From positions 1 through 64,000 of the forward strand of contig JAKOTQ010000061.1 of assembly GCA_029776205.1 (NCBI GenBank): DNA of 64,000 nucleotides, in the 5' to 3' direction. The notes under the pieces are model-generated. The model ran no database searches and was not told the origin of the DNA. It saw nothing but the letters and a program-made list of their open reading frames with translations. Shown here in pieces: positions 1 through 64,000 of the stretch (positions are counted from its first letter, which is position 1; every line of letters starts with the position of its first letter). The translations under genes and the position numbers were made by a program. The DNA comes from Bacillota bacterium. Lineage in GTDB: Bacteria; Bacillota; UBA4882; UBA8346.

Positions 1-327
1 GTCATTTCCCAAAGGATAGCCGGCAATAACTAGCGATGCCTGAGCTCTGGCAACCATCTTGTCACCCGCAAAAGCCACATTGGCCAGTGCTTTGCTGTCG
101 GCTAGCCGTTCTTCCCCGGGCGACAGTTGGCCGAAAGCCTGTTTTCGGAGCGGAGACAATGGTTCCGTATATTCTTTCTCCGGCATTTGGCCGACGTTGG
201 ATTTCCATATTTCAAACCTGTCACTCTGTGCATGGGGATTATGGTCCAATTGCTGATATTGTTTTTCCCAATAATCAAGTTTAGGTTCTAGTGCTAAAGC
301 GCGAGAAAGGTTTCTATCAAAACTCAC
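1..327 (-). CDS. Hypothetical protein, N-terminal part; gene leaves the window
   Basis: An open frame of 109 codons runs from a GTG at 325-327 to the window edge without a stop, so only the N-terminus is seen. The start is set by a Shine-Dalgarno AGAGGTG five bases upstream. The protein begins MSFDRNLSRALALEP and is soluble and rich in Gln, Glu and Lys, with no signal peptide or membrane segment in the visible part. I recognise no family. Codon use and the good ribosome site argue that it is real. The next 240 bases to the sbcC stop are AT-rich and hold no gene I can support. Confidence 0.6.
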   Translation of the reverse strand, partial: MSFDRNLSRALALEPKLDYWEKQYQQLDHNPHAQSDRFEIWKSNVGQMPEKEYTEPLSPLRKQAFGQLSPGEERLADSKALANVAFAGDKMVARAQASLVIAGYPLGND

Positions 328-570
328 TTTGACACCTCTCTATAGAATAAATATTGGTATATTATTCCATTTATGGAAGTTTCGATGTTTTTCGTTGTTT
401 TCCTTTTTGCTTGATACATTTTCCTTCAACAGACAAAAAAAGAAGGTTATCATCAACGTAAACTGTTGCGATAACCCTGATATACACATTGTTACAACCC
501 TTATTAAAGTGTCGAATTAATTACTACTCTATCAATCAAAACCGGAATCCAACATGATCACTATCTTCTA

Positions 571-3528
571 TCATTCCATTTCCACCATCGTCCCCTTGGT
601 AGGAGAATATTTCAAGTTAATCACATGTTCCACCTTATCATCGAAGGTTTCATCGTGAGAAACCACAAATAACTGATCAAACCGGCATTCTTTGTAAACG
701 GCAGCGATGGCATCGGCCAGCATTCTTCGGCTTTCTAAGTCCAATCCATACGTAGGCTCATCAAAGGCACAGATACCGACCTTAGAGAACTCTTTCACCA
801 AGGCCAACTGCATGGCAATGGCCGCTTTCATCTGCTGTCCTCCGGAAAGCTGGGTAAAACGCCGTTCCCCGCTGGCATTGCGAATGGTTAGTTTATAATC
901 GCTGGCATCCCACTCAAATTGGGCCGGTTCCGGACTCATACTGTTATATATGGCCTGGGCCCGGTTTCCGATGCGTTTGGCCAGTCCGGCGGCAACCAAC
1001 CCTTGGGCATTTTTAAGTACGGTCCGCGCTTTCTCCAGCAACATACTTTGAGCATTCATCCGGTCCAATTCTTCCCTAGCCTGACGGCACTGTCGTTCTA
1101 ACGCTGTCAACTGCTGCATCCGCTCTCGCTGCTGGTTTAACTCGTTTTCAGCCCGTTCCACCTCTGCCCGGACTTGCCCCTGCCGTTCCAAAACCTGCTT
1201 AAACTGTTCATTATCATTCTGATAGGCCCTTTCATCAAAGCCTTTCCGGGCTTCTTCCCATTCCGCCGCTGCCAAGGAAAGATTCCTTTCAGCCTGATTG
1301 ACAGAATTTTCAGCTCGCTCCAACTGTTTCTGCCGCTCGTTTTGTTTTTCGGCGATCGGCTGGTATTGAAGATATAACTGATAATCCGCCTCATGTTCAT
1401 CCTTATGTGCCTGCAATGTTTTCATCTGGCCCTCGATATCCGGGAAAGCGGCTAATGCCTGACGGACTTCAACTAACTTTCGATTCAACCCGGCTAGTGT
1501 TTGTTCCAATTCGGCAATCCGCCCGTTTTCTTCATCAACCCGTTTCTGTAAACGAAGAATATCGTCCCCCAACTGTTTCAATGCATTCTTTTCCTGGGAA
1601 ATCCAGGCTTTCCCTTGTTCTTGCCGGGCCACATCTTCCTGATACTTCTGTCCCAGCTTCTGATATTCCCGTACCCATAAATCGAGATTGGCCTGGAGCA
1701 TTTCAGCCAAACGCTCGAACTCACTCTGTAATCTCTGCCAATCTTCATTCCCGCTGACAGCATCGGCTGATGTTGAGATTTCCGGCAAGTCAAAGCCCGG
1801 CCACATCCGCTCCAGCTCTTCAACAGCCTGACGGGCACCTTTATTTTCAAGGTTTTGATAACACTGACGCAGAGCATCTTTTCCCCGTTCGATCCCATGC
1901 CGGATCTGATCCAAACGGGTTTGATCCGCACGAGCCGCCTCCAAAAGAGCCTTGGTTTCATTGACCGCGGCAGCCGCCGCTTCATACCGGGCCTGCAGTG
2001 TCGCCCGTTGTTTCGCCAATACATCCAATTGTGTCCGAATCCGTTCAGGGTTAAATTGATGACAACGCTCTCCCAAAAGCGGACAAACCCCATCCCGGAT
2101 ACTCTCCAACTGCTTGGCTAATTGCTTCTCTTCCTGATCCGCCCGGACCAAAGCTTCTTTCGCTTCGGATTCAGCCTTAAGTGCCTCCTGATAACGGTCT
2201 TCGGCAATCCCGGCTGCATCCGGGTTGAAGCCCGCAGCTTCTTTTGTTAACTCCATCATCGCCGCCAATTCGCTTTCAAAGCGCTTTTGTTGCTCATTCA
2301 GGAGAAACCGCCATTCTTTCACACAATCAAGCATTTCTCCAACCGCTTGATACTGTTTTGCCAGGGCTTCAACTTCAGCAACCAATGTCTGATACACGGC
2401 CATACGTTTTTGGACTTCAACCCGCCGCCGGCTCCCCTCGCTCTGCTTGGATTCAATATCTTGATGCAGCGTTTTCACAGACTCCTGACGTTGGGATTTT
2501 TCGGCACGAAGCCGCTCTATTTGAACATGTAAAGCGCTTTCATCCTTTTGCAACCGGTCTCTTTGAAGCCGCTGGGTTTCCAATGCTTTCAATGACTGTT
2601 CGGCACCTTGATACGCTTGAAAACCGGGAAGGGCCGATAGAGTGATTTGAACAGCCTGTTCCGCTTCTGCCATCTCTTTTTCTGCATTGTCCCGAAGGAT
2701 TTGAGCATGTTTTAAGGCACCCTGAGCTTCAATATGTTTTTGTTCTGCAACAGTCCGCCGTTGTCTCGCCTTTTCATGGGCGTCCAACTTCAATCGATAC
2801 TGTTCCACGACGGCCGTTATGTTTTCCAATTCCGTCTTGACTTGAGCCAGGTTTTTTTCACAGAAGGCCATCTGTTCCGGAGCATCTTGCAATTGCGTCA
2901 TCCCGCCTTGATACTCACTGATGGTCTTTTCAATTTCAATCTGGCGTTTTTGCACCAATTTCAAAGGTTCTAGTAAATTCTCAAAGCAAGTCCGAAAGAT
3001 ATCCACATCCAGTAGCGGATCAAAATGAGCTTTAGCTTCCGATGGCCTGCAATCAAAATATGCCGTAAACCGGCCTTGCTTCACCCCGATCAATGAATGA
3101 AAGAATTCGTCCAACCGCTCCGGTCCAGAAACGCCAAAAAGCCGGGCCAACATCCGTTTCACCTCATCGTTGCCTTCTGCTTCGGTGTAACCGTCATCTT
3201 CCCGAACCACCTTCCAGCGGCGTTCCATCTTACCCGCATCCCGTTCGACCCGGTAGAGTCCGTCCGGTGTTTCCAGCCAGACATCGATAGACCCGGTTCG
3301 GGCGCCTTCCCGTACCAAATAGGTTCCCACTTGAATCCGGTTATCGCCACGAATGGGTTCTGCATCGAACAAAGCATAACCCAAAGCTTCAATAATGCTG
3401 CTCTTGCCAGCCCCATTTTTCCCGCCAATCCGGTTTAGCCCCCGGTCAAATTGAATGAGCACGCCGTTACCGTCCGGCCCTTCTCCAAAGGACTTAATAT
3501 TTTTCAGCCGAATTTGCTTAATGATCAT
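571..3528 (-). CDS. sbcC: SbcC-type SMC/Rad50 family exonuclease ATPase subunit
   Basis: Large subunit of the SbcCD (Mre11-Rad50-like) nuclease that opens hairpins and processes DNA ends. The 985-residue protein has a Walker A GGKNGAGKSS near residue 36, two long Gln/Glu-rich coiled-coil arms, the ABC signature LSGGQQ near 890 and a Walker B ending in CAFDEPTYGLD near 920. At the apex the usual CxxC zinc hook is replaced by CPLLGERC (Cys482 and Cys489). The ATG at 3528 is chosen because GGAGGTG lies six bases upstream. An upstream in-frame GTG at 3537 has no such site. It overlaps the end of sbcD by 11 bases, so the two are translationally coupled. Confidence 0.93.
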   Translation of the reverse strand: MIIKQIRLKNIKSFGEGPDGNGVLIQFDRGLNRIGGKNGAGKSSIIEALGYALFDAEPIRGDNRIQVGTYLVREGARTGSIDVWLETPDGLYRVERDAGKMERRWKVVREDDGYTEAEGNDEVKRMLARLFGVSGPERLDEFFHSLIGVKQGRFTAYFDCRPSEAKAHFDPLLDVDIFRTCFENLLEPLKLVQKRQIEIEKTISEYQGGMTQLQDAPEQMAFCEKNLAQVKTELENITAVVEQYRLKLDAHEKARQRRTVAEQKHIEAQGALKHAQILRDNAEKEMAEAEQAVQITLSALPGFQAYQGAEQSLKALETQRLQRDRLQKDESALHVQIERLRAEKSQRQESVKTLHQDIESKQSEGSRRRVEVQKRMAVYQTLVAEVEALAKQYQAVGEMLDCVKEWRFLLNEQQKRFESELAAMMELTKEAAGFNPDAAGIAEDRYQEALKAESEAKEALVRADQEEKQLAKQLESIRDGVCPLLGERCHQFNPERIRTQLDVLAKQRATLQARYEAAAAAVNETKALLEAARADQTRLDQIRHGIERGKDALRQCYQNLENKGARQAVEELERMWPGFDLPEISTSADAVSGNEDWQRLQSEFERLAEMLQANLDLWVREYQKLGQKYQEDVARQEQGKAWISQEKNALKQLGDDILRLQKRVDEENGRIAELEQTLAGLNRKLVEVRQALAAFPDIEGQMKTLQAHKDEHEADYQLYLQYQPIAEKQNERQKQLERAENSVNQAERNLSLAAAEWEEARKGFDERAYQNDNEQFKQVLERQGQVRAEVERAENELNQQRERMQQLTALERQCRQAREELDRMNAQSMLLEKARTVLKNAQGLVAAGLAKRIGNRAQAIYNSMSPEPAQFEWDASDYKLTIRNASGERRFTQLSGGQQMKAAIAMQLALVKEFSKVGICAFDEPTYGLDLESRRMLADAIAAVYKECRFDQLFVVSHDETFDDKVEHVINLKYSPTKGTMVEME

Positions 3529-4894
3529 CCCTTTCACCTCCGGCCGCCACTTCTACAATGCTCTGTTCCCGCTCCCGTTCTTCTGTGAGTTTCCGAGCCA
3601 AATGATCAGTCACGGGATGACGGTTGATCCGATCCAATATCTCTTCCGCACTGGCCTCCTGACGCACATCTTCTTTCAAATCCATCAGTAACTGCACCAA
3701 TTTCGGCACCGCTTCGTCATCCAAACCGGGCAGCGATATATCATGCAACAATTCCGTAAAGGCCTGCCTTTCAATATTCTCTCTGGATAAAAGCAAATCT
3801 TCCGCTTCCTCAGCCAATTCTGCGACCAACGGTTGGTTCAACTGAGTCAAAACAATATCAGCAGCAATGACTGGCACCTGTTCTTCCAAAAAAGCGGCTA
3901 ATTCCGCTGGATCCAAACCAGCCCGGGCCAAATTAAGGGAACCTGTTAAATAAACCCGCAACACCGTTTCAGGCGCTACATTTAATGTTCGAATATACTC
4001 CAACAGTTCCCGGTGAATTTTATCAGCCAAATTCCGGCCTGACAATGAAGTACAATCAAAATCCACATTAACTACAGGCCGACGGGGTACCGGCAAAATT
4101 TCTGCAGTAAATACAGGTTCGGAACCGCTCAAATCAACAATGATCTCAGCCATTCCTCTGGCTACCGGATTTTTATAATTCCCGGCTTCTTCCAACCGGA
4201 TATTTTCAGCGGTTCCGGGATTAACCGCCCAGCCATGATGCAACGGTTTATGAATATGCCCAAGGGCGATGAAATCGACCACATTTCGGATAAAATCCAA
4301 TGACTCTTGATCATAACCGCCGGTTTCGCGGACAATATACTCCGGCCCGGCATGTAACAACATAAGCGTCGGAGGATGAGCCTGTCCTTCGTCCAGCCTC
4401 TCCAAGACATCAGCAATGGCTTTCATACGCCGAGCCGTCCCGGCTCCCAGATAGCCTGCACCAACAATTCGAATCCCTTGATAATCCATATAAGAACCCC
4501 GCCTGGTTTCCGGATCCCACGGGGTAATCTCCGGCCCGTCCGCAGTAAAAGGAATGGTTAACAGATGCAAGTATCCTTGATCATTCAAATACCGGACCCA
4601 AGTAGGCATGGCCGATGACAATGACGGCCGATCATGATTCCCTTCAATGGCAAATACGGGAATTCCCGCTTCCTTCAACGGCGCCAGACACTCCACAACC
4701 ATCTGCAGATGAGGCGGCTGAATCGACGGCGAATCGAACAAATCTCCGGCAATCAATAAACCATCGGCCTTATACTCAATCGTATATCGAACTATGTAAG
4801 AAAACGCCTTGGCCAAATCACTCTCCGGCAATTTTCCTTCCAAGCGTTGCCGGCCGATATGAAGATCGGAACAATGGATGAATTTTCGTAGCAT
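3518..4894 (-). CDS. sbcD: SbcD exonuclease subunit (Mre11-like metallophosphoesterase)
   Basis: Nuclease partner of SbcC. The 458-residue protein starts MLRKFIHCSDLHIGR, the first phosphoesterase motif (D-x-H), followed by GDLFDSP, EGNHDRPSLSS, and LLHAGPEY and LGHIHKP, which are the metal-binding motifs of Mre11/SbcD. The C-terminal half carries the capping domain and an acidic helical tail. The ATG at 4894 is preferred over in-frame codons up to 4939 because the conserved beta-strand begins immediately after it and a GAGG lies eight bases upstream. It is the first gene of a two-gene operon with sbcC. The only upstream sequence is the heptad-repeat region described separately. Confidence 0.93.
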   Translation of the reverse strand: MLRKFIHCSDLHIGRQRLEGKLPESDLAKAFSYIVRYTIEYKADGLLIAGDLFDSPSIQPPHLQMVVECLAPLKEAGIPVFAIEGNHDRPSLSSAMPTWVRYLNDQGYLHLLTIPFTADGPEITPWDPETRRGSYMDYQGIRIVGAGYLGAGTARRMKAIADVLERLDEGQAHPPTLMLLHAGPEYIVRETGGYDQESLDFIRNVVDFIALGHIHKPLHHGWAVNPGTAENIRLEEAGNYKNPVARGMAEIIVDLSGSEPVFTAEILPVPRRPVVNVDFDCTSLSGRNLADKIHRELLEYIRTLNVAPETVLRVYLTGSLNLARAGLDPAELAAFLEEQVPVIAADIVLTQLNQPLVAELAEEAEDLLLSRENIERQAFTELLHDISLPGLDDEAVPKLVQLLMDLKEDVRQEASAEEILDRINRHPVTDHLARKLTEEREREQSIVEVAAGGERDDH

Positions 4895-4958
4895 TATATA
4901 CCTCAAAATGTTCAATTTTTTCATTATTGATGGGTTCACAGCGAAAATTTAACGAGTG

Positions 4959-5189
4959 TTAGGAGTCAGGAGACAGGAGATAGTTTCAAGCCTTAGATTC
5001 TAAATCAAATAACGCGTGCATAGATCTTATAAAGGAACTGTTGCCTGTTTTAAACTACTGGCTCCTTATGAACTCTCCTTTACCAAGCACCCATTACCAG
5101 GAAACAGTACCCTTCATCTTAAAAATCATGTATTTTTTATATTCTACCTTCTAACTGCTGTCTCCTATCTACTAACTCCTGTTTCCTGC
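4959..5189. repeat. Heptad-repeat element with opposed AGGAG arms (element 1)
   Basis: The left arm (4959-4983) is three in-phase 7-mers, TTAGGAG, TCAGGAG and ACAGGAG. The right arm (5148-5189) is the complement flavour: CTTCTAA, CTGCTGT, CTCCTAT, CTACTAA, CTCCTGT and TTCCTGC. The arms could pair over about 25 bases around a roughly 165-base centre. The sequence fills the otherwise gene-free 395 bases between sbcD and the small spore-protein-like gene. Similar arms recur at 16356-16552 and 45616-45836. I see no reading frame, tRNA or transposase that explains it. Confidence 0.75.
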
Positions 5190-5235
5190 AACCATTTTAC
5201 CATACCATCCCCTCCTGTCCAATCGATCGATCATT

Positions 5236-5265
5236 GGTATAAAATCATCCTCTTTTGACAACCTA
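5236..5265 (+). promoter_or_regulatory. Possible sigma-G/sigma-F (forespore) promoter
   Basis: GGTATA (5236-5241) and CAACCTA (5259-5265) are separated by 17 bases. Compared with the forespore consensus (GHATR in the -35 region, CATHHTA in the -10 region), only one position of each conserved core is off. The predicted start lies just upstream of an AAGGAGG ribosome site (5274-5281) and the small gene at 5290. Assignment is from sequence alone. Confidence 0.45.
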
Positions 5266-5289
5266 ACATTAAAAAGGAGGGTATTTCCG

Positions 5290-5439
5290 ATGGCTGATAA
5301 TCAAAAGAAACCCAATGAAAATGTGAATAGTGCCTTAAATGTGAATAATGACCAATTAGGCGAAAATGCTTCCATGGAATTTGCTCAGGAATACGATAAT
5401 AAAAAAGGCTCCCAAAAGAATCAAAGTAAATCTAAGTGA
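5290..5439 (+). CDS. Small gamma-type SASP-like protein (49 residues)
   Basis: A 49-residue, Asn/Gln/Lys-rich hydrophilic protein beginning MADNQKKPNENVNSA. It contains MEFAQEYD, close to the E-F-A-(S)-E cleavage sequence used by germination protease GPR on small acid-soluble spore proteins. The size and composition fit the gamma type, an amino-acid store in the spore core that does not bind DNA. It has a strong AAGGAGG site nine bases before ATG, a forespore-like promoter, and its own terminator immediately after the stop. It could instead be an unrelated small hydrophilic protein. No homolog search was possible. Confidence 0.55.
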   Translation: MADNQKKPNENVNSALNVNNDQLGENASMEFAQEYDNKKGSQKNQSKSK

Positions 5440-5442
5440 AAT

Positions 5443-5472
5443 AAAAAAGACGTGATTGCTCACGTCTTTTTT
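5443..5472. terminator. Bidirectional intrinsic terminator
   Basis: The stem AAAAGACGTGA/TCACGTCTTTT closes a four-base loop with A and T tracts on both sides. It ends the small SASP-like gene on the plus strand and the pectate lyase gene on the minus strand. Confidence 0.85.
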
Positions 5473-5490
5473 GATACCCTTTTAAATGCG

Positions 5491-6660
5491 TTAAATCTTC
5501 CCGGCACCCGCACCGGCTGTTACGATACCCGGAACACTATCGACCGGATCCAACGTATAGGTATAATTCCCAAAATCAATGGTACAAGTCGAAGTTTCCG
5601 GTTTATCCGTTTCAACGTTCACATATCGATTGCCAGATACCTGCCACTGGCCACTGGGGTTATTGCTGGTATCATGCCAATACCCGATGGCCTTTTTCAC
5701 ATTTTCGAAATAATTGTTTTCAATTCGGATTCTCGAACCGGTCCGGCAGTTGATCGCATCAGAAAGAATATCTTTGTAATAGTTGTTGTAAATATGGGCA
5801 TGGCCGCCCCAGTAAAGCGGCAACCGGGAATTACAATCATGGAAGTAATTATGGTGAATAATCATCTTCCGGTCCGGCAAAGCATCGGCATTATCATTGC
5901 TGCCGACCAGGATCGTTTTATAGCTGTTATAAATATGGTTCCAGGATACAATGATATATTCTGCGTTATTTTTGGCGCTGATCAGTTCATCGTACTTGTC
6001 TTTCAATTCTTCGGACGGATTCGCCACAATCGGCTCATTGAATAAAGTACAATGGTCAACCATGGTGTATCTGGCATTATTGATTTCAATAGCGTCTCTT
6101 CCCAATACTTTGGTAATTGTCAGATTTTGAATAATCGTATTGGTACCCGTAATCTTAAAGCCAAGCCCGTCGAACACCCCGGCGGACCCAACACCAACAA
6201 TGGTCAGATTAGATACGCTGCTCCCGAGATCAATATAGCGTAACGTTGATCCGCTTACCGCTTTCCAATCATCATAGGTAATGGTCCCGTTCACCCGAAT
6301 GATGGAAGGCATTGGGGTGACTTTTTTCACTTCAGTTAAGGCCGCATACAATTCTGTCGCATTAGTAACAGTATAAATGTTTTCAGCTGCAGCCCCGGTT
6401 CCTCCGGTGATTCGCGATGCCATGTCGGCAAAGCCATCAACTCTCGTTATCATAAACAGGTAAATACCTTTTACAGTTACACTTCCCGACCAGGGCAAAG
6501 TAATTTCGATATAGGCATTGTCCGCACTTTTATTGACGGTAGTATCGAGAATTGTATCCGACAGTACTGTTTCCTTGGGAACGTTTTTGGCAGTACCGAT
6601 TTCCCCGGAAGCATTTTTAATTTTGACATAAAAACCATTACTGGTTTTACTTAAATCCAC
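5491..6660 (-). CDS. Pectate lyase, catalytic part (downstream piece of a frameshifted gene)
   Basis: This frame carries the right-handed beta-helix catalytic domain of a family 1 polysaccharide (pectate) lyase, which cleaves polygalacturonate by beta-elimination. Family motifs are IVSWNHIYNSYKTILVGS and HHNYFHDCNSRLPLY followed by AHIYNNYY, with the catalytic-region Arg in NSRLPLY. It lacks its own signal peptide and a credible start. The first codons (DLSKTSNGFYVKIKN) continue a beta-sandwich whose beginning lies in the overlapping frame 6651-7088. Adding one base near 6692-6700 would join the two into one lipoprotein of roughly 530 residues. It is either a recent pseudogene or a sequence error. 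Confidence 0.75.
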   Translation of the reverse strand: MDLSKTSNGFYVKIKNASGEIGTAKNVPKETVLSDTILDTTVNKSADNAYIEITLPWSGSVTVKGIYLFMITRVDGFADMASRITGGTGAAAENIYTVTNATELYAALTEVKKVTPMPSIIRVNGTITYDDWKAVSGSTLRYIDLGSSVSNLTIVGVGSAGVFDGLGFKITGTNTIIQNLTITKVLGRDAIEINNARYTMVDHCTLFNEPIVANPSEELKDKYDELISAKNNAEYIIVSWNHIYNSYKTILVGSNDNADALPDRKMIIHHNYFHDCNSRLPLYWGGHAHIYNNYYKDILSDAINCRTGSRIRIENNYFENVKKAIGYWHDTSNNPSGQWQVSGNRYVNVETDKPETSTCTIDFGNYTYTLDPVDSVPGIVTAGAGAGKI

Positions 6661-7088
6661 ATCCCCATAAACATGAATACAAATCGATTGCCCGCAGTCA
6701 GATCAAGCATCCCTTGCAGCTTTGACTTATTATAAGCGATCCGGATATACCGGTTTCTGGCATCACCCTTCGGTAATTGGGTTACCGGATCGACCACCAC
6801 GGTACTGGTAAAGGTGATCCCATTGGCTGATTCTGCGACATCAATATCACTATCATAATCCAACATCGTTTTAATCTGCTCGACAGTCAACTTATAGGCT
6901 TTGGCATACTTCTCTTCATTCGTCGCTGCCGACAGATCGGCCGTATGGGTACTCGTAATCACGATTTTGCTTGGATCCTTGGGTGTCCCACCACCACCAT
7001 TACTACTTTTACCGCCACCGCCGCAACCGGCAATCAAAGCAACGGTCAACAAAAAAACAAGTCCAACACCAAACCAAGACTTTTTCAT
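6651..7088 (-). CDS. Pectate-lyase lipoprotein, N-terminal part (upstream piece of a frameshifted gene)
   Basis: The protein begins MKKSWFGVGLVFLLTVALIAGC, a lipoprotein signal ending in the lipobox LIAGC, followed by a Gly-rich linker. The mature protein would be lipid-anchored at the cell surface or outer membrane. The rest is a small beta-rich domain of unknown role that stops abruptly after FMFMGMWI, where the frame shifts into the pectate lyase piece at 6660. The ATG at 7088 is chosen because AGGGGAG lies eight bases upstream and the signal peptide begins there. A perfect TATAAT (minus strand, about 7114) lies upstream with a poor -35. Confidence 0.75.
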   Translation of the reverse strand: MKKSWFGVGLVFLLTVALIAGCGGGGKSSNGGGGTPKDPSKIVITSTHTADLSAATNEEKYAKAYKLTVEQIKTMLDYDSDIDVAESANGITFTSTVVVDPVTQLPKGDARNRYIRIAYNKSKLQGMLDLTAGNRFVFMFMGMWI

Positions 7089-7233
7089 CCCTTCATCTCC
7101 CCTTGCCTCAATTATAGAATAAAACAACCACTACCTATCACTATTTTGTTATATTTTGTCATTTGTGACAAGGGTTGGAATACTAATTATTCTCCATCTA
7201 CCTTGCGATTTACCGATGAAAACGTTATCATAA

Positions 7234-7689
7234 CTACAAACGCACTTCCTGGATATCCTCAAGCCCATATTGCTTGGTTTCTCCACCTTCAGTCCCAATA
7301 ACGCAAACGCCATATTGGATTAAATTATGAGGATAAAAACGATGCTCCGTTCCATCGGTCAATATCAAAAAAACTTCTTGTTTATTCATAATGGCCCGAA
7401 CCAACGCACTTCGGTTTTGCTCAAATCGCCGCAACTGCTGACGGCCCAGTCGTTCATCCCAAAACTCGTAAATACCCCGGATAAGCATAAAGCCAAGTAT
7501 ATTTCCAATCATGAGAGCTATGATCCCCACCTTCAAAGCATGCCAAAGTAATAAATTGACTCCGACCAAAAGGATGCCGATGCCCGTCCAAGAAACCCAA
7601 CGTTTCATCGGCCCCCTTTCCAAGCAAAAAAGATAAGCAACAACTCCAAAAGCCATGATCCACTTAAGCATAATATCCATATTTGACAT
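7234..7689 (-). CDS. Conserved-looking membrane protein of unknown function
   Basis: The 151-residue protein has three hydrophobic segments in its first 75 residues (about 8-22, 32-49 and 52-70), then a charged amphipathic helix (YEFWDERLGRQQLRRFEQ) and a beta-rich C-terminal domain of about 60 residues predicted to be cytoplasmic. I do not recognise the family. The ATG at 7689 has GGAGGG seven bases upstream. It stands alone between two gene-poor stretches and shows no clear promoter or terminator of its own. Confidence 0.7.
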   Translation of the reverse strand: MSNMDIMLKWIMAFGVVAYLFCLERGPMKRWVSWTGIGILLVGVNLLLWHALKVGIIALMIGNILGFMLIRGIYEFWDERLGRQQLRRFEQNRSALVRAIMNKQEVFLILTDGTEHRFYPHNLIQYGVCVIGTEGGETKQYGLEDIQEVRL

Positions 7690-7804
7690 ATCAAACCCTC
7701 CAGCGGACCGTTAACCTCAAAGCATCATTGAACAATGATTTAGCCGGGAATAATCATCCGTCAATTGCTTACACTACTACCAAAACCTTCAAGGAGATTT
7801 TTGT

Positions 7805-8038
7805 ATGGAACAAAGGAAAAACAAGGATAAAACCTCCCCGTCCATTCACGGGGCATACTCCAAAGAAAATATCGCCACAGAAATTAATCTCGATCCACCC
7901 GAAGTGAACGAATTTTTGCTTCAGACCATTCCGGAAACGACCGAAAGCGAGATCAGCGTATTAAAATTGGAACCAAATGACGGTGAGCACAACCCGCATC
8001 CCGTAACTCCCGATCATCCTCCGAAAAATCATTCATAG
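7805..8038 (+). CDS. Small acidic hypothetical protein (77 residues)
   Basis: The frame opens at an ATG with AAGGAG eight bases upstream and ends just before a strong bidirectional terminator, which supports expression. The product is hydrophilic, Pro/Glu/His-rich and without membrane segments or cysteines. The middle (EINLDPPEVNEFLLQTIPE) could form a short helix, while the tail (HPHPVTPDHPP-like) looks disordered. I recognise no family. A GAATA followed by ACTACTA upstream hints at a forespore promoter, but the 20-base spacing is too long to call. Confidence 0.5.
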   Translation: MEQRKNKDKTSPSIHGAYSKENIATEINLDPPEVNEFLLQTIPETTESEISVLKLEPNDGEHNPHPVTPDHPPKNHS

Positions 8039-8114
8039 ACACTTGCCTGAATTTCCTGATCATTGCAAATGAATATGTTTCAAAAATCTTATCACTGCTA
8101 ATCATCGATATGAT

Positions 8115-8150
8115 AAAAAACGGTTTTAGCTGATAGCTAAAACCGTTTTT
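8115..8150. terminator. Bidirectional intrinsic terminator
   Basis: A near-perfect hairpin AAACGGTTTTAGCT/AGCTAAAACCGTTTTT with flanking A and T runs separates the convergent genes at 7805-8038 (plus) and 8205-8786 (minus). Confidence 0.88.
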
Positions 8151-8204
8151 ACCATTTAAACTTTCAACTATGCCGGAGGCCATTTAATATAGCCTCCCAG
8201 AAAA

Positions 8205-8786
8205 TTAGATATTTTCGATCACCAGATCATCAATAACAACAATAGCTTCGGATTCAGTCCGAATTTGGATGAAGGAATTGGCGGTACCAACTGCTCCTTG
8301 GATTTCAACGGTGCTACCAGCTTTAATGGCGCTCAATTCGGTGCTGTAAAGTCTGGAAGCGCCACCATGCGGTGAATTGGCCATTCCAGTGGTGTTGTTA
8401 TCAACATAAACCTGAAGTTTCTTTCCAGGATTTCCTTTCACTTCAAGCACTTTGAAGGAAATCTTATAAGGTTTGCTTAAATCCAAGGTTCCTCCAGGAG
8501 TAGAACCAGCAGTGGTCGGAGTAACGTCCAAAGCACCGATGGTAAACCGGCTGCCTTCCAACGTTAAGGTTCCGTTTGCGACAACAGGGCTACCGGCGGT
8601 AACCAGATACAACGGTTTGGAAGCATCCGTTGGCAAGGATTTGTAAGCAGCACTGAAGAAAGTCTCCGTATCTTTTGCGCTGAAATCTTCACTTAAGATC
8701 ACAGCATTTGCATTAGCAACCATAAAGCTGCCCACAAATAAAGATACTAACATTGCCCCAACCAATAAACCAAACTTTTTCTTCAT
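8205..8786 (-). CDS. Secreted beta-sandwich protein of unknown function
   Basis: The 193-residue protein has a classical signal peptide (MKKKFGLLVGAMLVSLFVGS, cleavage expected after ANA near residue 28). The mature part is rich in Thr, Ser, Gly and Val and has regularly spaced beta-strand-like segments (ILSEDFSAKD, FTIGALDV, YKISFKVLEV, AIVVIDDLVIENI), the look of a carbohydrate-binding-module-like fold. The ending VVIDDLVIEN is common in such domains. With the pectate lyase 1.5 kb away it may help the cell bind plant polysaccharide. That is inference only. An ideal sigma-A promoter and a GGAGG site eight bases before ATG suggest strong expression. Confidence 0.72.
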   Translation of the reverse strand: MKKKFGLLVGAMLVSLFVGSFMVANANAVILSEDFSAKDTETFFSAAYKSLPTDASKPLYLVTAGSPVVANGTLTLEGSRFTIGALDVTPTTAGSTPGGTLDLSKPYKISFKVLEVKGNPGKKLQVYVDNNTTGMANSPHGGASRLYSTELSAIKAGSTVEIQGAVGTANSFIQIRTESEAIVVIDDLVIENI

Positions 8787-8818
8787 ACATGTTCCTCCTT
8801 TGGTATTTCTTAGTTTTA

Positions 8819-8847
8819 ATCATAGTCAAAAGTTAATGGTTTGTCAA
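8819..8847 (-). promoter_or_regulatory. Strong sigma-A promoter for the secreted protein
   Basis: TTGACA (8847-8842) and TATGAT (8824-8819) are separated by exactly 17 bases. This is a full-consensus -35 box with a five-of-six -10 box. Transcription would start about 25 bases upstream of the start codon at 8786. Confidence 0.8.
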
Positions 8848-9014
8848 TCTGCCACTCGGTGAAAGTCAAAAAAAATACTGCTAAATTGAGTTTAGACGTA
8901 TCAATAACAACCAAAAAACGCACCATTTTCCCAGGTTTACCTTACCCTATGACAGTATGATATTCTTTGATTTGTCCGTACCATAACCGGTCAATGGCAT
9001 AACTTTTTCAATGA

Positions 9015-9851
9015 CTAATAATCCAGATTATCCCTAAAGCTTGGGGCTTGGATATCTTCTGTTAAAAATGGTTTCGCCGGTTCATAGTAAGTATAACGCG
9101 CTGGTACATCCACCAATTCCTTTTCCGGGTATCTTAAGGCTGTCAGCTTGCCTCCAAAAACACATCCTGTATCAATATCGATGGTATTATTTAACCACTC
9201 CGCCTTGGCAACCGGCGTATGCCCGAAGACCACCATCGCTTTTCCCCGATATTCCGAAGCCCAGTCATAACGTACAGGCAAACCAAATTCATCGATTTCA
9301 CTGGTGGTTTCTCCAAATAAGGCAAACTCCCGAACTGTTTTCGACTCCCGGCCCTGGTATTCTTCTTTCATTCCGGCATGGGCTACCACCAGTTTTCCAT
9401 CGTCAAAAAGATAATGACTGGGGAGACCACCCAGAAACTCCTTAACATCCTCCGAAAATTCAGCCGGTTCTTCAGCCAACTGCTCTAGCGTTTCAGCAAG
9501 CCCATGCTTAATCTGAACGTTACGGCCCGAAAGTTTACGGACTAATTTCATATCATGGTTTCCCGGTACGCAATAGGCAATGCCTGTTTGTACCATGCTC
9601 ATGGCAATCTTTAAAACCAATACAACCTTAGGGCCTCGGTCAACTAAATCACCCAAGAAAATCACTTTCCGTCCTTCAGGATGAGTCACGGTAAACCCGT
9701 ATTCACCGGAACCCTCGATAATTATATATCCCAGCTTTTCAAGTAAGATTTTCAGCTCATCGAAACATCCGTGGATATCTCCGATAATATCAAAGGGACC
9801 ATGGTCCGATTTTTGGACGATTAAAGCCGATTCAGGAATGATCGTCTTCAT
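9015..9851 (-). CDS. Metallophosphatase of the PrpE / Pnkp-phosphatase type
   Basis: A calcineurin-like phosphatase of about 278 residues with GPFDIIGDIHGCFDEL, FLGDLVDRGP, CVPGNHDMKL, VVAHAGMKEE, VFGHTPV and NTIDIDTGCVFGGKLTALRYP. The whole layout resembles the central phosphatase domain of bacterial polynucleotide kinase-phosphatase (Pnkp), but no kinase or ligase domain is attached. Related stand-alone proteins (PrpE) hydrolyse Ap4A, so the substrate is either a dinucleotide polyphosphate or a 2',3'-phosphate RNA/DNA end. Start choice is uncertain: ATG 9851 follows GGAGG by about 11 bases, while GTG 9890 and ATG 9881 have no clear ribosome site. Confidence 0.82.
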   Translation of the reverse strand: MKTIIPESALIVQKSDHGPFDIIGDIHGCFDELKILLEKLGYIIIEGSGEYGFTVTHPEGRKVIFLGDLVDRGPKVVLVLKIAMSMVQTGIAYCVPGNHDMKLVRKLSGRNVQIKHGLAETLEQLAEEPAEFSEDVKEFLGGLPSHYLFDDGKLVVAHAGMKEEYQGRESKTVREFALFGETTSEIDEFGLPVRYDWASEYRGKAMVVFGHTPVAKAEWLNNTIDIDTGCVFGGKLTALRYPEKELVDVPARYTYYEPAKPFLTEDIQAPSFRDNLDY

Positions 9852-9915
9852 AACTTGGAATACCTCCAAATCTCCTTTCATCCATGTCACATATCTATAA
9901 TCTCCAGGCCAGAAA

Positions 9916-9946
9916 ATAAAAAAACCTGCAACATTCTGCAGGTTTA
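9916..9946 (-). terminator. Intrinsic terminator after tmRNA
   Basis: On the minus strand AACCTGCA/TGCAGGTT closes a six-base loop and is followed by a run of T. It lies 65 bases past the CCA end of ssrA. Confidence 0.8.
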
Positions 9947-10010
9947 CTCTCCAACTATGTACTTAAGTTACTATCACAATGATGAAATCAGAGATAATTG
10001 TCGATATTGA

Positions 10011-10360
10011 TGGTGGAGGCGGGGGGAGTCGAACCCCCGTCCGAAAAGGCATTAACCGAAGCATCTCCGGGTGCAGACTGCAATTTGAACTTCGCCTTCG
10101 GCTCGTCTACAGACGAACTAGCCGTCGGCTATCTCGATGATCTTAGCGCCAGTCTCCGAGAATTGACTGGCGAGCGCCCCGGTTTATTTGACGCCCGCCC
10201 CGACCTCCCGGGTTAAGTTCGGTTTGGACGGCCGCTTATATTAAGCAGCTAAAGCGTAATTGTTATTGGCACTTATTGTGCTTGCTGCAGTTTAACGAGG
10301 CCACAGCACCTCGACCCGCTTCTCCGATTAACACACTCCCCGTCGAAACCGGTCGCCCCC
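10011..10360 (-). ncRNA. ssrA: tmRNA (ssrA), tag ANNNYALAA
   Basis: A 350-nt transfer-messenger RNA for ribosome rescue. The 5' end GGGGGCG pairs with CGCCTCC before the encoded CCA, with one G-U. The T-arm GGTTCGACTCC is intact. The tag frame is at 10241-10270: GCC resume codon, then AAT AAC AAT TAC GCT TTA GCT GCT TAA, giving ANNNYALAA after the non-templated Ala, with the usual YALAA protease signal. UAAGU precedes the resume codon. A perfect TATAAT on the minus strand at 10443-10438 could drive a precursor about 70 nt longer. smpB, encoding its partner, lies upstream on the same strand. Confidence 0.95.
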
Positions 10361-10581
10361 GATTTGTTAAGGTAGTGTCGTTCAAGGATGAGGCATGAAG
10401 CTTGAATTCTCCCGTCAGCCATCTCCTCATCAATTTTATTATATGCGATCTTTCAATTTAATTAAATAGCAAGTTCTAGGCAATTAGTTTTTTCAAGATC
10501 CCGCGTGGTTTTCCTTTTGCTTGATAAACCGTTGTGGAAGATCTAGATCCGGCGCCTTCACAGCAGCGCACCAGATGACTC

Positions 10582-10752
10582 TTGCCGAAATGAACGAGCC
10601 AACTTCTTCGAATCAACTTGCGGCGTCAGAGGCAAGTCATGCAGGGAACGACCAAGCGAGAGACGGAACCGTACTAAAGTACGGTGAGTATCGCAGCGCG
10701 AAAGTGACGAGCAAAAAGCAGCTTATCACGCCGCACTCGCGAATTTCGGCAA
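10582..10752. other. Nested palindromic element, possible structured RNA
   Basis: Between smpB and ssrA lies a GC-richer block with successive nested complementary pairs. TTGCCGAAAT (10582-10591) pairs with 10743-10752, CGAG (10595-10598) with 10736-10739, GCGGCGT (10620-10626) with 10728-10734, GTCAT (10636-10640) with GTGAC (10704-10708), GCGA (10656-10659) with TCGC (10691-10694), and a terminal hairpin ACCGTAC/GTACGGT (10668-10685) closes a TAAA loop. All fold concentrically. It contains no credible gene and no terminator T run. It may be a mobile-type palindrome or a structured RNA. The rest of the 420-base gap is AT-rich and holds only the likely ssrA promoter. Confidence 0.6.
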
Positions 10753-10781
10753 AAAAAGAACAGCACTTGCAGAACAATAAC

Positions 10782-11249
10782 TTAACATCCACGTGCCCTG
10801 TCACGCATTGCGCGGTCGATCTCGCGGGCGGCATCACGTTTCGCAATATCCTCCCGCTTATCATACAACTTCTTCCCCTTGGCCAACGCCAATGTCACCT
10901 TAACCCGGCCCCGCTCATTAAAATACATCTCCAACGGCACCAAGGTCAATCCTTGTTCCCGCACTTTGCTGAAAAGCCGGAGAATTTCCCCTTTATGCAT
11001 CAACAGTTTCCGGGTCCGTAAAGGATCATGGTTGAAACGGTTACCGTAATCATAAGGGCTGATATGGCAGTTTTCCAGTAATACCTCATTGTTCCGGATA
11101 ATTGCAAAACTATCCTGAAGATTGCCTTTCCCGTTGCGAAGCGATTTCACTTCGGTTCCGGTGAGGACGATCCCCGCTTCAAAGGTTTCCTCAATAAAAT
11201 ATTCGTGCCTTGCCCGGCGATTGATTGTGATTGATTTCCGTTCAGCCAT
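10782..11249 (-). CDS. smpB: SsrA-binding protein SmpB
   Basis: A 155-residue OB-fold protein that binds tmRNA and delivers it to stalled ribosomes. Family features run the full length: [17 protein letters not shown] near the N-terminus, [35 protein letters not shown] and [19 protein letters not shown], then a basic C-terminal tail ([15 protein letters not shown]) that enters the empty mRNA channel. The ATG has a GAAGG-like site. It lies upstream of ssrA on the same strand, as in many Bacillota. Here the secG-rnr-smpB order is broken and acetate kinase is the upstream neighbour. Confidence 0.96.
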
Positions 11250-11349
11250 GAAGATCCCTTCACTTTCATTTGTGCTTTCCTATTATAGCATGATAGATTT
11301 ATTTGTCAACCGTACTAAATGTTATTACCGGTTTTCACCCTTTAGTCAT

Positions 11350-11378
11350 AAAAAAAACAGGCTCCCTAAGGAACCTGT
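11350..11378 (-). terminator. Intrinsic terminator of ackA
   Basis: On the minus strand ACAGGTTCC/GGAGCCTGT closes a TTAG loop (one G-T pair) followed by seven T. Confidence 0.85.
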
Positions 11379-11412
11379 TGTTATTCTTTCTAGGTTAATC
11401 CGTTGGTGATGC

Positions 11413-12615
11413 TTAATTCTTTACCAGTTCGTAAGCATCTCTAGCGATCAACAACTCTTCGTTGGTGGGGATGACCGCAACCGTCACTTTCGAACGGGAC
11501 TTTGTGATCACAGCTTCTTTTCCATGAAGCCCTTCATTTTTCTTTTCGTCCAATTCGACACCCATATGAGCCAGTCTCGAACAGACATCGGCACGGACCA
11601 TCCAGTCGTTTTCACCGATTCCGGCGGTAAAGACGATGGCATCCAAGCCGCCTAATTCGGCATAATAAGAACCGACATATTTGACAATCCGCTGAATAAA
11701 CACATTATAAACATCGATAGCCCGTTCATCGCCTTCAAGCCGTGCTTTTTGAATATCGCGCAAATCGCTGAAACCGGCCATACCCAAGAATCCGCTCTTT
11801 TTATTCAGTAAATTGTCAATCTCCGTCGGATTTAAGTTCAATTTATTTTGCAAATAGGCCACAATTGCCGGGTCAATATCTCCACACCGGGTTCCCATAA
11901 CCATTCCTTCGAGAGGGGTGAAACCCATGGATGTATCGATACATTTACCGTCTTTAATAGCAGCTGCACTGCTACCATTACCCAAGTGCAATGTGATTAA
12001 TTTAAATTTGGAAGGGTTTTTGCCCAGGAACTTTGCGGCTTGTTGAGAGACATACCGATGGGAGGTTCCATGGAAACCATACCGACGAATCCGGTATTTT
12101 TCATAATATACGTAGGGTAATGCATAAAGGTATGAACTGCGAGGCATTGTCTGATGAAATGCCGTATCGAATACTGCAATTTGCGGAGTATTCGGCATTA
12201 ATTCCCGACATGCCCTGATCCCCATAATATTGGCAGGCATATGCAACGGACCAAGTTCACGTAAACTTTCAATCTGTTCCATATCCTTTTCAGTGATTAC
12301 AATCGCAGAAGAGTAAATCTCACCGCCATGCAACACCCGGTGGCCGACAGCTTTAATTTCATCCAAAGAAGCAATGCTGCCGGTTTGAGGATCCGTTAAT
12401 AAGTCAAAGACAGCTTTCAATGCTTCGCTGTGATTGGAAATTTTAGTTTCAATCTTCAGCTTCTCTTCATTTAACTTTTGGTGCCCGATGACTGAGTTGC
12501 CGGTGCCGACTCCGATCCGTTCCACCACACCCGAGGCGAGCACAGTCTCGGTTTGCATTTGATACAATTTGTACTTCAGGGAAGAACTGCCGCTGTTAAG
12601 AACGAGTATTAACAA
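11413..12615 (-). CDS. ackA: Acetate kinase
   Basis: A 400-residue enzyme interconverting acetyl phosphate + ADP and acetate + ATP, the ATP-yielding step of acetate fermentation. Motifs include LNSGSSSLKYKLY at the N-terminus (phosphate binding), GHRVLHGG, FDTAFHQTMP, RRYGFHGTSHRYVS, TLHLGNGSS, DTSMGFTPLEG and FTAGIGEN. The frame starts at TTG (12615) eight bases after GGGAGG, which is better supported than any internal ATG because it gives the exact family N-terminus. It is monocistronic with its own terminator. The usual partner pta is not adjacent. Confidence 0.97.
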   Translation of the reverse strand: MLILVLNSGSSSLKYKLYQMQTETVLASGVVERIGVGTGNSVIGHQKLNEEKLKIETKISNHSEALKAVFDLLTDPQTGSIASLDEIKAVGHRVLHGGEIYSSAIVITEKDMEQIESLRELGPLHMPANIMGIRACRELMPNTPQIAVFDTAFHQTMPRSSYLYALPYVYYEKYRIRRYGFHGTSHRYVSQQAAKFLGKNPSKFKLITLHLGNGSSAAAIKDGKCIDTSMGFTPLEGMVMGTRCGDIDPAIVAYLQNKLNLNPTEIDNLLNKKSGFLGMAGFSDLRDIQKARLEGDERAIDVYNVFIQRIVKYVGSYYAELGGLDAIVFTAGIGENDWMVRADVCSRLAHMGVELDEKKNEGLHGKEAVITKSRSKVTVAVIPTNEELLIARDAYELVKN

Positions 12616-12780
12616 AAGAAAGGCCTCCCAACAATCATGTAGTTTTTAGTAAATCACGAATATTATTATAGATCATACAAATACCAGAAGCAATTGAATT
12701 TATACATCCTTAATATTACGAATTTGTTGCAATTTTTTAATTTATCGTTTTTTAGTAAGACATATTGCTGGCAACAATAT

Positions 12781-12804
12781 AAAAGCCGGTTGTATAACCG
12801 GCTT
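12781..12804 (-). terminator. Intrinsic terminator of the chemoreceptor gene
   Basis: AAGCCGGTT/AACCGGCTT around a short loop, followed by T-rich sequence on the minus strand just past the stop at 12816. Confidence 0.8.
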
Positions 12805-12815
12805 CTAATTATTAA

Positions 12816-14264
12816 TTAGTCCACTTTCGTATTGATCTTAAAGACTTCACATTGATGACAAAATTCCCGTTTTTCATTGGCGCTTCCCATCGGCGCTCCG
12901 TCAGGATTCAGTGTATTTGGGATCAACCAGCATTTTTCCTCTTTACTTTGATATGCCGGACAGTTCACCTGATTACAATCGAGAACCCGCCAACACCGTT
13001 GGAAATCCCGTTTAACTTTAAAACGCCCAACCAATGCGGTTAACTGACCAGCCATTTCCACCAATTGGGCTGAAGATACAGCCAAATTTTCCATATTCAC
13101 CCGCTGTTCTTGGGTTGATGCAGCCACTTGATTGGCGCCGTCCACATTTTGTTGGGCAATGGCTGCAACCTGTTTCATGGTAGAACTCATTTCTTTACTG
13201 CTGGCAGCCTGCTCTTCCGAAGCTGCGGCAATTTCATGAATGGCGTGCACCGTCTGGTTTACAGCTTCCGTAATCTGGCTAAAGGTTTCTTTGGCTGCGA
13301 TGGCTAATTCCGTTCCTTCATCAACCACTTGCGTTCCAATGGCCATCGCTTCAACCGCTGATTGGGTCTCCGTTTGAATCTCACTGATCATGGCAACGAT
13401 TTGAGACGCCGAATTAGTGGACTGCTCAGCCAACACCCGGATTTCATCAGCAACCACAGAAAACCCCCGACCATGTTCACCGGCTCTGGCAGCCTCAATC
13501 GCAGCATTGAGGGCCAACAAGTTGGTTTGACGGGAAATTCCCCGCATCACATCGACGATCTTTCCGATCTCCACCGAACTGGCACCTAAACGCCGGACGA
13601 CTTCCGCGGAGCTGTCCACGGTTTCTTTGACTTTCATAATTTTATCATGAACATTTTGAACGATTTCTTCGCCCTTCTTGGCACGTTCTGCAGCATGATT
13701 GGAAAATTCAGCCGCTTTTTGGGCTTCAGCAGCAACCTGTTGAGCATTTTCCGACATTTGCCCGGTAGCCAACACTGAAATTTGAACATTTTCATGTTGT
13801 TCTTCAGTCGCCTTGGTGATCTGCTCAATGGTCCCGGAAATCTTTTGCGTTGCAATATTGGCGCTTTCGGCCATTGAACTCATTTCAGTAGCAGCTAAAG
13901 CCACTTGTTCAGCTGCATTCAAATTTTCCTGCAATACAGTCCGAAGGTTTTTCAACATCTTATTAAACATTTCAGCTAAGAACTTAAACTCATCATTGCT
14001 ATTGATCTCCAGTTCGCCGCTGAGATCATTTTCGGCAATTTGTTTAGAGAGGATAGCGATTTGCCGTAACGGTGAAATAACCCAACGTTCCAACAGCAAA
14101 CTACCCATACCTAAAGCTACTATCAAACAAACCAGCGTCATGATAACTCTCAATACTTGATTTTCCTCAGGAACCAATCCCAACACTAAAGTCCTAATCG
14201 CAAAAATAATGATAATACTAACGAGAAACTTCGTTTTAATGCTGGAAAAAAATTTCAACATCAT
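12816..14264 (-). CDS. Methyl-accepting chemotaxis-type receptor with Cys-rich C-terminus
   Basis: A 482-residue membrane receptor. Two close transmembrane helices (about 10-27 and 35-53) leave almost no extracytoplasmic domain. A HAMP region ([17 protein letters not shown]) and a long MCP signalling hairpin follow, with the tip around [19 protein letters not shown] and [18 protein letters not shown]. The last 60 residues form a Cys-rich tail, [16 protein letters not shown] through CW to CHQCEVF, with seven cysteines that could bind metal or sense redox state. Lacking a periplasmic ligand domain, it probably senses an internal or membrane signal. GGGAGGG precedes two adjacent ATG codons. No chemotaxis genes lie nearby. 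Confidence 0.88.
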
Positions 14265-14387
14265 TCCCTCCCTGTTTTATACGAAACGGTTGCAATCTGC
14301 AAGCCTCTCCGACGCTGAATATTTTATGTTTCGACAAAATTAGTAGATTTCCTCCAGATCTCTATAACTTATATCGTCAATTTCACA

Positions 14388-14412
14388 CAAAAAAAAGGGC
14401 CTTTAGCCCTAA
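14388..14412 (-). terminator. Intrinsic terminator of secG
   Basis: AGGGC/GCCCT around a short loop followed by a T8 run on the minus strand. It overlaps the secG stop codon. Confidence 0.8.
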
Positions 14413-14639
14413 AAAACCCGGTCATATACTTCGACCAAAATCAAGAGTAAACCGAAAACTATCGCTAACCACATGGTGGCTTTATCCAATAGTTTTTCTA
14501 AGCCTTTATTTTTTGCAAAAAACAGCTGGCCACCGGAACCAATAGCTCCCAAACCCTCTCCCTTACTGGGTTGCAATACAATAATAGCAATCAATGCTAC
14601 GGCGGCGATCATCAATAAAACTTGCAAAAATATCTTCAA
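14409..14639 (-). CDS. secG: Protein translocase subunit SecG
   Basis: A small inner-membrane subunit of the SecYEG channel. The 76-residue form starts at TTG (14639) six bases after GGGGGTG, which gives the usual family length. The GTG at 14666 has no ribosome site. Two membrane helices (about 4-21 and 54-72) flank the conserved cytoplasmic loop with QPSKGEGLGAIGSGG and FFAKNKGLEKLLDKAT. It is the last gene downstream of eno, the gpmI-eno-secG order common in Bacillota, although eno has its own terminator first. Confidence 0.92.
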   Translation of the reverse strand: MKIFLQVLLMIAAVALIAIIVLQPSKGEGLGAIGSGGQLFFAKNKGLEKLLDKATMWLAIVFGLLLILVEVYDRVF

Positions 14640-14757
14640 AAAGAAACACCCCCAACCCAAATTCACTTCAATATTTTAGCACATCAAAGGGGAATCTACA
14701 AGCAAAATTCTAATATTTGCCTCGCTTACATTCGAAAAAAGATATAATTTTTGAGGG

Positions 14758-14827
14758 TCACAGTACACAGTTCACGGTTCACAGTACACAGTTCACGGTT
14801 CACAGTACACAGTACACAGTTCACAGC
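14758..14827. repeat. Ten tandem 7-bp units (element 2)
   Basis: Ten consecutive heptads in perfect phase, drawn from TCACAGT, ACACAGT, TCACGGT and a last TCACAGC. The order TCACAGT, ACACAGT, TCACGGT occurs twice, so a 21-bp higher period overlies the 7-bp one. It lies between the eno terminator and secG. Unlike the other elements it has no clear opposite arm nearby. Confidence 0.9.
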
Positions 14828-14829
14828 GT

Positions 14830-14862
14830 AAAAAAGGGGATCAAGACTACTCTCAATCCCCT
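14830..14862 (-). terminator. Intrinsic terminator of eno
   Basis: GGGGAT/ATCCCC stem with a 14-base loop followed by six T on the minus strand, about 40 bases past the enolase stop. Confidence 0.75.
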
Positions 14863-14900
14863 CTTCATACGAATACCCAGTATCCTGTACCCGTTTGATA

Positions 14901-16290
<1,390 letters not shown>

Positions 16291-16355
16291 TCTTATTTTT
16301 AAATGTTCAGATAGATTTAATGCAACGTCCAATTTCTGAGTCCGAGTTCCGGGTT

Positions 16356-16552
16356 ATAGGAGTCAGGAGTTAGGAGACAGGAGATGTTGCGGGTATGGAT
16401 TCTAAGCAATAGTGCACAGTACACAGTTCACAGTTAAGGCATGAGGTTTGTTGCCTTTTTCCCTTTACACTTGAGATTCTGTCTTCTATCTTCTATATTC
16501 TGTCTTTTAAATCTCCTAACTCCTGTCTCCTGTCTACTGACTTCTAATTACC
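16356..16552. repeat. Composite heptad-repeat element (element 3)
   Basis: The left arm is ATAGGAG, TCAGGAG, TTAGGAG and ACAGGAG, in phase (16356-16383). The centre is GCACAGT, ACACAGT and TCACAGT (16414-16434). The right arm (16476-16552) is the complementary flavour: ATTCTGT, CTTCTAT (twice), ATTCTGT, CTTTTAA, then CTCCT/CTACT units. The left and right arms can pair as a long imperfect hairpin. The right arm is followed by AATTACC and CAGCACCC, and similar words sit inside element 1 at 5087-5100. It fills the gpmI-eno gap. Confidence 0.8.
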
Positions 16553-16570
16553 CAGCACCCAACCTGATAC

Positions 16571-18109
16571 TTATCTTTTAATCAGTGAATTCCCGGTCAT
16601 TTCTCCCGGTTTCTCGATGCCCAACAGATCCAATACGGTCGGGGCCAAATCGGCCAAGCCGCCGTTATTAACAGTATAATCCCCTTCCACACCGGCGATG
16701 ATCACCGGTACAGGGAAAGTGGTATGGGCCGTATACGGTTCATTGGTCTGATAATCAACCATCAACTCGGCATTTCCATGGTCAGCCGTAATGATTACGG
16801 CACCGCCTTTCTCAAGGATAGCGGGAACAACCTTCGAAAGGCAACGGTCGACCGTCTCCACAGCTGCGCGGGCAGCTTCCGAAACTCCGGTATGGCCGAC
16901 CATATCGCAGTTGGCATAATTCATAATAATGACATCGAATTTATTCGAAGCGATCTGCTCTAAAACGGTTTCCGTCACCGGAATGGCACTCATCTCCGGT
17001 TGCAAATCATAGGTTGGTACTTTCGGAGAAGGGATCAAAATCCGTTCTTCGCCCGGGAATGGGGTTTCTTCTCCGCCATTGAAAAAGAAGGTCACATGAG
17101 CATACTTCTCAGTTTCAGCAATCCGTAACTGTTTCAAGCCGTGATTGGCTAAGACTTCAGCCAAAATATTTTTCATCCGTTCTTCCGGCGGGAAAAGTAA
17201 AGGCGCGTTCAACGTCTCGTCATATTGCGTCATGCAAACAAAATGGGTATTTAAGAAACCGCCACGGCGTTCAAAACCTTTAAAATCCGGATCAACAAAG
17301 GTCCGGGTAATCTCTCGGGCCCGGTCCGGCCGGAAATTGAAGAAGATGACCGGATCGCCTGCCTTTATAAGACCTAACGGTTTGCCGTCTTTGGTAATCA
17401 CCGTCGGCAATACAAACTCATCGGTCACTTGATTAGCATAGGAGTTTTGAATGGCCTGTCCCGCTGAATCTGCACTTTCTCCTTCGCCATAAACCATGGC
17501 AGCATAGGCTTTCTCAACCCTCTCCCAGCGGTTATCCCGATCCATCGCATAGTAACGGCCGCTGATCGTCGCAATTTGTCCAATGCCTTTCTCCGCACAG
17601 ACCTTTTCCAATTCATCCAAGTATTCCGCGGCACTGGCCGGCGGTGTATCGCGTCCGTCCAAAAAAGCATGAATGTAAACTTCTTTTACTCCAAATTCCT
17701 TAGCCAACTGCAATAAACCGTAAAGATGCTCCGTGTGGCTATGGACGCCGCCCGGTGAAACCAATCCCATCAAATGCAAGGGACGGTTTTCTTTAACGGT
17801 ATAATTGATCAAATCGAGAAAAACTTTGTTTTGTTTGAATTCTCCTTCACGCAGGGCTTTCGAAATCTTGACCAGGCTTTGATAAACCACCCGGCCTGCA
17901 CCGATATTTAAGTGCCCGACTTCAGAGGTACCCATTTGCCCTTCCGGAAGCCCGACAGCCTCTCCGGAACATAGCAGGGTAGCGTGGGGATATTTCTGGA
18001 ACAGCGAATCTAGAAACGGAGTTGACGCCTGCTTAATGGCATTGTGCTCCGAGCGGGGGTTGTCTCCCCAACCGTCCAAAATGATGAGAGCTACTGGTCT
18101 ATAACCCAT
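16571..18109 (-). CDS. gpmI: 2,3-bisphosphoglycerate-independent phosphoglycerate mutase
   Basis: A 512-residue Mn-dependent mutase interconverting 3- and 2-phosphoglycerate. Alkaline-phosphatase-fold motifs are LIILDGWGDNP at the start and MGTSEVGHLNIGAG, which holds the phosphorylated Ser. The mutase domain has SPGGVHSHTEHL and FLDGRDTPP, and the second metal half has MNYANCDMVGHTG and ITADHGNAE. Full length for the family (about 510). GGAGG lies about nine bases before ATG. It follows tpiA by 23 bases and is surely co-transcribed with it. Confidence 0.97.
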   Translation of the reverse strand: MGYRPVALIILDGWGDNPRSEHNAIKQASTPFLDSLFQKYPHATLLCSGEAVGLPEGQMGTSEVGHLNIGAGRVVYQSLVKISKALREGEFKQNKVFLDLINYTVKENRPLHLMGLVSPGGVHSHTEHLYGLLQLAKEFGVKEVYIHAFLDGRDTPPASAAEYLDELEKVCAEKGIGQIATISGRYYAMDRDNRWERVEKAYAAMVYGEGESADSAGQAIQNSYANQVTDEFVLPTVITKDGKPLGLIKAGDPVIFFNFRPDRAREITRTFVDPDFKGFERRGGFLNTHFVCMTQYDETLNAPLLFPPEERMKNILAEVLANHGLKQLRIAETEKYAHVTFFFNGGEETPFPGEERILIPSPKVPTYDLQPEMSAIPVTETVLEQIASNKFDVIIMNYANCDMVGHTGVSEAARAAVETVDRCLSKVVPAILEKGGAVIITADHGNAELMVDYQTNEPYTAHTTFPVPVIIAGVEGDYTVNNGGLADLAPTVLDLLGIEKPGEMTGNSLIKR

Positions 18110-18132
18110 AAAATATTGTCCTCCACTATCAC

Positions 18133-18888
18133 CTATTGATTGTAACGCACGATTTTCACAAAGGACTCCGGATCCAGGCTGGCTCCGCCGACCAGAGCGC
18201 CATCGATCTCAGGTTGGTCCATAAACTCTTTAATATTATCCGGTTTCACACTGCCGCCATACTGGATGCGCATCGCTTGAGCCGTTTCATGGCCATACCG
18301 AGCTCTGACGGTATCCCGAATCCAACCGATGACCCGGTTGGCATCCGGACCATCAGATGACTTTCCGGTACCAATGGCCCAAATCGGCTCATAAGCAATG
18401 ACAATCTGCGGAACTAAGGACGGCTCAACGCCTTCCAATGCTTTTTCGGTTTGCATCCGGACCAACGACTCGGTCTGGCCGGATTCCCGTTGTTCCAGCG
18501 ATTCTCCAACGCAAATAATCGGCTTAATCCCGGCATCCAAAGCAGCTTTTACCTTCTGATTGACGTCAGCATCGGTTTCACCAAAATACTGCCGCCGTTC
18601 CGAGTGGCCGATCACACAATAATCGCAGCCAATCTCTTTGAGCATTAACGGGGAGATTTCGCCAGTGTAGGCCCCTTCATTCTTCCAATAAAGGTTCTGC
18701 GCTCCAAGGCCGAAACGGGTTCCCTTAATTAGCTGTTTCACAGCAGCAAGGGCTGTAAACGGAGGGCAAAACACTACTTCCACTTCGTCATAGTCGCCCA
18801 GTTTCGCCACAACCGCCTTGACCAATTCTTCAGCTTCGGAAACTGTCTTGTACATCTTCCAGTTTCCGGCGATAATCGGTTTACGCAT
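18133..18888 (-). CDS. tpiA: Triosephosphate isomerase
   Basis: A 251-residue TIM barrel interconverting dihydroxyacetone phosphate and glyceraldehyde 3-phosphate. Catalytic residues are visible: Lys in AGNWKMYK, His in CVIGHSERRQ and Glu in IVIAYEPIWAIGTG. The phosphate-binding QYGGSV and GALVGGASL loops close the barrel. GGAGG lies seven bases before ATG. It sits between pgk, from which it is separated by a 12-bp inverted repeat, and gpmI in the glycolytic operon. Confidence 0.97.
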   Translation of the reverse strand: MRKPIIAGNWKMYKTVSEAEELVKAVVAKLGDYDEVEVVFCPPFTALAAVKQLIKGTRFGLGAQNLYWKNEGAYTGEISPLMLKEIGCDYCVIGHSERRQYFGETDADVNQKVKAALDAGIKPIICVGESLEQRESGQTESLVRMQTEKALEGVEPSLVPQIVIAYEPIWAIGTGKSSDGPDANRVIGWIRDTVRARYGHETAQAMRIQYGGSVKPDNIKEFMDQPEIDGALVGGASLDPESFVKIVRYNQ

Positions 18889-18924
18889 TCACAACCTCCA
18901 CTTATTAATTTTCAGTAACCGGCC

Positions 18925-18979
18925 GCAGTTGACAGCCTTTCTTTAGACTCTCCCCTCATGATTCTCCGCTGTCAACTGC
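18925..18979. repeat. Perfect 12-bp inverted repeat of the heptad family (element 4)
   Basis: GCAGTTGACAGC (18925-18936) and its exact complement GCTGTCAACTGC (18968-18979) flank a 31-base centre between pgk and tpiA. There is no T run, so it is not a normal terminator. The TTGACAG unit matches the GACAG flavour of element 6 at 45655-45682. It may act as an RNA-stabilising hairpin in the operon transcript. Confidence 0.75.
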
Positions 18980-19003
18980 ATCTCTGCCCGGTCTCTCACA
19001 AAC

Positions 19004-20194
19004 TTATTCTTTATCGGTCAATGCCGCTACACCCGGCAGTTCGATCCCTTCCATAAACTCAAGGGAAGCGCCGCCACCGGTGGATACATGGGTCACCTTA
19101 TCGGCATACCCCAGCTGTTCGACGGCTGCGGCCGAATCGCCTCCGCCAACGATGGTCGTACCTGCGCATTGAGCCATGGCTTCAGCGATGGCTTTGGTAC
19201 CTACGGCAAACTGAGGTACTTCAAAGACGCCCATCGGTCCGTTCCAAATGACGGTTTTGGCATGTTTAACCACATCGGCAAAGAGCTTGATGGTTTCCGG
19301 CCCGATATCTACTCCCTGTAAATCCGCAGGAATGGCATCGGATGATACAGTCTTTGTCAAGGTCGGATTTTTGAAATCATCGGTAACAACCGTGTCAACC
19401 GGTAAAAGCAGTTTGACGCCTTTGGCTTCCGCCTTGGCCATCATCTCTTTGGCAAAATCGATCTTTTCAGCATCCAACAACGAACGGCCAATCTCTTTGC
19501 CCTGAGCTTTTAAGAACGTATAAGCCATACCGCCGCCAATAATCAATGCATCAACTTTATCCAAAAGATTTCGGATCACACCCAGTTTATCGGAGACCTT
19601 CGCTCCACCTAAAATCGCAACAAAGGGACGATCCGGATCGGACAAAGCTTTGCCCATGATATCGATCTCTTTTTGCATTAAGTATCCTGCTACAGCCGGT
19701 TTTAAATACGCCGTTACACCGGCTGTTGAAGCATGAGCCCGGTGCGCTGTTCCGAAAGCATCATTAACATAGATATCTGCAAGCTCAGCCAATTTCTTTG
19801 AAAATTCGGCATCATTGGCTTCTTCTTCTTTATAGAACCGAACGTTCTCAAGGAGAACTACTCCGCCTTCGGGAAGCGCTGCAATAGCTTGTTTCGGCTC
19901 ATCACCGATACAATCATTCACTTTCACTACATCTTTCCCTAAAACCTCGGAAAGACGGCGGCCAATGGCATCCAAACGATACTTTTCATTGACTGCCCCC
20001 TTAGGACGGCCAAAATGCGATACCAAAATCACTTTAGCTCCCCGTTCCGTTAAGCTCTTAATGGTGGGAACGGCCGCCCGAATCCGGCGATCATCGGTAA
20101 TATTACCGTTATCATCCACCGGAACGTTAAAGTCGACTCTCACTAAGACGCGTTTACCCTTGACTTCGATGTCATCAATTGATAATTTTCTCAT
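19004..20194 (-). CDS. pgk: Phosphoglycerate kinase
   Basis: A 396-residue monomeric kinase making ATP from 1,3-bisphosphoglycerate. It has the N-terminal substrate motif [24 protein letters not shown], the hinge region with [14 protein letters not shown], the nucleotide-binding [13 protein letters not shown] and the C-terminal [11 protein letters not shown] and [15 protein letters not shown] lies six bases before ATG. It is the first gene of the pgk-tpiA-gpmI run. The gap (glyceraldehyde-3-phosphate dehydrogenase) gene that normally precedes it is absent here and its place is taken by whiA. Confidence 0.97.
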
Positions 20195-20387
20195 GCGGAA
20201 CCTCCTCTACTATATTGACTATCGGATTACCCTTGGAATCCTCATCGAACGGCTTAACGGCGATAATCTTTAGCCATCCTTTCGGCTCCGATAGCTATTT
20301 AACCCACCTATATCGAATGAATCATCTCCATAATTCCGACGTTTATGCAAAGTGCCGACAGTTGTGGATTCCATGGGACAAACCAAA

Positions 20388-21365
20388 TTATTCTTTCTCT
20401 TTAATTAATACATCTCCTGCATTGTTCACAAATTTTTCAGCAAATCGACATATATCCCGCAAACGGTGATTTACTGCCGATTTACTGATCGGCGGTTGAT
20501 GCAGTTCAGCCAACTCTTTTAAGCTGGCTTCAGGATGTTCAAGGCGGAGTGACGCCGTATATTGCAAGTTTGCAGATAATTGAGACAAAGCATTATGTTC
20601 CATCAACTGCTGGATTAATTCAACCTGCTTCCAGGCAGAAGAAAGGGTTTTTTCCAGATTGGCGGTTTCGCAATTGACGAGCCGATTGACTTCACCCCGT
20701 AATCCTTTGATCACCCGAATCTCCTCCAACTTAATGACACCCTGATAAGCATTGATCAAAGATAAAAAACGGGCGATGCTTTCACTGTCTTTCAGATAGA
20801 CCAGATATTGATCTTTCCGTTTTCCCTGTTTGGCTTTTAAATTCAGCAAACTCATCAGATAAACCAAGCTATCGGCAAATTCCTCGTTTGAAGTTACCAA
20901 TTCCAGATGATAGGTGGTTTTCTGGGGGTCAGATATGGAGCCTCCCGCCAGAAATGCCCCCCGTAAAAAAGAAGCCCGGCAGCATGGTTTGCGCACTAAA
21001 TCAGAATTAATCCCGCTTTCAATCCGATTTTCCCGGGTTAACATCCCCAATTCATAGGTCATGTCGGCCAACCGTTCCTGGTATGGTATGATCAGCAAAT
21101 AGCGATGATGTTTACCCAGTCGTTCCACCTGCTCGACCCGGATTTCAGATACCACTTGATAACTGGATTTCAACAAACGGACAACCCGCCGAACCACTGC
21201 TGCTGATTCGGAAGTGATCGAAATCGACCACTTCTCTTTTCCAACAATATGAATGCATCCCGATATATGCAATATAGCAGCAAGCTCCGCTTTAATACAA
21301 TCAACGCATCCGTTCCATTCAGCACGGGTCACTTCATCTCGAACCTGTTGAGAAAAACGTTCCAT
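20388..21365 (-). CDS. whiA: WhiA family DNA-binding protein
   Basis: A 325-residue regulator found across Gram-positives. It combines a LAGLIDADG homing-endonuclease-like domain that has lost nuclease function (CCRASFLRGAFLAGGSISDP and YLVYLKDSESIARFLSLI) with a C-terminal helix-turn-helix (LSQLSANLQYTASLRLEHPE, LKELAELHQPPISKSAVNHR). It influences sporulation and cell division in other Gram-positives. It is usually next to rapZ and yvcK; here it lies 190 bases upstream of pgk, whose operon it may share. The divergent spmA gene is on its other side. Confidence 0.93.
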   Translation of the reverse strand: MERFSQQVRDEVTRAEWNGCVDCIKAELAAILHISGCIHIVGKEKWSISITSESAAVVRRVVRLLKSSYQVVSEIRVEQVERLGKHHRYLLIIPYQERLADMTYELGMLTRENRIESGINSDLVRKPCCRASFLRGAFLAGGSISDPQKTTYHLELVTSNEEFADSLVYLMSLLNLKAKQGKRKDQYLVYLKDSESIARFLSLINAYQGVIKLEEIRVIKGLRGEVNRLVNCETANLEKTLSSAWKQVELIQQLMEHNALSQLSANLQYTASLRLEHPEASLKELAELHQPPISKSAVNHRLRDICRFAEKFVNNAGDVLIKEKE

Positions 21366-21610
21366 GTTTCCCTCCAGTTTTTATTGTGCATAGTCCAGTC
21401 GACATAAGCACAGTTGATACTGCCTGGTTCCCAATACATAGAGCAATTCGCCGGTTAATCTCTTTATTAGGGAAACGAGCAGTCAATGATAAGTATATTC
21501 AACCATATACCAACATAAAAATGGAATAAATTATAAATACGGGATGAAACAATCGAGGTTTGTCGGAGATATCATTTCGCCGGTGGCAGTGGAAGATACG
21601 GAGGGGGCCG

Positions 21611-22207
21611 ATGATCAATACGATCTGGTTTTTTTTGATCTTTGTCAGTATTTTTACTGCAGTAGCCGATGGACGATTGACCACTGTATCCGAATCCATC
21701 TTTAAAAGTACAGCCCATGCGGTCGAGTTCACCATCGGCTTAGCGGGAGCTATCGCCTTCTGGTCCGGAATGTTGAAGATCGCTGAAGTTTCGGGGATCA
21801 CCCGGATCATTGCCCGGCTTTTTCAACCGCTATTAACCCGACTTTTTCCGGTTCTCAAAGGCCACCGGAACATCATCGGTTTAATTTCGATGACAGTGAC
21901 TGCCAACTTGTTAGGTTTAGGGAATGTCGCCACTCCCCTCGGCCTAAAAACCATGGAAGAACTTCAAAAACTCAATCCTAAGTCTGAACGGGCTTCAGAT
22001 GAAATCTGTACTTTTTTGTCCTTGATTTTAGGCGGATTATGTATCTTGCCGACGACCTTGATTGCCGTCCGTGCCAAAGCCGGTTCCACCAATCCCGGTG
22101 CCATTCTGATTCCGGTCATTCTGGTTTCGCTAACCGGAACCATTACCGGATTAACTGCCAATTATCTCTTACTCCGCGCTCACCAGTGGTTTCGCCGTAA
22201 GGAGTGA
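21611..22207 (+). CDS. spmA: Spore maturation protein A (nucleoside-recognition domain)
   Basis: A 198-residue integral membrane protein with about five hydrophobic segments, of the nucleoside-recognition (Gate) family, needed with SpmB for spore-core dehydration in Bacillus. Conserved features include EFTIGLAGAIAFWSGMLKIAE, ANLLGLGNVATPLGLKTMEEL and the Leu/Pro-rich TFLSLILGGLCILPTTLIAVR region. The ATG at 21611 follows GGAGGGGG, so the earlier frame start at 21560 is not used. It is followed at six bases by spmB. Confidence 0.92.
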   Translation: MINTIWFFLIFVSIFTAVADGRLTTVSESIFKSTAHAVEFTIGLAGAIAFWSGMLKIAEVSGITRIIARLFQPLLTRLFPVLKGHRNIIGLISMTVTANLLGLGNVATPLGLKTMEELQKLNPKSERASDEICTFLSLILGGLCILPTTLIAVRAKAGSTNPGAILIPVILVSLTGTITGLTANYLLLRAHQWFRRKE

Positions 22208-22212
22208 TAACC

Positions 22213-22743
22213 ATGGCCTGGCTGATTAAACTTTCCCACTGGTGCATCCCCATTTTACTGTTGGCCATTTTAGGCACAGGATATTATAAAAAAATCAAAG
22301 TTTATGAAGTTTTCATTCAAGGAGCTATCGAAGGACTGCAAACTACCTTCAAGTTAATGCCCTATATCATTGCCATTTTTACGGCCATCGGCTTATTCCG
22401 GACATCCGGTGCCCTGGAATGGCTTCTCCGTCTCTTCAGGCCGGTACTCCTCTGGCTTCATCTGCCTCCGGATCTCTTAACCCTTGGCATTTTAAAGCCT
22501 TTGTCCGGTTCAGCCGCCTTGGGAACAACCGCCGAATTATTGAGTAAATACGGACCCGACTCTGTCCTTGGAATGACTGCATCCATCATTCAAGGAAGCT
22601 GCGAAACCACCTTTTATGTCATCTCATTATATCTGGGTTCCGTAGGTATCCGGGACAGCCGTCATCTAATAGCCGTAGGACTCATCAGCGAGTTGGCCGC
22701 CTTTGCTATGGCATTATGGATCGGATCACTCATTGGCCACTGA
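22213..22743 (+). CDS. spmB: Spore maturation protein B
   Basis: A 176-residue membrane partner of SpmA with the same domain fold. Characteristic are FIQGAIEGLQTTFKLMPYI, LKPLSGSAALGTTAELLSKYGPD and MTASIIQGSCETTFYVISLY. The ATG at 22213 follows AAGGAG by eight bases. A GTG nine bases earlier overlaps the spmA stop and is less likely. The last 18 bases overlap the end of the convergent divIVA gene, with no terminator between them, so the two transcripts run into each other. Confidence 0.92.
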   Translation: MAWLIKLSHWCIPILLLAILGTGYYKKIKVYEVFIQGAIEGLQTTFKLMPYIIAIFTAIGLFRTSGALEWLLRLFRPVLLWLHLPPDLLTLGILKPLSGSAALGTTAELLSKYGPDSVLGMTASIIQGSCETTFYVISLYLGSVGIRDSRHLIAVGLISELAAFAMALWIGSLIGH

Positions 22744-23310
22744 ATAAACCTGATCCAAAGCGGTTTTGATTTGATTATTATCTCCCGTTGGCAACTCCTG
22801 TTCCGGAACAGGCTCCTTTTCTTCGGATTTCATTTCCGATTGAATTTGCTTATCCAGTTGAATATTGATTTCCAGCTGATTTTCAGCAATATCCAATAAC
22901 CCTTTTAAGAAACTCTTAAATTGGCTTTTGAAAAACTCCACCTGATTTTTGAGGGTTGCCAGTTTCTGAATTTCCCCTTGAATCTCTTCTTTGATCCGCC
23001 CTTTAATCCGATCGCCCTTTTGCTCAGCGTCACGAATGATCAGATCGGCATGTCGTTTGGCAGCATTTTTCACTTCTTCCGCCGTTTCTTGAGCCAATAC
23101 CATTGCATTACGTAACGTTTCTTCCATCAATTGATACTGTGCCAGTTTAGCGTTGAGTTCATCCAACTTTTCCTTCAGGTCGATATTTTCGCGATATAAA
23201 TGTTCATAATCATGAGTAATCTTAGCCATAAATTCCTGAACTTCCTGAACATTATAGCCCCGAAAACTACGTCGAAAAACCGTCGTTTCCAAATCTACCG
23301 GGGTAAGCAT
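22726..23310 (-). CDS. divIVA: DivIVA domain protein
   Basis: A 194-residue coiled-coil protein that binds curved membrane at poles and septa. The N-terminal membrane-binding module LTPVDLETTVFRRSFRGY and NVQEVQEFM is followed by a long coiled coil (about 30-150) and an acidic disordered tail. Last gene of the division cluster on this strand (HlyD-like, phoH, yggS, sepF, proC, ylmH, divIVA), the order typical of Bacillota. ATG 23310 has GAGGAG nine bases upstream. A heptad-repeat element separates it from ylmH. Confidence 0.93.
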   Translation of the reverse strand: MLTPVDLETTVFRRSFRGYNVQEVQEFMAKITHDYEHLYRENIDLKEKLDELNAKLAQYQLMEETLRNAMVLAQETAEEVKNAAKRHADLIIRDAEQKGDRIKGRIKEEIQGEIQKLATLKNQVEFFKSQFKSFLKGLLDIAENQLEINIQLDKQIQSEMKSEEKEPVPEQELPTGDNNQIKTALDQVYSVANE

Positions 23311-23355
23311 CAAATATCACTCCTCTTTCAATTATTCACCCAATTCAATATGTAG

Positions 23356-23504
23356 GTGCACAGTACACGGTTCACAGTACACACTCACAATAGGGCAATA
23401 CATATCTCAAAACAACAAAAAACCAAAATCTCAGGCTTTGTCATTTTAAAATTGTACATTTTAATAACCATTAACTGTGAACTGTGCACTGTGCACTGTG
23501 TACC
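23356..23504. repeat. Heptad-repeat element with CACAGT arms (element 5)
   Basis: The left arm (23358-23385) is GCACAGT, ACACGGT, TCACAGT and ACACACT. The right arm (23474-23504) is ACTGTGA, ACTGTGC (twice), ACTGTGT and ACC, the reverse complement with one extra unit. The 88-base centre is A-rich. It lies between divIVA and ylmH and could form a long hairpin in the operon transcript. Confidence 0.85.
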
Positions 23505-23525
23505 TTTTAATCTCTGCCAACTGTT

Positions 23526-24293
23526 TTATATCAACCTAACCAAAACAACTCCGATACGCCCTTTTTTCGATTGGCCGGTAATCTCCCGAAATTCTACCCG
23601 GCCGCGGCCCCGCATAGAGATAACATCTCCCGGATTAAGTTGTAAATCCGGCGAACGGGTCGGTTTCCAATTGACTTTCACCTTCTCCGCCTTTATATCC
23701 CGAGCCATTTTCGTGCGGGATTCACCGAAGCCCAAAGCCGCTAAAGCATCCAAACGCAAAGAGGCCACGGTTGTCCGAATCTCTTTCTCGCGGCGGTTCG
23801 GTAAATTCAGCTGTTCGGGATCAATGCCTTCAACCTTCACAGTATAACTGGAAACAGTCGTTAAATTCATCTGAATATAATCGGCAAGTTCGGGAACGAC
23901 GATCAGCTGGGCGCTCCCATCGGCAACCAATATATCTCCGAGTTTATGCCGATGAATTCCCAGGCCCATCAACGCCCCAAGATAATCCCGATGGCTTGGG
24001 GAAACTCCAGGTGCCGTCGGAGTTATTTCCAAAAAAGCCAATTCGGGTTGGATGGTCTCTGCAAAATAGTAATCGGGATAAATCACCAGGCGGCGGCGTT
24101 CCGATTTGGGATAACCTCCAAAGGAATTAAACCGTACGCCGGTTTTCCAACGCAATGCTGCTTCAGCCTGTTCCCGTTCTGGCGGTTCCAAAAAGTCCGT
24201 CCATTGCGGGTTCTGGGTTTTGAGAGCTGCATCCGCTAAATCATCGATTCGCGCCAATAATATTTTAAAATCCTGACTTGATTCACTCATCAT
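23526..24293 (-). CDS. ylmH: YlmH family S4-domain RNA-binding protein
   Basis: A 255-residue RNA-binding protein of the cell-division cluster. It has an N-terminal region with PPEREQAEAAL, a central domain (GVSPSHRDYLGALMGLGI, HKLGDILV) and a C-terminal S4 domain with LRLDALAALGFGESRTKMA and the LNPGDVISMRGRGRVEF strand. In Bacillus the homolog takes part in ribosome quality control. Its start (ATGATG) overlaps the proC stop by four bases (24290-24293), so the genes are coupled. Confidence 0.92.
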   Translation of the reverse strand: MMSESSQDFKILLARIDDLADAALKTQNPQWTDFLEPPEREQAEAALRWKTGVRFNSFGGYPKSERRRLVIYPDYYFAETIQPELAFLEITPTAPGVSPSHRDYLGALMGLGIHRHKLGDILVADGSAQLIVVPELADYIQMNLTTVSSYTVKVEGIDPEQLNLPNRREKEIRTTVASLRLDALAALGFGESRTKMARDIKAEKVKVNWKPTRSPDLQLNPGDVISMRGRGRVEFREITGQSKKGRIGVVLVRLI

Positions 24294-25105
24294 TTTTTCT
24301 CCATCAATGCTCCTAACTGTGAAGAACGTTTGGCTGCGGCTTCCATGGCCTGAATCACAATGCCTGTTAAAGCCCCTTTTTCCAACTCATATAAAGCAGC
24401 CGCAGTGGTCCCGCCCGGAGACGTCACTTCATGGCGGAGTAATGCCGGTTCAGATCCGGTCTGGCTGAGCATTTCCGCAGCTCCGACCAACGTCTCCGCA
24501 ACCAACAATCGAGATTGGTCCCGACTCAAACCCAGCATCACCCCGGCATCAATCATCGCCTCGGCAAAGCGAAAAACATAGGCCGGGCCGCTTCCGCTGG
24601 TTGCCGTCACCGCATCCATCTGCTCATCAGCAACCCGGACAACTTTTCCCACTGCTCTGAAAATCGCTTCAACGATTTGACAATCCTCCTCGATAGCCCC
24701 GCCTCCGGTGGCATAAGCAGAAATTCCCCGATTCAACCGTGCCGGAGTATTCGGCATGACCCGAACTACCCGGGCCCCCGGTAAAAGTCGTTCCAAACTG
24801 GCTACGGTTACCCCGGCAACGATAGAAAGCACCAAATGATCCGGGCCAATCATTGGTGCTAATTGATGACATACTTTTTCCATGGTTTGCGGCTTAACCG
24901 CAATAAGTAACACCGGGTTGTCCTCGGCCAACTCCTTTAATGAATGATACAAATAAACGCCCAACGTGCGGCGTAATATTTCAGCCCGCTCCGGATTGAT
25001 CTCCACCACGCCGATCTGTTCCGGCTGCAACAACCCGTTATGTAAAACCCCTTGAATAATGGCGGAACCCATCATTCCTCCGCCAATAACACCCAACCGT
25101 TCCAT
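24290..25105 (-). CDS. proC: Pyrroline-5-carboxylate reductase
   Basis: A 271-residue NAD(P)H-dependent enzyme for the last step of proline synthesis. It has the Rossmann start LGVIGGGMMGSAIIQG, VLLIAVKPQ, VSIVAGV, VVRVMPNTPARLNRGI and the C-terminal dimer signature DAVTATSGSGPAYVFRFAEA, LVAETLVGAAEML and EVTSPGGTT. It sits inside the division cluster between sepF and ylmH, as in many Bacillota. Its ATG overlaps the sepF stop (TAATG at 25103-25107). Confidence 0.96.
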   Translation of the reverse strand: MERLGVIGGGMMGSAIIQGVLHNGLLQPEQIGVVEINPERAEILRRTLGVYLYHSLKELAEDNPVLLIAVKPQTMEKVCHQLAPMIGPDHLVLSIVAGVTVASLERLLPGARVVRVMPNTPARLNRGISAYATGGGAIEEDCQIVEAIFRAVGKVVRVADEQMDAVTATSGSGPAYVFRFAEAMIDAGVMLGLSRDQSRLLVAETLVGAAEMLSQTGSEPALLRHEVTSPGGTTAAALYELEKGALTGIVIQAMEAAAKRSSQLGALMEKK

Positions 25106-25671
25106 TAATCCCTCCGGGTTTCCCTTTCTTTTTTAAATAACGTCGACGATAACGAGGCTGAAAAAGCATTTCGTTCCGTCTCTTCCTCCCGAACGATAGG
25201 CCGAAGCGGCAATGTCACTTCAACACCTGCAGGAGCAAACAAAAGAATCGAATTGCTCACTTTCTTCACCGAACCATCCAGCGCATAAACGGCGCCACCC
25301 AAAAAATCCGCAATCCGGCGGGCTATAACTTTATCTGTCTCTTCCAAATTTAAAATAACGGTCTGCTTATTTTTCAAGTGATCCACAATAGCTTGAACCT
25401 CTTCGAACTCCGTCGGCTCCAGAATGATCATCTTCATCGATTTATACGAATTGGTAAGACTAACCACCTTTCCCCGATCCCTGGATTCCCTGGACTCCCG
25501 GGTATCCCGTTTCAAAGGTTCCTCATAGGTCGCTGCTATCTCGTTATCTTCAACGATTTCTTCCGCTTCGAATCCTAACAAACCCAAAATCTTCTCAAAA
25601 AAGCCGGGATTTGTCGTTTCACCGGCCGGACCTGGTTCGTTTCGAAACTCATTGTCCCGTGAATGCCGCAT
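25105..25671 (-). CDS. sepF: Cell division protein SepF
   Basis: A 188-residue FtsZ-associated ring protein. An N-terminal amphipathic membrane anchor (NPGFFEKILGLLGFE) is followed by an acidic, Arg-rich linker and the conserved core (KMIILEPTEFEEVQAIVDHL, KQTVILNLEETDK, RRIADFLGGAVYALDG, FLFAPAGVEV-like LLFAPAGVEV). The C-terminal extension of about 35 residues is longer than in Bacillus subtilis and unassigned. It is coupled to proC downstream and 32 bases from yggS upstream. Confidence 0.93.
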   Translation of the reverse strand: MRHSRDNEFRNEPGPAGETTNPGFFEKILGLLGFEAEEIVEDNEIAATYEEPLKRDTRESRESRDRGKVVSLTNSYKSMKMIILEPTEFEEVQAIVDHLKNKQTVILNLEETDKVIARRIADFLGGAVYALDGSVKKVSNSILLFAPAGVEVTLPLRPIVREEETERNAFSASLSSTLFKKERETRRD

Positions 25672-25703
25672 TCAAAACCACCTCGTTTATTATCGTTCGT
25701 CCA

Positions 25704-26381
25704 TCATTTAAATACTGCCGAGCCAATACGAAGGAGGTTGGCTCCCTCTTCTACCGCAATCGGATAATCCTGGCTCATTCCCATCGACAAGTAACGCCAC
25801 TGGGAAAAATCGCCCGTCTCGGCAATGTCATCAAAAAGTTCCCGCAACCGCCTAAAAACCGGACGAGCCATTTCAGGTTCATCTGATAAAGGAGCCATGG
25901 TCATCAAACCGCACGGAATAAGCCTGGGATAAGCTTTTAAGTTCTCCATAAACCCTGGAAGTTCATCCGGAGATAATCCATGTTTGGTTGCTTCCCCCGA
26001 AATATTCAGCTGAATCAGGAATTTCACCTGTTTTTGAAGTTTATCGGCCTGCTTGGCCAATTCTGCCACTAGACCTAGCCGATCCACCGAATGAATTAAA
26101 TCAAAATGTTCTAAAGCAGCCTTCACTTTATTGGTTTGAAGGGTTCCAATCAAATGTTTAACCACATTTCCGGAAAGTAACGGAAATTTCCGGACCCCTT
26201 CCTGAACCCGGTTTTCAGCAATATGAGTTACCCCGGCGGCAATAGCTTCCTCGATCCGCGACACATCCACATATTTAGTCACGGCAATCAGAGTTATCTC
26301 AGCCGGATCCCGATTTACCCGAAAGGCACTCTCTCGGATCCTTTCCCGAATTTCAGCTAAATTTTGAACCACATTAGCCAT
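25704..26381 (-). CDS. YggS family pyridoxal-phosphate homeostasis protein
   Basis: A 225-residue single-domain PLP-binding TIM barrel of the YggS/YlmE/PROSC family, which buffers vitamin B6 but has no known catalytic reaction. Visible motifs are ITLIAVTKYVD with the PLP Lys, HIAENRVQEGVRKF, HLIGTLQTNKVK, FDLIHSVD, QLNISGEATKHG, CGLMTMAP and LSMGMSQDYPIAVEEGANLLRIGSAVF. It lies upstream of sepF as ylmE does in other Bacillota and starts six bases after the phoH-like stop. Confidence 0.94.
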   Translation of the reverse strand: MANVVQNLAEIRERIRESAFRVNRDPAEITLIAVTKYVDVSRIEEAIAAGVTHIAENRVQEGVRKFPLLSGNVVKHLIGTLQTNKVKAALEHFDLIHSVDRLGLVAELAKQADKLQKQVKFLIQLNISGEATKHGLSPDELPGFMENLKAYPRLIPCGLMTMAPLSDEPEMARPVFRRLRELFDDIAETGDFSQWRYLSMGMSQDYPIAVEEGANLLRIGSAVFK

Positions 26382-26386
26382 CTCAA

Positions 26387-27703
26387 TTACCCCAATAACT
26401 TCGAACCCAGCTCAGCCAGATCCGAACGTTCTCCTTTAACAAACGTAATATGCCCGGCGATTTTCTCGTTCTTAAACCGTTCCACTACAAAAGTCAATCC
26501 ATTACTGTTCGAATCCAAATACGGATGGTCAATCTGATATGGATCGCCGGTCAGGACGATTTTCGTCCCTTCCCCAACCCGGGTGATCACGGTTCGCACC
26601 TCATGAGGAGAAAGATTCTGGGCTTCGTCGATCAATAAAAACTGTCCCGGAATACTCCGGCCCCGAATATAGGTCAATGCCTCCAATTCCAGCAAATTCA
26701 TATCTTTCATACTGTTGACCAAATTATCAATTTTTTCGTTTTTCTCGTGATTGCTAAAGAGAAATTCCAGATTATCATAGATCGGTTGCATCCAAGGCCG
26801 CAACTTCTCATTGATATCCCCCGGCAAAAATCCCAAATCATGCCCCATCGGGATCACCGGGCGAGAAACGGAGAGTTTCCGATACTTGGATTCTTCCATC
26901 ACTTTCTGCAATCCGGCAGCCAGGGCCAATAAGGTTTTCCCGGTTCCGGCCCGGCCGATCAATGTCACCAGCCGGATATCATCATCCAACAGAAGATCCA
27001 GCGCAAATTTCTGCTCTTTATTCCTGGCCTTCAAGCCAAAGGGATCCATATTGCCATACCGCAGTGGAACCAGCTTACCCCCGGAAAGATGGCGGGTCAA
27101 CGCCGATTTGGAGGAACCATAACTGTCTTCGATAATCACCATTTGATTGGGATAAAGATCCGGCTCAGTCAGAACAACAGACCCCGTGCTATAAAAGGTA
27201 TCAATAAGTTCGGGAGCTACTTTAACAGTACGAAAACCGGTATAAACTTCTTCAATATCGATCTTATCGGTTTCGTAATCTTCCGCCTGAATGCCCAAGG
27301 CATCCGCCTTGATTCGCATATTGATGTCTTTGGTAATTAAAATCACCGGCTTATCGGTGCTTTCTTTCAACGCAAGAGCTACCGCAATGATCCGGTTATC
27401 GATTTTATTCCGGTCCAACGTCGCCGGAAGTCGGTCAATCTCTTGATGATTAAGTTCAACTCGGAGAATACCCCGGTTTTCCCCCAAGGAAACCCCTTGA
27501 TCCAGATGGCCGGTTGTCCGGAGTTTATCAAGGAACGAAGATACCCACCTGGCATTTCGTCCCACTTCATCTTGGCGTTTCTTATGGCCATCGATTTCTT
27601 CCACCACTGCAATGGGGATGATAATATCATTATCCTGAAAGGCGGTCAATGCCTTTGGATCGTGCACCAACACACTGGTATCCAATACAAATGTTTTTTT
27701 CAA
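26387..27703 (-). CDS. PhoH-like ATPase with N-terminal PIN domain
   Basis: A 438-residue protein of the PIN-PhoH (YlaK-like) family. Residues 1-150 form a PIN nuclease domain (FVLDTSVLVHDP, VVEEIDGHKK, DNRIIAVAL, VILITKDINMRIKA). The C-terminal half is the PhoH P-loop ATPase (IGRAGTGKTLLALAAG, LLIDEAQNLSPHEV, IVLTGDPYQID). The combination predicts ATP-driven RNA unwinding and cleavage. It starts at TTG (27703) with AGGAGG eight bases upstream; no better ATG exists. It is tightly packed between the HlyD-like gene and yggS. Confidence 0.93.
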   Translation of the reverse strand: MKKTFVLDTSVLVHDPKALTAFQDNDIIIPIAVVEEIDGHKKRQDEVGRNARWVSSFLDKLRTTGHLDQGVSLGENRGILRVELNHQEIDRLPATLDRNKIDNRIIAVALALKESTDKPVILITKDINMRIKADALGIQAEDYETDKIDIEEVYTGFRTVKVAPELIDTFYSTGSVVLTEPDLYPNQMVIIEDSYGSSKSALTRHLSGGKLVPLRYGNMDPFGLKARNKEQKFALDLLLDDDIRLVTLIGRAGTGKTLLALAAGLQKVMEESKYRKLSVSRPVIPMGHDLGFLPGDINEKLRPWMQPIYDNLEFLFSNHEKNEKIDNLVNSMKDMNLLELEALTYIRGRSIPGQFLLIDEAQNLSPHEVRTVITRVGEGTKIVLTGDPYQIDHPYLDSNSNGLTFVVERFKNEKIAGHITFVKGERSDLAELGSKLLG

Positions 27704-27714
27704 AGGCGGGCCTC

Positions 27715-28842
27715 CTATCGTGATAAAATGGCAGTGCCAAACTCCAATCCGGTAACGATTGCCCTGTTACCATCTGTTTCTACGACCCGTATCTCCTGTT
27801 CCTTAAATTCATCTCCTTTCACAATACGTACCCAGGTTTTATCCTTTTTGCGAAAGATCGCCTGAACCGGAATGGAACTTCCCTTGACACGGCGATAAAC
27901 CATAAATAACTTCTGACGCCTATCCGGCATAAACCGTATTTCCGGATGATTATTATAAAATCCTACCATCATTTTATCATTCGTCAAGGAAATTATATCA
28001 ATGATTTTAATATTTCTCCAGCCATTTGTTGTTTTAACTTCCCATTCATCGCCTAAACAGGGCGTCCCGACCACCCGCGGGTCAACCTTGGCCACCAGCA
28101 CCTCGGTGAAAGGTTCAACCAGTTTACCAACGGGTTCACCCTTGGATATCTGGGAAGGAGGAGTTTTTAAAGGGAATTTCTTTTTGAAGATATCCGCAGG
28201 CAACTGCCGGATGCTCTCCGGATTAAGCTGTTCTTCCAAACCATCGTACTCTCTATAAAATATCCCAGCTGACGTCGAAGAAATGATCACGATTCCACCA
28301 GTCATATAATCCAGTTTAACCAGAGCTTTATTGGCTTCATCCCGACAATTACGAATACTCTGAACTATTCGTTGCCGTTCTTTTTCAAGTAACGCTAAAT
28401 CAGCGCGGGCTGCCCCTTTATTGGACATAGCCTGGCGACGGAAAATTTCAGAGTTTAACCGTTGCAGCTCCAGTTCCAAGCCATCGTTTTCACTTTGATA
28501 CAAAGCCACTTTTTTAGCCAACCGCAATGCATCTTCAGGAAGATCTTCGGTGGGTTCCTGACTGATCCAACCGACCACTTCACCGCAGGGAATCTTGGTC
28601 CCTGAAGGAATCCGAATCGTTAAATAACCGTCCGCCGGAGCCTGGAGTAGCGTCTCATTTCGAAGATAAACCGCTTCCACCCAGCAGCCTTTTGTGATCG
28701 TTCCGGTTTCAACAATAACGGTTCTTTGTGGGAAATTCGCTACAACCAGCCATCCTAATTCCAACATCAACAGAAAAAAGAAAATTAAAACCAAAATTCG
28801 CAACCACTTGCCCAGACGGCGCGAACGTTTATGTCGAAACAA
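27715..28842 (-). CDS. HlyD-like membrane protein of the division cluster
   Basis: A membrane-anchored protein of about 375 residues: basic N-terminus, one transmembrane helix (LRILVLIFFFLLMLELGW), then a periplasmic adaptor-like part with a lipoyl-type half (YLRNETLLQAPADGYLTIRI and SGTKIPCGEVVGWI), a coiled coil and a beta-barrel segment. Homologs annotated as HlyD family lie beside sepF/divIVA in other anaerobic Bacillota; their role is unknown and no transporter accompanies them. TTG 28842 is chosen because GGAGG lies eight bases before it. An ATG at 28866 has none. It overlaps pgeF by 14 bases. Confidence 0.78.
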   Translation of the reverse strand: MFRHKRSRRLGKWLRILVLIFFFLLMLELGWLVVANFPQRTVIVETGTITKGCWVEAVYLRNETLLQAPADGYLTIRIPSGTKIPCGEVVGWISQEPTEDLPEDALRLAKKVALYQSENDGLELELQRLNSEIFRRQAMSNKGAARADLALLEKERQRIVQSIRNCRDEANKALVKLDYMTGGIVIISSTSAGIFYREYDGLEEQLNPESIRQLPADIFKKKFPLKTPPSQISKGEPVGKLVEPFTEVLVAKVDPRVVGTPCLGDEWEVKTTNGWRNIKIIDIISLTNDKMMVGFYNNHPEIRFMPDRRQKLFMVYRRVKGSSIPVQAIFRKKDKTWVRIVKGDEFKEQEIRVVETDGNRAIVTGLEFGTAILSR

Positions 28843-29635
28843 CGTGACAACCTCCACGTAAGGCAATGACCCCCATCATTCGTCCGGTTGTTTTAGTCGC
28901 CCGGTAGGAAAAAAACGGTTCCGAATGACAGATTGTGCAAATATTGGACTGCACAATGGCACTTTGGGGAACACCCGCCTGTTGTAATATCATCGTATTC
29001 ACTGCGGCCAAATCCACAAAGGTGCCGTTGTCCTCCCGCCGAACGGCATCAGGATATTTTTCATTAAATATATCGGCTAATTCGTCACCAACCTGAAAGC
29101 ATTTTCCACAAATGGCCGGACCCAAACCAATTCGGCAGTCGGCTGGATTAGTGCCAAAGGCTTCCACCATTGCTTCTAATGTTATCCGGGAAATTTCATG
29201 AAGTGTACCTCTCCAGCCGGCATGAGCGATCCCAATGGCCGGCGTCCGCGGATCATAGAAAAAGATGGGCATACAGTCAGCCATAAATACAGCCAACGCC
29301 AATCCGGGTTCCCGAGTAATCAACCCATCCGTTTCCGGAATTAAATCGGCCACGTCCATGACTGATTTACCGGGATAGCTCCCATCCACTAAAGCCACTC
29401 TCGTGCCATGGACCTGATACCCGGCAATCAACGGATAATCTTCCAACCCCAAACAACGCAAAAAGCGGCGATGATTTGCCATCACACGCTCAAGGCTTTC
29501 TCCCGTATGTAAGGCCATATTCCCCGCTTTTTGATTGGAAAACCCCTGAATGACAGAGGAATCATTTAATTCGGAACACTGGACATAACCCAGCTCACCA
29601 CAACAACAACTAAACCAACGATTCAACGGATCCAC
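28829..29635 (-). CDS. pgeF: Peptidoglycan editing factor PgeF (YfiH / laccase-domain family)
   Basis: A 268-residue protein of the multicopper-polyphenol-oxidase-like (DUF152) family that removes wrongly incorporated amino acids from peptidoglycan precursors and has purine nucleoside activity in some members. Family motifs are MALHTGESLERV, YQVHGTRVA, TDGLITREPG, VFMADCMPIFFYDP, GIAHAGWRGTLH, IGLGPAICGKCFQVG, CTICHSEPFFSYR and TGRMMGVIAL, including the zinc-binding His/Cys set. Start is unsure: GTG 29635 directly follows AAGGG, while the TTG at 29626 would have better spacing. Confidence 0.92.
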   Translation of the reverse strand: MDPLNRWFSCCCGELGYVQCSELNDSSVIQGFSNQKAGNMALHTGESLERVMANHRRFLRCLGLEDYPLIAGYQVHGTRVALVDGSYPGKSVMDVADLIPETDGLITREPGLALAVFMADCMPIFFYDPRTPAIGIAHAGWRGTLHEISRITLEAMVEAFGTNPADCRIGLGPAICGKCFQVGDELADIFNEKYPDAVRREDNGTFVDLAAVNTMILQQAGVPQSAIVQSNICTICHSEPFFSYRATKTTGRMMGVIALRGGCHVVST

Positions 29636-29638
29636 CCC

Positions 29639-30148
29639 TTAAGGCAGCCATTCGACAACTGCTCCCGACTCCAGACTCTGAGCCACTTTAATCAAGCGCT
29701 GATTGGATGAACCTCGAAATGGATGTGTCGTTGTCCGCAGACTTTGGATAAAGGGCCCATCCACCAAGACATCCGTATAGGATAACAACTCCCGGTACCC
29801 CGGCCGATCAATATGGTTCAACAATTGATCCCACTGATAGCCTGTATACACCCAAATATTCAAGTCATATTTCTTAAAATACGCCGCAAACTCCGCCAAG
29901 GCCGGCGCCTGTAAGAACGGTTCTCCACCGCTGAAAGTGATTCCGCTGATTAACGGATTTAAGGGGATTCGTTTCAGTAACGTTTCCCCGTCCACGACTT
30001 CCCCTCCGTGAAGATCCCAGGTCTCCGGATTATGGCACCCGGGGCAGGCATGCTCACAACCTTGACAAAATATCGTATGCCGTAATCCCGGGCCGTCCAC
30101 GATGCTTTCCCGAACCACACCGGCAATCCGCAATTGAATCGTCTTCAT
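29639..30148 (-). CDS. nrdG: Anaerobic ribonucleotide reductase activating protein
   Basis: A 169-residue radical-SAM enzyme that installs the glycyl radical on NrdD. The 4Fe-4S motif is CEHACPGC, preceded by GPGLRHTIFCQG and followed by NPETWDLHGG. The SAM-binding GITFSGGEPFLQ and the later VYTGYQWDQL and DVLVDGPFI segments are present. It follows nrdD by nine bases, with AGAGGG before ATG. nrdR, nrdD and nrdG form one anaerobic dNTP operon. Confidence 0.95.
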   Translation of the reverse strand: MKTIQLRIAGVVRESIVDGPGLRHTIFCQGCEHACPGCHNPETWDLHGGEVVDGETLLKRIPLNPLISGITFSGGEPFLQAPALAEFAAYFKKYDLNIWVYTGYQWDQLLNHIDRPGYRELLSYTDVLVDGPFIQSLRTTTHPFRGSSNQRLIKVAQSLESGAVVEWLP

Positions 30149-30157
30149 AAAACCCTC

Positions 30158-32254
30158 TTAAATCTGGTGTTTTGCCCGGCGGTACAATTCCGCCCGCTTG
30201 GCATCATTAAACCGGTCGATAGTCGACAAATATCCGGTAATCCGGCGAATTCTGCGGATTTGCGTGGAACCGCAGGAAGGACATTCATCTTCGATAATCC
30301 CTCGATGGAAACAGCTGGTACATTCATCGATGGGGAAATTAATCCCGACATACCCCATATTGCAATGACCCATATGCCGTAAGAGTTTTTCATAAGCCTC
30401 CAGATTGTTCACAGGCGGGGCTTCCATCTCCACATAACTGATATGACCAGCATTGGTGAACTCATGATAGGGCCCTTCAATGCGTACCTTGTCGAAGGAA
30501 GAAATCTCATAATCCACCGGCACATGGAAACTATTGGTATAAAATTCCCGATCCGTTACTCCGGGAATCACGCCAAAATCTCTCCGGTCAAGTTTGACAA
30601 AACGTCCGGATAAGCCTTCAGCAGGTGTCGCCAGTAAGGTATAGTTGAGATCGTATTCTTCGGCAAAGGCATCGGTTAACTTCCGCATGGTGCTGACGAT
30701 CTCCAACCCTAACCGTTGCACCATCGGATCTTCTCCATGATGCTTCCCGGTCAGTCGAATTAAGGTTTCCGCCAACCCGATGAAACCAATGGAAAGGGTT
30801 CCGTGTTTAAGCACTGGAGCAATCGGATCATTGGGCCCCAGTTTTTCCGAATCAAGATAGAGGCCTTGTCCCATTAAAAATGGCATATCCCGCACTTTCA
30901 ATTTGGATTGAACCTGATAACGATGATAAAGCTGCCGCGCTGCCAACGTCATCACCGACTCCAGTTCCCGGAAGAAAGCCTCTAACTCACCGCCGGACTT
31001 AATGGCCAGCCGAGGCAGGTTAATCGTTGTAAAGGATAAGTTCCCCCGGCCGGTACTGACAGAAGCCCCATGCCGGTTAGCCAACACCCGGGTACGGCAG
31101 CCCATATATGATGCTTCATCCCCAAAGGGACGGTTAAAAGACGAATCCATAAAAGCGAACGTAGGATTGAGCCGTTGGGCCGACACCCGCATCGCCAACT
31201 GGAAGAGATCATAGTTGGGATCACCGGGATCAAAGTTCACACCATGCTTCAACCGGAAGATAATATTGGGGAAAATCGGAGTCTCCCCATGGCCCAATCC
31301 TTTTTCATAAGCTAACAGCAAAGATCGGGTAACCAACCGTCCTTCCGGCGTGGTATCGCAACCCAAGTTGATGCTGCTGAAAGGCACCTGAGCTCCAGCC
31401 CGGCTATGCATGGAGTTTAAGTTATAAATCAATGCCTCCATAGCTTGATAAACTTCATCTTCCGATGCGCCAGCCACAAACTTGGCCATATCCCGATCAA
31501 AGAAAGCGAAAGACTGTCCGCCGTGCATATCATTTTGCGAGCTTTGCAAAATGATCGCAGCCAAAGCCGTCGCCGAACTCGGACGCTTCGGGGGCCGAAT
31601 AAAGCCATGGCCGTTATTGAATCCGTTTTCTAAAAGCCGGGCCAGAGGAATTTGAACGCAAGTCAACGTTTTCCCGTAAAAATCCAAGTCATGAATATGA
31701 TAATCCCCTTCAATATGCGCCCGGGCCATCTCTTCCGGGATTAACCGGTTCAGATAATATTGTTTACTGGCAGCTGACGCAATTTGCAACATCTTGGCAG
31801 ACGGGGAATTGCTGATATTCGCATTTTCCCGGCTGGTTTCCACCAGGATATCTTGTACGATATCCATCAGTTCTGAACGGGCTTCCCGCATCCGGGTACG
31901 GCGATCCCGATACAATATGTAAGCTTTCGCAGTCTTCGCATGGCCCGTTTCGATTAATATTTTTTCGACCGCATCTTGTACATCTTCCACGGTCGGAACG
32001 ATCATTCCCAGTTTCTTCGTTAAATATTGAACTACGACTTCGGCGAGTTCTTCGGCTAACTGCCGATCCTCACCGCCAATAGCCTTCGCTGCTTTAAAAA
32101 TAGCAGCCGCAATCTTCGACGAATCAAACTCAACGACCCGGCCATCCCTCTTTCGAATGGAATGAAAAGTCTTTTCCGGACTCCGTTTCATAAATTGCAC
32201 AACATTCGGAGCTTCTTCAAAATCCATTTTTAACTCCATTGAATTCTTTGCCAT
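30158..32254 (-). CDS. nrdD: Anaerobic ribonucleoside-triphosphate reductase (class III)
   Basis: A 698-residue oxygen-sensitive enzyme reducing ribonucleoside triphosphates to deoxynucleotides. It has an N-terminal ATP-cone (IRKRDGRVVEFDSSKIAAAI, VEDVQDAVEKIL), the barrel domain, a C-terminal zinc site (CTSCFHRG, CPSC) and the glycyl-radical region RRITGYLSTIDRFNDAK, where the Gly in RITGY carries the radical. Its start shares one base with the nrdR stop (TGATG). No class I or II reductase is in the window, so the gene argues for a strict or facultative anaerobe. Confidence 0.96.
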   Translation of the reverse strand: MAKNSMELKMDFEEAPNVVQFMKRSPEKTFHSIRKRDGRVVEFDSSKIAAAIFKAAKAIGGEDRQLAEELAEVVVQYLTKKLGMIVPTVEDVQDAVEKILIETGHAKTAKAYILYRDRRTRMREARSELMDIVQDILVETSRENANISNSPSAKMLQIASAASKQYYLNRLIPEEMARAHIEGDYHIHDLDFYGKTLTCVQIPLARLLENGFNNGHGFIRPPKRPSSATALAAIILQSSQNDMHGGQSFAFFDRDMAKFVAGASEDEVYQAMEALIYNLNSMHSRAGAQVPFSSINLGCDTTPEGRLVTRSLLLAYEKGLGHGETPIFPNIIFRLKHGVNFDPGDPNYDLFQLAMRVSAQRLNPTFAFMDSSFNRPFGDEASYMGCRTRVLANRHGASVSTGRGNLSFTTINLPRLAIKSGGELEAFFRELESVMTLAARQLYHRYQVQSKLKVRDMPFLMGQGLYLDSEKLGPNDPIAPVLKHGTLSIGFIGLAETLIRLTGKHHGEDPMVQRLGLEIVSTMRKLTDAFAEEYDLNYTLLATPAEGLSGRFVKLDRRDFGVIPGVTDREFYTNSFHVPVDYEISSFDKVRIEGPYHEFTNAGHISYVEMEAPPVNNLEAYEKLLRHMGHCNMGYVGINFPIDECTSCFHRGIIEDECPSCGSTQIRRIRRITGYLSTIDRFNDAKRAELYRRAKHQI

Positions 32255-32733
32255 CAGCTTTTCTCCTCCGGTTTTTCGTTTCGTTTATCCAAAAACTCTT
32301 GCAATTCCCGCATCAACGTTTCCACATCCTTAAACTCGCGATGTACCGAAGCAAACCGAACATAAGCAACGCCATCCAACTTTTTCAGTTCGGCCATAAT
32401 CAGCTCACCGATATCCGTGGAACGCACTTCCGGCTCCATCCGGTTTCGTAATTCCCGTTCGACTGTATCAATCAAACGTTCAATGGTGATAATCGAAACC
32501 GGCCGCTTTTCGCAGGCTTTGAGCAATCCATTGCGAATCTTCTGTCGGTCAAAGGTCTCCCGGCGATCATCTTTTTTAATCACAATTAACGGCGTTTCCT
32601 CAATCCGTTCGTAGGTCGTAAAACGCCGTTGACATTCTAAACATTCCCGCCGCCTGCGAATGGCATTATTTTCATCCGATGCTCGGGAATCAATGACTTT
32701 GCTGTCGGATCGGCCACAATAAGGACAAAGCAT
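32254..32733 (-). CDS. nrdR: Transcriptional repressor NrdR
   Basis: A 159-residue nucleotide-sensing repressor of ribonucleotide reductase genes. The N-terminal zinc ribbon CPYCGRSDSKVIDSR and CLECQRRFTTYER binds DNA. The following ATP-cone (VIKKDDRRETFDRQKIRNGL) senses ATP/dATP. GGAGG lies eight bases before ATG. It is the first gene of nrdR-nrdD-nrdG and is expected to repress its own operon through the two sites just upstream. Confidence 0.96.
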   Translation of the reverse strand: MLCPYCGRSDSKVIDSRASDENNAIRRRRECLECQRRFTTYERIEETPLIVIKKDDRRETFDRQKIRNGLLKACEKRPVSIITIERLIDTVERELRNRMEPEVRSTDIGELIMAELKKLDGVAYVRFASVHREFKDVETLMRELQEFLDKRNEKPEEKS

Positions 32734-32772
32734 CCTTCAGCCTCCTTAATACCACATCTTGTATCAATTAAT

Positions 32773-32801
32773 ATTATATAACCCAATATATGGCGTGTCC
32801 A
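32773..32801 (-). promoter_or_regulatory. Sigma-A promoter of the nrdRDG operon
   Basis: TGGACA (32801-32796) and TATAAT (32778-32773) are exactly 17 bases apart on the minus strand. The -10 is perfect and the -35 differs at one base. Transcription would begin about 33 bases before the nrdR start codon. An NrdR-like box occupies the spacer. Confidence 0.75.
32781..32796. promoter_or_regulatory. NrdR box-like operator, proximal
   Basis: ACCCAATATATGGCGT matches 13 of 16 positions of the NrdR box ACACWATATATWGTGT. It sits between the -35 and -10 of the nrdR promoter, where bound repressor would block RNA polymerase. Confidence 0.65.
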
Positions 32802-32810
32802 GTTTTTTCT

Positions 32811-32826
32811 TCCCTAAATATGGCTG
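32811..32826. promoter_or_regulatory. NrdR box-like operator, distal
   Basis: TCCCTAAATATGGCTG matches 10 of 16 consensus positions and shares the core CCCWAWATATGGC with the proximal site. Its centre is 30 bases from that of the first box, about three helical turns, the spacing typical of paired NrdR sites. The remaining roughly 230 bases to the ygiQ terminator show nothing I can name. Confidence 0.5.
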
Positions 32827-33061
32827 AAAGTTTCGATTTACACCCTTTTTTACCGGGATACCTCGGAAATTGCAAAAAATCATCTTGTTGCATTATAAGT
32901 AATAATTGCGCAAAACTCAACCTCTGAGATGCCGATAATATGATACTTTTTGCCGGAATATACTTCCAGCATTGTTAGTCGGATAGACACAGCCATTTTT
33001 TTGAGAAATATCCTGGAATCATCGTTCAAATTACCGTTCATAAAACCTATAAGTTTGTCCC

Positions 33062-33098
33062 CAAAAAATCAGAGCCCAACAATAAACGTTAGGCTCTT
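33062..33098 (-). terminator. Intrinsic terminator of ygiQ
   Basis: AGAGCC plus a four-pair extension (TAAC/GTTG) and GGCTCT form a ten-pair stem followed by GATTTTTT on the minus strand. Confidence 0.75.
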
Positions 33099-33129
33099 CC
33101 GGACACTCCCAAATACCCTGTTACTTTAA

Positions 33130-35094
33130 TTAACCTCTGCGTTTAGACGCTGCACCCCGGGTAACAGTACGACCCTTGGGTTCCCGTTGAGTTCCCCCAA
33201 AACTGGGTTTTTCCTTCGACCTATTCCCGGCCTTTTTCCCGGGTTTAACCCCGGCTTTTGCTCCTTTATCTCCTTTCGGCCTGCCTGGCGGCCGGATCAG
33301 GCACTTAGGCCCATAGCCGATCAGGTCTTCCCGCCCCGCCAGAGTAAGGGCTTCATAGACCAATTTATAGTTAGACGGTTTCCGATATTGCAAGAGTGCC
33401 CGCTGCATCGCCTTTTCCTTCGGCGATTTGGGCACATACACCTTTTCCATGGTCCGCGGATCCAATCCAGTATAAAACATACACGTGGAAAGGCTCCCCG
33501 GCGTCGGATAAAAGTCCTGAACCTGCTCCGGCGTATACCTGATATCTCTCAAGTATTCCGCCAGTTCAATGGCTGCCGCCAAATCACTGCCAGGATGGCT
33601 CGACAACAAATACGGCACCAAATATTGCTCTTTTCCCAGTTTCCGGTTGATCTCATAAAACTTTTTGACGAACCGGTCATAAACAGCCCGGCCGGGTTTA
33701 CCCATCCGGCTTAACACCCGGTCGACCACATGTTCCGGCGCCACTTTCAACTGGCCGCTGACATGATGTTCGCAAAGTTCCTCGAAAAAGGTATCATCTT
33801 TATCGAGCATTAGATAATCATAACGAATTCCGGACCGGATAAAAACCTTTTTCACTTCGGGCAATTCCCGCAATTTCCGAAGCAGTTGCAAATATTCGCT
33901 GTGATCAACGACCAGATGCCGGCAACCGCCTTTATCCATACACTGTTTACCTTTACAAGTTCCCTGTTTGGCTTGCACCCTACAGGCCGGATTGCGGAAA
34001 TTAGCCGTAGGCCCTCCCACGTCATGAATATATCCTTTAAAATTATCCATCCATACCAATTTCTTTGCTTCGGCAAGGATCGACGCTTGGCTCCGCTTTT
34101 GAATGATCCGGCCCTGATGGAAGGTGAGTGCACAAAAAGAGCATCCCCCAAAACATCCCCGGTGGCTGGTAATACTGAATCCCACTTCTTGAATGGCCGG
34201 GACACCGCCCTCAGCCTCGTAAACCGGATGATAGGTCCTTTGATAAGGCAAAGCATAAACCCGGTCCATCTCCTCCACGGTGAGCGGCAGAGCCGGAGGG
34301 TTTTGTACCAGATACCGGTTCCCGTGGGGTTGAACCAAAATGTTGCCCCGGATGGGATCCTGCTCATCATATTGGATTTTAAAAGCCTCCGCATAGCGCA
34401 CTTTATCCGATTTTACCTCTTCAAAAGAAGGCACCATCACCGTTTTGACACTTTTCTCAAGGCCCGTCAGATCATCTGTCAGATAACAAGTGCCCCGGAC
34501 ATCCCGGATCTCTTGGATCCTTTCACCTTTGGCCAAGCGGGCGGCAACTTCCAGTATCGGCTTTTCGCCCATGCCATAGATCAACAGATCCGCCTTGGAA
34601 TCCACCAAAATCGAGCGGCGTACCGAATCGCTCCAATAATCGTAATGGGCAAACCGCCGCAGACTGGCTTCGGTTCCGCCCAAAATCACTGGAATATCCT
34701 TAAAGGCCTCCCGAACCCGGTTGGTATACACGATAACCGCCCGGTCCGGGCGCATTCCCGCTTTTCCGCCGGGAGCATATACATCTTCGCTCCGCGGCTT
34801 CTTGCTGGCAGTATAGTGATTCACCATACTGTCGATAACGCCGGAGGAGATCAACACGGCATATTTAGGCCGCCCCATCACCTCAAAATCGCGGGTACTC
34901 CGCCAATCCGGCAACGCAATGATACCCACCCGGTAGCCTTCGCTCTCCAACAACCGGGAGATAATGGCAGTCCCGAAACTGGGATGATCCACATAAGCAT
35001 CTCCGCTAATCAATAAAAAATCCAGCTGGTCCCATCCCCGCTCTGCCATATCAGCCCGGGAAATGGGTAAGAATTGATTACGATGTTTCATCAT
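33130..35094 (-). CDS. YgiQ family radical-SAM protein
   Basis: A 654-residue member of the UPF0313/YgiQ family, function unknown. A cobalamin-binding-like N-terminal domain ([33 protein letters not shown]) precedes the radical-SAM core with CFGGCSFC (CxxxCxxC). Further cysteines in [15 protein letters not shown] and the conserved [17 protein letters not shown] follow. The C-terminal 50 residues are a Lys/Arg/Gly-rich disordered tail that could bind nucleic acid. Monocistronic with its own terminator. Confidence 0.92.
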
Positions 35095-35181
35095 AGGGCT
35101 ATTTTACCCTGACCGTGCTGAAGATACAAGTAATTTTCATTTTACAGTTTGATGTGGAAAGTTGACAGTTGCAAAAGATAA

Positions 35182-35221
35182 AACAACAAAAAAGCAGCCC
35201 GTAGGCTGCTTTTTTGTTGTT
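35182..35221 (-). terminator. Intrinsic terminator of the porin gene
   Basis: AAGCAGCC/GGCTGCTT with a four-base loop, flanked by A and T runs that extend the stem, just past the stop at 35234. Confidence 0.9.
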
Positions 35222-35233
35222 GATTAGGGTTAT

Positions 35234-36025
35234 TTAGAACGTGTAACCAAGGGTCAACTGATTGAAATCTGCAGAATTGGTTTTGAATTCAGCGCTGATG
35301 TTTTTGGTTACGTTGTAACCAACTTTAGCTGCCCAATCATCATTGTCCAGGTTGTATTCGCCACGGACGCTGACTTTGTCTTGGGTGTATGCGGCACCGA
35401 TCAACGCTTGTTCATCAGATGTGTTCACCGGGTTACCATACTCACCATAGATGGTCACGGACTCGGTAGGTTGGGCTTCAACCTGCCATACCAATGCTGC
35501 GTCACCAGTCTTCAGATCCTGGTAGTTCACACCAACAGTGATCATCGGAGAGATTTTGTAATCGAGCTCAATCTGGTAAGCGCCGTTGTCAGCTTCGACT
35601 TGACCTAAGTCACCAACGGTTTCATACGACTGAACACCGATTTCCAAATTGATCTTTTCGCCCAAGTTCGGCGAAATATTGACAGCAAACGGAGCTTTCA
35701 TCTCATGGAAGTTGGCGCCGTCCATCATATCCATAACGCTCGGGTTGTTTCCAAATTGTCCAACCTGAACAGTGACCAAGTCACTCTTGTACGTTAAACT
35801 GGCTTCATCGACTTGAACCAAATCCATAAGATCGGACTCCAAGGTCAAATTGTAATCAATATTGGTGTTCAATTTGCCATCCATACTGATTTCGGTTTCA
35901 AGAGCACTGGCATGTTCCGTGAGTTTGTATTCAACTTCACCGGAGATAGCAGGGGCTGCAGATACTGCGATTGCTGTGGAGAATACCATGGTTAAGGTGA
36001 GAATGGGTGCGATGAATTTCTTCAT
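35234..36025 (-). CDS. Porin-like outer-membrane beta-barrel protein
   Basis: A 263-residue exported protein. A signal peptide (MKKFIAPILTLTMVFSTAIA, cleavage near VSAAPA) is followed by alternating 8-12-residue strands typical of a beta-barrel (for example LTYKSDLVTVQVGQFG, YQIELDYKISPMITVGVNY, VTIYGEYGN, VSVRGEYN). The protein ends QLTLGYTF with a C-terminal Phe, the outer-membrane insertion signature. No SLH domain is present. ATG 36025 follows AGGAGG by seven bases. If correct, the cell has an outer membrane despite its Bacillota gene content. A beta-rich surface or spore-coat protein is the alternative. Confidence 0.7.
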   Translation of the reverse strand: MKKFIAPILTLTMVFSTAIAVSAAPAISGEVEYKLTEHASALETEISMDGKLNTNIDYNLTLESDLMDLVQVDEASLTYKSDLVTVQVGQFGNNPSVMDMMDGANFHEMKAPFAVNISPNLGEKINLEIGVQSYETVGDLGQVEADNGAYQIELDYKISPMITVGVNYQDLKTGDAALVWQVEAQPTESVTIYGEYGNPVNTSDEQALIGAAYTQDKVSVRGEYNLDNDDWAAKVGYNVTKNISAEFKTNSADFNQLTLGYTF

Positions 36026-36090
36026 TGTGTTGCCTCCTAGAATGTTGTTTTGTTGAAATGCTGCGATGAAAACCATGAATCGAAACCACG

Positions 36091-36172
36091 TTACAACGAC
36101 ATCGGTACCTTGCTTCCTTTAAGCGGCCCCTTTGTTTAACCGGATGAAGTTTTCAAGGTTCCTTGGTTGTAA
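36091..36172 (-). other. Possible structured mRNA leader of the porin gene
   Basis: The long 5' region of the porin transcript contains complementary words: TTACAAC (36172-36166) with GTTGTAA (36097-36091), CAAG/CTTG around GAAC, GCTT/AAGC and CGGT/ACCG. The 3' half (GGAAGC, GGTACCGATG) is reminiscent of the c-di-GMP-I riboswitch but the hallmark GGGACGCAAAGC is missing, so no family is assigned. The best promoter would place the first pairing word upstream of the transcript, which weakens that stem. Confidence 0.3.
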
Positions 36173-36200
36173 TTCTACACTTTAGCTGCATAAATGTGAA
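36172..36200 (-). promoter_or_regulatory. Candidate sigma-A promoter of the porin gene
   Basis: TTCACA (36200-36195) and TAGAAT (36177-36172), each five of six to consensus, are 17 bases apart. The predicted transcript has a leader of about 140 bases before the porin start, unusually long for this window. Upstream, ATTATG/CATAAT (36230-36246) forms an inverted repeat with a five-base centre that could be a repressor site. The rest of the gap to xer shows nothing else. Confidence 0.55.
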
Positions 36201-36326
36201 TACGCAAAATTTTTCCGGTTAACTACATAATTATGTTGCGCATAATGGAAAAAGAGGATCCGGTCACCATAAAAAAATAAGCATTGTCCCGGTAGACAAT
36301 ACAATTTAATTCGTACCATTCGTCGT

Positions 36327-37229
36327 TTACGCCCTCGGATGATACTTGGTATAAACGGAACGAATCCGCTCTTTGGTCAAATGAGTGTAAACCTGGGTGC
36401 TCGACAGATCCACATGACCCAAAAGTTCCTGAACCACCCGAAGATCAGCCCCATTCTCCAGAAGATGGGTGGCAAACGTGTGCCTCAACGTATGAGGGCT
36501 CATCTTCCGGTTCAAGGCCAGCCGTTTCAAATACTTATCAAACATCCGCTGAATGCCGCGGCCGCTAAGACGGGTTCCCCGGTAATTTAAAAACACATAC
36601 TTGGAGGTAGCTTCGCCCTTTGCCAGTAACACCGGACGAACCTCCGAAAGATACCGGCCCAGTGCCCGTTTCGCCGCTCCGCCCAGCGGAACCAGGCGTT
36701 CTTTAGAGCCTTTCCCAAAAACCCGGACATAACCCCGGCTCAGATCAAGATCAGCCAAGGTTAACCCAACCACTTCACTCAAGCGCAGGCCGCTAGAATA
36801 AAACAATTCCAGGATAGCCGCATCCCGAAGTCCCAGCGGATCCTTTCGGTCCGGCAGTTCCAATAGAGCATTCACCTCTTCCGGATAAAAAAATTGAGGC
36901 AACCGCTTTTCCCGTTTAGGTGTACTGATGGTGACCATCGGATTATGATTCAGATACCCCTGCCGGGAAAGATACTTAAAGAAAGAGCGCAAACAGGAGA
37001 GTTTCCGGGAAATAGTGGTTCTTGCCATCTCTTCCCGTTTTAATTTCCCGAGATAACTCCGGATATTCGTATAATTAATCTGCGTGATATCATCGAGTTC
37101 GGCATCGCGGAGAAACTGAAAAAACTGGCTAAGATCCAGCCCGTAGCTTTCCAACGTGTGATCCGAATAGTTTAAATTGGCGCGAAGATGGGTCAAAAAC
37201 TCATCCGCTAAATTTTCAAATGAAACCAT
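36327..37229 (-). CDS. XerC/XerD family tyrosine recombinase
   Basis: A 300-residue site-specific recombinase of the size and layout of XerC/XerD, which resolve chromosome dimers at dif. The N-terminal SAM-like core-binding domain (LADEFLTHLRANLNYSDHTL) precedes the catalytic domain with Arg in SSGLRLSEVVGL, the HTLRHTFATHLLENG box, LGHVDLSSTQ and nucleophile Tyr281 in VYTHL. GGAGGG precedes ATG. No phage or integron genes are nearby, so a housekeeping Xer role is more likely than a mobile integrase. XerC versus XerD cannot be decided here. Confidence 0.92.
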   Translation of the reverse strand: MVSFENLADEFLTHLRANLNYSDHTLESYGLDLSQFFQFLRDAELDDITQINYTNIRSYLGKLKREEMARTTISRKLSCLRSFFKYLSRQGYLNHNPMVTISTPKREKRLPQFFYPEEVNALLELPDRKDPLGLRDAAILELFYSSGLRLSEVVGLTLADLDLSRGYVRVFGKGSKERLVPLGGAAKRALGRYLSEVRPVLLAKGEATSKYVFLNYRGTRLSGRGIQRMFDKYLKRLALNRKMSPHTLRHTFATHLLENGADLRVVQELLGHVDLSSTQVYTHLTKERIRSVYTKYHPRA

Positions 37230-37331
37230 AACACCCTCCGATGTTCAGTCAAATCAGCTAACAGTTGAAAGTTCCCCTTTTTAATTGAATGAGTTATCCA
37301 CGGTATCTATATCTGCCACATGACACTTCGA

Positions 37332-38945
37332 TCAAACGATACCCAGCACCCCTTGGGCAATATTCACGGAATGGCCGTCGATCCGGAGTAAGAATTCGAT
37401 AATATCCAAATGGGCCGAACTGGTAGCCATGGTCTTCGGGTTACCGGACTGCATCCGGTCAAAATGATTATACCGAAACTCTTTTTCCAATCGTAAAATC
37501 CGCGGATGTTCCTGAATCACCCGGGTAGCCAACGCCTTATCTTCCGTTTCAAAGGCCTGTAACGCCAAAATAAAATTATTCTGAATCTGTTGATACATCT
37601 GGTTCAATTCTTCAAAACCTTCTTCGGAGAAACGCAATTCCTCCTGATCCATTTTGGAAACAATTTGTACGACACCCATCAGAACATCGCCAATATGTTC
37701 CAAATCGTTGGCTGTATACAAAATCTTTATCGTTTTCTGCATCAAGTCATCGGTCAACCGGTTATAACCCAGCCCAGCCAGGAAGCTTGCAATTTTCTTA
37801 TAAAGAGCATCCATAGCCCCTTCCGTTTCTCTCATCCGGTCAATGGCTTCCTCATTCAAATAATGAAACACCGGCAATACTTGCTGCATCATATTTTCAT
37901 AGAGTATCCGCCCCATCTCCACCGTTTGCCGGTGGGCTTGGTCCACGGCCAACTCCGGAACTTCAAGTAAGTCTTCCTTCAACAGCCGGGCTTCAGCCAA
38001 ATCTGGATATTTCTCCGGTAAGAGCCGTTCCATCAGCATCGCCACCTGTTTCACCACCGGCAGAAATCCGATGGCCATCACAATGGAAAATAAGGTATAG
38101 GCATTGGCGATCTGATGATTGATATCCCCGGAACTCCATCGGATAACCTCGGTTAACGGCCGATAAAACGGGAGAAAAACCACTCCGTTGATCAGTTTAA
38201 AACCAAAATTAGCATAGGCCGCCCGTTTAGAGTCCAACCCGGGCGCCCCCCAACTGGAAAGCAGTCCAGTTAACGTACCTCCCAAATGGGCACCTAACAC
38301 AAACGGAATAATCGCATATACATCGATCAAATGGTGAGAACCTAAGGTCATCAACAACGCTAAAAATGCCGTACTATTCTGAAAGACAGCCGTCACTAAA
38401 ATTCCCACCATGAACTCTAACACCGGATAGTTCCGTAAAGCGATGAGTAGTTGAGATATGGCCGGGTTATCCCGCAACGGTTCGGTCGAAACTGACATCA
38501 CGATCGTCCCGAAAAATATCAGCCCCATGCCAAGGATGGCTTGCCCCAGACTGCGGCGCTTCATCCGCTTGGAAAACATATATAGCAATGAACCTACAAA
38601 CATCAGGATCAATGCTAAATCCGTCGTCCGAAACACAATGATCTGGGCAGTCAATGAAGCCCCGATGGAAGAACCCAATAATACCTCTAAGGCTTGAGCC
38701 AATGGAATCAAACCGGCACTGACAAAACCAACCACCAGCGCTGTAGTAGCACTGCTGCTTTGCAGTCCCAATGTAACCACTGTACCAACTCCCAAGCCCA
38801 TTCCAGGATAACGGGTTAGGAGTTTGGTCAGTTGTTTCAGCCGCCGGGTCGTCATCTTTTGTAAACTTTCGGAGCACATCTGCATCCCGAAGATAAACAA
38901 CCCTAACCCGCCGGCGATCCCGATCAATGGAGAAAACCAGTTCAT
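37332..38945 (-). CDS. Na/Pi-cotransporter family protein (NptA/YjbB type)
   Basis: A 537-residue inner-membrane transporter, eight or nine hydrophobic helices in residues 1-310. It carries the duplicated Gln/Ser-rich motifs LGLQSSSATTALVVGF and TAVFQNSTAFLALLMTLG that bind sodium and phosphate in this family. The C-terminal 190 residues form a cytoplasmic PhoU-like helical domain (ILYTANDLEHIGDVLMGVVQ). Its start overlaps the phoU stop by four bases, so the pair is co-translated and PhoU may control it directly. Substrate (phosphate uptake or export) is inferred from family. Confidence 0.9.
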   Translation of the reverse strand: MNWFSPLIGIAGGLGLFIFGMQMCSESLQKMTTRRLKQLTKLLTRYPGMGLGVGTVVTLGLQSSSATTALVVGFVSAGLIPLAQALEVLLGSSIGASLTAQIIVFRTTDLALILMFVGSLLYMFSKRMKRRSLGQAILGMGLIFFGTIVMSVSTEPLRDNPAISQLLIALRNYPVLEFMVGILVTAVFQNSTAFLALLMTLGSHHLIDVYAIIPFVLGAHLGGTLTGLLSSWGAPGLDSKRAAYANFGFKLINGVVFLPFYRPLTEVIRWSSGDINHQIANAYTLFSIVMAIGFLPVVKQVAMLMERLLPEKYPDLAEARLLKEDLLEVPELAVDQAHRQTVEMGRILYENMMQQVLPVFHYLNEEAIDRMRETEGAMDALYKKIASFLAGLGYNRLTDDLMQKTIKILYTANDLEHIGDVLMGVVQIVSKMDQEELRFSEEGFEELNQMYQQIQNNFILALQAFETEDKALATRVIQEHPRILRLEKEFRYNHFDRMQSGNPKTMATSSAHLDIIEFLLRIDGHSVNIAQGVLGIV

Positions 38946-39625
38946 GACGATGGTTCCACCTTTCGCTTAAAAGGATGCCGCTCTCCGGTTTCAATAAAAA
39001 TCACCATTTCAGCAATATTAACTCCATGATCGGCGATCCGTTCCAAATAACGGACGACCAGTAAAATACCGAAGGCCTGCTCTACTGCATCGGGATTATT
39101 TTGAACATAACGAGTTAATTCATCATATAACTCCAGATACAATCGGTCAATCTCCTGGTCATCGGTATCCAGCTCCCAAGCTGCCGTCAAATTGAGATCC
39201 CGGTAAGCAGACAAACTTTTCTTTAGCATAATTTGGACCCTTTCAGCCATGCGCGGCACATCCGTTAAGGACTTAAACCATTCCGTTTTCATCTTCAGCC
39301 GCAGCATGATTTCAGCAATATCGCAGGCATAATCGCCAATACGTTCCAGTTCACGGCTGATCCGCATCGCTGCAGCCAAGCGCCGTAAATCTTGAACTAC
39401 TGGTTGCTGAATGGATATCAGTTCCAAAGCATCGAGCTCAAGCTGACTGTCAGCCTGATCGATGGCATCATCGGCATTAATGACGGTTAGGGCCAGTGTT
39501 TCATCCTTTTCAATAAAGGATCGCATCGCCAGATGTAACTGCCGATCAACCTGTTCGCTGATGGCCAATACCCGGTCCCTGATATTGACGATCGCCCGAT
39601 CATAAGCATTCATGCGCCCAAACAT
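38942..39625 (-). CDS. phoU: PhoU-type phosphate transport regulator
   Basis: A 227-residue protein with two repeated three-helix bundles, each bearing the metal-binding E/D-x-x-x-D pattern (ISRELERIGDYACDIAEIML and VRYLERIADHGVNIAEMVIF). PhoU proteins sense phosphate transport and inhibit it. Here the partner is the coupled Na/Pi transporter rather than an ABC system, as no pst or phoBR genes are seen. AGGGGG lies eight bases before ATG. Confidence 0.93.
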   Translation of the reverse strand: MFGRMNAYDRAIVNIRDRVLAISEQVDRQLHLAMRSFIEKDETLALTVINADDAIDQADSQLELDALELISIQQPVVQDLRRLAAAMRISRELERIGDYACDIAEIMLRLKMKTEWFKSLTDVPRMAERVQIMLKKSLSAYRDLNLTAAWELDTDDQEIDRLYLELYDELTRYVQNNPDAVEQAFGILLVVRYLERIADHGVNIAEMVIFIETGERHPFKRKVEPSS

Positions 39626-39767
39626 GTTCCATCCCCCTTACGCCGCTCCTAATCCACGAGGTGACCATGAAACCTTACCAATCCAGAACCAACCCAAAAT
39701 ATCCGCATCATTTCAAAACCTTCACTGGAATCCCAAATGATTTATCACTGACGAAAATGAATCTTTG

Positions 39768-39795
39768 ATAATAGTATTTTAAAATATTTGGTAAA
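39768..39795 (-). promoter_or_regulatory. Candidate sigma-A promoter of phoU and the Na/Pi transporter
   Basis: TTTACC (39795-39790) and TATTAT (39773-39768) are 16 bases apart within an AT-rich stretch about 140 bases before phoU. The 320-base gap between phoU and trmFO otherwise holds only the trmFO terminator. Confidence 0.4.
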
Positions 39796-39891
39796 ATGCC
39801 TCAATCCAATATCCATTACTTATATCGAATTTAATTTGAAATTAATAAACTCTTTTCATCCATTTTTTTTCCTTAAAACCGCCATAAACAC

Positions 39892-39926
39892 AGAAAAACC
39901 GGAGAACTTCCAATGTTCTCCGGTTC
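39892..39926 (-). terminator. Intrinsic terminator of trmFO
   Basis: An eleven-pair stem AACCGGAGAAC/GTTCTCCGGTT with a seven-base loop and a following T run on the minus strand. Confidence 0.88.
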
Positions 39927-39947
39927 AAACCGCCCAAATCCTTAAGC

Positions 39948-41261
39948 TTAGTTTTCCATTAATATTTTTATGATCTCATCCAACCGGGATAAAGCCCTTT
40001 CGGCATAAGCTAAATTCCGTTCTTTCTTCCCCCTGGGTTTTTCTGCTAAAGGTGCAAACAACCCGAAATTCACATTCATCGGCTGAAAATACTTGGGATC
40101 GGCGTTACAAATGTAACCGATCAAGGCGCCCAAAGCCGTTTCCGTTGGAAATTCCAACAAACTCTTACCTTTCAGCATTCGTCCGCAGTTGACTCCGGCC
40201 AGCCAACCAGCTGCTGCCGACTCCACATATCCTTCAACGCCGGTCATCTGTCCGGCAAAGAATAAATCTTCCCGCCGCTTAGTCTGGAGCGTCGGTTTTA
40301 AAACCGTCGGCGCATTGATATACACATTCCGGTGCATGACCCCATAACGCATGAATTCAGCGTTCTCCAGGCCAGGTATCATCCGGAAGACCCGCTGTTG
40401 TTCTCCCCACTTCAAATGGGTTTGAAAACCTACCAGATTATACAGGCGTCCTTCACGGTCTTCCGGCCGCAATTGAACTAAAGCGTATGGCCGCCGCCCA
40501 GTTCGGGGATCGGTTACACCCACCGGTTTCATCGTCCCGAAACGCAAGGTATCAACGCCCCGTTTGGCTAGAACTTCAACCGGCATACATCCTTCAAAAA
40601 AGATAGCCCGTTCATCTGGCAAATGAGCTTCAGAAACCTCAGCATTGACCAGTTCCTGCCAAAAGGCCAGATACTCCTCTTTCGTCATGGGGCAATTGAG
40701 ATAATCGGCATCTCCCTTGTCATAACGGGAAGCTGCAAAAACAATATCCCGGTTGATGGAGTCACCGCTAACGATGGGTGCAGCTGCATCGTAAAAGTAA
40801 AAGTAATTTTTCCCGGTAAAATCCAATATCCGCTGAGCTAAAGTTGGCGAAGTCAGGGGTCCGGTGGCGATAATCGTCGGTCCATCCGGTATTTCCGTAC
40901 ATTCCTCGCGAACCACTTCGACCAGAGAATGACTGGAAAGCTTTTCAGTGATCATTTCCGCAAATTCATGTCGGTTAACCGCCAATGCTCCTCCGGCCGG
41001 AACCCGGGTGGCATCCGCAGCCTCCATCACCAGGGAACCAAGGCGGCGCATCTCCTCTTTTAACAAGCCGACGGCATTTTCCAACGAGGCTCCCCGCAAC
41101 GAATTGCTGCAAACCAATTCAGCAAAATCCCCACTCTGATGAGCGGGAGTCATTTTATCGGGACGCATCTCATACAAACGCACCGGAATACCCTGCCGAA
41201 CCAGCTGCCAGGCAGCTTCCGAACCGGCTAAGCCGGCACCAATTACATAAACCGGCCTCAT
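39948..41261 (-). CDS. trmFO: Methylene-tetrahydrofolate-dependent tRNA (uracil-5-)-methyltransferase TrmFO
   Basis: A 437-residue flavoprotein making 5-methyluridine at tRNA position 54 with methylene-tetrahydrofolate. The FAD-binding start [17 protein letters not shown] is followed by [71 protein letters not shown] and the C-terminal [21 protein letters not shown] 41261 is chosen for the Rossmann start and the GGGGG ahead of it. It overlaps the topA stop by four bases, a common topA-trmFO pairing in Bacillota. Confidence 0.96.
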
Positions 41262-43366
41262 GCTTTTGCCCCCTGTTCGCTGGCTTCCACTACAAAGCTG
41301 TGTTTGCACCGTTCATTGAGACACGTGACCGTCAGCGCCTCGCCTTTCCCGCCTTTAGCTACCATCATGGCACCGCATTGGGGACAAGGCTCTTTATAAG
41401 GCCACTCCCAACTGGCAAAGTCACATTTGGGATACTGGTTACATCCGAAAAATAACCGGCCTCGTTTGGTTTTGCGTTCGATGATCATTCCTTCGCCACA
41501 TTTGGGGCAAAGAATACCCAACTCTTTTCGGATGGGTTTGGTATTTTTACACTCAGGATAACCGGGACAGGCTAAAAATTTACCAAAACGCCCGTACTTG
41601 TAAACCATCGTCCGGCCGCATTTTTCACATTTCTGATCGCTTTCTTCCGGCGCCAACTCGACTTTTTCCACTTTTTCCAGGGCACTTTCCAATTCCTGGC
41701 TGAAAGGTTCATAGAAATCCGACAAAACCTTAACCCAATCCACTTCGCCTTCGGCTATCTGATCCAGCTTCTCTTCCATATCGGCCGTAAAATCATAATC
41801 GATAATTTGGGAAAATTCCTGTTTCAACAGATCAACAACCACTTGACCAAGTTCTGTCGGCTTAAACCGTTTATCTTCCAAAGTGACATAATTCCGTTTC
41901 AAGATGGTTTCAATGGTCGGTGCATATGTACTGGGACGGCCAATACCTTTCTCTTCCAAGGTTTTAATGAGTGAAGCTTCGGTATATCGGGGTGGCGGTT
42001 GGGTAAAGTGTTGCTTCAGGTCGAGCTTTTTAAGGAGGACCGTCTCCCCTTCATTTAACTCCGGAAGCTGTCCTTCAGCCTCTCCTTCGTCTTCATCCTT
42101 GCTTTCCTGATAAACCTCTAAAAATCCGGGAAATTTTATGGTACTGCCGGTCGCTTTGAAAAGATAATCAGCAGTCATAATATCAACCGACACCGTATTG
42201 AAGATCGCCGGTGCCATTTGACTGGCAATAAAACGGTCCCAGATCAATTGATAAAGGCGGTATTGATCCCGGGTTAAAAAAGGTTTTACTTTTTCAGGAT
42301 GACGCGACGCCAAGGTCGGACGGATCGCTTCATGAGCTTCCTGAGCCCCTGCCGCTTTCGTTTTATACACCGGAGGTTTCTTCGGTAAATACTCCGAACC
42401 AAACTTGGCTTCAATAACCTCTCGTGCAGCTTGCTGAGCTTCCTCGGCAATCCGGACCGAATCGGTACGCATATATGTAATCAATCCGTCGCTTCCCTCA
42501 TCGCCTAACTCGATCCCTTCATACAATTGCTGAGCGATCATCATCGTCTTCCGGGCAGGGAAATTCAATTTTCTGGCGGCTTCCTGCTGCAAACTGCTGG
42601 TGGTAAACGGAGGAGCCGGATTACGTAACCGTTCTTTCTTTTTAACCTCGCCTACCACATAGGTGCCTTTTTTTAAATCAGCTTCAATTTCTTTGGCGGC
42701 TTCCGCAGATCCAATTTCAATTTTCTTTTTTCCTTTAGAATACAACTTGGCGGTGAAAACAGCCTTATCGCCATTGGTAAACTGACCTTCAATGGTCCAA
42801 TACTCTTCCGGAACAAACGAAGCGATCTCCTGTTCCCGATCACAAACCAACCGGACAGCCACAGATTGAACCCGGCCAGCACTCAATCCCCGGCGTACCT
42901 TTTTCCACAGCAAGGGACTTAACTGATAACCGACGATTCGGTCCAAGATCCTTCGGGCCTGTTGAGCATTGACCCGATTGATGTCGATACTCCGGGGATG
43001 TTTTAAAGCATCCTCAACGGCTTTTTTCGTAATTTCATGAAATTCAATCCGGCGAACCGGTTTATCTTTTACCCCTAACGTATTGGCCAAATGCCACGAG
43101 ATCGCTTCTCCCTCACGGTCAGGGTCGGTGGCCAGATAAACCGCATCCGCTTTTTCTGCAGCTTCTTTCAGTTCCCGAATGAGTTTACCTTTACCCCGAA
43201 TATTAATATATTTGGGTTTAAATCCGTTTTTAATATCCACTGCAAATTGACTTTTAGGCAAATCCACCACATGCCCCATGGAAGCCTTCACCGAAAACTT
43301 CCGCCCCAGATATTTTTCAATGGTTTTTGCTTTGGCTGGCGATTCCACAATCACCAATGACTTCAT
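41258..43366 (-). CDS. topA: DNA topoisomerase I
   Basis: A 702-residue type IA topoisomerase that relaxes negative supercoils. The Toprim domain ([33 protein letters not shown]) is followed by the DNA gate domains with the nucleophile Tyr298 in [20 protein letters not shown] and GIGRPSTYA. At the C-terminus are three zinc-ribbon repeats (CEKCGRTM to [15 protein letters not shown] to [15 protein letters not shown] to CLNERC). It is first in the topA-trmFO operon. smg and dprA lie just upstream on the same strand. Confidence 0.97.
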
Positions 43367-43470
43367 AAGATTCCCTCCGAAACCGATTCCAAATTCTCCG
43401 AGATGCTTTTGCTATTATTAATTATGCATTAACTTTCATAAATGCTGTTACAAATGATTATTTTTTGCTA

Positions 43471-43496
43471 CAAAAAAGGGGTTAATGTTAACCCCT
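43471..43496 (-). terminator. Intrinsic terminator of the smg gene
   Basis: GGGGTTAA/TTAACCCC followed by six T on the minus strand. It lies just past the stop at 43506 and separates smg from topA. Confidence 0.85.
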
Positions 43497-43505
43497 GGTT
43501 TAATT

Positions 43506-43991
43506 TTAATTTAATAAAAACGAAGGCGTTTTTTCGCACAAATGAGGAGCAATTATCATTAATCGTTCCTCATCCTTAATGACTTTATTCAAAAGTATCT
43601 CCAACTCCCGTAAACCAACCTCTTGACGTTCTGTTAAATAGGCTTCCAGTAATAACTCCTCGATCTCTCTTTTGGTCAACAGACCCGAAGCTACCAGCCT
43701 TAATACTTCATTACGAAAGGCCAAAGTAAACCGTTTTTCTTCGCTCGGGCTAAAAACCCGTTGTCCTTTGCTGCTCGGCGCGATCAACAACGTCACTTCA
43801 TCCAGTTGTTCCTCGTCGTCCTGCAAAGTCTCCGAAACAAGGCCTAACAACTTAAAAGCCGAATCAATCTCATCCGGATGATAACCCAATCCAGCCAGAA
43901 TTTCCATAAGATCTTTCTCTGTCAGAGGATTTTCCCCCTGCCGTACCATATGCTTCATGACATAATTGACGATTTCCATCACACGATCCAC
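43506..43991 (-). CDS. Smg / DUF494 family protein
   Basis: A 161-residue all-helical protein of the DUF494 (Smg) family, found next to dprA and topA in many bacteria; function unknown. Family features are the N-terminal EIVNYVMKHMVRQGENPLTE and DLMEILAGLGYHPDEIDSAF, then FSPSEEKRFTLAFRNEVLRL and LTKREIEELLLEAY. The start is a GTG (43991) after an AAGGGG site. An ATG four codons later is possible. The neighbourhood (dprA upstream, topA downstream) supports the assignment. Confidence 0.88.
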   Translation of the reverse strand: MDRVMEIVNYVMKHMVRQGENPLTEKDLMEILAGLGYHPDEIDSAFKLLGLVSETLQDDEEQLDEVTLLIAPSSKGQRVFSPSEEKRFTLAFRNEVLRLVASGLLTKREIEELLLEAYLTERQEVGLRELEILLNKVIKDEERLMIIAPHLCEKTPSFLLN

Positions 43992-44134
43992 TGACCATCA
44001 TCCCCTTAATCTGGTTGCTGCCTCATACCCTTTAAAACTTCGACGGAAAACCAGATTCACTAAAGGACAAAAGTTTTCCATAATGTCCTGAGCTTTCATA
44101 ATTATATCATTTTTCGCTTATTTGTAAAGCAATT

Positions 44135-45232
44135 CTAGGGAAGCTTTAGATAGAGCTGGCCCGGAAAACTTTTGATGAAACCTTTCATTTCTAACTGGAT
44201 CAGGATGGCATTCACTTGAGCCACCCCTAATTGAGTCGTTCGGATAATCTGATCGATATGGGATGGTTCTCGCGTCAAACATCGATATACCTGGAGTTCA
44301 ACGGGGTCTAGCTGCCCCATCCGCCCAGCGCTCACTTCTTCGGCTGCCAAATCCAAATAAGGTATAGCCAAATCTTCAAGAATATCTTTAGCACTTTCCA
44401 CCAACTTTGCACCTTGACGAATCAACTTATGAGGGCCTCTGCTTCCTTCATTTTCTATGCTACCGGGGACAGCGAAAACTTCCCGCCCCTGTTCCAAAGC
44501 AAAACCGGCGGTAATTAACGAACCACTGTCATCGGTGGCTTCAACCACCACTACTCCCAAACTTAGACCGCTGATAATCCGATTTCGGGCCGGGAAATTT
44601 TTGGGCACCGGCTGTGTTCCCAGAGCAAACTCTGAAATTACCGCACCAGACGCAGCGATTCGATCCATCAGCGCCTCATTTTCCGGTGGATAACAAACAT
44701 CAATCCCTGAGCCTAACACCGCAATAGTACGTCCACCGGCTTCCAATGCTCCCCAATGAGCTTCAGAGTCAATCCCGCGGGCCATACCGCTGACTAAAGT
44801 CAACCCTTGCGCTGATAAGTCCCGGGCTAATTCCCGGGCATGATAACTTCCCATCGGCGAGGGATTTCGAGTTCCGACGATCGCAATGGCCGCATCATCC
44901 CCATACGCGAAACTTCCCAGGCAATATAACACCGGAGGCGGATCGGGAATTTTTTTCAAAAGAGCTGGATAATCCGTATCGGTATAGCAGTAAATCCGGT
45001 AGCCGCCAGCTTCCGCTTTCAAGTATTCCAACTCCAAGTTTTCCTGTTGGGACGCTATATTCTTCCATTGCCTGAATACTTTCGGCCCCAGCACCCTTTC
45101 CAAAGTATCCAGTGGGGCATTCCAGGCATCCTCCATACTACCGAAATCCTCCAATAATTTGAAAAATCGTGCCGGTCCCACCCCCGGCACCCGATTCCAC
45201 GCCAGCCAGTAAAGTAACTCTTGCTGATCCAT
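44135..45232 (-). CDS. dprA: DNA-processing protein DprA
   Basis: A 365-residue RecA-loading protein that binds incoming single-stranded DNA during natural transformation. It has an N-terminal helix-hairpin-helix region (LAWNRVPGVGPARFFKLLEDFG), the Rossmann-like DprA core with AIVGTRNPSPMGSYHARELA, LVSGMARGIDSEAHWGALEAGG, TIAVLGSGIDVCYPPENE, SEFALGTQPVPKNFPARNRIISGLS, and a C-terminal winged-helix (VQVYRCLTREPSHIDQIIR-like). GGAGG lies nine bases before ATG. With comFB at 48 kb it hints at competence ability. Confidence 0.96.
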   Translation of the reverse strand: MDQQELLYWLAWNRVPGVGPARFFKLLEDFGSMEDAWNAPLDTLERVLGPKVFRQWKNIASQQENLELEYLKAEAGGYRIYCYTDTDYPALLKKIPDPPPVLYCLGSFAYGDDAAIAIVGTRNPSPMGSYHARELARDLSAQGLTLVSGMARGIDSEAHWGALEAGGRTIAVLGSGIDVCYPPENEALMDRIAASGAVISEFALGTQPVPKNFPARNRIISGLSLGVVVVEATDDSGSLITAGFALEQGREVFAVPGSIENEGSRGPHKLIRQGAKLVESAKDILEDLAIPYLDLAAEEVSAGRMGQLDPVELQVYRCLTREPSHIDQIIRTTQLGVAQVNAILIQLEMKGFIKSFPGQLYLKLP

Positions 45233-45386
45233 ACATCGACACCTCCGGCTCTATAATTCGTGGAAAATTTTCCTTATCCTTCCATTTGATGTTTGTTTCG
45301 TTGCCCCGACCCTTACTTATCTTCCCAGCATTTTTTGGCGTTAGCGTTTCATAATAAGGACAGATGCACCGAAGGAGGCCCTCACG

Positions 45387-45611
45387 ATGGAAACCTACGA
45401 AATTGAACATGTATACTTATGTCCCCATTGCGAAGTCGATACCATTCATTACACCATCAACAACAAACACAACCTTTTAGGGATCGTCTGCTCCCACTGT
45501 CATACACCGTCACTGGTGAAACGGGAAGTACTCACTTATCATCAGTTAAAATGGGAAGATGAACTGCGCCGGATCTTGGATAATTTGGACAATCCCTTCG
45601 ATAAGCACTGA
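45387..45611 (+). CDS. Small zinc-ribbon-like protein (74 residues)
   Basis: A 74-residue protein with CPHC (residues 12-15) and CSHC (35-38) spaced like a zinc ribbon, an acidic linker and a C-terminal helix (LKWEDELRRILDNLDNPFDK). AAGGAGG lies nine bases before ATG, strong support for translation. It is divergent from dprA across 154 bases. Similar short two-knuckle proteins with YLCPHC starts occur in other Bacillota; function is unknown. Confidence 0.75.
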   Translation: METYEIEHVYLCPHCEVDTIHYTINNKHNLLGIVCSHCHTPSLVKREVLTYHQLKWEDELRRILDNLDNPFDKH

Positions 45612-45615
45612 TTTA

Positions 45616-45836
45616 GTTCACAGTACACAGTGCACGGTTTAGGCGCGAGTATAGTTGACAGTGGACAGTTTACAGTTGACAGTTTTCCCACTGTCAACTA
45701 TTTAAAGCTCCTGACCCCTGTCTCCTGTTACTGACTCCTACCAACTACCCACCTTGGACCCCAGCCATTATCTGTACTGTGAACTGTGTACCCTTTGTAA
45801 TTAACTGTCCACTGTACACTGTCAACTGTTAACTAC
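45616..45836. repeat. Largest composite heptad-repeat element (element 6)
   Basis: In order: CACAG-type units TTCACAG, TACACAG, TGCACGG (45617-45637); GACAG-type units TTGACAG, TGGACAG, TTTACAG, TTGACAG (45655-45682); a short complement CTGTCAACTA (45691-45700); AGGAG-complement units around CTCCTGACCCCTGTCTCCTG (45708-45727); complement of the first set, TACTGTGAACTGTGTACC (45775-45792); and complement of the second set, ACTGTCC to CTGTTAAC (45804-45834). All three heptad flavours occur, two with an opposite arm. It occupies the gap between the zinc-ribbon gene and rnjA. Confidence 0.88.
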
Positions 45837-45838
45837 GT

Positions 45839-45867
45839 AAAAAAACATGGCCTTTCAGCCATGTTTC
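45839..45867 (-). terminator. Intrinsic terminator of rnjA
   Basis: ACATGGC/GCCATGT with a six-base loop followed by seven T on the minus strand, 30 bases past the stop. Confidence 0.85.
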
Positions 45868-45897
45868 CATGTTTTTTTATTTCCTATGCAGATTGAT

Positions 45898-47565
45898 TTA
45901 AACTTCCATAATGATCGGCAGAATCATGGGGCGGCGTTTGGTTTTGTCATAAAGATGTTTACTCAACACTTCCCGAATTTGGCTTTTCATCGTGGACCAG
46001 TCGGCCGTCTCAGAACAATTCTCCAAAGCCACCTTCACTTTGGCTTTAGCTTCTTCGATCAAAGCTTCCGACTCCCGAACATACACAAATCCCCGGGAAA
46101 CGATATCTGGTCCGGCCACAATTTGCCCAGTATTTTTATCCATGGTAACAACCACAATCAAAATACCGTCCTGAGACAATTGCTTCCGATCCCGCAGAAC
46201 AATATTACCCACATCGCCGACGCCCAATCCGTCGACAAACACCTTGCCCGACGGCACTTTGCCAGCGATCCTGATTTTTTGCTTGGAAATCTCAATAACA
46301 TCCCCGATCTCGGCAATAACCACATTCTCGCTTTCCACCCCTACATCCGTGGCAAGCTTGGCATGTTGGACCAGGTGCCGGTATTCACCGTGAACCGGAA
46401 TAAAATACTTTGGCTTTGTCAAATTGAGCATTAATTTCAGTTCTTCTTTACTAGCATGGCCCGAAACATGGATCCCGGAAACCGATTCGTAGATTACCCG
46501 AGCCCCTTGTTTAAATAGATGATTGATGGTTCGCGCCACAAATTTTTCATTACCGGGAATGGCAGAAGCCGAAATAATCACAGTATCCCCCGGAATAATC
46601 GTAATTTTCCGATGATCGGAAGTCGCCATTCGGGATAAGGCTGACATAGGCTCTCCCTGACTTCCAGTCGTAATGATGGCAACCTTATCCACAGGGTACC
46701 GATCTACTTCATCGATATCAATTTGCACGCCTTCCGGGATTTGAAGATATCCCAATTCCCGGGCGATAGAAACCACATTAACCATGCTGCGGCCGATAAA
46801 AGCCACCTTGCGGTCATGGCGGAAAGCCGTATTCACAATCTGCTGAATACGATGAATATTGGAAGCGAAAGTGGCCACCAAAATCCGGCCATCAGCTTGC
46901 ATAAAAAGCTCTTCAAAGGTTTGAGCCAGATCTTTTTCAGAACGGGTATATCCCTCCCGCTCTACATTGGTGCTATCCGATAAAAGGGCCAAGACCCCGT
47001 TTTCACCGAGTTCTGCCAATTTGCGAAAATCGGTAGTTTTACCATCCACCGGAGTATGATCGAATTTAAAATCCGCTGTATGAAGTATTGTTCCAATCGA
47101 TGTATGGATCGCTAATGCTACCACTCCGGCGATACTATGGTTGACATGAATAAACTCAATAGAGAAACTTCCAAGCTTAATATGATCTCCGGCTTTAACA
47201 CAATGCATCGTGACGGACTTGGCCATACCATGTTCTTCGAATTTCACTTTTGCCAAGCCCAAAGTGAGCTTCGTTCCATAAATCGGCACGTTCAGCTGTT
47301 TTAAAACATAAGGCAGAGCGCCGATATGATCCTCATGACCATGAGTTAAAATAATCCCCTTGACACGGTCTTTATTTTCCAAAAGGTACGTAATATCCGG
47401 TATCACCAGATCAATACCCAACATATCTTCATCCGGAAACATTAAACCGGCATCAATAACAATTATTTCCTTATTGTGTTCAATGGCGGTCATGTTTTTC
47501 CCAATTTCGCCCAATCCGCCTAACGGAACAATAAATACATGATCTTGTTTTCCAAAAAGAGCCAA
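45898..47565 (-). CDS. rnjA: Ribonuclease J
   Basis: A 555-residue metallo-beta-lactamase/beta-CASP ribonuclease for 5'-to-3' mRNA decay and processing. Motifs are FIVPLGGLGEIGKNM, VIDAGLMFP, the metal site LTHGHEDHIGALP, HTADFKFDHTPVDG, LLSDSTNVEREGYT, the beta-CASP part VATFASNIHRIQQ and TTGSQGEPMSALSRM, SVSGIHVSGHASKEEL and FIPVHGEYRHLVQH. The start is TTG 47565, nine bases after GGAGGTG. An upstream in-frame GTG lies inside that site. One of the paralog pair J1/J2; which cannot be told. Confidence 0.94.
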   Translation of the reverse strand: MALFGKQDHVFIVPLGGLGEIGKNMTAIEHNKEIIVIDAGLMFPDEDMLGIDLVIPDITYLLENKDRVKGIILTHGHEDHIGALPYVLKQLNVPIYGTKLTLGLAKVKFEEHGMAKSVTMHCVKAGDHIKLGSFSIEFIHVNHSIAGVVALAIHTSIGTILHTADFKFDHTPVDGKTTDFRKLAELGENGVLALLSDSTNVEREGYTRSEKDLAQTFEELFMQADGRILVATFASNIHRIQQIVNTAFRHDRKVAFIGRSMVNVVSIARELGYLQIPEGVQIDIDEVDRYPVDKVAIITTGSQGEPMSALSRMATSDHRKITIIPGDTVIISASAIPGNEKFVARTINHLFKQGARVIYESVSGIHVSGHASKEELKLMLNLTKPKYFIPVHGEYRHLVQHAKLATDVGVESENVVIAEIGDVIEISKQKIRIAGKVPSGKVFVDGLGVGDVGNIVLRDRKQLSQDGILIVVVTMDKNTGQIVAGPDIVSRGFVYVRESEALIEEAKAKVKVALENCSETADWSTMKSQIREVLSKHLYDKTKRRPMILPIIMEV

Positions 47566-47697
47566 TAAAAAAAACACCTCCTATGTGCTTTCTAAGTACT
47601 AAACGAGTTACAGTCCAAAAGTCATTTGTCATCCTTAATTTTCCGCTCAACATGTCACGAGAAAAAGACAGCCACGATCCGCACCCATTGTCTATTC

Positions 47698-47727
47698 ATT
47701 ATAGCAAAACCGGAGAATATATAACAA
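47698..47727 (-). promoter_or_regulatory. Extended -10 promoter of rnjA
   Basis: TTGTTA (47727-47722) and TATAAT (47703-47698) are separated by 18 bases, with TGC directly before the -10 (extended -10). It gives a leader of about 125 bases. The rest of the 290-base gap shows nothing else. Confidence 0.6.
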
Positions 47728-47857
47728 GTACCAAAAGTGTTCACCGACACCCCTGTAAGCTCCCTATGTCTCCTGATTTTTTTAACAGTATTATTTTGTT
47801 CAAAAAATGTAAAAATACTAGTGCCTAAGGAATTTTTATAATGCAGGAGGATAAAAC

Positions 47858-48043
47858 GTGGATTATAAGGGACGGATCGAACTGAACAATGTCACACAGG
47901 AGTGCAGTGAATACGTGCCAATTCAAGCGGCTAAAAGCTTATCCATGGCCTATGGAGAAGAGGAAATAGAAGACGCAGGTTGCGATTCCTGCGTCCATTA
48001 TAACAGCGGTGAATGTGAAATCTATAAGCGCGAAAAATACTGA
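47858..48043 (+). CDS. Small Cys-containing protein of unknown function (61 residues)
   Basis: A 61-residue acidic protein starting at GTG with AGGAGG eight bases upstream. The C-terminus has CDSCVHYNSGEC, a CxxC-x7-C cluster with an upstream Cys in TQECSEY, suggesting a bound metal. I do not recognise the family. It stands alone on the plus strand, convergent with comFB after only five bases, with no terminator visible between them. Confidence 0.65.
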   Translation: MDYKGRIELNNVTQECSEYVPIQAAKSLSMAYGEEEIEDAGCDSCVHYNSGECEIYKREKY

Positions 48044-48048
48044 AAAAA

Positions 48049-48312
48049 TTAATGGTTGGGCTGCTGAGCAACGCGTTTTGCCGCCTCGATGATCATAACC
48101 ATTGCATCAGCCCTAATTTGCCGATCATCCCGGGATACTCTGGTAAAAATCTCCCCTTCCTGGCTGACCGCATACATACCCCGCAATTGCTTTAAGGCAA
48201 TGACCATGGTATCGGCACGGCAGCGATCACATGAACAATATTGGGGGGTTCTTTCGATAAATTCTTGATAAACCTCTAATACAACATCTTCCATATAATT
48301 TTTGAAATTCAT
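48049..48312 (-). CDS. comFB: ComFB family protein
   Basis: An 87-residue protein of the late competence development ComFB family. It has the N-terminal helix FKNYMEDVVLEVYQEFIE, the family motif YCSCDRCRADTMVIALKQL with three Cys, and a C-terminal helix (IRADAMVMIIEAAKRVAQQ). In Bacillus comFB lies in the comF operon; here it stands alone. Recent work on cyanobacterial homologs reports cyclic-dinucleotide binding, which would fit the HD-GYP regulator at 55 kb, but that link is speculative. Confidence 0.85.
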   Translation of the reverse strand: MNFKNYMEDVVLEVYQEFIERTPQYCSCDRCRADTMVIALKQLRGMYAVSQEGEIFTRVSRDDRQIRADAMVMIIEAAKRVAQQPNH

Positions 48313-48436
48313 CGATACACCGCCTTCAATATAATAACTGAAAGAGTTTTTCTTCTCAGAACCATCATTGTATTAAATTCACCACATTCACCATTTTTTC
48401 CTGCATTCACCAATAATTTTATGTGAATTCTGCCAA

Positions 48437-48468
48437 ATAAAAAACGAAGGGATTCCCTTCGTTTTTTA
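48437..48468. terminator. Intrinsic terminator
   Basis: AAAACGAAGGGA/TCCCTTCGTTTT, almost loopless perfect stem with T runs on both strands. It ends the DUF2721 gene on the minus strand. Confidence 0.85.
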
Positions 48469-48540
48469 CTCATTGACGGTATCCTGGAGCGTTCCAACAC
48501 TTTTCTTATCGGCACCAATAATGGTAATATTTAGACTTTT

Positions 48541-49059
48541 TTAACAAACCTTGTCTCCGTCACACTTCCTCTTTTCATTTTCCAAATCCCGCAGATGTAC
48601 CGTGAGTGCATCCACTGAAATCTGGATCTCCCGCATGGACAATCCCAGCGAAGCCATTAATCCGAGCAGGCTCAAACCGAAAATCAGCTCTGCTAAAAAA
48701 TAACGGTGATAAAAGAGGAGCAACATGCAAAAGACACACAAGAAAAAACTGAATACGCCCAAAAACTGCATATCTTTGATTAACCCGATACGTCGCTTTA
48801 AATTCTCAATTTGCTCCAACAAAAGCTCATCTGGGTTATTAATATATTTGGCATGAAGTTCCCGGACAAGCTGGGCCAAGACTAAAAATCGGTTGGTATA
48901 AGCCAGCAACAATAAAGATATAGCCGGAAAAAGCAATGCCGGTGTAGTTAAAGTTAACTCTCTCTCAAACCCCATAGGCTTTAATTTAGGAGCCAGCACT
49001 CCCATGAGGATTAATACAGCGACGATGATTGCAGCGAAATAAAGCCATACTTTTTTCAT
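48541..49059 (-). CDS. DUF2721-like membrane protein
   Basis: A 172-residue membrane protein of the DUF2721 type, function unknown. Helix one (VWLYFAAIIVAVLILMGV) is followed by the family segment LTTPALLFPAISLLLLAYTNRF, a cytoplasmic helix (NLKRRIGLIKDMQFL) and two close helices (FSFFLCVFCMLLLFYHRYF, AELIFGLSLLGLMASLGLSM), then a charged tail. GAGGAGG precedes ATG. It is the last gene of a minus-strand run behind manA, 30 bases from it. Confidence 0.72.
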   Translation of the reverse strand: MKKVWLYFAAIIVAVLILMGVLAPKLKPMGFERELTLTTPALLFPAISLLLLAYTNRFLVLAQLVRELHAKYINNPDELLLEQIENLKRRIGLIKDMQFLGVFSFFLCVFCMLLLFYHRYFLAELIFGLSLLGLMASLGLSMREIQISVDALTVHLRDLENEKRKCDGDKVC

Positions 49060-49089
49060 AGTACCTCCTCTTTCATCGCATCTTCGTTC

Positions 49090-50070
49090 TTAAGAAACAT
49101 AAGTTTTTAATGCTTTAAAAGAACCTTCCAACGTATAATCGCCCATTGCGGCCGGAATCATCAGCGACTCGGGAATATTTAGCACCAAAACGCCACCTTC
49201 AAAATAAATCTTCGCAGTTCCCGCAAAAAAGGTATACAACACAAACCGGCTGCCATCGGCGCATTCCGGCCACTCCCCATCCCCAATCATTAATTCCACC
49301 GTAAAATACGGGGTTCGAGCGATAACCGCTTTCGCCTGTCCCGGTCCAATCTGCTCCGGTTCCGGATGGGAAAAATGGGCCGGATCTCCCGGCGAAAAAT
49401 CCATTACTTGCATCGCTTTTTCAATATGTAAAGGCCGTTCTTGACCGCTGGCATCTTTCCTCCGGTAATCATAGATCCGATAAGTCGCATTGGAATTTTG
49501 CTGAATCTCCGCAAGGACAATACCCTTCCCAAGCCCGTGGACAGTCCCGGCCGGGATCACAATCACATCACCGACGCATACTTTTCGAAAATAAAGGCAA
49601 GTTTCGATATTGCCTTCCGCCAATGCTGCCTGAAACTCGGCCGCAGTAACTCCCGGCTGCAAGCCATAAACGATCGCCGCCTCCGCTTCAGCTCCGATAA
49701 TATACCACATCTCCGTTTTTCCATAAGTTTCACTTTCAAACCGCCGGGCATAATCGTCGTTAGGATGGACCTGCACCGACAAGGGTAGGTTTGCGTCAAT
49801 CAACTTCACTAACAGAGGGAATCTTTGCCGGAAGGCTGGCTCCAACGCCCGTCCCAACACTTCCTCTCCGGCCTTCTCCAGTAACTCCGGTAGTGTCAAG
49901 CCGGCCAGCGGGCCGTTGCAAATTACGCTGACTCCGTCGGGATGCGCTGATATTTCCCAGCTTTCAGCGACATTACCCGGCGGCAGCTTCCGACCCAACC
50001 GTTCTAAAGAGCGGCCTCCCCATAAATAATCCTTATAGACTGGCGTAAATCTAAACGGATACAACGCCAT
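49090..50070 (-). CDS. manA: Mannose-6-phosphate isomerase, class I
   Basis: A 326-residue zinc cupin enzyme interconverting mannose 6-phosphate and fructose 6-phosphate. Visible are FTPVYKDYLWGGRSL, the zinc-binding LPLSVQVHPNDDYA, KTEMWYIIGAE, the second cupin motif IPAGTVHGLGKGIVLAEIQQ and the catalytic-region ATYRIYDYRR. The length is that of the short Bacillus-type ManA. It links mannose or mannan breakdown, or mannosylated polymer synthesis, to glycolysis. It lies 20 bases from the M50 protease gene upstream. Confidence 0.93.
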   Translation of the reverse strand: MALYPFRFTPVYKDYLWGGRSLERLGRKLPPGNVAESWEISAHPDGVSVICNGPLAGLTLPELLEKAGEEVLGRALEPAFRQRFPLLVKLIDANLPLSVQVHPNDDYARRFESETYGKTEMWYIIGAEAEAAIVYGLQPGVTAAEFQAALAEGNIETCLYFRKVCVGDVIVIPAGTVHGLGKGIVLAEIQQNSNATYRIYDYRRKDASGQERPLHIEKAMQVMDFSPGDPAHFSHPEPEQIGPGQAKAVIARTPYFTVELMIGDGEWPECADGSRFVLYTFFAGTAKIYFEGGVLVLNIPESLMIPAAMGDYTLEGSFKALKTYVS

Positions 50071-50089
50071 CGATCTGAAACTCCGTTAT

Positions 50090-50749
50090 TTATATAGAAT
50101 TTCCCAGACCGAACATTTGAAAAATGAAGCGGGCTAAAAATGCAATAACCCGGCCAATGGGCAGAATATCAACATCAATCACAGTCTCCAGCAAAATAAT
50201 ACCGATCAATACCATGCTGCCATATTTATAAAAAGCGACCTTCAGATGAAAATGTTTGTCGGGAATCAGCACCGAAATCAAATGAGAACCATCCAGCGGC
50301 GGAATCGGAAGCAGGTTAAACACAGCCAGGCCGATATTAATCAGTACAAAATTGATCATCATGATAAGCAACGCTTCTCCCAGATAGGGCTGGGCAAACC
50401 ATTGTTTGCCAAAAATTAGCAACAACTTAAGAAGAAGTCCAAAAAAGACCGCAGACACAATATTGGAAACCGGACCGGCTAAAGAGACTAAAACCTCATC
50501 CCGTCGAGGCTTTTGAAATGCCCTTGGATCAATCATCACCGGTTTTGCCCAACCAAACCCGAGTAACAGCAGACAAATAAAACCCATTGGATCAATATGT
50601 ACCAGAGGATTGAGAGTCAGCCGGCCTTCCGACGTCCGGTCTCCAAGCCGTGTGGCAGTATACGCATGAGCAAACTCATGAATCGATAAAGCGAATAAAA
50701 TTGCCGGTAAACGCAGAAGAGTTGTAACCAGTTGAACAGATGAGAACAA
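50090..50749 (-). CDS. Site-2 protease family membrane metalloprotease (M50)
   Basis: A 219-residue integral membrane protein with about five helices. It carries the zinc motif LSIHEFAHAYTATRLGD (HExxH) near residue 24 and the second metal ligand in NLLPIPPLDGSH near 145. A short Rv2625/YwhC-like member without a PDZ or CBS domain, so it probably cleaves small membrane substrates. Substrates unknown. In many Bacillota a homolog lies near scpA/scpB or trpS, not manA. Confidence 0.9.
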   Translation of the reverse strand: MFSSVQLVTTLLRLPAILFALSIHEFAHAYTATRLGDRTSEGRLTLNPLVHIDPMGFICLLLLGFGWAKPVMIDPRAFQKPRRDEVLVSLAGPVSNIVSAVFFGLLLKLLLIFGKQWFAQPYLGEALLIMMINFVLINIGLAVFNLLPIPPLDGSHLISVLIPDKHFHLKVAFYKYGSMVLIGIILLETVIDVDILPIGRVIAFLARFIFQMFGLGNSI

Positions 50750-50815
50750 GATAACCTCCTAAAGTGCTTCATATTTTTGATTCGACGATCATCAAAGCTG
50801 AAATTTTAATCTCAA

Positions 50816-51616
50816 TTAATCCATCTTCCATTGTTTTTTAAGCCATGTTGCACATAAATCTTTCCAGACCGCCACCTCAGGGATACTCGGCGCCAACCCC
50901 AAGCCGTGTTTTCCCTCAGGGAAGATATGCAACTCAAAAGGCACTTGACAGCGGCTCAATGCTGCCGCCATCATCAACGAATTCTCCACCGGTACCGAAG
51001 CATCGTTGGCCGTATGCCATAAAAAGGTCGGCGGTGTATTGACGGAAACATTTTGTTCGAGAGACAGCCTGGCAATTAACTGGGACTCCGGCATTTCGCC
51101 CAACAACCTTTCCCTGGAACCTTGATGCGCAAATTCACCGTTCATGGTTATAACCGGATATCCCAATACCATCAGCCCAGGTCTGGAACTCATCCGTTCC
51201 ACCGGATCAACCGCGTTACAATCTCCTTCATCAAAATATATACCGGTTGAAGCAGCCAAATGACCGCCGGCCGAAAAACCTAAGATACCAATTTTTTCAG
51301 GATCCAGATTCCAGTCGCTAGCCCGATACCGCACAAAGCGAATAGCCCGGCTCGCATCCTTATGTGGCACAGGATGCCGATAGGGAGCAACCCGGTAATG
51401 TAACACAAAGGCCGAGATCCCTAGGGAATTTAACCACTCGGCCACTGGTGCCCCCTCATGTTCCGCCCGATGGTGGTAACCACCTCCCGGGCAAACGATG
51501 ATCGCCCCATGGGGCTCCCCCTTTTTAAGTAAAAACGGAACCAAATAGGGAATCTCTTCCGGCAAATCCTGACGGTAACCCGGCATTTCCTGAACATTTG
51601 GCCATAATTTAAGCAT
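50816..51616 (-). CDS. Alpha/beta hydrolase, acetyl-xylan-esterase-like
   Basis: A 266-residue cytoplasmic esterase of the BD-FAE/dienelactone-hydrolase type. Family motifs are the oxyanion ICPGGGYHHRAEHEG, SAFVLHYRVAPYRHPVPHKD, nucleophile Ser in LGFSAGGHLAA, an Asp in TANDASVPVENSL and the catalytic His in EGKHGLGLA. No signal peptide, so it would act on imported acetylated or feruloylated oligosaccharides. This matches the pectate lyase, CBM-like proteins and manA in suggesting plant-polymer use. GGGG lies before ATG. Confidence 0.85.
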   Translation of the reverse strand: MLKLWPNVQEMPGYRQDLPEEIPYLVPFLLKKGEPHGAIIVCPGGGYHHRAEHEGAPVAEWLNSLGISAFVLHYRVAPYRHPVPHKDASRAIRFVRYRASDWNLDPEKIGILGFSAGGHLAASTGIYFDEGDCNAVDPVERMSSRPGLMVLGYPVITMNGEFAHQGSRERLLGEMPESQLIARLSLEQNVSVNTPPTFLWHTANDASVPVENSLMMAAALSRCQVPFELHIFPEGKHGLGLAPSIPEVAVWKDLCATWLKKQWKMD

Positions 51617-51825
51617 TATACTATCCCCTTTAATTCATTGATTCATTGCTTATTTCATTCACGAAGACCCTCGTTAGTTCCTGCTCACTACGGACTTAAA
51701 ATTGATATGCTGAATGCCGATACACGAAATACATGGCAGCTTCATGCCAGAATATTCAGTAAAGAATTTATACCAATATTCCGACAATAAATAAATAAAC
51801 TACTTTAGACACATGGAGGCATAAC

Positions 51826-52221
51826 GTGTATCTTCCATCGAAAGCTGGAAAACGCACCAACCGATTGACCATCGGCTATATCGGCCAGCATGCTTATAAC
51901 GGTATTGGCCTGCAAATTATGAATGGCATTTATAACGCAGCCAAAGACTATGATCTTAATTTGCTATGCTTTGTCGGAGGTTCCACCATCAGCCAACGGG
52001 AGATCAACCTTTCTGAGATGACCGCCATCAACCTGTTAACTTCAGACAGTCTTGACGGGTTAATTTCTTGGACATCTTCCCTCTATTATTATATGAACGA
52101 AGATGCAGTCAACTCTTTTTTGCAAAAATTTCACTCCCTGCCCATGGTCAGTATTTCCCTGGCCTTTAAGGGGGTATCCCTTCGATCCAGATCGATAATC
52201 GCCAGGGAATCCACCTGCTGA
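51826..52221 (+). CDS. Hybrid sensor kinase, N-terminal sugar-receptor part (upstream piece of a frameshifted gene)
   Basis: The frame starts at GTG 51826 with ATGGAGG seven bases upstream and encodes the first lobe of a LacI/periplasmic-binding-protein-like sensor (LTIGYIGQHAYNGIGLQIMN, GIYNAAKDYDLNLLCFVGG). It lacks a signal peptide and helix-turn-helix. After LAFKG the frame runs into nonsense and stops. The conserved continuation IPSIQIDNRQGIHLL is in the next frame and is reached by adding one base to the G5 run at 52170-52174. So this and the following entry are one gene of about 1,139 residues. Confidence 0.75.
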   Translation: MYLPSKAGKRTNRLTIGYIGQHAYNGIGLQIMNGIYNAAKDYDLNLLCFVGGSTISQREINLSEMTAINLLTSDSLDGLISWTSSLYYYMNEDAVNSFLQKFHSLPMVSISLAFKGVSLRSRSIIARESTC

Positions 52222-55200
52222 TGCAACATCTGATCGAAACCCATCATTTGCAGCGATTCGCCTTTATTAGAGGAAGAGAAGGCCATGAGTCTTCAAGGGA
52301 ACGTTTTCAAGCGTATCTCGATATCCTACGGAAATATCAGATTCCCTTCGACCCAAACCTGGTCGTTGAAACTGATGATATTTTTCCCAGCGAAGCCGTC
52401 AGAGCCATCGAAGTCCTCTTTGACCAACGTAAACTCCGGCCTAAAGAAGATGTTGAGGCCATTCTTACGGTTTCTGATGTCTTTTCCTCTGTCGTCGTTG
52501 ACGAATTGAACCGCCGCGGGATCAAAGTCCCCAATGATGTGGCGGTCGTCGGTTTTAACAACCGTTTGGAAAGCTACCAGTGCTGGCCTCCCTTAACAAC
52601 AGTGGACGTAGATTTTTATCAAACCGGCTACGTCGCTGTTGAAAACTTGCTTAAACAGATCCATCATCTTTCCTGTCCAGAGACAACCAGAATCCCAGCT
52701 AAACTCATCATTCGTCAATCTTGCGGATGTTTTGAGCGAAGTATCAGGCGGACAACGGCTACCCCAACCGTCACACATGCCCAAACTGAGCCGTCTACAA
52801 TCACGATTGCGGAAAGAAATCGTCTGATCGAAGCCATTAGCGCCGATTCCGAGCTACCTGCAGATCCCATTCGGAAATTCATCAGTGTAGTGATTGATTT
52901 CTTTGAAAAAAATGGAGATAAAGTTGAACTTCTCCATACACTTGGCGATTATATTAATCAAACCAAAAAAATACCTTGTTATTTGCTCCACTGGCAAAAT
53001 GTAGTGACTGAACTGCGCAAAATGCTTCTTCCCCAATTACAGGAAAAAGAGCTGTTCCATACCGCTGAGGACCTTTGGCACCAGATCCGGATCCTACTCT
53101 TCAAAAGTTTGGAATACACTTTTCCAAAATCGTTCTTCTTTGACTTAGATCCGAATCATCTGGCTCAGGTGGGAGGTTTATTTAATGATGCCCGAAATTT
53201 GGAAGAGCTCACCACATTAATTTCCCAAGAGCTTTTATCATTGAACATTCCAGGATGTTATTTGGCGCTTTATGAAAATCCCGCTAATCCCAAAGATAAA
53301 GCCCGCCTCATTCTGGCGTTCAATGAGGAGGGCCGCATCTCTGAAGCCGAAAATCAAAGCTTTCCTTCTTATCAGATCCTACCCCAACGGTTTCTGAATA
53401 CTTCACGGCGAGTCAGCTACCTGATTGAATCCTGTTTTTACAAAGACCGGGAATTGGGTTATGTTGTATTTGAAATGGGTCCTCTGGAGGGTGCTCTTTA
53501 TGAGTTTTTCCGGGCTAATTTCAACTCTTCCTTGCACAGCGCTTTAACGATTGAAGAGCAAAAAAGAATCGAAAAAGAGCGGGAAGAACTTCTTCGCACA
53601 TTGGAGATAAAAAATCGGGAACTGGAAGACAAAAATGAAGACATCAAAAAGGTAAATCACCAATTAAAGCAAGCGATTGAAGATACGAAACTGGCCAACG
53701 AAGCCAAAAGCCGGTTTTTGGCCAATATCAGTCATGAAATCCGAACACCGTTAAATTGTATCATCGGCTTTGCTGAAATTATGAAGAATACCATCCATAT
53801 CGAGGAACGCCAACGTTATCTCAACCTGATCGTCGACGAATCCGAAAAAATGCTCGAGCTCATCAATCAGCTCCTGGACATCTCCAAAATCGAGACTGGG
53901 AAGCTGCGCCTGGTCAACGAACCCTTTAATCTTAGGGAAGTAATGGAATCCATCACTTCAGCTTATTCCACTCTGGCCCATAATAAAGGCCTTACTTACC
54001 GGGTACATATTGCTGAAGATATTCCGGAGACACTTATGGGCGATGCATTACGTTTACGGCAAATTTTGATCAATCTTATCGGAAATGCCATTAAATTTAC
54101 ATTTAAAGGTCATATTTCCACCGACGTTAAAATGGTCAGCCATACCGATACAGAGATCACCTTACGGTTCGAGATTGAAGATACGGGCATTGGTATCCCA
54201 GCCGACAAACAACAGTTAATCTTCGAACCCTTTGTCCAGGCGGAAGACACGACCACCCGCAAATTTGGAGGAACCGGATTGGGAACCAGTATCTCCAAAG
54301 AATTGGTTGAATTAATGCACGGCCAAATCGGAGTGAACAGTCACCCAGGAATCGGAAGTACCTTTTGGTTTACAGCCCGGTTCGAAAAAACATCGTCATC
54401 GGCATCACCGGCCTCTTTTCTATTCAATGAACCATTGGAAAACATACCGTTGATCCCAAATGCCCAAATCTTATTGGTCGAAGATTATCCAACCAACCGC
54501 GAGGTGGCATTAGCTCATCTAAAAAACCTCGGCTGCTCCGTTCATATCGCTGAAAACGGCAAAATCGCCGTTGAAAAATTTCGAAAAAACCCCGTTGATC
54601 TCATCCTCATGGACGTACAAATGCCGGAGATGGATGGTTATCAAGCCACTCAACTGATCCGGACGCTTCCGGGCGGTCAGTCCGTCCCGATTATTGGAAT
54701 GACTGCCAACGCATTTGATTCGGACCTCTCCAACTGCTTTAAATTCGGCATGAACGATGTGATCACGAAACCATTTCGGAAAAAACTGTTTCTGGAAAAG
54801 GTGGTTGATTGGCTGTCTTTTACGGACAATTCGCCAACCAATCAGGATTCATCCCCATCGAGAACACCATCCGAAACTAATGCTACCCCATTACCATCCG
54901 GCCACCTTCCGCTGGATTGGGAACGTACCTTGGAGGAATTTGATAATGATCAGCCATTTATACTTAACCTGATTCGAGAATTCGTAACACATGGCCGAAA
55001 ACAACTCCAGATCATCCAGGATGCTATCGCCGTCCAAGACGGAACGACGATATACCGGGAAGCCCACGCCATCAAAGGAGGTGCCGAAAATCTCAATGCC
55101 CGTTTACTGGCTGAAGCTGCCCGTTCCCTTGAATATCTGGGAAAAAATAATCGGCTGAATCATCCCAACATTTCAGAGATCATCGAAACAATCAGAGAAG

Positions 55201-55244
55201 AACTGAATCAATTGGAAACATTTACGATGGAAATCTGTCCATAG
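52221..55244 (+). CDS. Hybrid histidine kinase with receiver and Hpt domains (downstream piece of a frameshifted gene)
   Basis: Residues 1-170 complete the LacI-type sensor lobe (RFAFIRGREGHESSRERF, AVVGFNNRLES). A GAF-like region and coiled coil (about 330-490) precede HisKA with phospho-acceptor His505 in NISHEIRTPL, HATPase (NLIGNAIKF, DTGIGIP, FGGTGLG), a receiver with Asp798 in ILMDVQMPEMDG and an Hpt domain with His949 in HAIKGGA. It is soluble throughout, so it reads a cytoplasmic ligand. The phosphorelay presumably ends on the HD-GYP regulator 70 bases downstream. The ATG at 52221 is only where this frame opens after the shift. Confidence 0.85.
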   Translation: MQHLIETHHLQRFAFIRGREGHESSRERFQAYLDILRKYQIPFDPNLVVETDDIFPSEAVRAIEVLFDQRKLRPKEDVEAILTVSDVFSSVVVDELNRRGIKVPNDVAVVGFNNRLESYQCWPPLTTVDVDFYQTGYVAVENLLKQIHHLSCPETTRIPAKLIIRQSCGCFERSIRRTTATPTVTHAQTEPSTITIAERNRLIEAISADSELPADPIRKFISVVIDFFEKNGDKVELLHTLGDYINQTKKIPCYLLHWQNVVTELRKMLLPQLQEKELFHTAEDLWHQIRILLFKSLEYTFPKSFFFDLDPNHLAQVGGLFNDARNLEELTTLISQELLSLNIPGCYLALYENPANPKDKARLILAFNEEGRISEAENQSFPSYQILPQRFLNTSRRVSYLIESCFYKDRELGYVVFEMGPLEGALYEFFRANFNSSLHSALTIEEQKRIEKEREELLRTLEIKNRELEDKNEDIKKVNHQLKQAIEDTKLANEAKSRFLANISHEIRTPLNCIIGFAEIMKNTIHIEERQRYLNLIVDESEKMLELINQLLDISKIETGKLRLVNEPFNLREVMESITSAYSTLAHNKGLTYRVHIAEDIPETLMGDALRLRQILINLIGNAIKFTFKGHISTDVKMVSHTDTEITLRFEIEDTGIGIPADKQQLIFEPFVQAEDTTTRKFGGTGLGTSISKELVELMHGQIGVNSHPGIGSTFWFTARFEKTSSSASPASFLFNEPLENIPLIPNAQILLVEDYPTNREVALAHLKNLGCSVHIAENGKIAVEKFRKNPVDLILMDVQMPEMDGYQATQLIRTLPGGQSVPIIGMTANAFDSDLSNCFKFGMNDVITKPFRKKLFLEKVVDWLSFTDNSPTNQDSSPSRTPSETNATPLPSGHLPLDWERTLEEFDNDQPFILNLIREFVTHGRKQLQIIQDAIAVQDGTTIYREAHAIKGGAENLNARLLAEAARSLEYLGKNNRLNHPNISEIIETIREELNQLETFTMEICP

Positions 55245-55313
55245 CATCAATTTACCGCCATCCCCATAGGAAATATTTATCATAACGTCATCAAGATCAG
55301 GAGGAACACCAGA

Positions 55314-56312
55314 ATGAAAATCTTAATTGTTGAAGATGAATTGGTCAGCCGAAAAAAACTGGAACGGTTAGTCAATAATCTCGGTTATGAAACTCTGGTC
55401 GCTGCTGACGGCGAAGAAGGTTTAAACCTTTGGCGGACCGAACGACCCCGAATCGTGATCACAGACTGGATAATGCCTAATCTGGACGGTATAGAACTCT
55501 GCAAACAGATCCGGAATTCTGAAGGCAGTCAATACACTTACATCATCATGGTTACCTCAAAGAACGACACCCATGACCTTGTCGAAAGCCTCGAAGCAGG
55601 CGCCGATGATTTTCTGTCCAAACCTTATATCAAAGAAGAATTGGCGGTCAGGATCCGGGCCGGACGGCGAATTGTGGATTTCGAATCCCGGGATACAGTC
55701 ATCTTCGCCATATCCAAACTGGCTGAGTCCCGCGACCCCGAAACCGGCTACCATTTGGAACGGATCCGTCATTACTCCCAGGTTTTAGCGAAAACACTGG
55801 CCAAAAGCGATAATCCCCCTCCGGAAATCGATGCCTTGTTCATCGACAATCTCTTTTTGACCAGTCCCTTGCATGATATCGGGAAAATCGGTATTCCCGA
55901 CTATATTTTGGTCAAACCAACCCGTCTTGACGATGCGGAGTTCGCCATCATGAAAACACACACGATCATCGGATATAATACTTTAAACGCTGCAGCCGAA
56001 CGGGACGTTCGGGCAGAATATTTAAAAATGAGCGCTTCCATCGCCCTCTCCCACCATGAAAAATATGATGGAACCGGCTATCCTGAAGGATTGAAAGGTG
56101 AAGAAATCCCTCTTTGTGCCAGAATTGTGGCCCTTGCCGATGTCTATGACGCCCTGGTCAGCAAACGGGTTTACAAAGAAGCATATTCCCATGCCATGGC
56201 CAAATCCATCATCCTCGAAGGAAGAGGCACCCACTTCGATCCCATGATCGTTGATGCTTTTCTCCAATGTGAATCAACCTTTATCGAAATCACCAATCGC
56301 TTTAAAGAATAA
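55314..56312 (+). CDS. Response regulator with HD-GYP c-di-GMP phosphodiesterase domain
   Basis: A 332-residue two-domain regulator. The receiver (1-120) has acidic pocket VEDE and phospho-acceptor Asp51 in ITDWIMPNLDG, with Lys in FLSKPY. The HD-GYP domain (140-330) has HD at 187-188 in PLHDIGKIG, HH at 247-248 and DGTGYP, all metal and catalytic residues intact, predicting hydrolysis of cyclic di-GMP (or a related dinucleotide). GGAGG lies before ATG. Directly downstream of the hybrid kinase, it is the likely output of that phosphorelay. Confidence 0.94.
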   Translation: MKILIVEDELVSRKKLERLVNNLGYETLVAADGEEGLNLWRTERPRIVITDWIMPNLDGIELCKQIRNSEGSQYTYIIMVTSKNDTHDLVESLEAGADDFLSKPYIKEELAVRIRAGRRIVDFESRDTVIFAISKLAESRDPETGYHLERIRHYSQVLAKTLAKSDNPPPEIDALFIDNLFLTSPLHDIGKIGIPDYILVKPTRLDDAEFAIMKTHTIIGYNTLNAAAERDVRAEYLKMSASIALSHHEKYDGTGYPEGLKGEEIPLCARIVALADVYDALVSKRVYKEAYSHAMAKSIILEGRGTHFDPMIVDAFLQCESTFIEITNRFKE

Positions 56313-56316
56313 TCAA

Positions 56317-56346
56317 TAAAAAAACAGCCGTTTGGCTGTTTTTTTG
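56317..56346. terminator. Bidirectional intrinsic terminator
   Basis: AAAACAGCC/GGCTGTTTT with a short loop and A/T runs on both sides. It ends the kinase-regulator operon on plus and the secreted protein gene on minus. Confidence 0.88.
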
Positions 56347-56378
56347 ATTCAATATATGTAAAATCTCCAAAGACCGCA

Positions 56379-56888
56379 TTATAACGGTTTAATATAGTTA
56401 ATCACGACTTTATCATACAACGCACCCAGCTCATTACTGGTAAATACGAAAATCGTAATTTCTTCTCCTGGATTTTTCACATTAATCGGGACTTTTCTGA
56501 GACATTCGGTAAAGTTACCGGATAACGCTTCATCCGGGTAAATCCGGAATGGTCCGACATCTGTTTTCACGTTAATCGCATCGCTTGCTCCATCAGGCGC
56601 GTTCATGATAAACGTCAGCTCATAGTACCCGGGTTGATGAAATTTAACGGTCTTTGTTGCAGTGAATTGCAAATTGGTAGCAATCACCGCTTTCCCGCCA
56701 CTAGCATCTTTATGTTCAACAACTTGGCCATTTTTAAAATCAAAGTCTTCCAACTCAATAACCATCGGGAATCCTTCCGGCTGGCTGTTGGCTTTAACCT
56801 CTTTGGTGATCCCAAGGGTAAAGAAGGTAATTAGAACTACCGTAACCAACAAGAACAAGGATAATGCCGATATCTTGATATTCTTCAT
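56379..56888 (-). CDS. Secreted or membrane-anchored CBM-like protein
   Basis: A 169-residue protein with an N-terminal hydrophobic segment (about 7-27, LSLFLLVTVVLITFFTLGI) followed by a single beta-rich domain. The domain opens VIELEDFDFKNGQ and HKDASGGKAV, the E-x-E-D...G-G pattern of carbohydrate-binding families 6/35, and ends in an aromatic strand pair (ITIFVFTSNELGALYDKVVINYI). Ligand unknown; cell-surface polysaccharide binding is inferred. GGAGGAG precedes ATG. Confidence 0.65.
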   Translation of the reverse strand: MKNIKISALSLFLLVTVVLITFFTLGITKEVKANSQPEGFPMVIELEDFDFKNGQVVEHKDASGGKAVIATNLQFTATKTVKFHQPGYYELTFIMNAPDGASDAINVKTDVGPFRIYPDEALSGNFTECLRKVPINVKNPGEEITIFVFTSNELGALYDKVVINYIKPL

Positions 56889-57014
56889 CTTTTGTTACTC
56901 CTCCTTTGGTTAACAAAATCAATTCTTGGGTACTCATATTTTATCATACCGATGTCAATTATTAAATATTTTTAATTATTACATATAAAACATGGTATTT
57001 TTTTGCTGTTAAAT

Positions 57015-57716
57015 CTACTTCTTCCCTTCACTTGCAGGAATGATTAAGCCACCGCTGCCCCCGACATAAATATTGGGGACTTCACCCATGACAATCGCTT
57101 CCACCAAAGGCACCTTCGAACTTATGCGCACTTGGCGGTTGACAAAAGGAACGACCATTTTAACAGTTGCTGTTACGGTGACAAAGATTCGATGTCTGAT
57201 TTGATTTATACCAGCTACATCAAAACTATCTTCAATATAGCTGGTTACAATGCCAATGGGTTGAACTCTCACTGGAAGCTCGGGCCCCATCCCGGAGAGC
57301 ATTTTCAATCCCAAAATTTGGCCCATCGGAATCTTAATCACTTGCTGGGGTAAATCTTTCACCCGATTTTGAACGGCTAACGCCGCCTCAGCCGAAATTC
57401 GGTTAATCTCACTGGTATTCGGTTGCATGAATGCTACCTTTCCTTCTTTGTCAAAATTGAGAATAATTAAATTTTGATAACGAATATTTGGTGAAATATT
57501 GGAACGTACTGCCTCATTAATGGCCCGGGTTGCTATCTGCCGGGCTTTGGCCTCAGCCAAATGGCTTAGTGTCGGCCGAATTCTGATATCGACAACATAA
57601 AAACTTCCGATCGATATCAGGATAAAAAAGAACAACACCGTTACTGTCGCTAATATACGCCGTTTATACGGAGGAACTTGTAACGGTATATAACGTTTCC
57701 TCAAATTGAACCGCAT
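57015..57716 (-). CDS. yunB: Sporulation protein YunB
   Basis: A 233-residue member of the YunB family, expressed in the mother cell during sporulation in Bacillus. One N-terminal transmembrane helix (ILATVTVLFFFILISIGSFYVV) is followed by an exterior domain with IRPTLSHLAEAKARQIATRAINEAV, the conserved LIILNFDKEGKVAFMQPNT, INRISAEAALAVQNRVK and IPMGQILGLKMLSGMGPELPVR. ATG 57716 follows GTGGGGG by seven bases; earlier in-frame codons lack a site. It is divergent from the class A penicillin-binding protein. Confidence 0.9.
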   Translation of the reverse strand: MRFNLRKRYIPLQVPPYKRRILATVTVLFFFILISIGSFYVVDIRIRPTLSHLAEAKARQIATRAINEAVRSNISPNIRYQNLIILNFDKEGKVAFMQPNTSEINRISAEAALAVQNRVKDLPQQVIKIPMGQILGLKMLSGMGPELPVRVQPIGIVTSYIEDSFDVAGINQIRHRIFVTVTATVKMVVPFVNRQVRISSKVPLVEAIVMGEVPNIYVGGSGGLIIPASEGKK

Positions 57717-57848
57717 CGCCATCCCCCACTTTATAATGGGCACTGTTTACAACATCTATATTTCCTTTTTCCCAAATCCATGCTGAATTCCCTTTAATTC
57801 ACTTGTTTAGTGGTATTAAATCTTACCTTTCAGTAAAATTTTGCTTTA

Positions 57849-57857
57849 TGGTATAAT
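57849..57857 (+). promoter_or_regulatory. Extended -10 promoter upstream of the penicillin-binding protein
   Basis: TGGTATAAT (57849-57857) is a full extended -10. The -35 region TTCAGT is poor. It gives a leader of roughly 130 bases. Confidence 0.45.
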
Positions 57858-57991
57858 TAGTAACAACGATTTGAACGATGTGATACATATGAGCTTTTTT
57901 CCAAATGCCCATTTTATCGTTATATTGATTTGAACATGACATTCTCTTGATACATCGGACAATCCCAACCATATGACTTTGGAGGAGACAG

Positions 57992-60295
57992 ATGAGTCCC
58001 AAAAAAAATTACCGACGTTCAACAAATGCAACTCCCAATTATTGGATTATCGCCATTACCATTCTGATCGGCATTTTATCCGGTTTTGTATTTATCCTTG
58101 CATTCACCATCAACACCGATGTGGAAATTTTGCCCCCGCCTAAACGGGCTACTGTTTTTTATGATATTAATAAAAAGGAATATACCCGAATCTATGTTGA
58201 AAACCGCCTCGAAGTCCCATTACAAAAGATACCGGACAACCTTAAAAAAGCCATCGTCAATGTGGAAGATGCCCGTTTTTTTGAACATTCCGGCATTGAT
58301 CTACGGGCCATCGCCAGGGCTCTCTGGGTCGACATCAAAGGCGGCGGATATATTGAAGGTGGCAGTACCATCACCCAGCAACTGGCCCGTAATATTCTTT
58401 TAACTCAGAAGAAGGCCATTACCCGTAAGATCCAGGAAGTTTTCCTGGCCATGAAAATTGAACGGAATTATACCAAAGAAGAAATTTTGGAACGTTATTT
58501 AAACCAGATTTACTTCGGCCACGGAACCTATGGGGTAGAAGCAGCTTCCCGATTATATTTTGGCAAAAGTGTAACCCAACTCGATTTACATCAGATTGCC
58601 TTGTTGGCAGGGCTCCCCAAAAGCCCTAACGGATACTCACCATATACGAACCCTTCGGGAGCTAAACAACGACGGGCTGTTGTTCTCAATCAAATGGCCA
58701 AATACGGGTCCATCACCCAGGCTCAGGCCGAAATGTATAAAAAGAAACCGCTGGATGTTCTTCCCCTGGCTGCCTCTAAACGTAAAGCAGCTTATTTCAT
58801 CGACTATGTCATCCGAAAACTCGAAGGAACCATCGATGAAGAGTCTCTCTATACCGGCGGATATCAGGTCTATACTACCATCGATCCTTTGATTCAGGAA
58901 GCTGCCAACGAAGCTGTCGCCACATTGACCGGCGGTACCCCGGATGCATTGGGCGTACTCCAACCTCAAATCGCATTAGTGGCAGTTGATCCCCGTACCG
59001 GGTATATTAAAGCCATGATCGGCGGCAGGGATTTCAGCAACACCCAATTGAACCGGGCTGTTTATGCCCATCGTCAACCCGGATCAACCATTAAACCTTT
59101 TGTATATACGACTGCACTGGAAAGCAAAGCCTATACTCCGAACACAGTCATCGTTGATGAACCGGTTAGTTATCCATCAGCCACCGGAAAACCGTGGGCG
59201 CCGCAAAACTATGATCGACAATTCCGTGGACCGATCACCCTGCGGCGGGCTTTGGAAGAATCCGTTAACACAGTGACCGTTAAACTAGTGGATCAACTGG
59301 GTCCCAGCAAAGTGATATCCGTTGCCAGACAAATGGGATTACAGAGTTTAGTGGTCAGCGGTCCCACGAATGATCTCAACCTGGCTGCGATGGCCTTGGG
59401 AGGCTTAACCAAAGGCGTCACCCCGCTGGAACTTTCCATGGCGTATACCCCCTTGGCCAATCAGGGAATCAAAGTGGAACCCATTGCTGTCCTGGAAGTC
59501 CGGGACGCTGACGGTAATCTTCTCTTTGAAGACCGTCCCCGTAAAAAAGTGGCCATTTCGGAAACTACCGCTTATATGATCACTGATATGCTTCGGGGAG
59601 TTATCATGCGCGGCACAGGAAGAGCAGCTATAATCGATCGACCGGCCGCCGGCAAAACCGGAACCACCAATGACAATACCAATGCCTGGTTTGTTGGATA
59701 TACGCCGGATTTGTTAGCTACCGTCTGGATCGGCAATGATAGCCAAAATAAACCGATTCGCATCAACGGCGTCAGTATCGGCAGCGGCCGGGCCGCTGCC
59801 ATCTGGGCAACCTTCATGCAGAAGGCCTTGGCCAATACTCCGCCGTCGGACTTTGTTCCGCCGGCCCAGATGGCTACGGAGATTGAAATCTGCAGTATCA
59901 GTGGCCAACTGGCAACTCCCAACTGCCCGGAAGTCAAATACGAATCTTTCTTACCGGGTACAGAGCCTACCGAAAGTTGCCGGTTGCATAATCCAGCCCC
60001 GCCTGTACAGGAATCCGCTCCGACGTCACCGGTTTCGCCGATTTCGCCGATTTCGCCGACTCCGGCTCCAGGCAATCATTCGAGTCCGGTGCCAGCTCCC
60101 AACATCAGCGATATTCCGGCACATGCCAATCCCACACCAACACCGGTTCCCAAACGTCGTCGGGTCATCGCCAAGATCTGTTCGGAGAGCGGATTACTGG
60201 CTACCCCCTACTGTCCGGAAAGCCTGACAGTGGCCGAGATCTTTGTAGAAGGCGAGGAACCGAGAAGCTACTGCAATATTCATAAAGAGCATTAA
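57992..60295 (+). CDS. Class A penicillin-binding protein (PBP1A family)
   Basis: A 767-residue bifunctional peptidoglycan synthase. A cytoplasmic tail and one helix (IIAITILIGILSGFVFILAF) anchor it. The GT51 glycosyltransferase (VEDARFFEHSGIDLRA, GGSTITQQLARN, KIQEVFLAMKIE) precedes the transpeptidase with Ser365 in PGSTIKPF, SVNTVTV and KTGTT. At the C-terminus a Cys motif module (CSISG to CRLHN) is duplicated (CSESG to CNIHK) across a Ser-Pro-rich linker that holds short tandem repeats in the DNA. GGAGGAG precedes ATG. Beside yunB it may serve spore or vegetative wall synthesis. Confidence 0.95.
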   Translation: MSPKKNYRRSTNATPNYWIIAITILIGILSGFVFILAFTINTDVEILPPPKRATVFYDINKKEYTRIYVENRLEVPLQKIPDNLKKAIVNVEDARFFEHSGIDLRAIARALWVDIKGGGYIEGGSTITQQLARNILLTQKKAITRKIQEVFLAMKIERNYTKEEILERYLNQIYFGHGTYGVEAASRLYFGKSVTQLDLHQIALLAGLPKSPNGYSPYTNPSGAKQRRAVVLNQMAKYGSITQAQAEMYKKKPLDVLPLAASKRKAAYFIDYVIRKLEGTIDEESLYTGGYQVYTTIDPLIQEAANEAVATLTGGTPDALGVLQPQIALVAVDPRTGYIKAMIGGRDFSNTQLNRAVYAHRQPGSTIKPFVYTTALESKAYTPNTVIVDEPVSYPSATGKPWAPQNYDRQFRGPITLRRALEESVNTVTVKLVDQLGPSKVISVARQMGLQSLVVSGPTNDLNLAAMALGGLTKGVTPLELSMAYTPLANQGIKVEPIAVLEVRDADGNLLFEDRPRKKVAISETTAYMITDMLRGVIMRGTGRAAIIDRPAAGKTGTTNDNTNAWFVGYTPDLLATVWIGNDSQNKPIRINGVSIGSGRAAAIWATFMQKALANTPPSDFVPPAQMATEIEICSISGQLATPNCPEVKYESFLPGTEPTESCRLHNPAPPVQESAPTSPVSPISPISPTPAPGNHSSPVPAPNISDIPAHANPTPTPVPKRRRVIAKICSESGLLATPYCPESLTVAEIFVEGEEPRSYCNIHKEH

Positions 60296-60323
60296 AAAAG
60301 AACCCTTACGGGTTCTTTTTTAT
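60294..60323. terminator. Bidirectional intrinsic terminator
   Basis: AAAAAGAACCC/GGGTTCTTTTT with a four-base loop. It ends the penicillin-binding protein gene on plus and overlaps the mutS2 stop on minus. Confidence 0.88.
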
Positions 60324-62677
60324 TTCAACTCCACCACCGTTGCGCCTAGGCCACCTTCGTTTTGCTCTGCAAAGGTGACAGAACGCACCATCGAATGTTC
60401 CTTTAAATATTTTTGAACAGCCTGTCTCAGGGCTCCAGTGCCTTTGCCATGAACGACCCTGAAGCGTTTCAGACCGGCCATAATGGCTTGATCCAGGTAC
60501 TTTTCCAACTCATACAATGCTTCATCCACTGTCAAACCTCTCAAGCTGATCTCAGCACTGATATTTTGGGCCGTTTCCATACCGGTTGCACCGGATTTAC
60601 GAAGTATCTTCTCGCTTTTTTGTAAAGGACCATCAACAAGCTCCAAATCATCGAGGGCTAGCGAAAGTTTCATGATCCCCACCTGAACCAAAGCTGTATT
60701 TGCATCCAAACCTAAGACGGTTCCTTCTTTATCTACCGTTAAAACTTTGACTCTGCTGCCCACCTTGAGTTGCCCAGGTTTCGGACGGTTTGTCCGATTG
60801 GGTTTTTCCACCTTTTCCTCGAGTTTAGCAACTTTCTCGGTAATTTGCTTCCGGGCTTGATTGGCAATAGTCTTGGCCTGATCGGGAGTAGCCTCCCGCA
60901 ATTGCCGGAGTAAGTTCTCGCTTTCCCGCCGGGCTTCGATCAACAGTTCCCGGGCTTCCGCCCTGGCCTGTCGAAGCAGCTCCTCTTTTTCCTGCTTCAA
61001 TTTGTTTAATTCCGCTTCATAGCGTTTCCGGAAAGCTTCTCCTTTGGCCCGGGCTTCTTCGCTCACTCTCCGGTCTTCCCGGGCTTTACGACGGTCATTT
61101 TCGATATCCCGAAGCATAGCCTCTACCTGGGCCGTTTCTTCGGAAATGTACTGTTTCGCCTGCTCAACCAAAAATTCCGGCAAACCCAGTTTCTGAGCGA
61201 TCTGAAAAGCCTGACTGCTGCCGGGAAGCCCAATGATCAAATGATACGTGGGCCTGAGCGTGGCGATATCAAATTCAACGGATGCATTCTGAATCCCTTC
61301 GGTTTTATAAGCAAAGGCCTTCAATTCACTATAATGGGTGGTAGCCACAGTACGGACACCCAAGCGATGTAAATGGGTAAGAATGCTCATGGCGAGGGCA
61401 GCCCCTTCCGACGGATCTGTTCCTGCACCCAATTCATCCAGGAGGACCAGACACCGGGAATCGGTGGCCTCTTCAAGAATACGGACTATTTGGGTCATAT
61501 GCGATGAAAAAGTGGACAGGCTTTGCTCAATGCTTTGTTCATCGCCGATATCGCAAAAAATCCGTTCGAAAACGGCGATCCTGGACCCGGACAAAGCGGG
61601 AATGTGCAGTCCCGACTGGGCCATCAGCGTTAGTAACCCCACGGTCTTTAAGGTCACCGTCTTCCCACCGGTATTCGGCCCGGTAATAACCAGCGTATCG
61701 AAGTCTTTGCCAAGATAGACAGTGATCGGAACCACATTTCCCTTGAGTAACGGATGGCGGGCTTGCTGGAGTTCAATGATGCCATCTTGATTCAATTCAG
61801 GCTCAATGCCGCTGATTTCAATACTATATCGGGCTTTGGCAAAGGCCAAATCCAACCGGGCTAAAATCTCGATGGAGACTTGCGCTGATTCGCTAATCGC
61901 CGCAACCTCCCGGGAAAGCTCGCTTAAAATGCGATGGATCTCTTCTTCTTCCGCACTCTCCAACAGACGGATTTGATTGTTTAACTCGACGACCGCCATC
62001 GGCTCAATGAATAACGTGGCTCCACTGGAAGATTGATCGTGGACAATTCCGGGAAACAGCGATCGGTACTCTTGTTTAACCGGAATTACATAGCGATCAT
62101 TCCGGACAGTCACGATAAGATCCTGCAAATACTTGGCATTCTCACTGGAACGGATGATATTGTCCAATCGGTCACGGACCCGGTTTTGAAGAACTTTAAT
62201 CTGATGCCGGATTTCATGAAGTTTAGGACTGGCATTGTCTAAAATTTCCCCTTCCGGCCCGATGCACCGTTCAATCTCCCGCTCCAGCCGGGGAAAACTT
62301 CCTAAGCGGCTCCCCCACTCCGGTAAAATGATGATATCCGTCCGGTTATTGTCAGGCTTCAAAAATTCCCGCATCAGCCGGGAAGCCCGGAGGGTGGAAC
62401 CAACCGCCATCAATTCAGCCGGCGACAAAACGCCGCCAATGGCAGCCCGTTTCAGCTCATTCCGTATGTCAAAAATACCGCCCAACGGCGGCCGCTCCGA
62501 TCCACCCAAATAATAGAGAGCTTCCGAAGTAATCTGTAAAGCTTCTTTTATCGGCCCAAACTGGGTATAAGGCCGAAGATTTCGGACCAACTCTTTACCG
62601 GCGGACGTCGAAGCCATGGCTTCCAGCTGCCCGATGATTTTATCATATTCTAATGCTTTTAAAGTGCGTTCATTCAC
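60320..62677 (-). CDS. mutS2: Endonuclease MutS2
   Basis: A 785-residue MutS-family ATPase that suppresses recombination and in Bacillus rescues collided ribosomes. It has the core and clamp helices (GELLDNASPKL-like, QEYRSLFPGIVHDQSSSGATLF), the ATPase with GPNTGGKTVTLKTVG, STFSSHM, LVLLDELGAGTDPSEGAAL and TTHYSELK, a coiled coil (about 520-640), a KOW-like segment (GSRVKVLTVDKEGTV) and the C-terminal Smr nuclease domain (LRGLTVDEALYELEKYLD, VVHGKGTGALR). Full length for the family. AAAGGTGA immediately precedes ATG. Confidence 0.95.
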   Translation of the reverse strand: MNERTLKALEYDKIIGQLEAMASTSAGKELVRNLRPYTQFGPIKEALQITSEALYYLGGSERPPLGGIFDIRNELKRAAIGGVLSPAELMAVGSTLRASRLMREFLKPDNNRTDIIILPEWGSRLGSFPRLEREIERCIGPEGEILDNASPKLHEIRHQIKVLQNRVRDRLDNIIRSSENAKYLQDLIVTVRNDRYVIPVKQEYRSLFPGIVHDQSSSGATLFIEPMAVVELNNQIRLLESAEEEEIHRILSELSREVAAISESAQVSIEILARLDLAFAKARYSIEISGIEPELNQDGIIELQQARHPLLKGNVVPITVYLGKDFDTLVITGPNTGGKTVTLKTVGLLTLMAQSGLHIPALSGSRIAVFERIFCDIGDEQSIEQSLSTFSSHMTQIVRILEEATDSRCLVLLDELGAGTDPSEGAALAMSILTHLHRLGVRTVATTHYSELKAFAYKTEGIQNASVEFDIATLRPTYHLIIGLPGSSQAFQIAQKLGLPEFLVEQAKQYISEETAQVEAMLRDIENDRRKAREDRRVSEEARAKGEAFRKRYEAELNKLKQEKEELLRQARAEARELLIEARRESENLLRQLREATPDQAKTIANQARKQITEKVAKLEEKVEKPNRTNRPKPGQLKVGSRVKVLTVDKEGTVLGLDANTALVQVGIMKLSLALDDLELVDGPLQKSEKILRKSGATGMETAQNISAEISLRGLTVDEALYELEKYLDQAIMAGLKRFRVVHGKGTGALRQAVQKYLKEHSMVRSVTFAEQNEGGLGATVVELK

Positions 62678-62771
62678 CTTTGTTCGACTCTCCCTCTCAC
62701 AATAACCTCATTATACCATTTCTCGTCCAGCTTTAAAGAGAGAAAATCATGATATCCATGAATCATTTGGA

Positions 62772-62809
62772 ACAAAAAGGCTGTCTCCCATGGGAGACAG
62801 CCTTTTTGT
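62772..62809 (-). terminator. Intrinsic terminator of lon
   Basis: A perfect palindrome AAAAAGGCTGTCTCCC/GGGAGACAGCCTTTTT adjoining the lon stop codon, effective on both strands. Confidence 0.9.
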
Positions 62810-64000
62810 TCAACCGACGGATACTGCTTGAATCTTTGGCACTAAAGCTTCACGCCATACCTCGTCCATGGATTCTACCAGAACAATCTCGATTTCAGCC
62901 GCAATATTGGCCGGTATATCTTCTAAGTCCTTTTTATTCTCTTTAGGCACCAGAACCTTTTTAATACCTCCCCGGTGGGCTGCAAGCACCTTCTCTTTCA
63001 AACCGCCAATCGGCAATACCCTGCCCCGCAGCGTGATTTCCCCGGTCATGGCGACTTCTTTGCGAACCGGCCGGTTTGTTAATGCAGACACTATAGCTGT
63101 CGCAATGGTAATCCCTGCAGACGGTCCGTCCTTGGGAATGGCTCCCTCAGGCACATGAATATGCACATCATAGCGTTCATGAAAATCTTCCTCAATCCCC
63201 AACTCTTTAGCTCGGGAACGAATATAACTGAAGGCAGCCTGAGCGGATTCCCGCATCACTTCGCCTAGTTTCCCGGTGAGGATCAAGGCCCCTTTTCCTT
63301 TCACTAGCGAAACCTCAATCGACAACATGTCGCCGCCGACTTCCGTCCACGCCAGTCCCGTAGCCAAACCAATTTGGTCGGTAGTTTCGGCCAAATTGTA
63401 ACGGTATTTGGGGGCTCCTAAGAATTTCTCCAGATTCTTCGGAGTCACCCGCACCGTTCGTTTGGTACCCTGGACAATTTCCTTCGTTGCTTTCCGGCAC
63501 AGATTGGCCAATTGCCGTTCCAAACCACGGACACCCGATTCCCGAGTATATTCGTTAATGATACGATGCAATACCTCATCCGCAACTACCAGAGTTTTCC
63601 TGCTGAGGCCATGATCTTTGGCTTGTTTCGGCAATAAGTGGCGTTTCGCGATCTCCACCTTTTCCACTTCAGTATACCCGGACAAATTGATCACTTCCAT
63701 CCGGTCCAACAACGGCCGGGGAATGGTATGCCACACATTGGCTGTGGTCATGAAAAGCACTTTGGAGAGATCAAAGGGTATTTCCAGATAGTGATCGCCG
63801 AAGTTGCTGTTCTGCTCAGGATCGAGCACTTCCAGCAAGGCTGCGGAAGGGTCACCCCGGAAATCCGTGCTCATTTTATCGATCTCATCCAATAATATTA
63901 CCGGATTTCGGGAGCCGGCCTGTTTCATAATTTGAATGATCTTTCCGGGCATCGCTCCAACATACGTACGGCGATGGCCCCGGATCTCAGCTTCGTCCCG
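62810..64000 (-). CDS. lon: ATP-dependent protease Lon, C-terminal part; gene leaves the window
   Basis: The frame is open to the right edge, so only the last 396 residues are seen; the N-terminal substrate domain and Walker A lie outside. Visible are the pore-loop start [14 protein letters not shown], Walker [11 protein letters not shown], sensor [11 protein letters not shown], the arginine-finger region [15 protein letters not shown] and the protease domain with catalytic Ser in KDGPSAG and Lys in [11 protein letters not shown] heat-shock AAA+ protease degrading misfolded and regulatory proteins. It follows the next gene upstream outside the window and precedes mutS2 after its own terminator. 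Confidence 0.97.

Follow-up and report, generated by a model that had tools for sequence, protein, structure and literature searches.

A palindromic block between smpB and ssrA of a Bacillota bacterium is very probably an old, decaying mobile element

In sum, our data point toward an insertion between smpB and ssrA in the window, i.e., the 64,000-nucleotide stretch of a Bacillota contig analyzed here. The palindromic block found at this place is very probably an old, decaying, nonautonomous mobile element of the MITE-like quasi-palindrome type. This reading rests on a dispersed family of copies, on paired changes in the two arms, on exact AT-rich duplications of 4 bp around near-identical copies of the related Bacillota genome G141, and on a site that is occupied in one genus and mostly lost in the sister species. 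We are highly confident that the block is a mobile repeat rather than an RNA of the locus, and moderately confident of the mechanism; the window copy itself is probably without conserved function now. In our model, the element would have inserted between smpB and ssrA in the ancestor of this genus, and the copies may have been moved by a transposase acting in trans.

Anatomy and spread of the element

The first-pass annotation had described a nested palindrome with outer arms of ten bases, inner arms and an ACCGTAC/GTACGGT-type apex, located along the transcript path from smpB to ssrA. All of these segments were found in place (Table 1): the outer ten bases of the arms (TTGCCGAAAT/ATTTCGGCAA) are perfectly complementary, the inner arms are of the TGCGGCGTCA type, and the block lies in the sense of both genes. 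The palindrome does occupy positions 10582 to 10752, but the unit is longer than had been annotated and includes an eroded 3' hairpin that had been missed. The full anatomy, as read from the aligned copies on the smpB/ssrA strand, is an outer stem TTTGCCGGATTG...CAATCCGGCAAGG, a second stem and the GTAC apex, followed by the 3' hairpin. The terminal inverted repeats of the window copy are near-perfect in its relatives, and the copies of G141 have TGTTCAAAAAGTCC ends. Folding of positions 10570 to 10765 gave a z-score of −2.78 for the plus strand (1 of 200 dinucleotide shuffles equally good) and of −2.83 for the minus strand (4 of 200), and thus both strands fold about equally well relative to shuffles.

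Table 1. Coordinates of the element, its parts and the adjacent genes in the window
Feature	Position	Strand	Basis
Palindromic element of the dispersed family, complete copy	10544..10754	-	Family model R1, positions 1-216, E = 2.7e-39 in own genome; this copy is itself among the R1 training copies
Conserved core common to several phyla	10620..10734	-	Model R2, 119 positions, E = 2.4e-17; this copy is itself in the R2 training set
5' outer arm (minus-strand reading)	10736..10752	-	Inverted pair, 82% complementary over 17 nt
3' outer arm	10582..10598	-	Partner of 10736..10752
Second stem, 5' arm	10721..10735	-	Inverted pair
Second stem, 3' arm	10619..10633	-	Partner of 10721..10735
Apex hairpin ACCGTACT/AGTACGGT, GTAC apex	10668..10685	-	Inverted pair; GTAC nearly invariant across the putative superfamily
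Eroded 3' hairpin	about 10549..10572	-	CCCCGGCGCGCTGGGG...GCGCCGG in intact relatives
smpB, upstream gene, same sense as copy	10782..11249	-	
ssrA (tmRNA), downstream gene, same sense as copy	10011..10360	-	

Identity to an Rfam family had been named as an outcome that would refute the candidate. At the gathering score, tmRNA was the sole family detected in the window and the palindromic block had no match; at ten loci bearing other copies, only rRNA, tRNA and FMN and SAM riboswitches were found, none of which overlaps a copy. A scan of the smpB-ssrA spacer for sigma-70 promoters gave zero matches. By eye, a TATAAT is present at positions 10438 to 10443 of the minus strand and is kept in the sister species.

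The suggested search for copies in the own genome and in related ones revealed that the block is not unique. Within the own genome, contig C13 bears a second full copy with 69% identity, C35 bears a core copy, and C89 a fragment. Searches covering 61 and 41 related genomes added many further copies. The element is, therefore, dispersed, multicopy, short and noncoding. Of 29 class genomes, 24 were matched by a covariance model built from 29 copies (R1; E up to 0.001). Of 398 phylum genomes, 38 were positive (E up to 1e-5), 25 of which are not members of the class; the phylum scan scored about five candidates in each genome and therefore gives minimum copy numbers. The matches beyond the class mostly cover the core (R1 positions 21-138) and have different outer stems (e.g., GGCTGTTGAAAAGC or GATGTTCAAAAAGTCC).

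A core-only model from 32 sequences (R2) was run on a mixed panel of 49 genomes, seven of which were positive: the own genome (4 places), G141 (15), a member of the Peptococcaceae (5), a member of the Desulfuromonadaceae (12), another deltaproteobacterial genome (5), Pseudomonas oryzihabitans (16) and Herbaspirillum (12). The other 42 panel genomes, including those of Polyangium and Streptomyces with 13 and 9.4 Mb, had no match. According to the tool itself, covariance-model E-values are rough; our case for the spread across phyla is built on the repeated presence of full-length copies in the positive genomes, together with the empty controls. A pattern scan of genome contigs found recognizable copies in Bacillota MAGs; its remaining matches had no convincing profile match (two at E values of 1e-4 to 1e-3). 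A Pseudomonas copy, used as the query, matched unannotated stretches of 14 plasmid records from Pseudomonas or Halomonas. No match came from four other plasmid searches or from one phage search, and another phage search gave one short match that we took as chance.

Base pairing and orientation of the copies

Covariation between the arms is overwhelming. In the class alignment, 96.9% of the cells pair, and both sides have changed in 30 of 48 pairs, a number not reached in any of 500 shuffles; the wider core alignment has such changes in 20 of 25 pairs. Covariation had been put forward in the first-pass annotation as a test for RNA, and the paired changes are indeed very strong, but the G-U signature of an RNA is missing in comparison with tmRNA. 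The class alignment has 20 G-U (1.4%) and 14 A-C (1.0%) in 1382 cells, and the wider core alignment has 16 G-U and 15 A-C in 700 cells, whereas 24 tmRNAs from the same genome set, folded in the same way, have 314 G-U (15.2%) and 11 A-C (0.5%) in 2064 cells. G-U on one strand is A-C on the other, and therefore, a near balance of the two points to a constraint on the DNA. Counting against our explanation, G-U exceeds A-C if columns are counted (15 versus 6 in the class alignment), in the fold of the opposite strand (54 versus 14) and in the near-identical copies of G141 (41 in 2 columns versus 4 in 4 columns, of 688 cells). This excess is far below that of tmRNA in all sets but G141, whose set has little variation. 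We conclude that pairing is maintained mainly at the DNA level. Covariation is often considered sufficient proof that an RNA is functional, yet here it accompanies pairing that is mainly a property of DNA. A simple test that could clean RNA discovery pipelines is to compare G-U with A-C, taking tmRNA from the same genomes as the control. The complementarity of the arms may be restored in the DNA by template switching from arm to arm, or it may persist because the folded single strand would be needed for movement. Template switching is described as a cause of paired changes in the part of the literature cited (PMC8794818).

The orientation relative to genes was determined with a home-made gene caller trained on the loci, on which all counts rest; cruder callers gave a stronger bias (20 sense copies and no antisense copy in the first set from the class), and the counts of the trained caller were used. 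Of 46 class copies, 33 follow a codirectional gene in sense, 3 are antisense, 5 are convergent, none is divergent and 5 are located at contig edges; a few of the sites are orthologous, so that the counts are not all independent. Among the 13 copies of G141, 9 are sense, 2 antisense, 1 convergent, 0 divergent and 1 at an edge. The corresponding numbers are 9, 5, 3, 2 and 5 for 24 copies of other Bacillota, 7, 2, 5, 1 and 1 for 16 copies of P. oryzihabitans, and 4, 4, 1, 1 and 2 for 12 copies of the Desulfuromonadaceae; the 12 copies of Herbaspirillum comprise 5 sense, 1 antisense, 6 convergent and 0 divergent. In two genera (loci L034 and L035), copies precede the same GTPase gene, which by eye looks like hydF, in opposite orientations.

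The sense bias in the class exceeds what would be expected from plain transposition and also counts against our explanation. Because of this strong bias, a role at the level of the transcript keeps some probability: the copies could be functional 3'-UTR or intercistronic RNA elements, borne by a repeat and kept since the folded sense transcript steers mRNA stability or termination, an effect on which has been reported for ERIC. Consistent with such a role, sense copies predominate in the class and in G141, and different phyla share the conserved unpaired motifs of the core. However, G-U is almost as scarce as A-C, in contrast to tmRNA, copies have been lost reciprocally between the two sister species (see below), the sense bias is weak or absent in the other Bacillota and in the Desulfuromonadaceae, and no terminator with a T-run was found at the 3' end of the element. 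We consider this alternative unlikely.

Target duplications, the mover and the history of the site

Transposition by staggered cuts leaves exact short target duplications. The thirteen full copies of G141 (90 to 100% identity) all have different flanks, and exact flanking 4-mers (TTTA, TTAA, TACT, ATAT, TATA) are present at 10 of them, compared to 2.3 after re-pairing of the flanks (0 of 20000 as high). Furthermore, 6 of 16 copies in P. oryzihabitans have exact 4-mers (CTAA, CTGA or CTTA; 20 of 20000 re-pairings as high), and the flanks of 12 Desulfuromonadaceae copies have a common-substring sum of 68 compared to 48.6 if re-paired (0 of 2000 as high). The Desulfuromonadaceae copies (L443-L453) have a 3' hairpin like that of the class version and are flanked by direct repeats of about 5 to 11 bp, which argues that the duplication length varies between branches. 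The window copy is of the class version, and no target duplication was detectable for this version (59 versus 61 re-paired in f1, n = 11; 93 versus 91 in f2, n = 17); therefore, transposition is shown for relatives and not for the subfamily of the window.

A search for an autonomous partner in G141 by the end pattern found none; each of the 21 exact ends has a partner end, exact or with one mismatch, at the distance of one element length. By eye, no transposase-like cluster recurred among the genes beside the copies. The 12-mer TTTGCCGGATTG was tried as a marker of autonomous copies and rejected: 4 of 40 places are element copies by profile, and the rest is mostly ordinary-looking coding sequence.

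The element is palindromic, extragenic and multicopy, as are REP/REPIN elements, which are mobilized by RAYT (Y1 HUH) transposases. Long inverted repeats take the place of REPs on either side of certain RAYT genes (PMC3733652). Mobilization of the element by a RAYT is, nevertheless, very unlikely, as the own genome has no RAYT gene, none of 18 RAYT loci has a copy nearby, and G141 has 4-bp duplications. Such duplications are not expected from HUH transposition.

The history of the site was followed at 28 smpB loci from 30 genomes searched (27 with a match), 24 of which have a complete tmRNA. The smpB-tmRNA spacer is 424 nt in the window and 18 to 187 nt, without a copy, at the other 23 of these 24 loci; among the smpB loci compared, the window site is occupied in one genus only. 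In the sister species of the same genus (G001), the first part of the element is present, followed by a deletion, and the contig ends inside the tmRNA. The C13 copy is intact in the own genome and reduced in the sister, and the C89 copy is reduced in the own genome and intact in the sister, with the counterparts judged from common neighbors or flanks. This reciprocal decay of three copies common to both species is the behavior expected of unselected DNA. A discrete, conserved noncoding RNA gene of the smpB-ssrA locus, suggested by the location between the two genes and by the stable fold, is rejected from this history as extremely improbable, as it is missing at 23 of 24 tmRNA-bearing smpB loci and mostly deleted in the sister, Rfam yields tmRNA alone and the copies sit at unrelated loci. 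Of the two possibilities raised in the first-pass annotation, a structured RNA or a mobile palindrome, the second is borne out by the dispersed copies, the duplications in a related genome and the one-genus site, and the first is not supported, given the missing G-U signature, the loss of most of the block in the sister and the 23 empty loci.

Known repeats and the conserved core

Mobile palindromic repeats are already known as a kind, as far as the cited parts of the literature go (PMC2229807, PMC10969869, PMC2718517, PMC2267715, PMC3733652). MITEs and small bacterial repeats such as ERIC, Correia/NEMIS and RUP resemble the element in being 100 to 200 bp long, noncoding and intergenic, with a full-length stem-loop and target duplications (here in relatives); they differ in that our element combines an inner core conserved between phyla with differing ends, and no parent IS was found. 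YPAL, the Yersinia palindromic sequence (RU-2), is, like our element, intergenic and not A+T-rich; it has 167 to 168 bp, and duplications of varying length (3 to 26 bp) are given in the passages cited (PMC2229807, PMC2759123). By eye, the RU-2 sequence as printed there is without the GTAC apex and the core motif, unlike the element described here. The Pseudomonas intergenic repeats R0, R2 and R178 are likewise hairpin repeats (80 to 177 bp), and R0 and R2 carry ends of resident insertion sequences (PMC2718517, in the sections cited). The general catalogue of stem-loop sequence families lists such repeats species by species, and its cited part notes no cross-phylum core family, unlike what we see (PMC2267715). 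REP/REPIN and TIRYT are extragenic palindromes often found behind genes, as here, but the REP/REPIN units of 20 to 40 bp, with GTAG or CGTC tags and the GTAG type linked to tyrosine transposases, are several times shorter than the unit here (PMC3733652, in the passages cited). In the open-access literature, supplementary files aside, we found no description of a cross-phylum core family. A core conserved across phyla with exchanged ends, together with the strict sense bias in the class, looks new.

It is imaginable, although we offer this tentatively and as rather doubtful, that all copies form one ancient cross-phylum superfamily, in which the folded core (AAGC..CTGCGT..CTCnnCGTACnnnGTACG..CCTTG..GCTTCTGA) was kept and outer ends and duplication lengths were swapped between lineages. 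The core, and not the ends, would then be recognized by some factor, either as folded single-stranded DNA or as a transcript. If true, this would account for the insertion in the sense strand right behind genes and, in Pseudomonas, at stop codons. A core common to Bacillota, Desulfuromonadaceae and Pseudomonadota would unite scattered species-level repeat families as one mobile superfamily.

Twelve P. oryzihabitans copies are preceded by a sense gene; in 10 of these, the core starts 9 to 10 nt past the stop codon, so that the element seems to start at the stop codon itself. The duplications CTAA or CTGA at these loci (L423-L437) include the stop codon, so that the gene stays whole.

The copies also vary in architecture. 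A longer variant at five loci in genomes of the class (L044, L058, L151, L166 and L185) keeps both element ends and has an unrelated palindrome in place of the core, which starts with CTGGCGGGG..CTCC and ends with CCCCGCCAG as read in L044. The C35 locus of the own genome (G000:C35:49481-49708, L317) has two adjacent core copies, whose A/T-rich outer stems set them apart from the window copy. Extra 3'-hairpin modules are present at L004 (1764-1851) and L042 (1255-1311), repeated in tandem or a short way behind a full copy.

Follow-up and report, generated by a model that had tools for sequence, protein, structure and literature searches.

Bacterial heptameric repeats were first noticed decades ago and still lack a mechanism; polymerase slippage is usually suggested. 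The STRR heptanucleotides of heterocystous cyanobacteria are tandem, dispersed in the genome and, by description, arranged in single-word arrays. In the parts of the literature drawn on here, bacterial heptameric repeats appear as a known class without explanation (PMC4692102, PMC4679880), with GGGAATC/GGGANTN repeats in Xanthomonas and GGGGA(C/T)T repeats in Nostoc (Rehm et al. 2015, PMC4692102); the same portions of that paper describe close convergent pairs of the Xanthomonas repeats (70 and 75 cases, for one word) and cite three different STRR heptanucleotides in Calothrix. TAACTGA direct repeats have also been reported in marine Beggiatoaceae, Cyanobacteria and some Bacteroidetes (MacGregor 2015, PMC4679880). 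The locus described here, found in a 64,000-nucleotide stretch of a Bacillota genome (hereafter the window), belongs to a mosaic family of heptad elements dispersed through intergenic DNA.

Composition and gene setting of the element

Read from left to right, the element comprises block A, the D word, block B, b′, block C′, block A′ and block B′ (Table 1). The A-B-b′-C′-A′-B′ order of heptad flavours claimed in a first-pass annotation of the window is thus present, and the element is, as was also stated there, neither a simple palindrome nor a single fixed element that was inserted. The words of block B′ do not follow the order of those in block B, and b′ pairs perfectly with the beginning of block B in a local hairpin. 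In agreement with the same annotation, one phase of 7 is kept across the differing words, with a lag-7 identity of 0.542 compared to 0.256 ± 0.030 in 2000 dinucleotide shuffles (maximum 0.360); none of the shuffles (0/2000) was as well phased, nor did any match this value at any lag from 2 to 30.

Table 1. Features of the composite heptad element, its gene setting and the other copies in the window (window coordinates)
Feature	Position	Strand	Remarks
Composite heptad element	45616-45836		221 bp, intergenic
Block A, sense NCACAGT heptads (TTCACAGTACACAGTGCACGG)	45616-45639	+	From the sequence and the orthologous-site comparison
D word AGGCGCGAG	45641-45649	+	Frequently immediately 5′ of block B
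Block B, sense NNACAGT heptads (AGTTGACAGTGGACAGTTTACAGTTGACAGT)	45651-45684	+	Words TG GG TT TG
b′ (ACTGTCAACTATT)	45690-45702	-	One unit, complementary to the beginning of block B
Block C′ (CTCCTGACCCCTGTCTCCTGTTACTGACTCCT)	45707-45739	-	Complement of AGGAGNN heptads
Block A′ (CTGTACTGTGAACTGTGTACCC)	45772-45793	-	Complement NCACAGT heptads
Block B′ (AACTGTCCACTGTACACTGTCAACTGTTAACTA)	45802-45836	-	Complement NNACAGT heptads
Small zinc-ribbon ORF	45387-45611	+	74 aa; stop 4 bp before the element
Terminator-like hairpin	45843-45866	+	A-run 5′, T-run 3′; between the element and rnjA
rnjA (ribonuclease J)	45898-47577	-	3′ end towards the element
Other copy	4955-5190		AGGAG words first, then CTCCT words
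Other copy, one-armed array	14755-14832	+	About 10 sense heptads, 21-bp tandem repeats
Other copy	16356-16559		Order R T D r′ r′ y′
Other copy	23356-23510		T then t′

The element occupies a convergent (3′-3′) gap, with both the small ORF and rnjA pointing at it; its initial placement upstream of rnjA was wrong, as it sits beyond the rnjA 3′ end. The small ORF showed a weak Pfam Zn_ribbon_Elf1 match, under the cut-off, and is kept adjoining rnjA in the L050, L051 and L052 loci. In the last of these, which comes from a relative outside the genus, the same gap appears by eye to carry another heptad-like run (ATAAAAGATTAAAGATTTAAGA), just after rnjA. The element had no Rfam family match at gathering score (the window has a tmRNA elsewhere), and a sub-threshold Rfam match on the terminator was set aside as chance. 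We did note that a segment of ~210 bp (10505-10723) adjoining the tmRNA gene (10011-10360) is present here and missing in the same-genus genome G001, possibly as the remnant of an integration at the tmRNA.

Word classes, polarity and distribution of the family

The window carries four copies besides the target. Across the 2.73-Mb genome, three successive ACAGTNN heptads (ACAGTNNACAGTNNACAGT) were matched 25+25 times, compared to 0+1 for the reversed pattern; ACAGTNNACAGT gave 193 matches versus 25 and AGGAGNCAGGAGNC gave 19 versus 0, noting that the reversed-pattern control is not neutral for TTGACAG words, as it is matched by TGACA cores. The family census combined such pattern searches with about 10% of the genome, and 165 kb held 44 7-periodic runs, while the other lags from 4 to 13 gave 0-3 each. 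Most of these runs (40/44) were non-coding, although non-coding sequence makes up 14% of the bases. The family therefore shows the properties of the heptameric-repeat class: 7-bp tandem units beyond chance, a dispersed and mainly non-coding location, and both conserved and degenerate positions. In heptads next to the seed, whose letters were not demanded by the search, the unit reads A C A G T [T/G/A] N, with the last position near random (0.0-0.03 bits versus 0.5-0.9 at the core positions). There are at least four word classes, with further ones comprising GGTACT/GGGTNN, GGCATGAG, AGAAGNN and AAAGTG-like words, and arrays mix several classes instead of carrying one word each. The ACAGT words lack GGG tracts, G-rich words being confined to the GGTACT class. 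A dispersed repeat of ~79 bp (L144:6381-6459 and L145:12024-12102, with more copies in G001 at 80-84% identity) is apparently not related to the heptads.

The arrangement of the two orientations was uniform. All 35 two-orientation elements in this genome, and all 23 in G001 (84-88% nucleotide identity), place every sense word before any complement word, whatever the class and without a mixed case. The 5′ half of every two-armed element thus holds only sense (G/A-rich) words and the 3′ half only complements. The same was true of the ACAGT words alone (21/21 and 15/15, respectively), and convergent pairing, as known from Xanthomonas, was seen in 58/58 elements over both genomes, some of these sites being orthologous so that the two samples are not all independent. 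Beyond the genus, unrelated contigs (from phages, a Nostoc plasmid and an Annamia plasmid) held 15 two-armed clusters, of which 14 were sense-first (the viral ones among the matches listed); the remaining one matched a weak motif by chance. The viral matches came from an IMG/VR scan with the triple ACAGTNN pattern, in which the matches listed were largely chance, making it informative for two-armed loci only.

One IMG/VR contig (L277) holds at least four elements of TTGACAGT/GGACAAT words with GC-rich centres and one polarity (874-1153, 2060-2199, 6322-6398 and 9079-9149), and two others (L304:1972-2095 and L388:7482-7588) have heptad arms in common and the same GC-rich centre in opposite orientations. 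In G001, a palindromic core, GGAAYGC...GCGTTCC, lies between GGTACT-type words and their complements (L218, L250, L251 and L255; e.g., L218:7056-7140); this core is commoner in G001 than in this genome and may represent a more regular MITE-like module.

The distribution of the family is patchy. The triple ACAGT pattern occurred in 14/399 Bacillota genomes, with high counts in only a few scattered families (10+9 in G067, 11+4 in G086 and 35+41 in G187), and in 5/61 relatives, with high counts in this genus only. The best plasmid match to the target was a 35-bp stretch (91%) of the Nostoc plasmid, whose element in turn matches a Parabacteroides and the Annamia plasmid; one Nostoc plasmid element shows the same words and polarity as here. 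Low-level matches to the CTTCT/CTCCT part in Providencia, Edwardsiella and Borreliella plasmids may be other simple repeats. The sharing of words across taxa may reflect transfer, convergence or one process operating in all of them. We also noted that at least one contig of G001 (C242:1-74, opposite window position 23342) ends at a heptad element, and heptad elements may be undercounted in draft genomes.

Origin of the arms

The comparison of orthologous sites showed cases in which a single arm had been replaced. In G001 the element is missing from the target site (TTTAGTTCACA-AACGTAAAA), with no target duplication, and this constitutes the one clean presence/absence case among the sites compared, the others being too changed for a duplication test; the terminator-like hairpin is common to the target and the empty allele. 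The first seven bases of block A, GTTCACA, are found in the empty allele too, as expected if this word were a primer of growth or a remnant of loss, and the outgroup loci (L051-L057) are too diverged in the gap to separate gain from loss. Most other compared sites hold heptads in both genomes, often with different words, so that the prospect raised at first, of orthologous loci carrying random, unrelated sequence, came out intermediate. At L145:1700-1970 the right arm is common to both genomes and the left arm differs, at L147:16085-16300 the left arm is common and the right arm differs, and at L144:1500-1830 the outer parts are common and the interior differs. Polarity was maintained at all of the compared sites.

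The arms of an element are also no better matched to each other than to those of other elements. Over the 35 elements, left arms had a similarity of 14.3 to the reverse-complemented right arm of the same element, compared to 15.3 for the right arms of other elements (permutation p = 0.96), and folding was no better in the real elements than in chimeras made by swapping right arms between elements (Wilcoxon p = 0.35, mean rank 0.52). The target does fold better than its dinucleotide shuffles (z = -3.8); however, this good fold is due to the polarity and the shared words, not to pairing maintained within the element. Covariation between the arms was likewise not apparent from these two tests (the copies are not colinear), and we rejected RNA structure as the selected feature, and with it the suggestion that alternative RNA pairing is the point of the arrangement. 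The broader reading, a selected regulatory structure in 3′ untranslated regions, be it a hairpin in the RNA or arrayed protein-binding sites, draws on the fold of the target, on the conserved core with its one free position, and on the neighbourhood of the elements: 14 of the 22 with callable genes lay between tandem and 8 between convergent genes, with none in divergent gaps, whereas gaps of at least 30 bp, called from simple ORFs, comprised 65 tandem, 14 convergent and 18 divergent cases (of 97). Given that the absence from divergent gaps is equally expected from promoter avoidance, that arms are unmatched and chimeras fold equally well, that the site is empty in G001 with fast replacement at other sites, and that Rfam gave no match at gathering score, we consider this reading unlikely.

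The words themselves bear on how arrays grow. Over both genomes, 263 bigram pairs were common to different loci where 151 were expected with words dealt randomly within their class (p < 0.0005), as were 12 trigrams where 3.9 were expected (p = 0.0025), while identical neighbouring words were depleted (15/118 versus 24.6 expected). The sequence at block B recurs as a 33-44 bp block (AGGCGYGAGTATAGTTGACAGTGGACAGTTTACAGTTGACAGTT) with 93-100% identity at unlinked, non-orthologous sites in both genomes, and some copies are alike in block order over ~150 bp. The word strings thus support a copying of word blocks. Slippage alone predicts the opposite of shared word strings and depleted neighbours, and the scarcity of identical adjacent words rules it out as the only source. 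Of the two routes of growth first put forward, slippage or a templated process, the templated one stands in the form of block copying, and simple local slippage is not supported as the main source here, although the one-armed array at 14755-14832 does show 21-bp tandem growth and its orthologue is about 40 bp shorter. A fuller version, in which local period-7 replication slippage is combined with hairpin-mediated template switching and followed by point mutation, can appeal to this array and to period 7 being the commonest long simple repeat in bacteria, for which slippage has been proposed (Mrazek 2007, as cited in the parts of PMC4692102 and PMC4679880 used here). Against it stand, besides the depleted neighbours and the identical strings at unlinked loci, the limitation of variation mainly to one or two unit positions and the unmatched arms where hairpin switching predicts matched ones, and we regard it as having little likelihood.

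A diverged, non-autonomous mobile hairpin element of the MITE or REP kind would account for the dispersed, intergenic location, the convergent arms, the presence/absence at the orthologous site and the block order shared over ~150 bp by some copies. Yet no common ends were seen, the elements vary in length and composition, the one clean empty site showed no target duplication, one-armed copies and the replacement of single arms occur, and terminal inverted repeats matched within the copy, the mark of a MITE, were absent in the arm-similarity test of 35 elements, which weakens this reading. A search of this 99.4%-complete genome and G001 for Y1-type transposases (Y1_Tnp) had no match, and a mobile hairpin is, in our judgement, doubtful.

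Our tentative preference, held at somewhat less than even confidence, is that heptad arms are copied from other arrays onto two DNA ends, which are then joined, by host repair. Polarity, independent arms, block copying and the replacement of single arms all fit two 3′ ends that are extended and then joined. An element would be formed or renewed during the repair of a break or gap in intergenic DNA: the 3′ end on each side would meet a heptad array elsewhere in the genome via short microhomology of a few bases (supplied, at the target, by the lexicon word GTTCACA with which the flank ends), a stretch of words would be copied in phase, possibly with a template switch, and both extended ends would be joined, with an outcome akin to head-to-head telomere fusions. 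Copying always proceeds 5′ to 3′ into the donor, so that the left side would acquire sense words and the right side their complements, and hairpin potential would be a by-product. No RVT_1 reverse transcriptase was matched in this genome or in G001 (a search of RVT_1 type, which divergent enzymes could escape), and given that Y1_Tnp was not matched either, host repair is the simplest agent. A reverse transcriptase or Y1 transposase was rejected as the agent, there being no match to either in this genome and their presence among the chosen genomes not tracking the heptads. Apart from lengthening the 3′ untranslated region of the small gene before it, the element most probably serves no specific function. 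Copying by repair does not account for a 7-base unit with one free position of seven and, being within-genome, does not explain similar TTGACAG words in unrelated phyla.

De novo writing, in which a telomerase-like enzyme extends free 3′ DNA ends with G-rich heptads, templated by RNA or protein, before the ends are joined, would account for those similar words as well as for polarity, arm independence, one-armed elements and a consensus with a free position, but is improbable, as at least four word classes and a random position call for several templates or degenerate ones, the multi-word blocks common to different loci favour the copying of existing arrays, and the reverse transcriptase with template RNA expected of a telomere-like system had no RVT_1-type match. 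Quite improbable, in our estimate, is the most general proposal, that a bacterial process in several phyla and phages adds G-rich heptads from a shared word set (AGTTGAC-like and others) to free 3′ DNA ends and joins them into head-to-head intergenic scars, or miniature telomere fusions. Polarity across word classes, combined with arms that do not copy each other and are singly exchangeable, argues against slippage and selected hairpins alike, and makes the origin of heptad repeats a question of DNA repair that can be tested. Should cyanobacteria, Xanthomonas and phages follow the same rule, as small samples suggest, one process may underlie all.

Comparison with known repeat systems

In the papers searched (most subscription literature lying outside this scope), no earlier report was found of a mixed lexicon under a single polarity, or of arms that are independent and replaceable, and one polarity across multiple word classes together with arm independence looks new. 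As in REP/BIME and MITE-like palindromic elements, the copies are dispersed, intergenic and hairpin-forming; unlike in those, no fixed ends or matched arms were seen, and no RAYT/Y1 transposase was found. The TAACTGA repeats (PMC4679880) are likewise intergenic heptads with a patchy distribution across phyla, and their other strand, TCAGTTA, resembles the AGTTNNC words here. In contrast to this family, they are nearly all direct (169 sets, one indirect), lie right before start codons and rarely include related words, and a translational role was proposed for them. The STRR sequences of heterocystous cyanobacteria are, as here, tandem, dispersed heptanucleotides, and are set apart, on the partial descriptions used, by their single-word arrays. 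The closest likeness is to the repeats of Rehm et al. (PMC4692102), which, in the portions of that paper drawn on here, have a heptad unit with conserved and free positions, are intergenic and dispersed, form convergent pairs, are rare between divergent genes, and fill the same gaps in related species with other lengths and sequences. Those repeats are described there as built on a single word, of unknown function and with G-quadruplex tracts, whereas the elements here lack such tracts and combine several word classes per element under one polarity.
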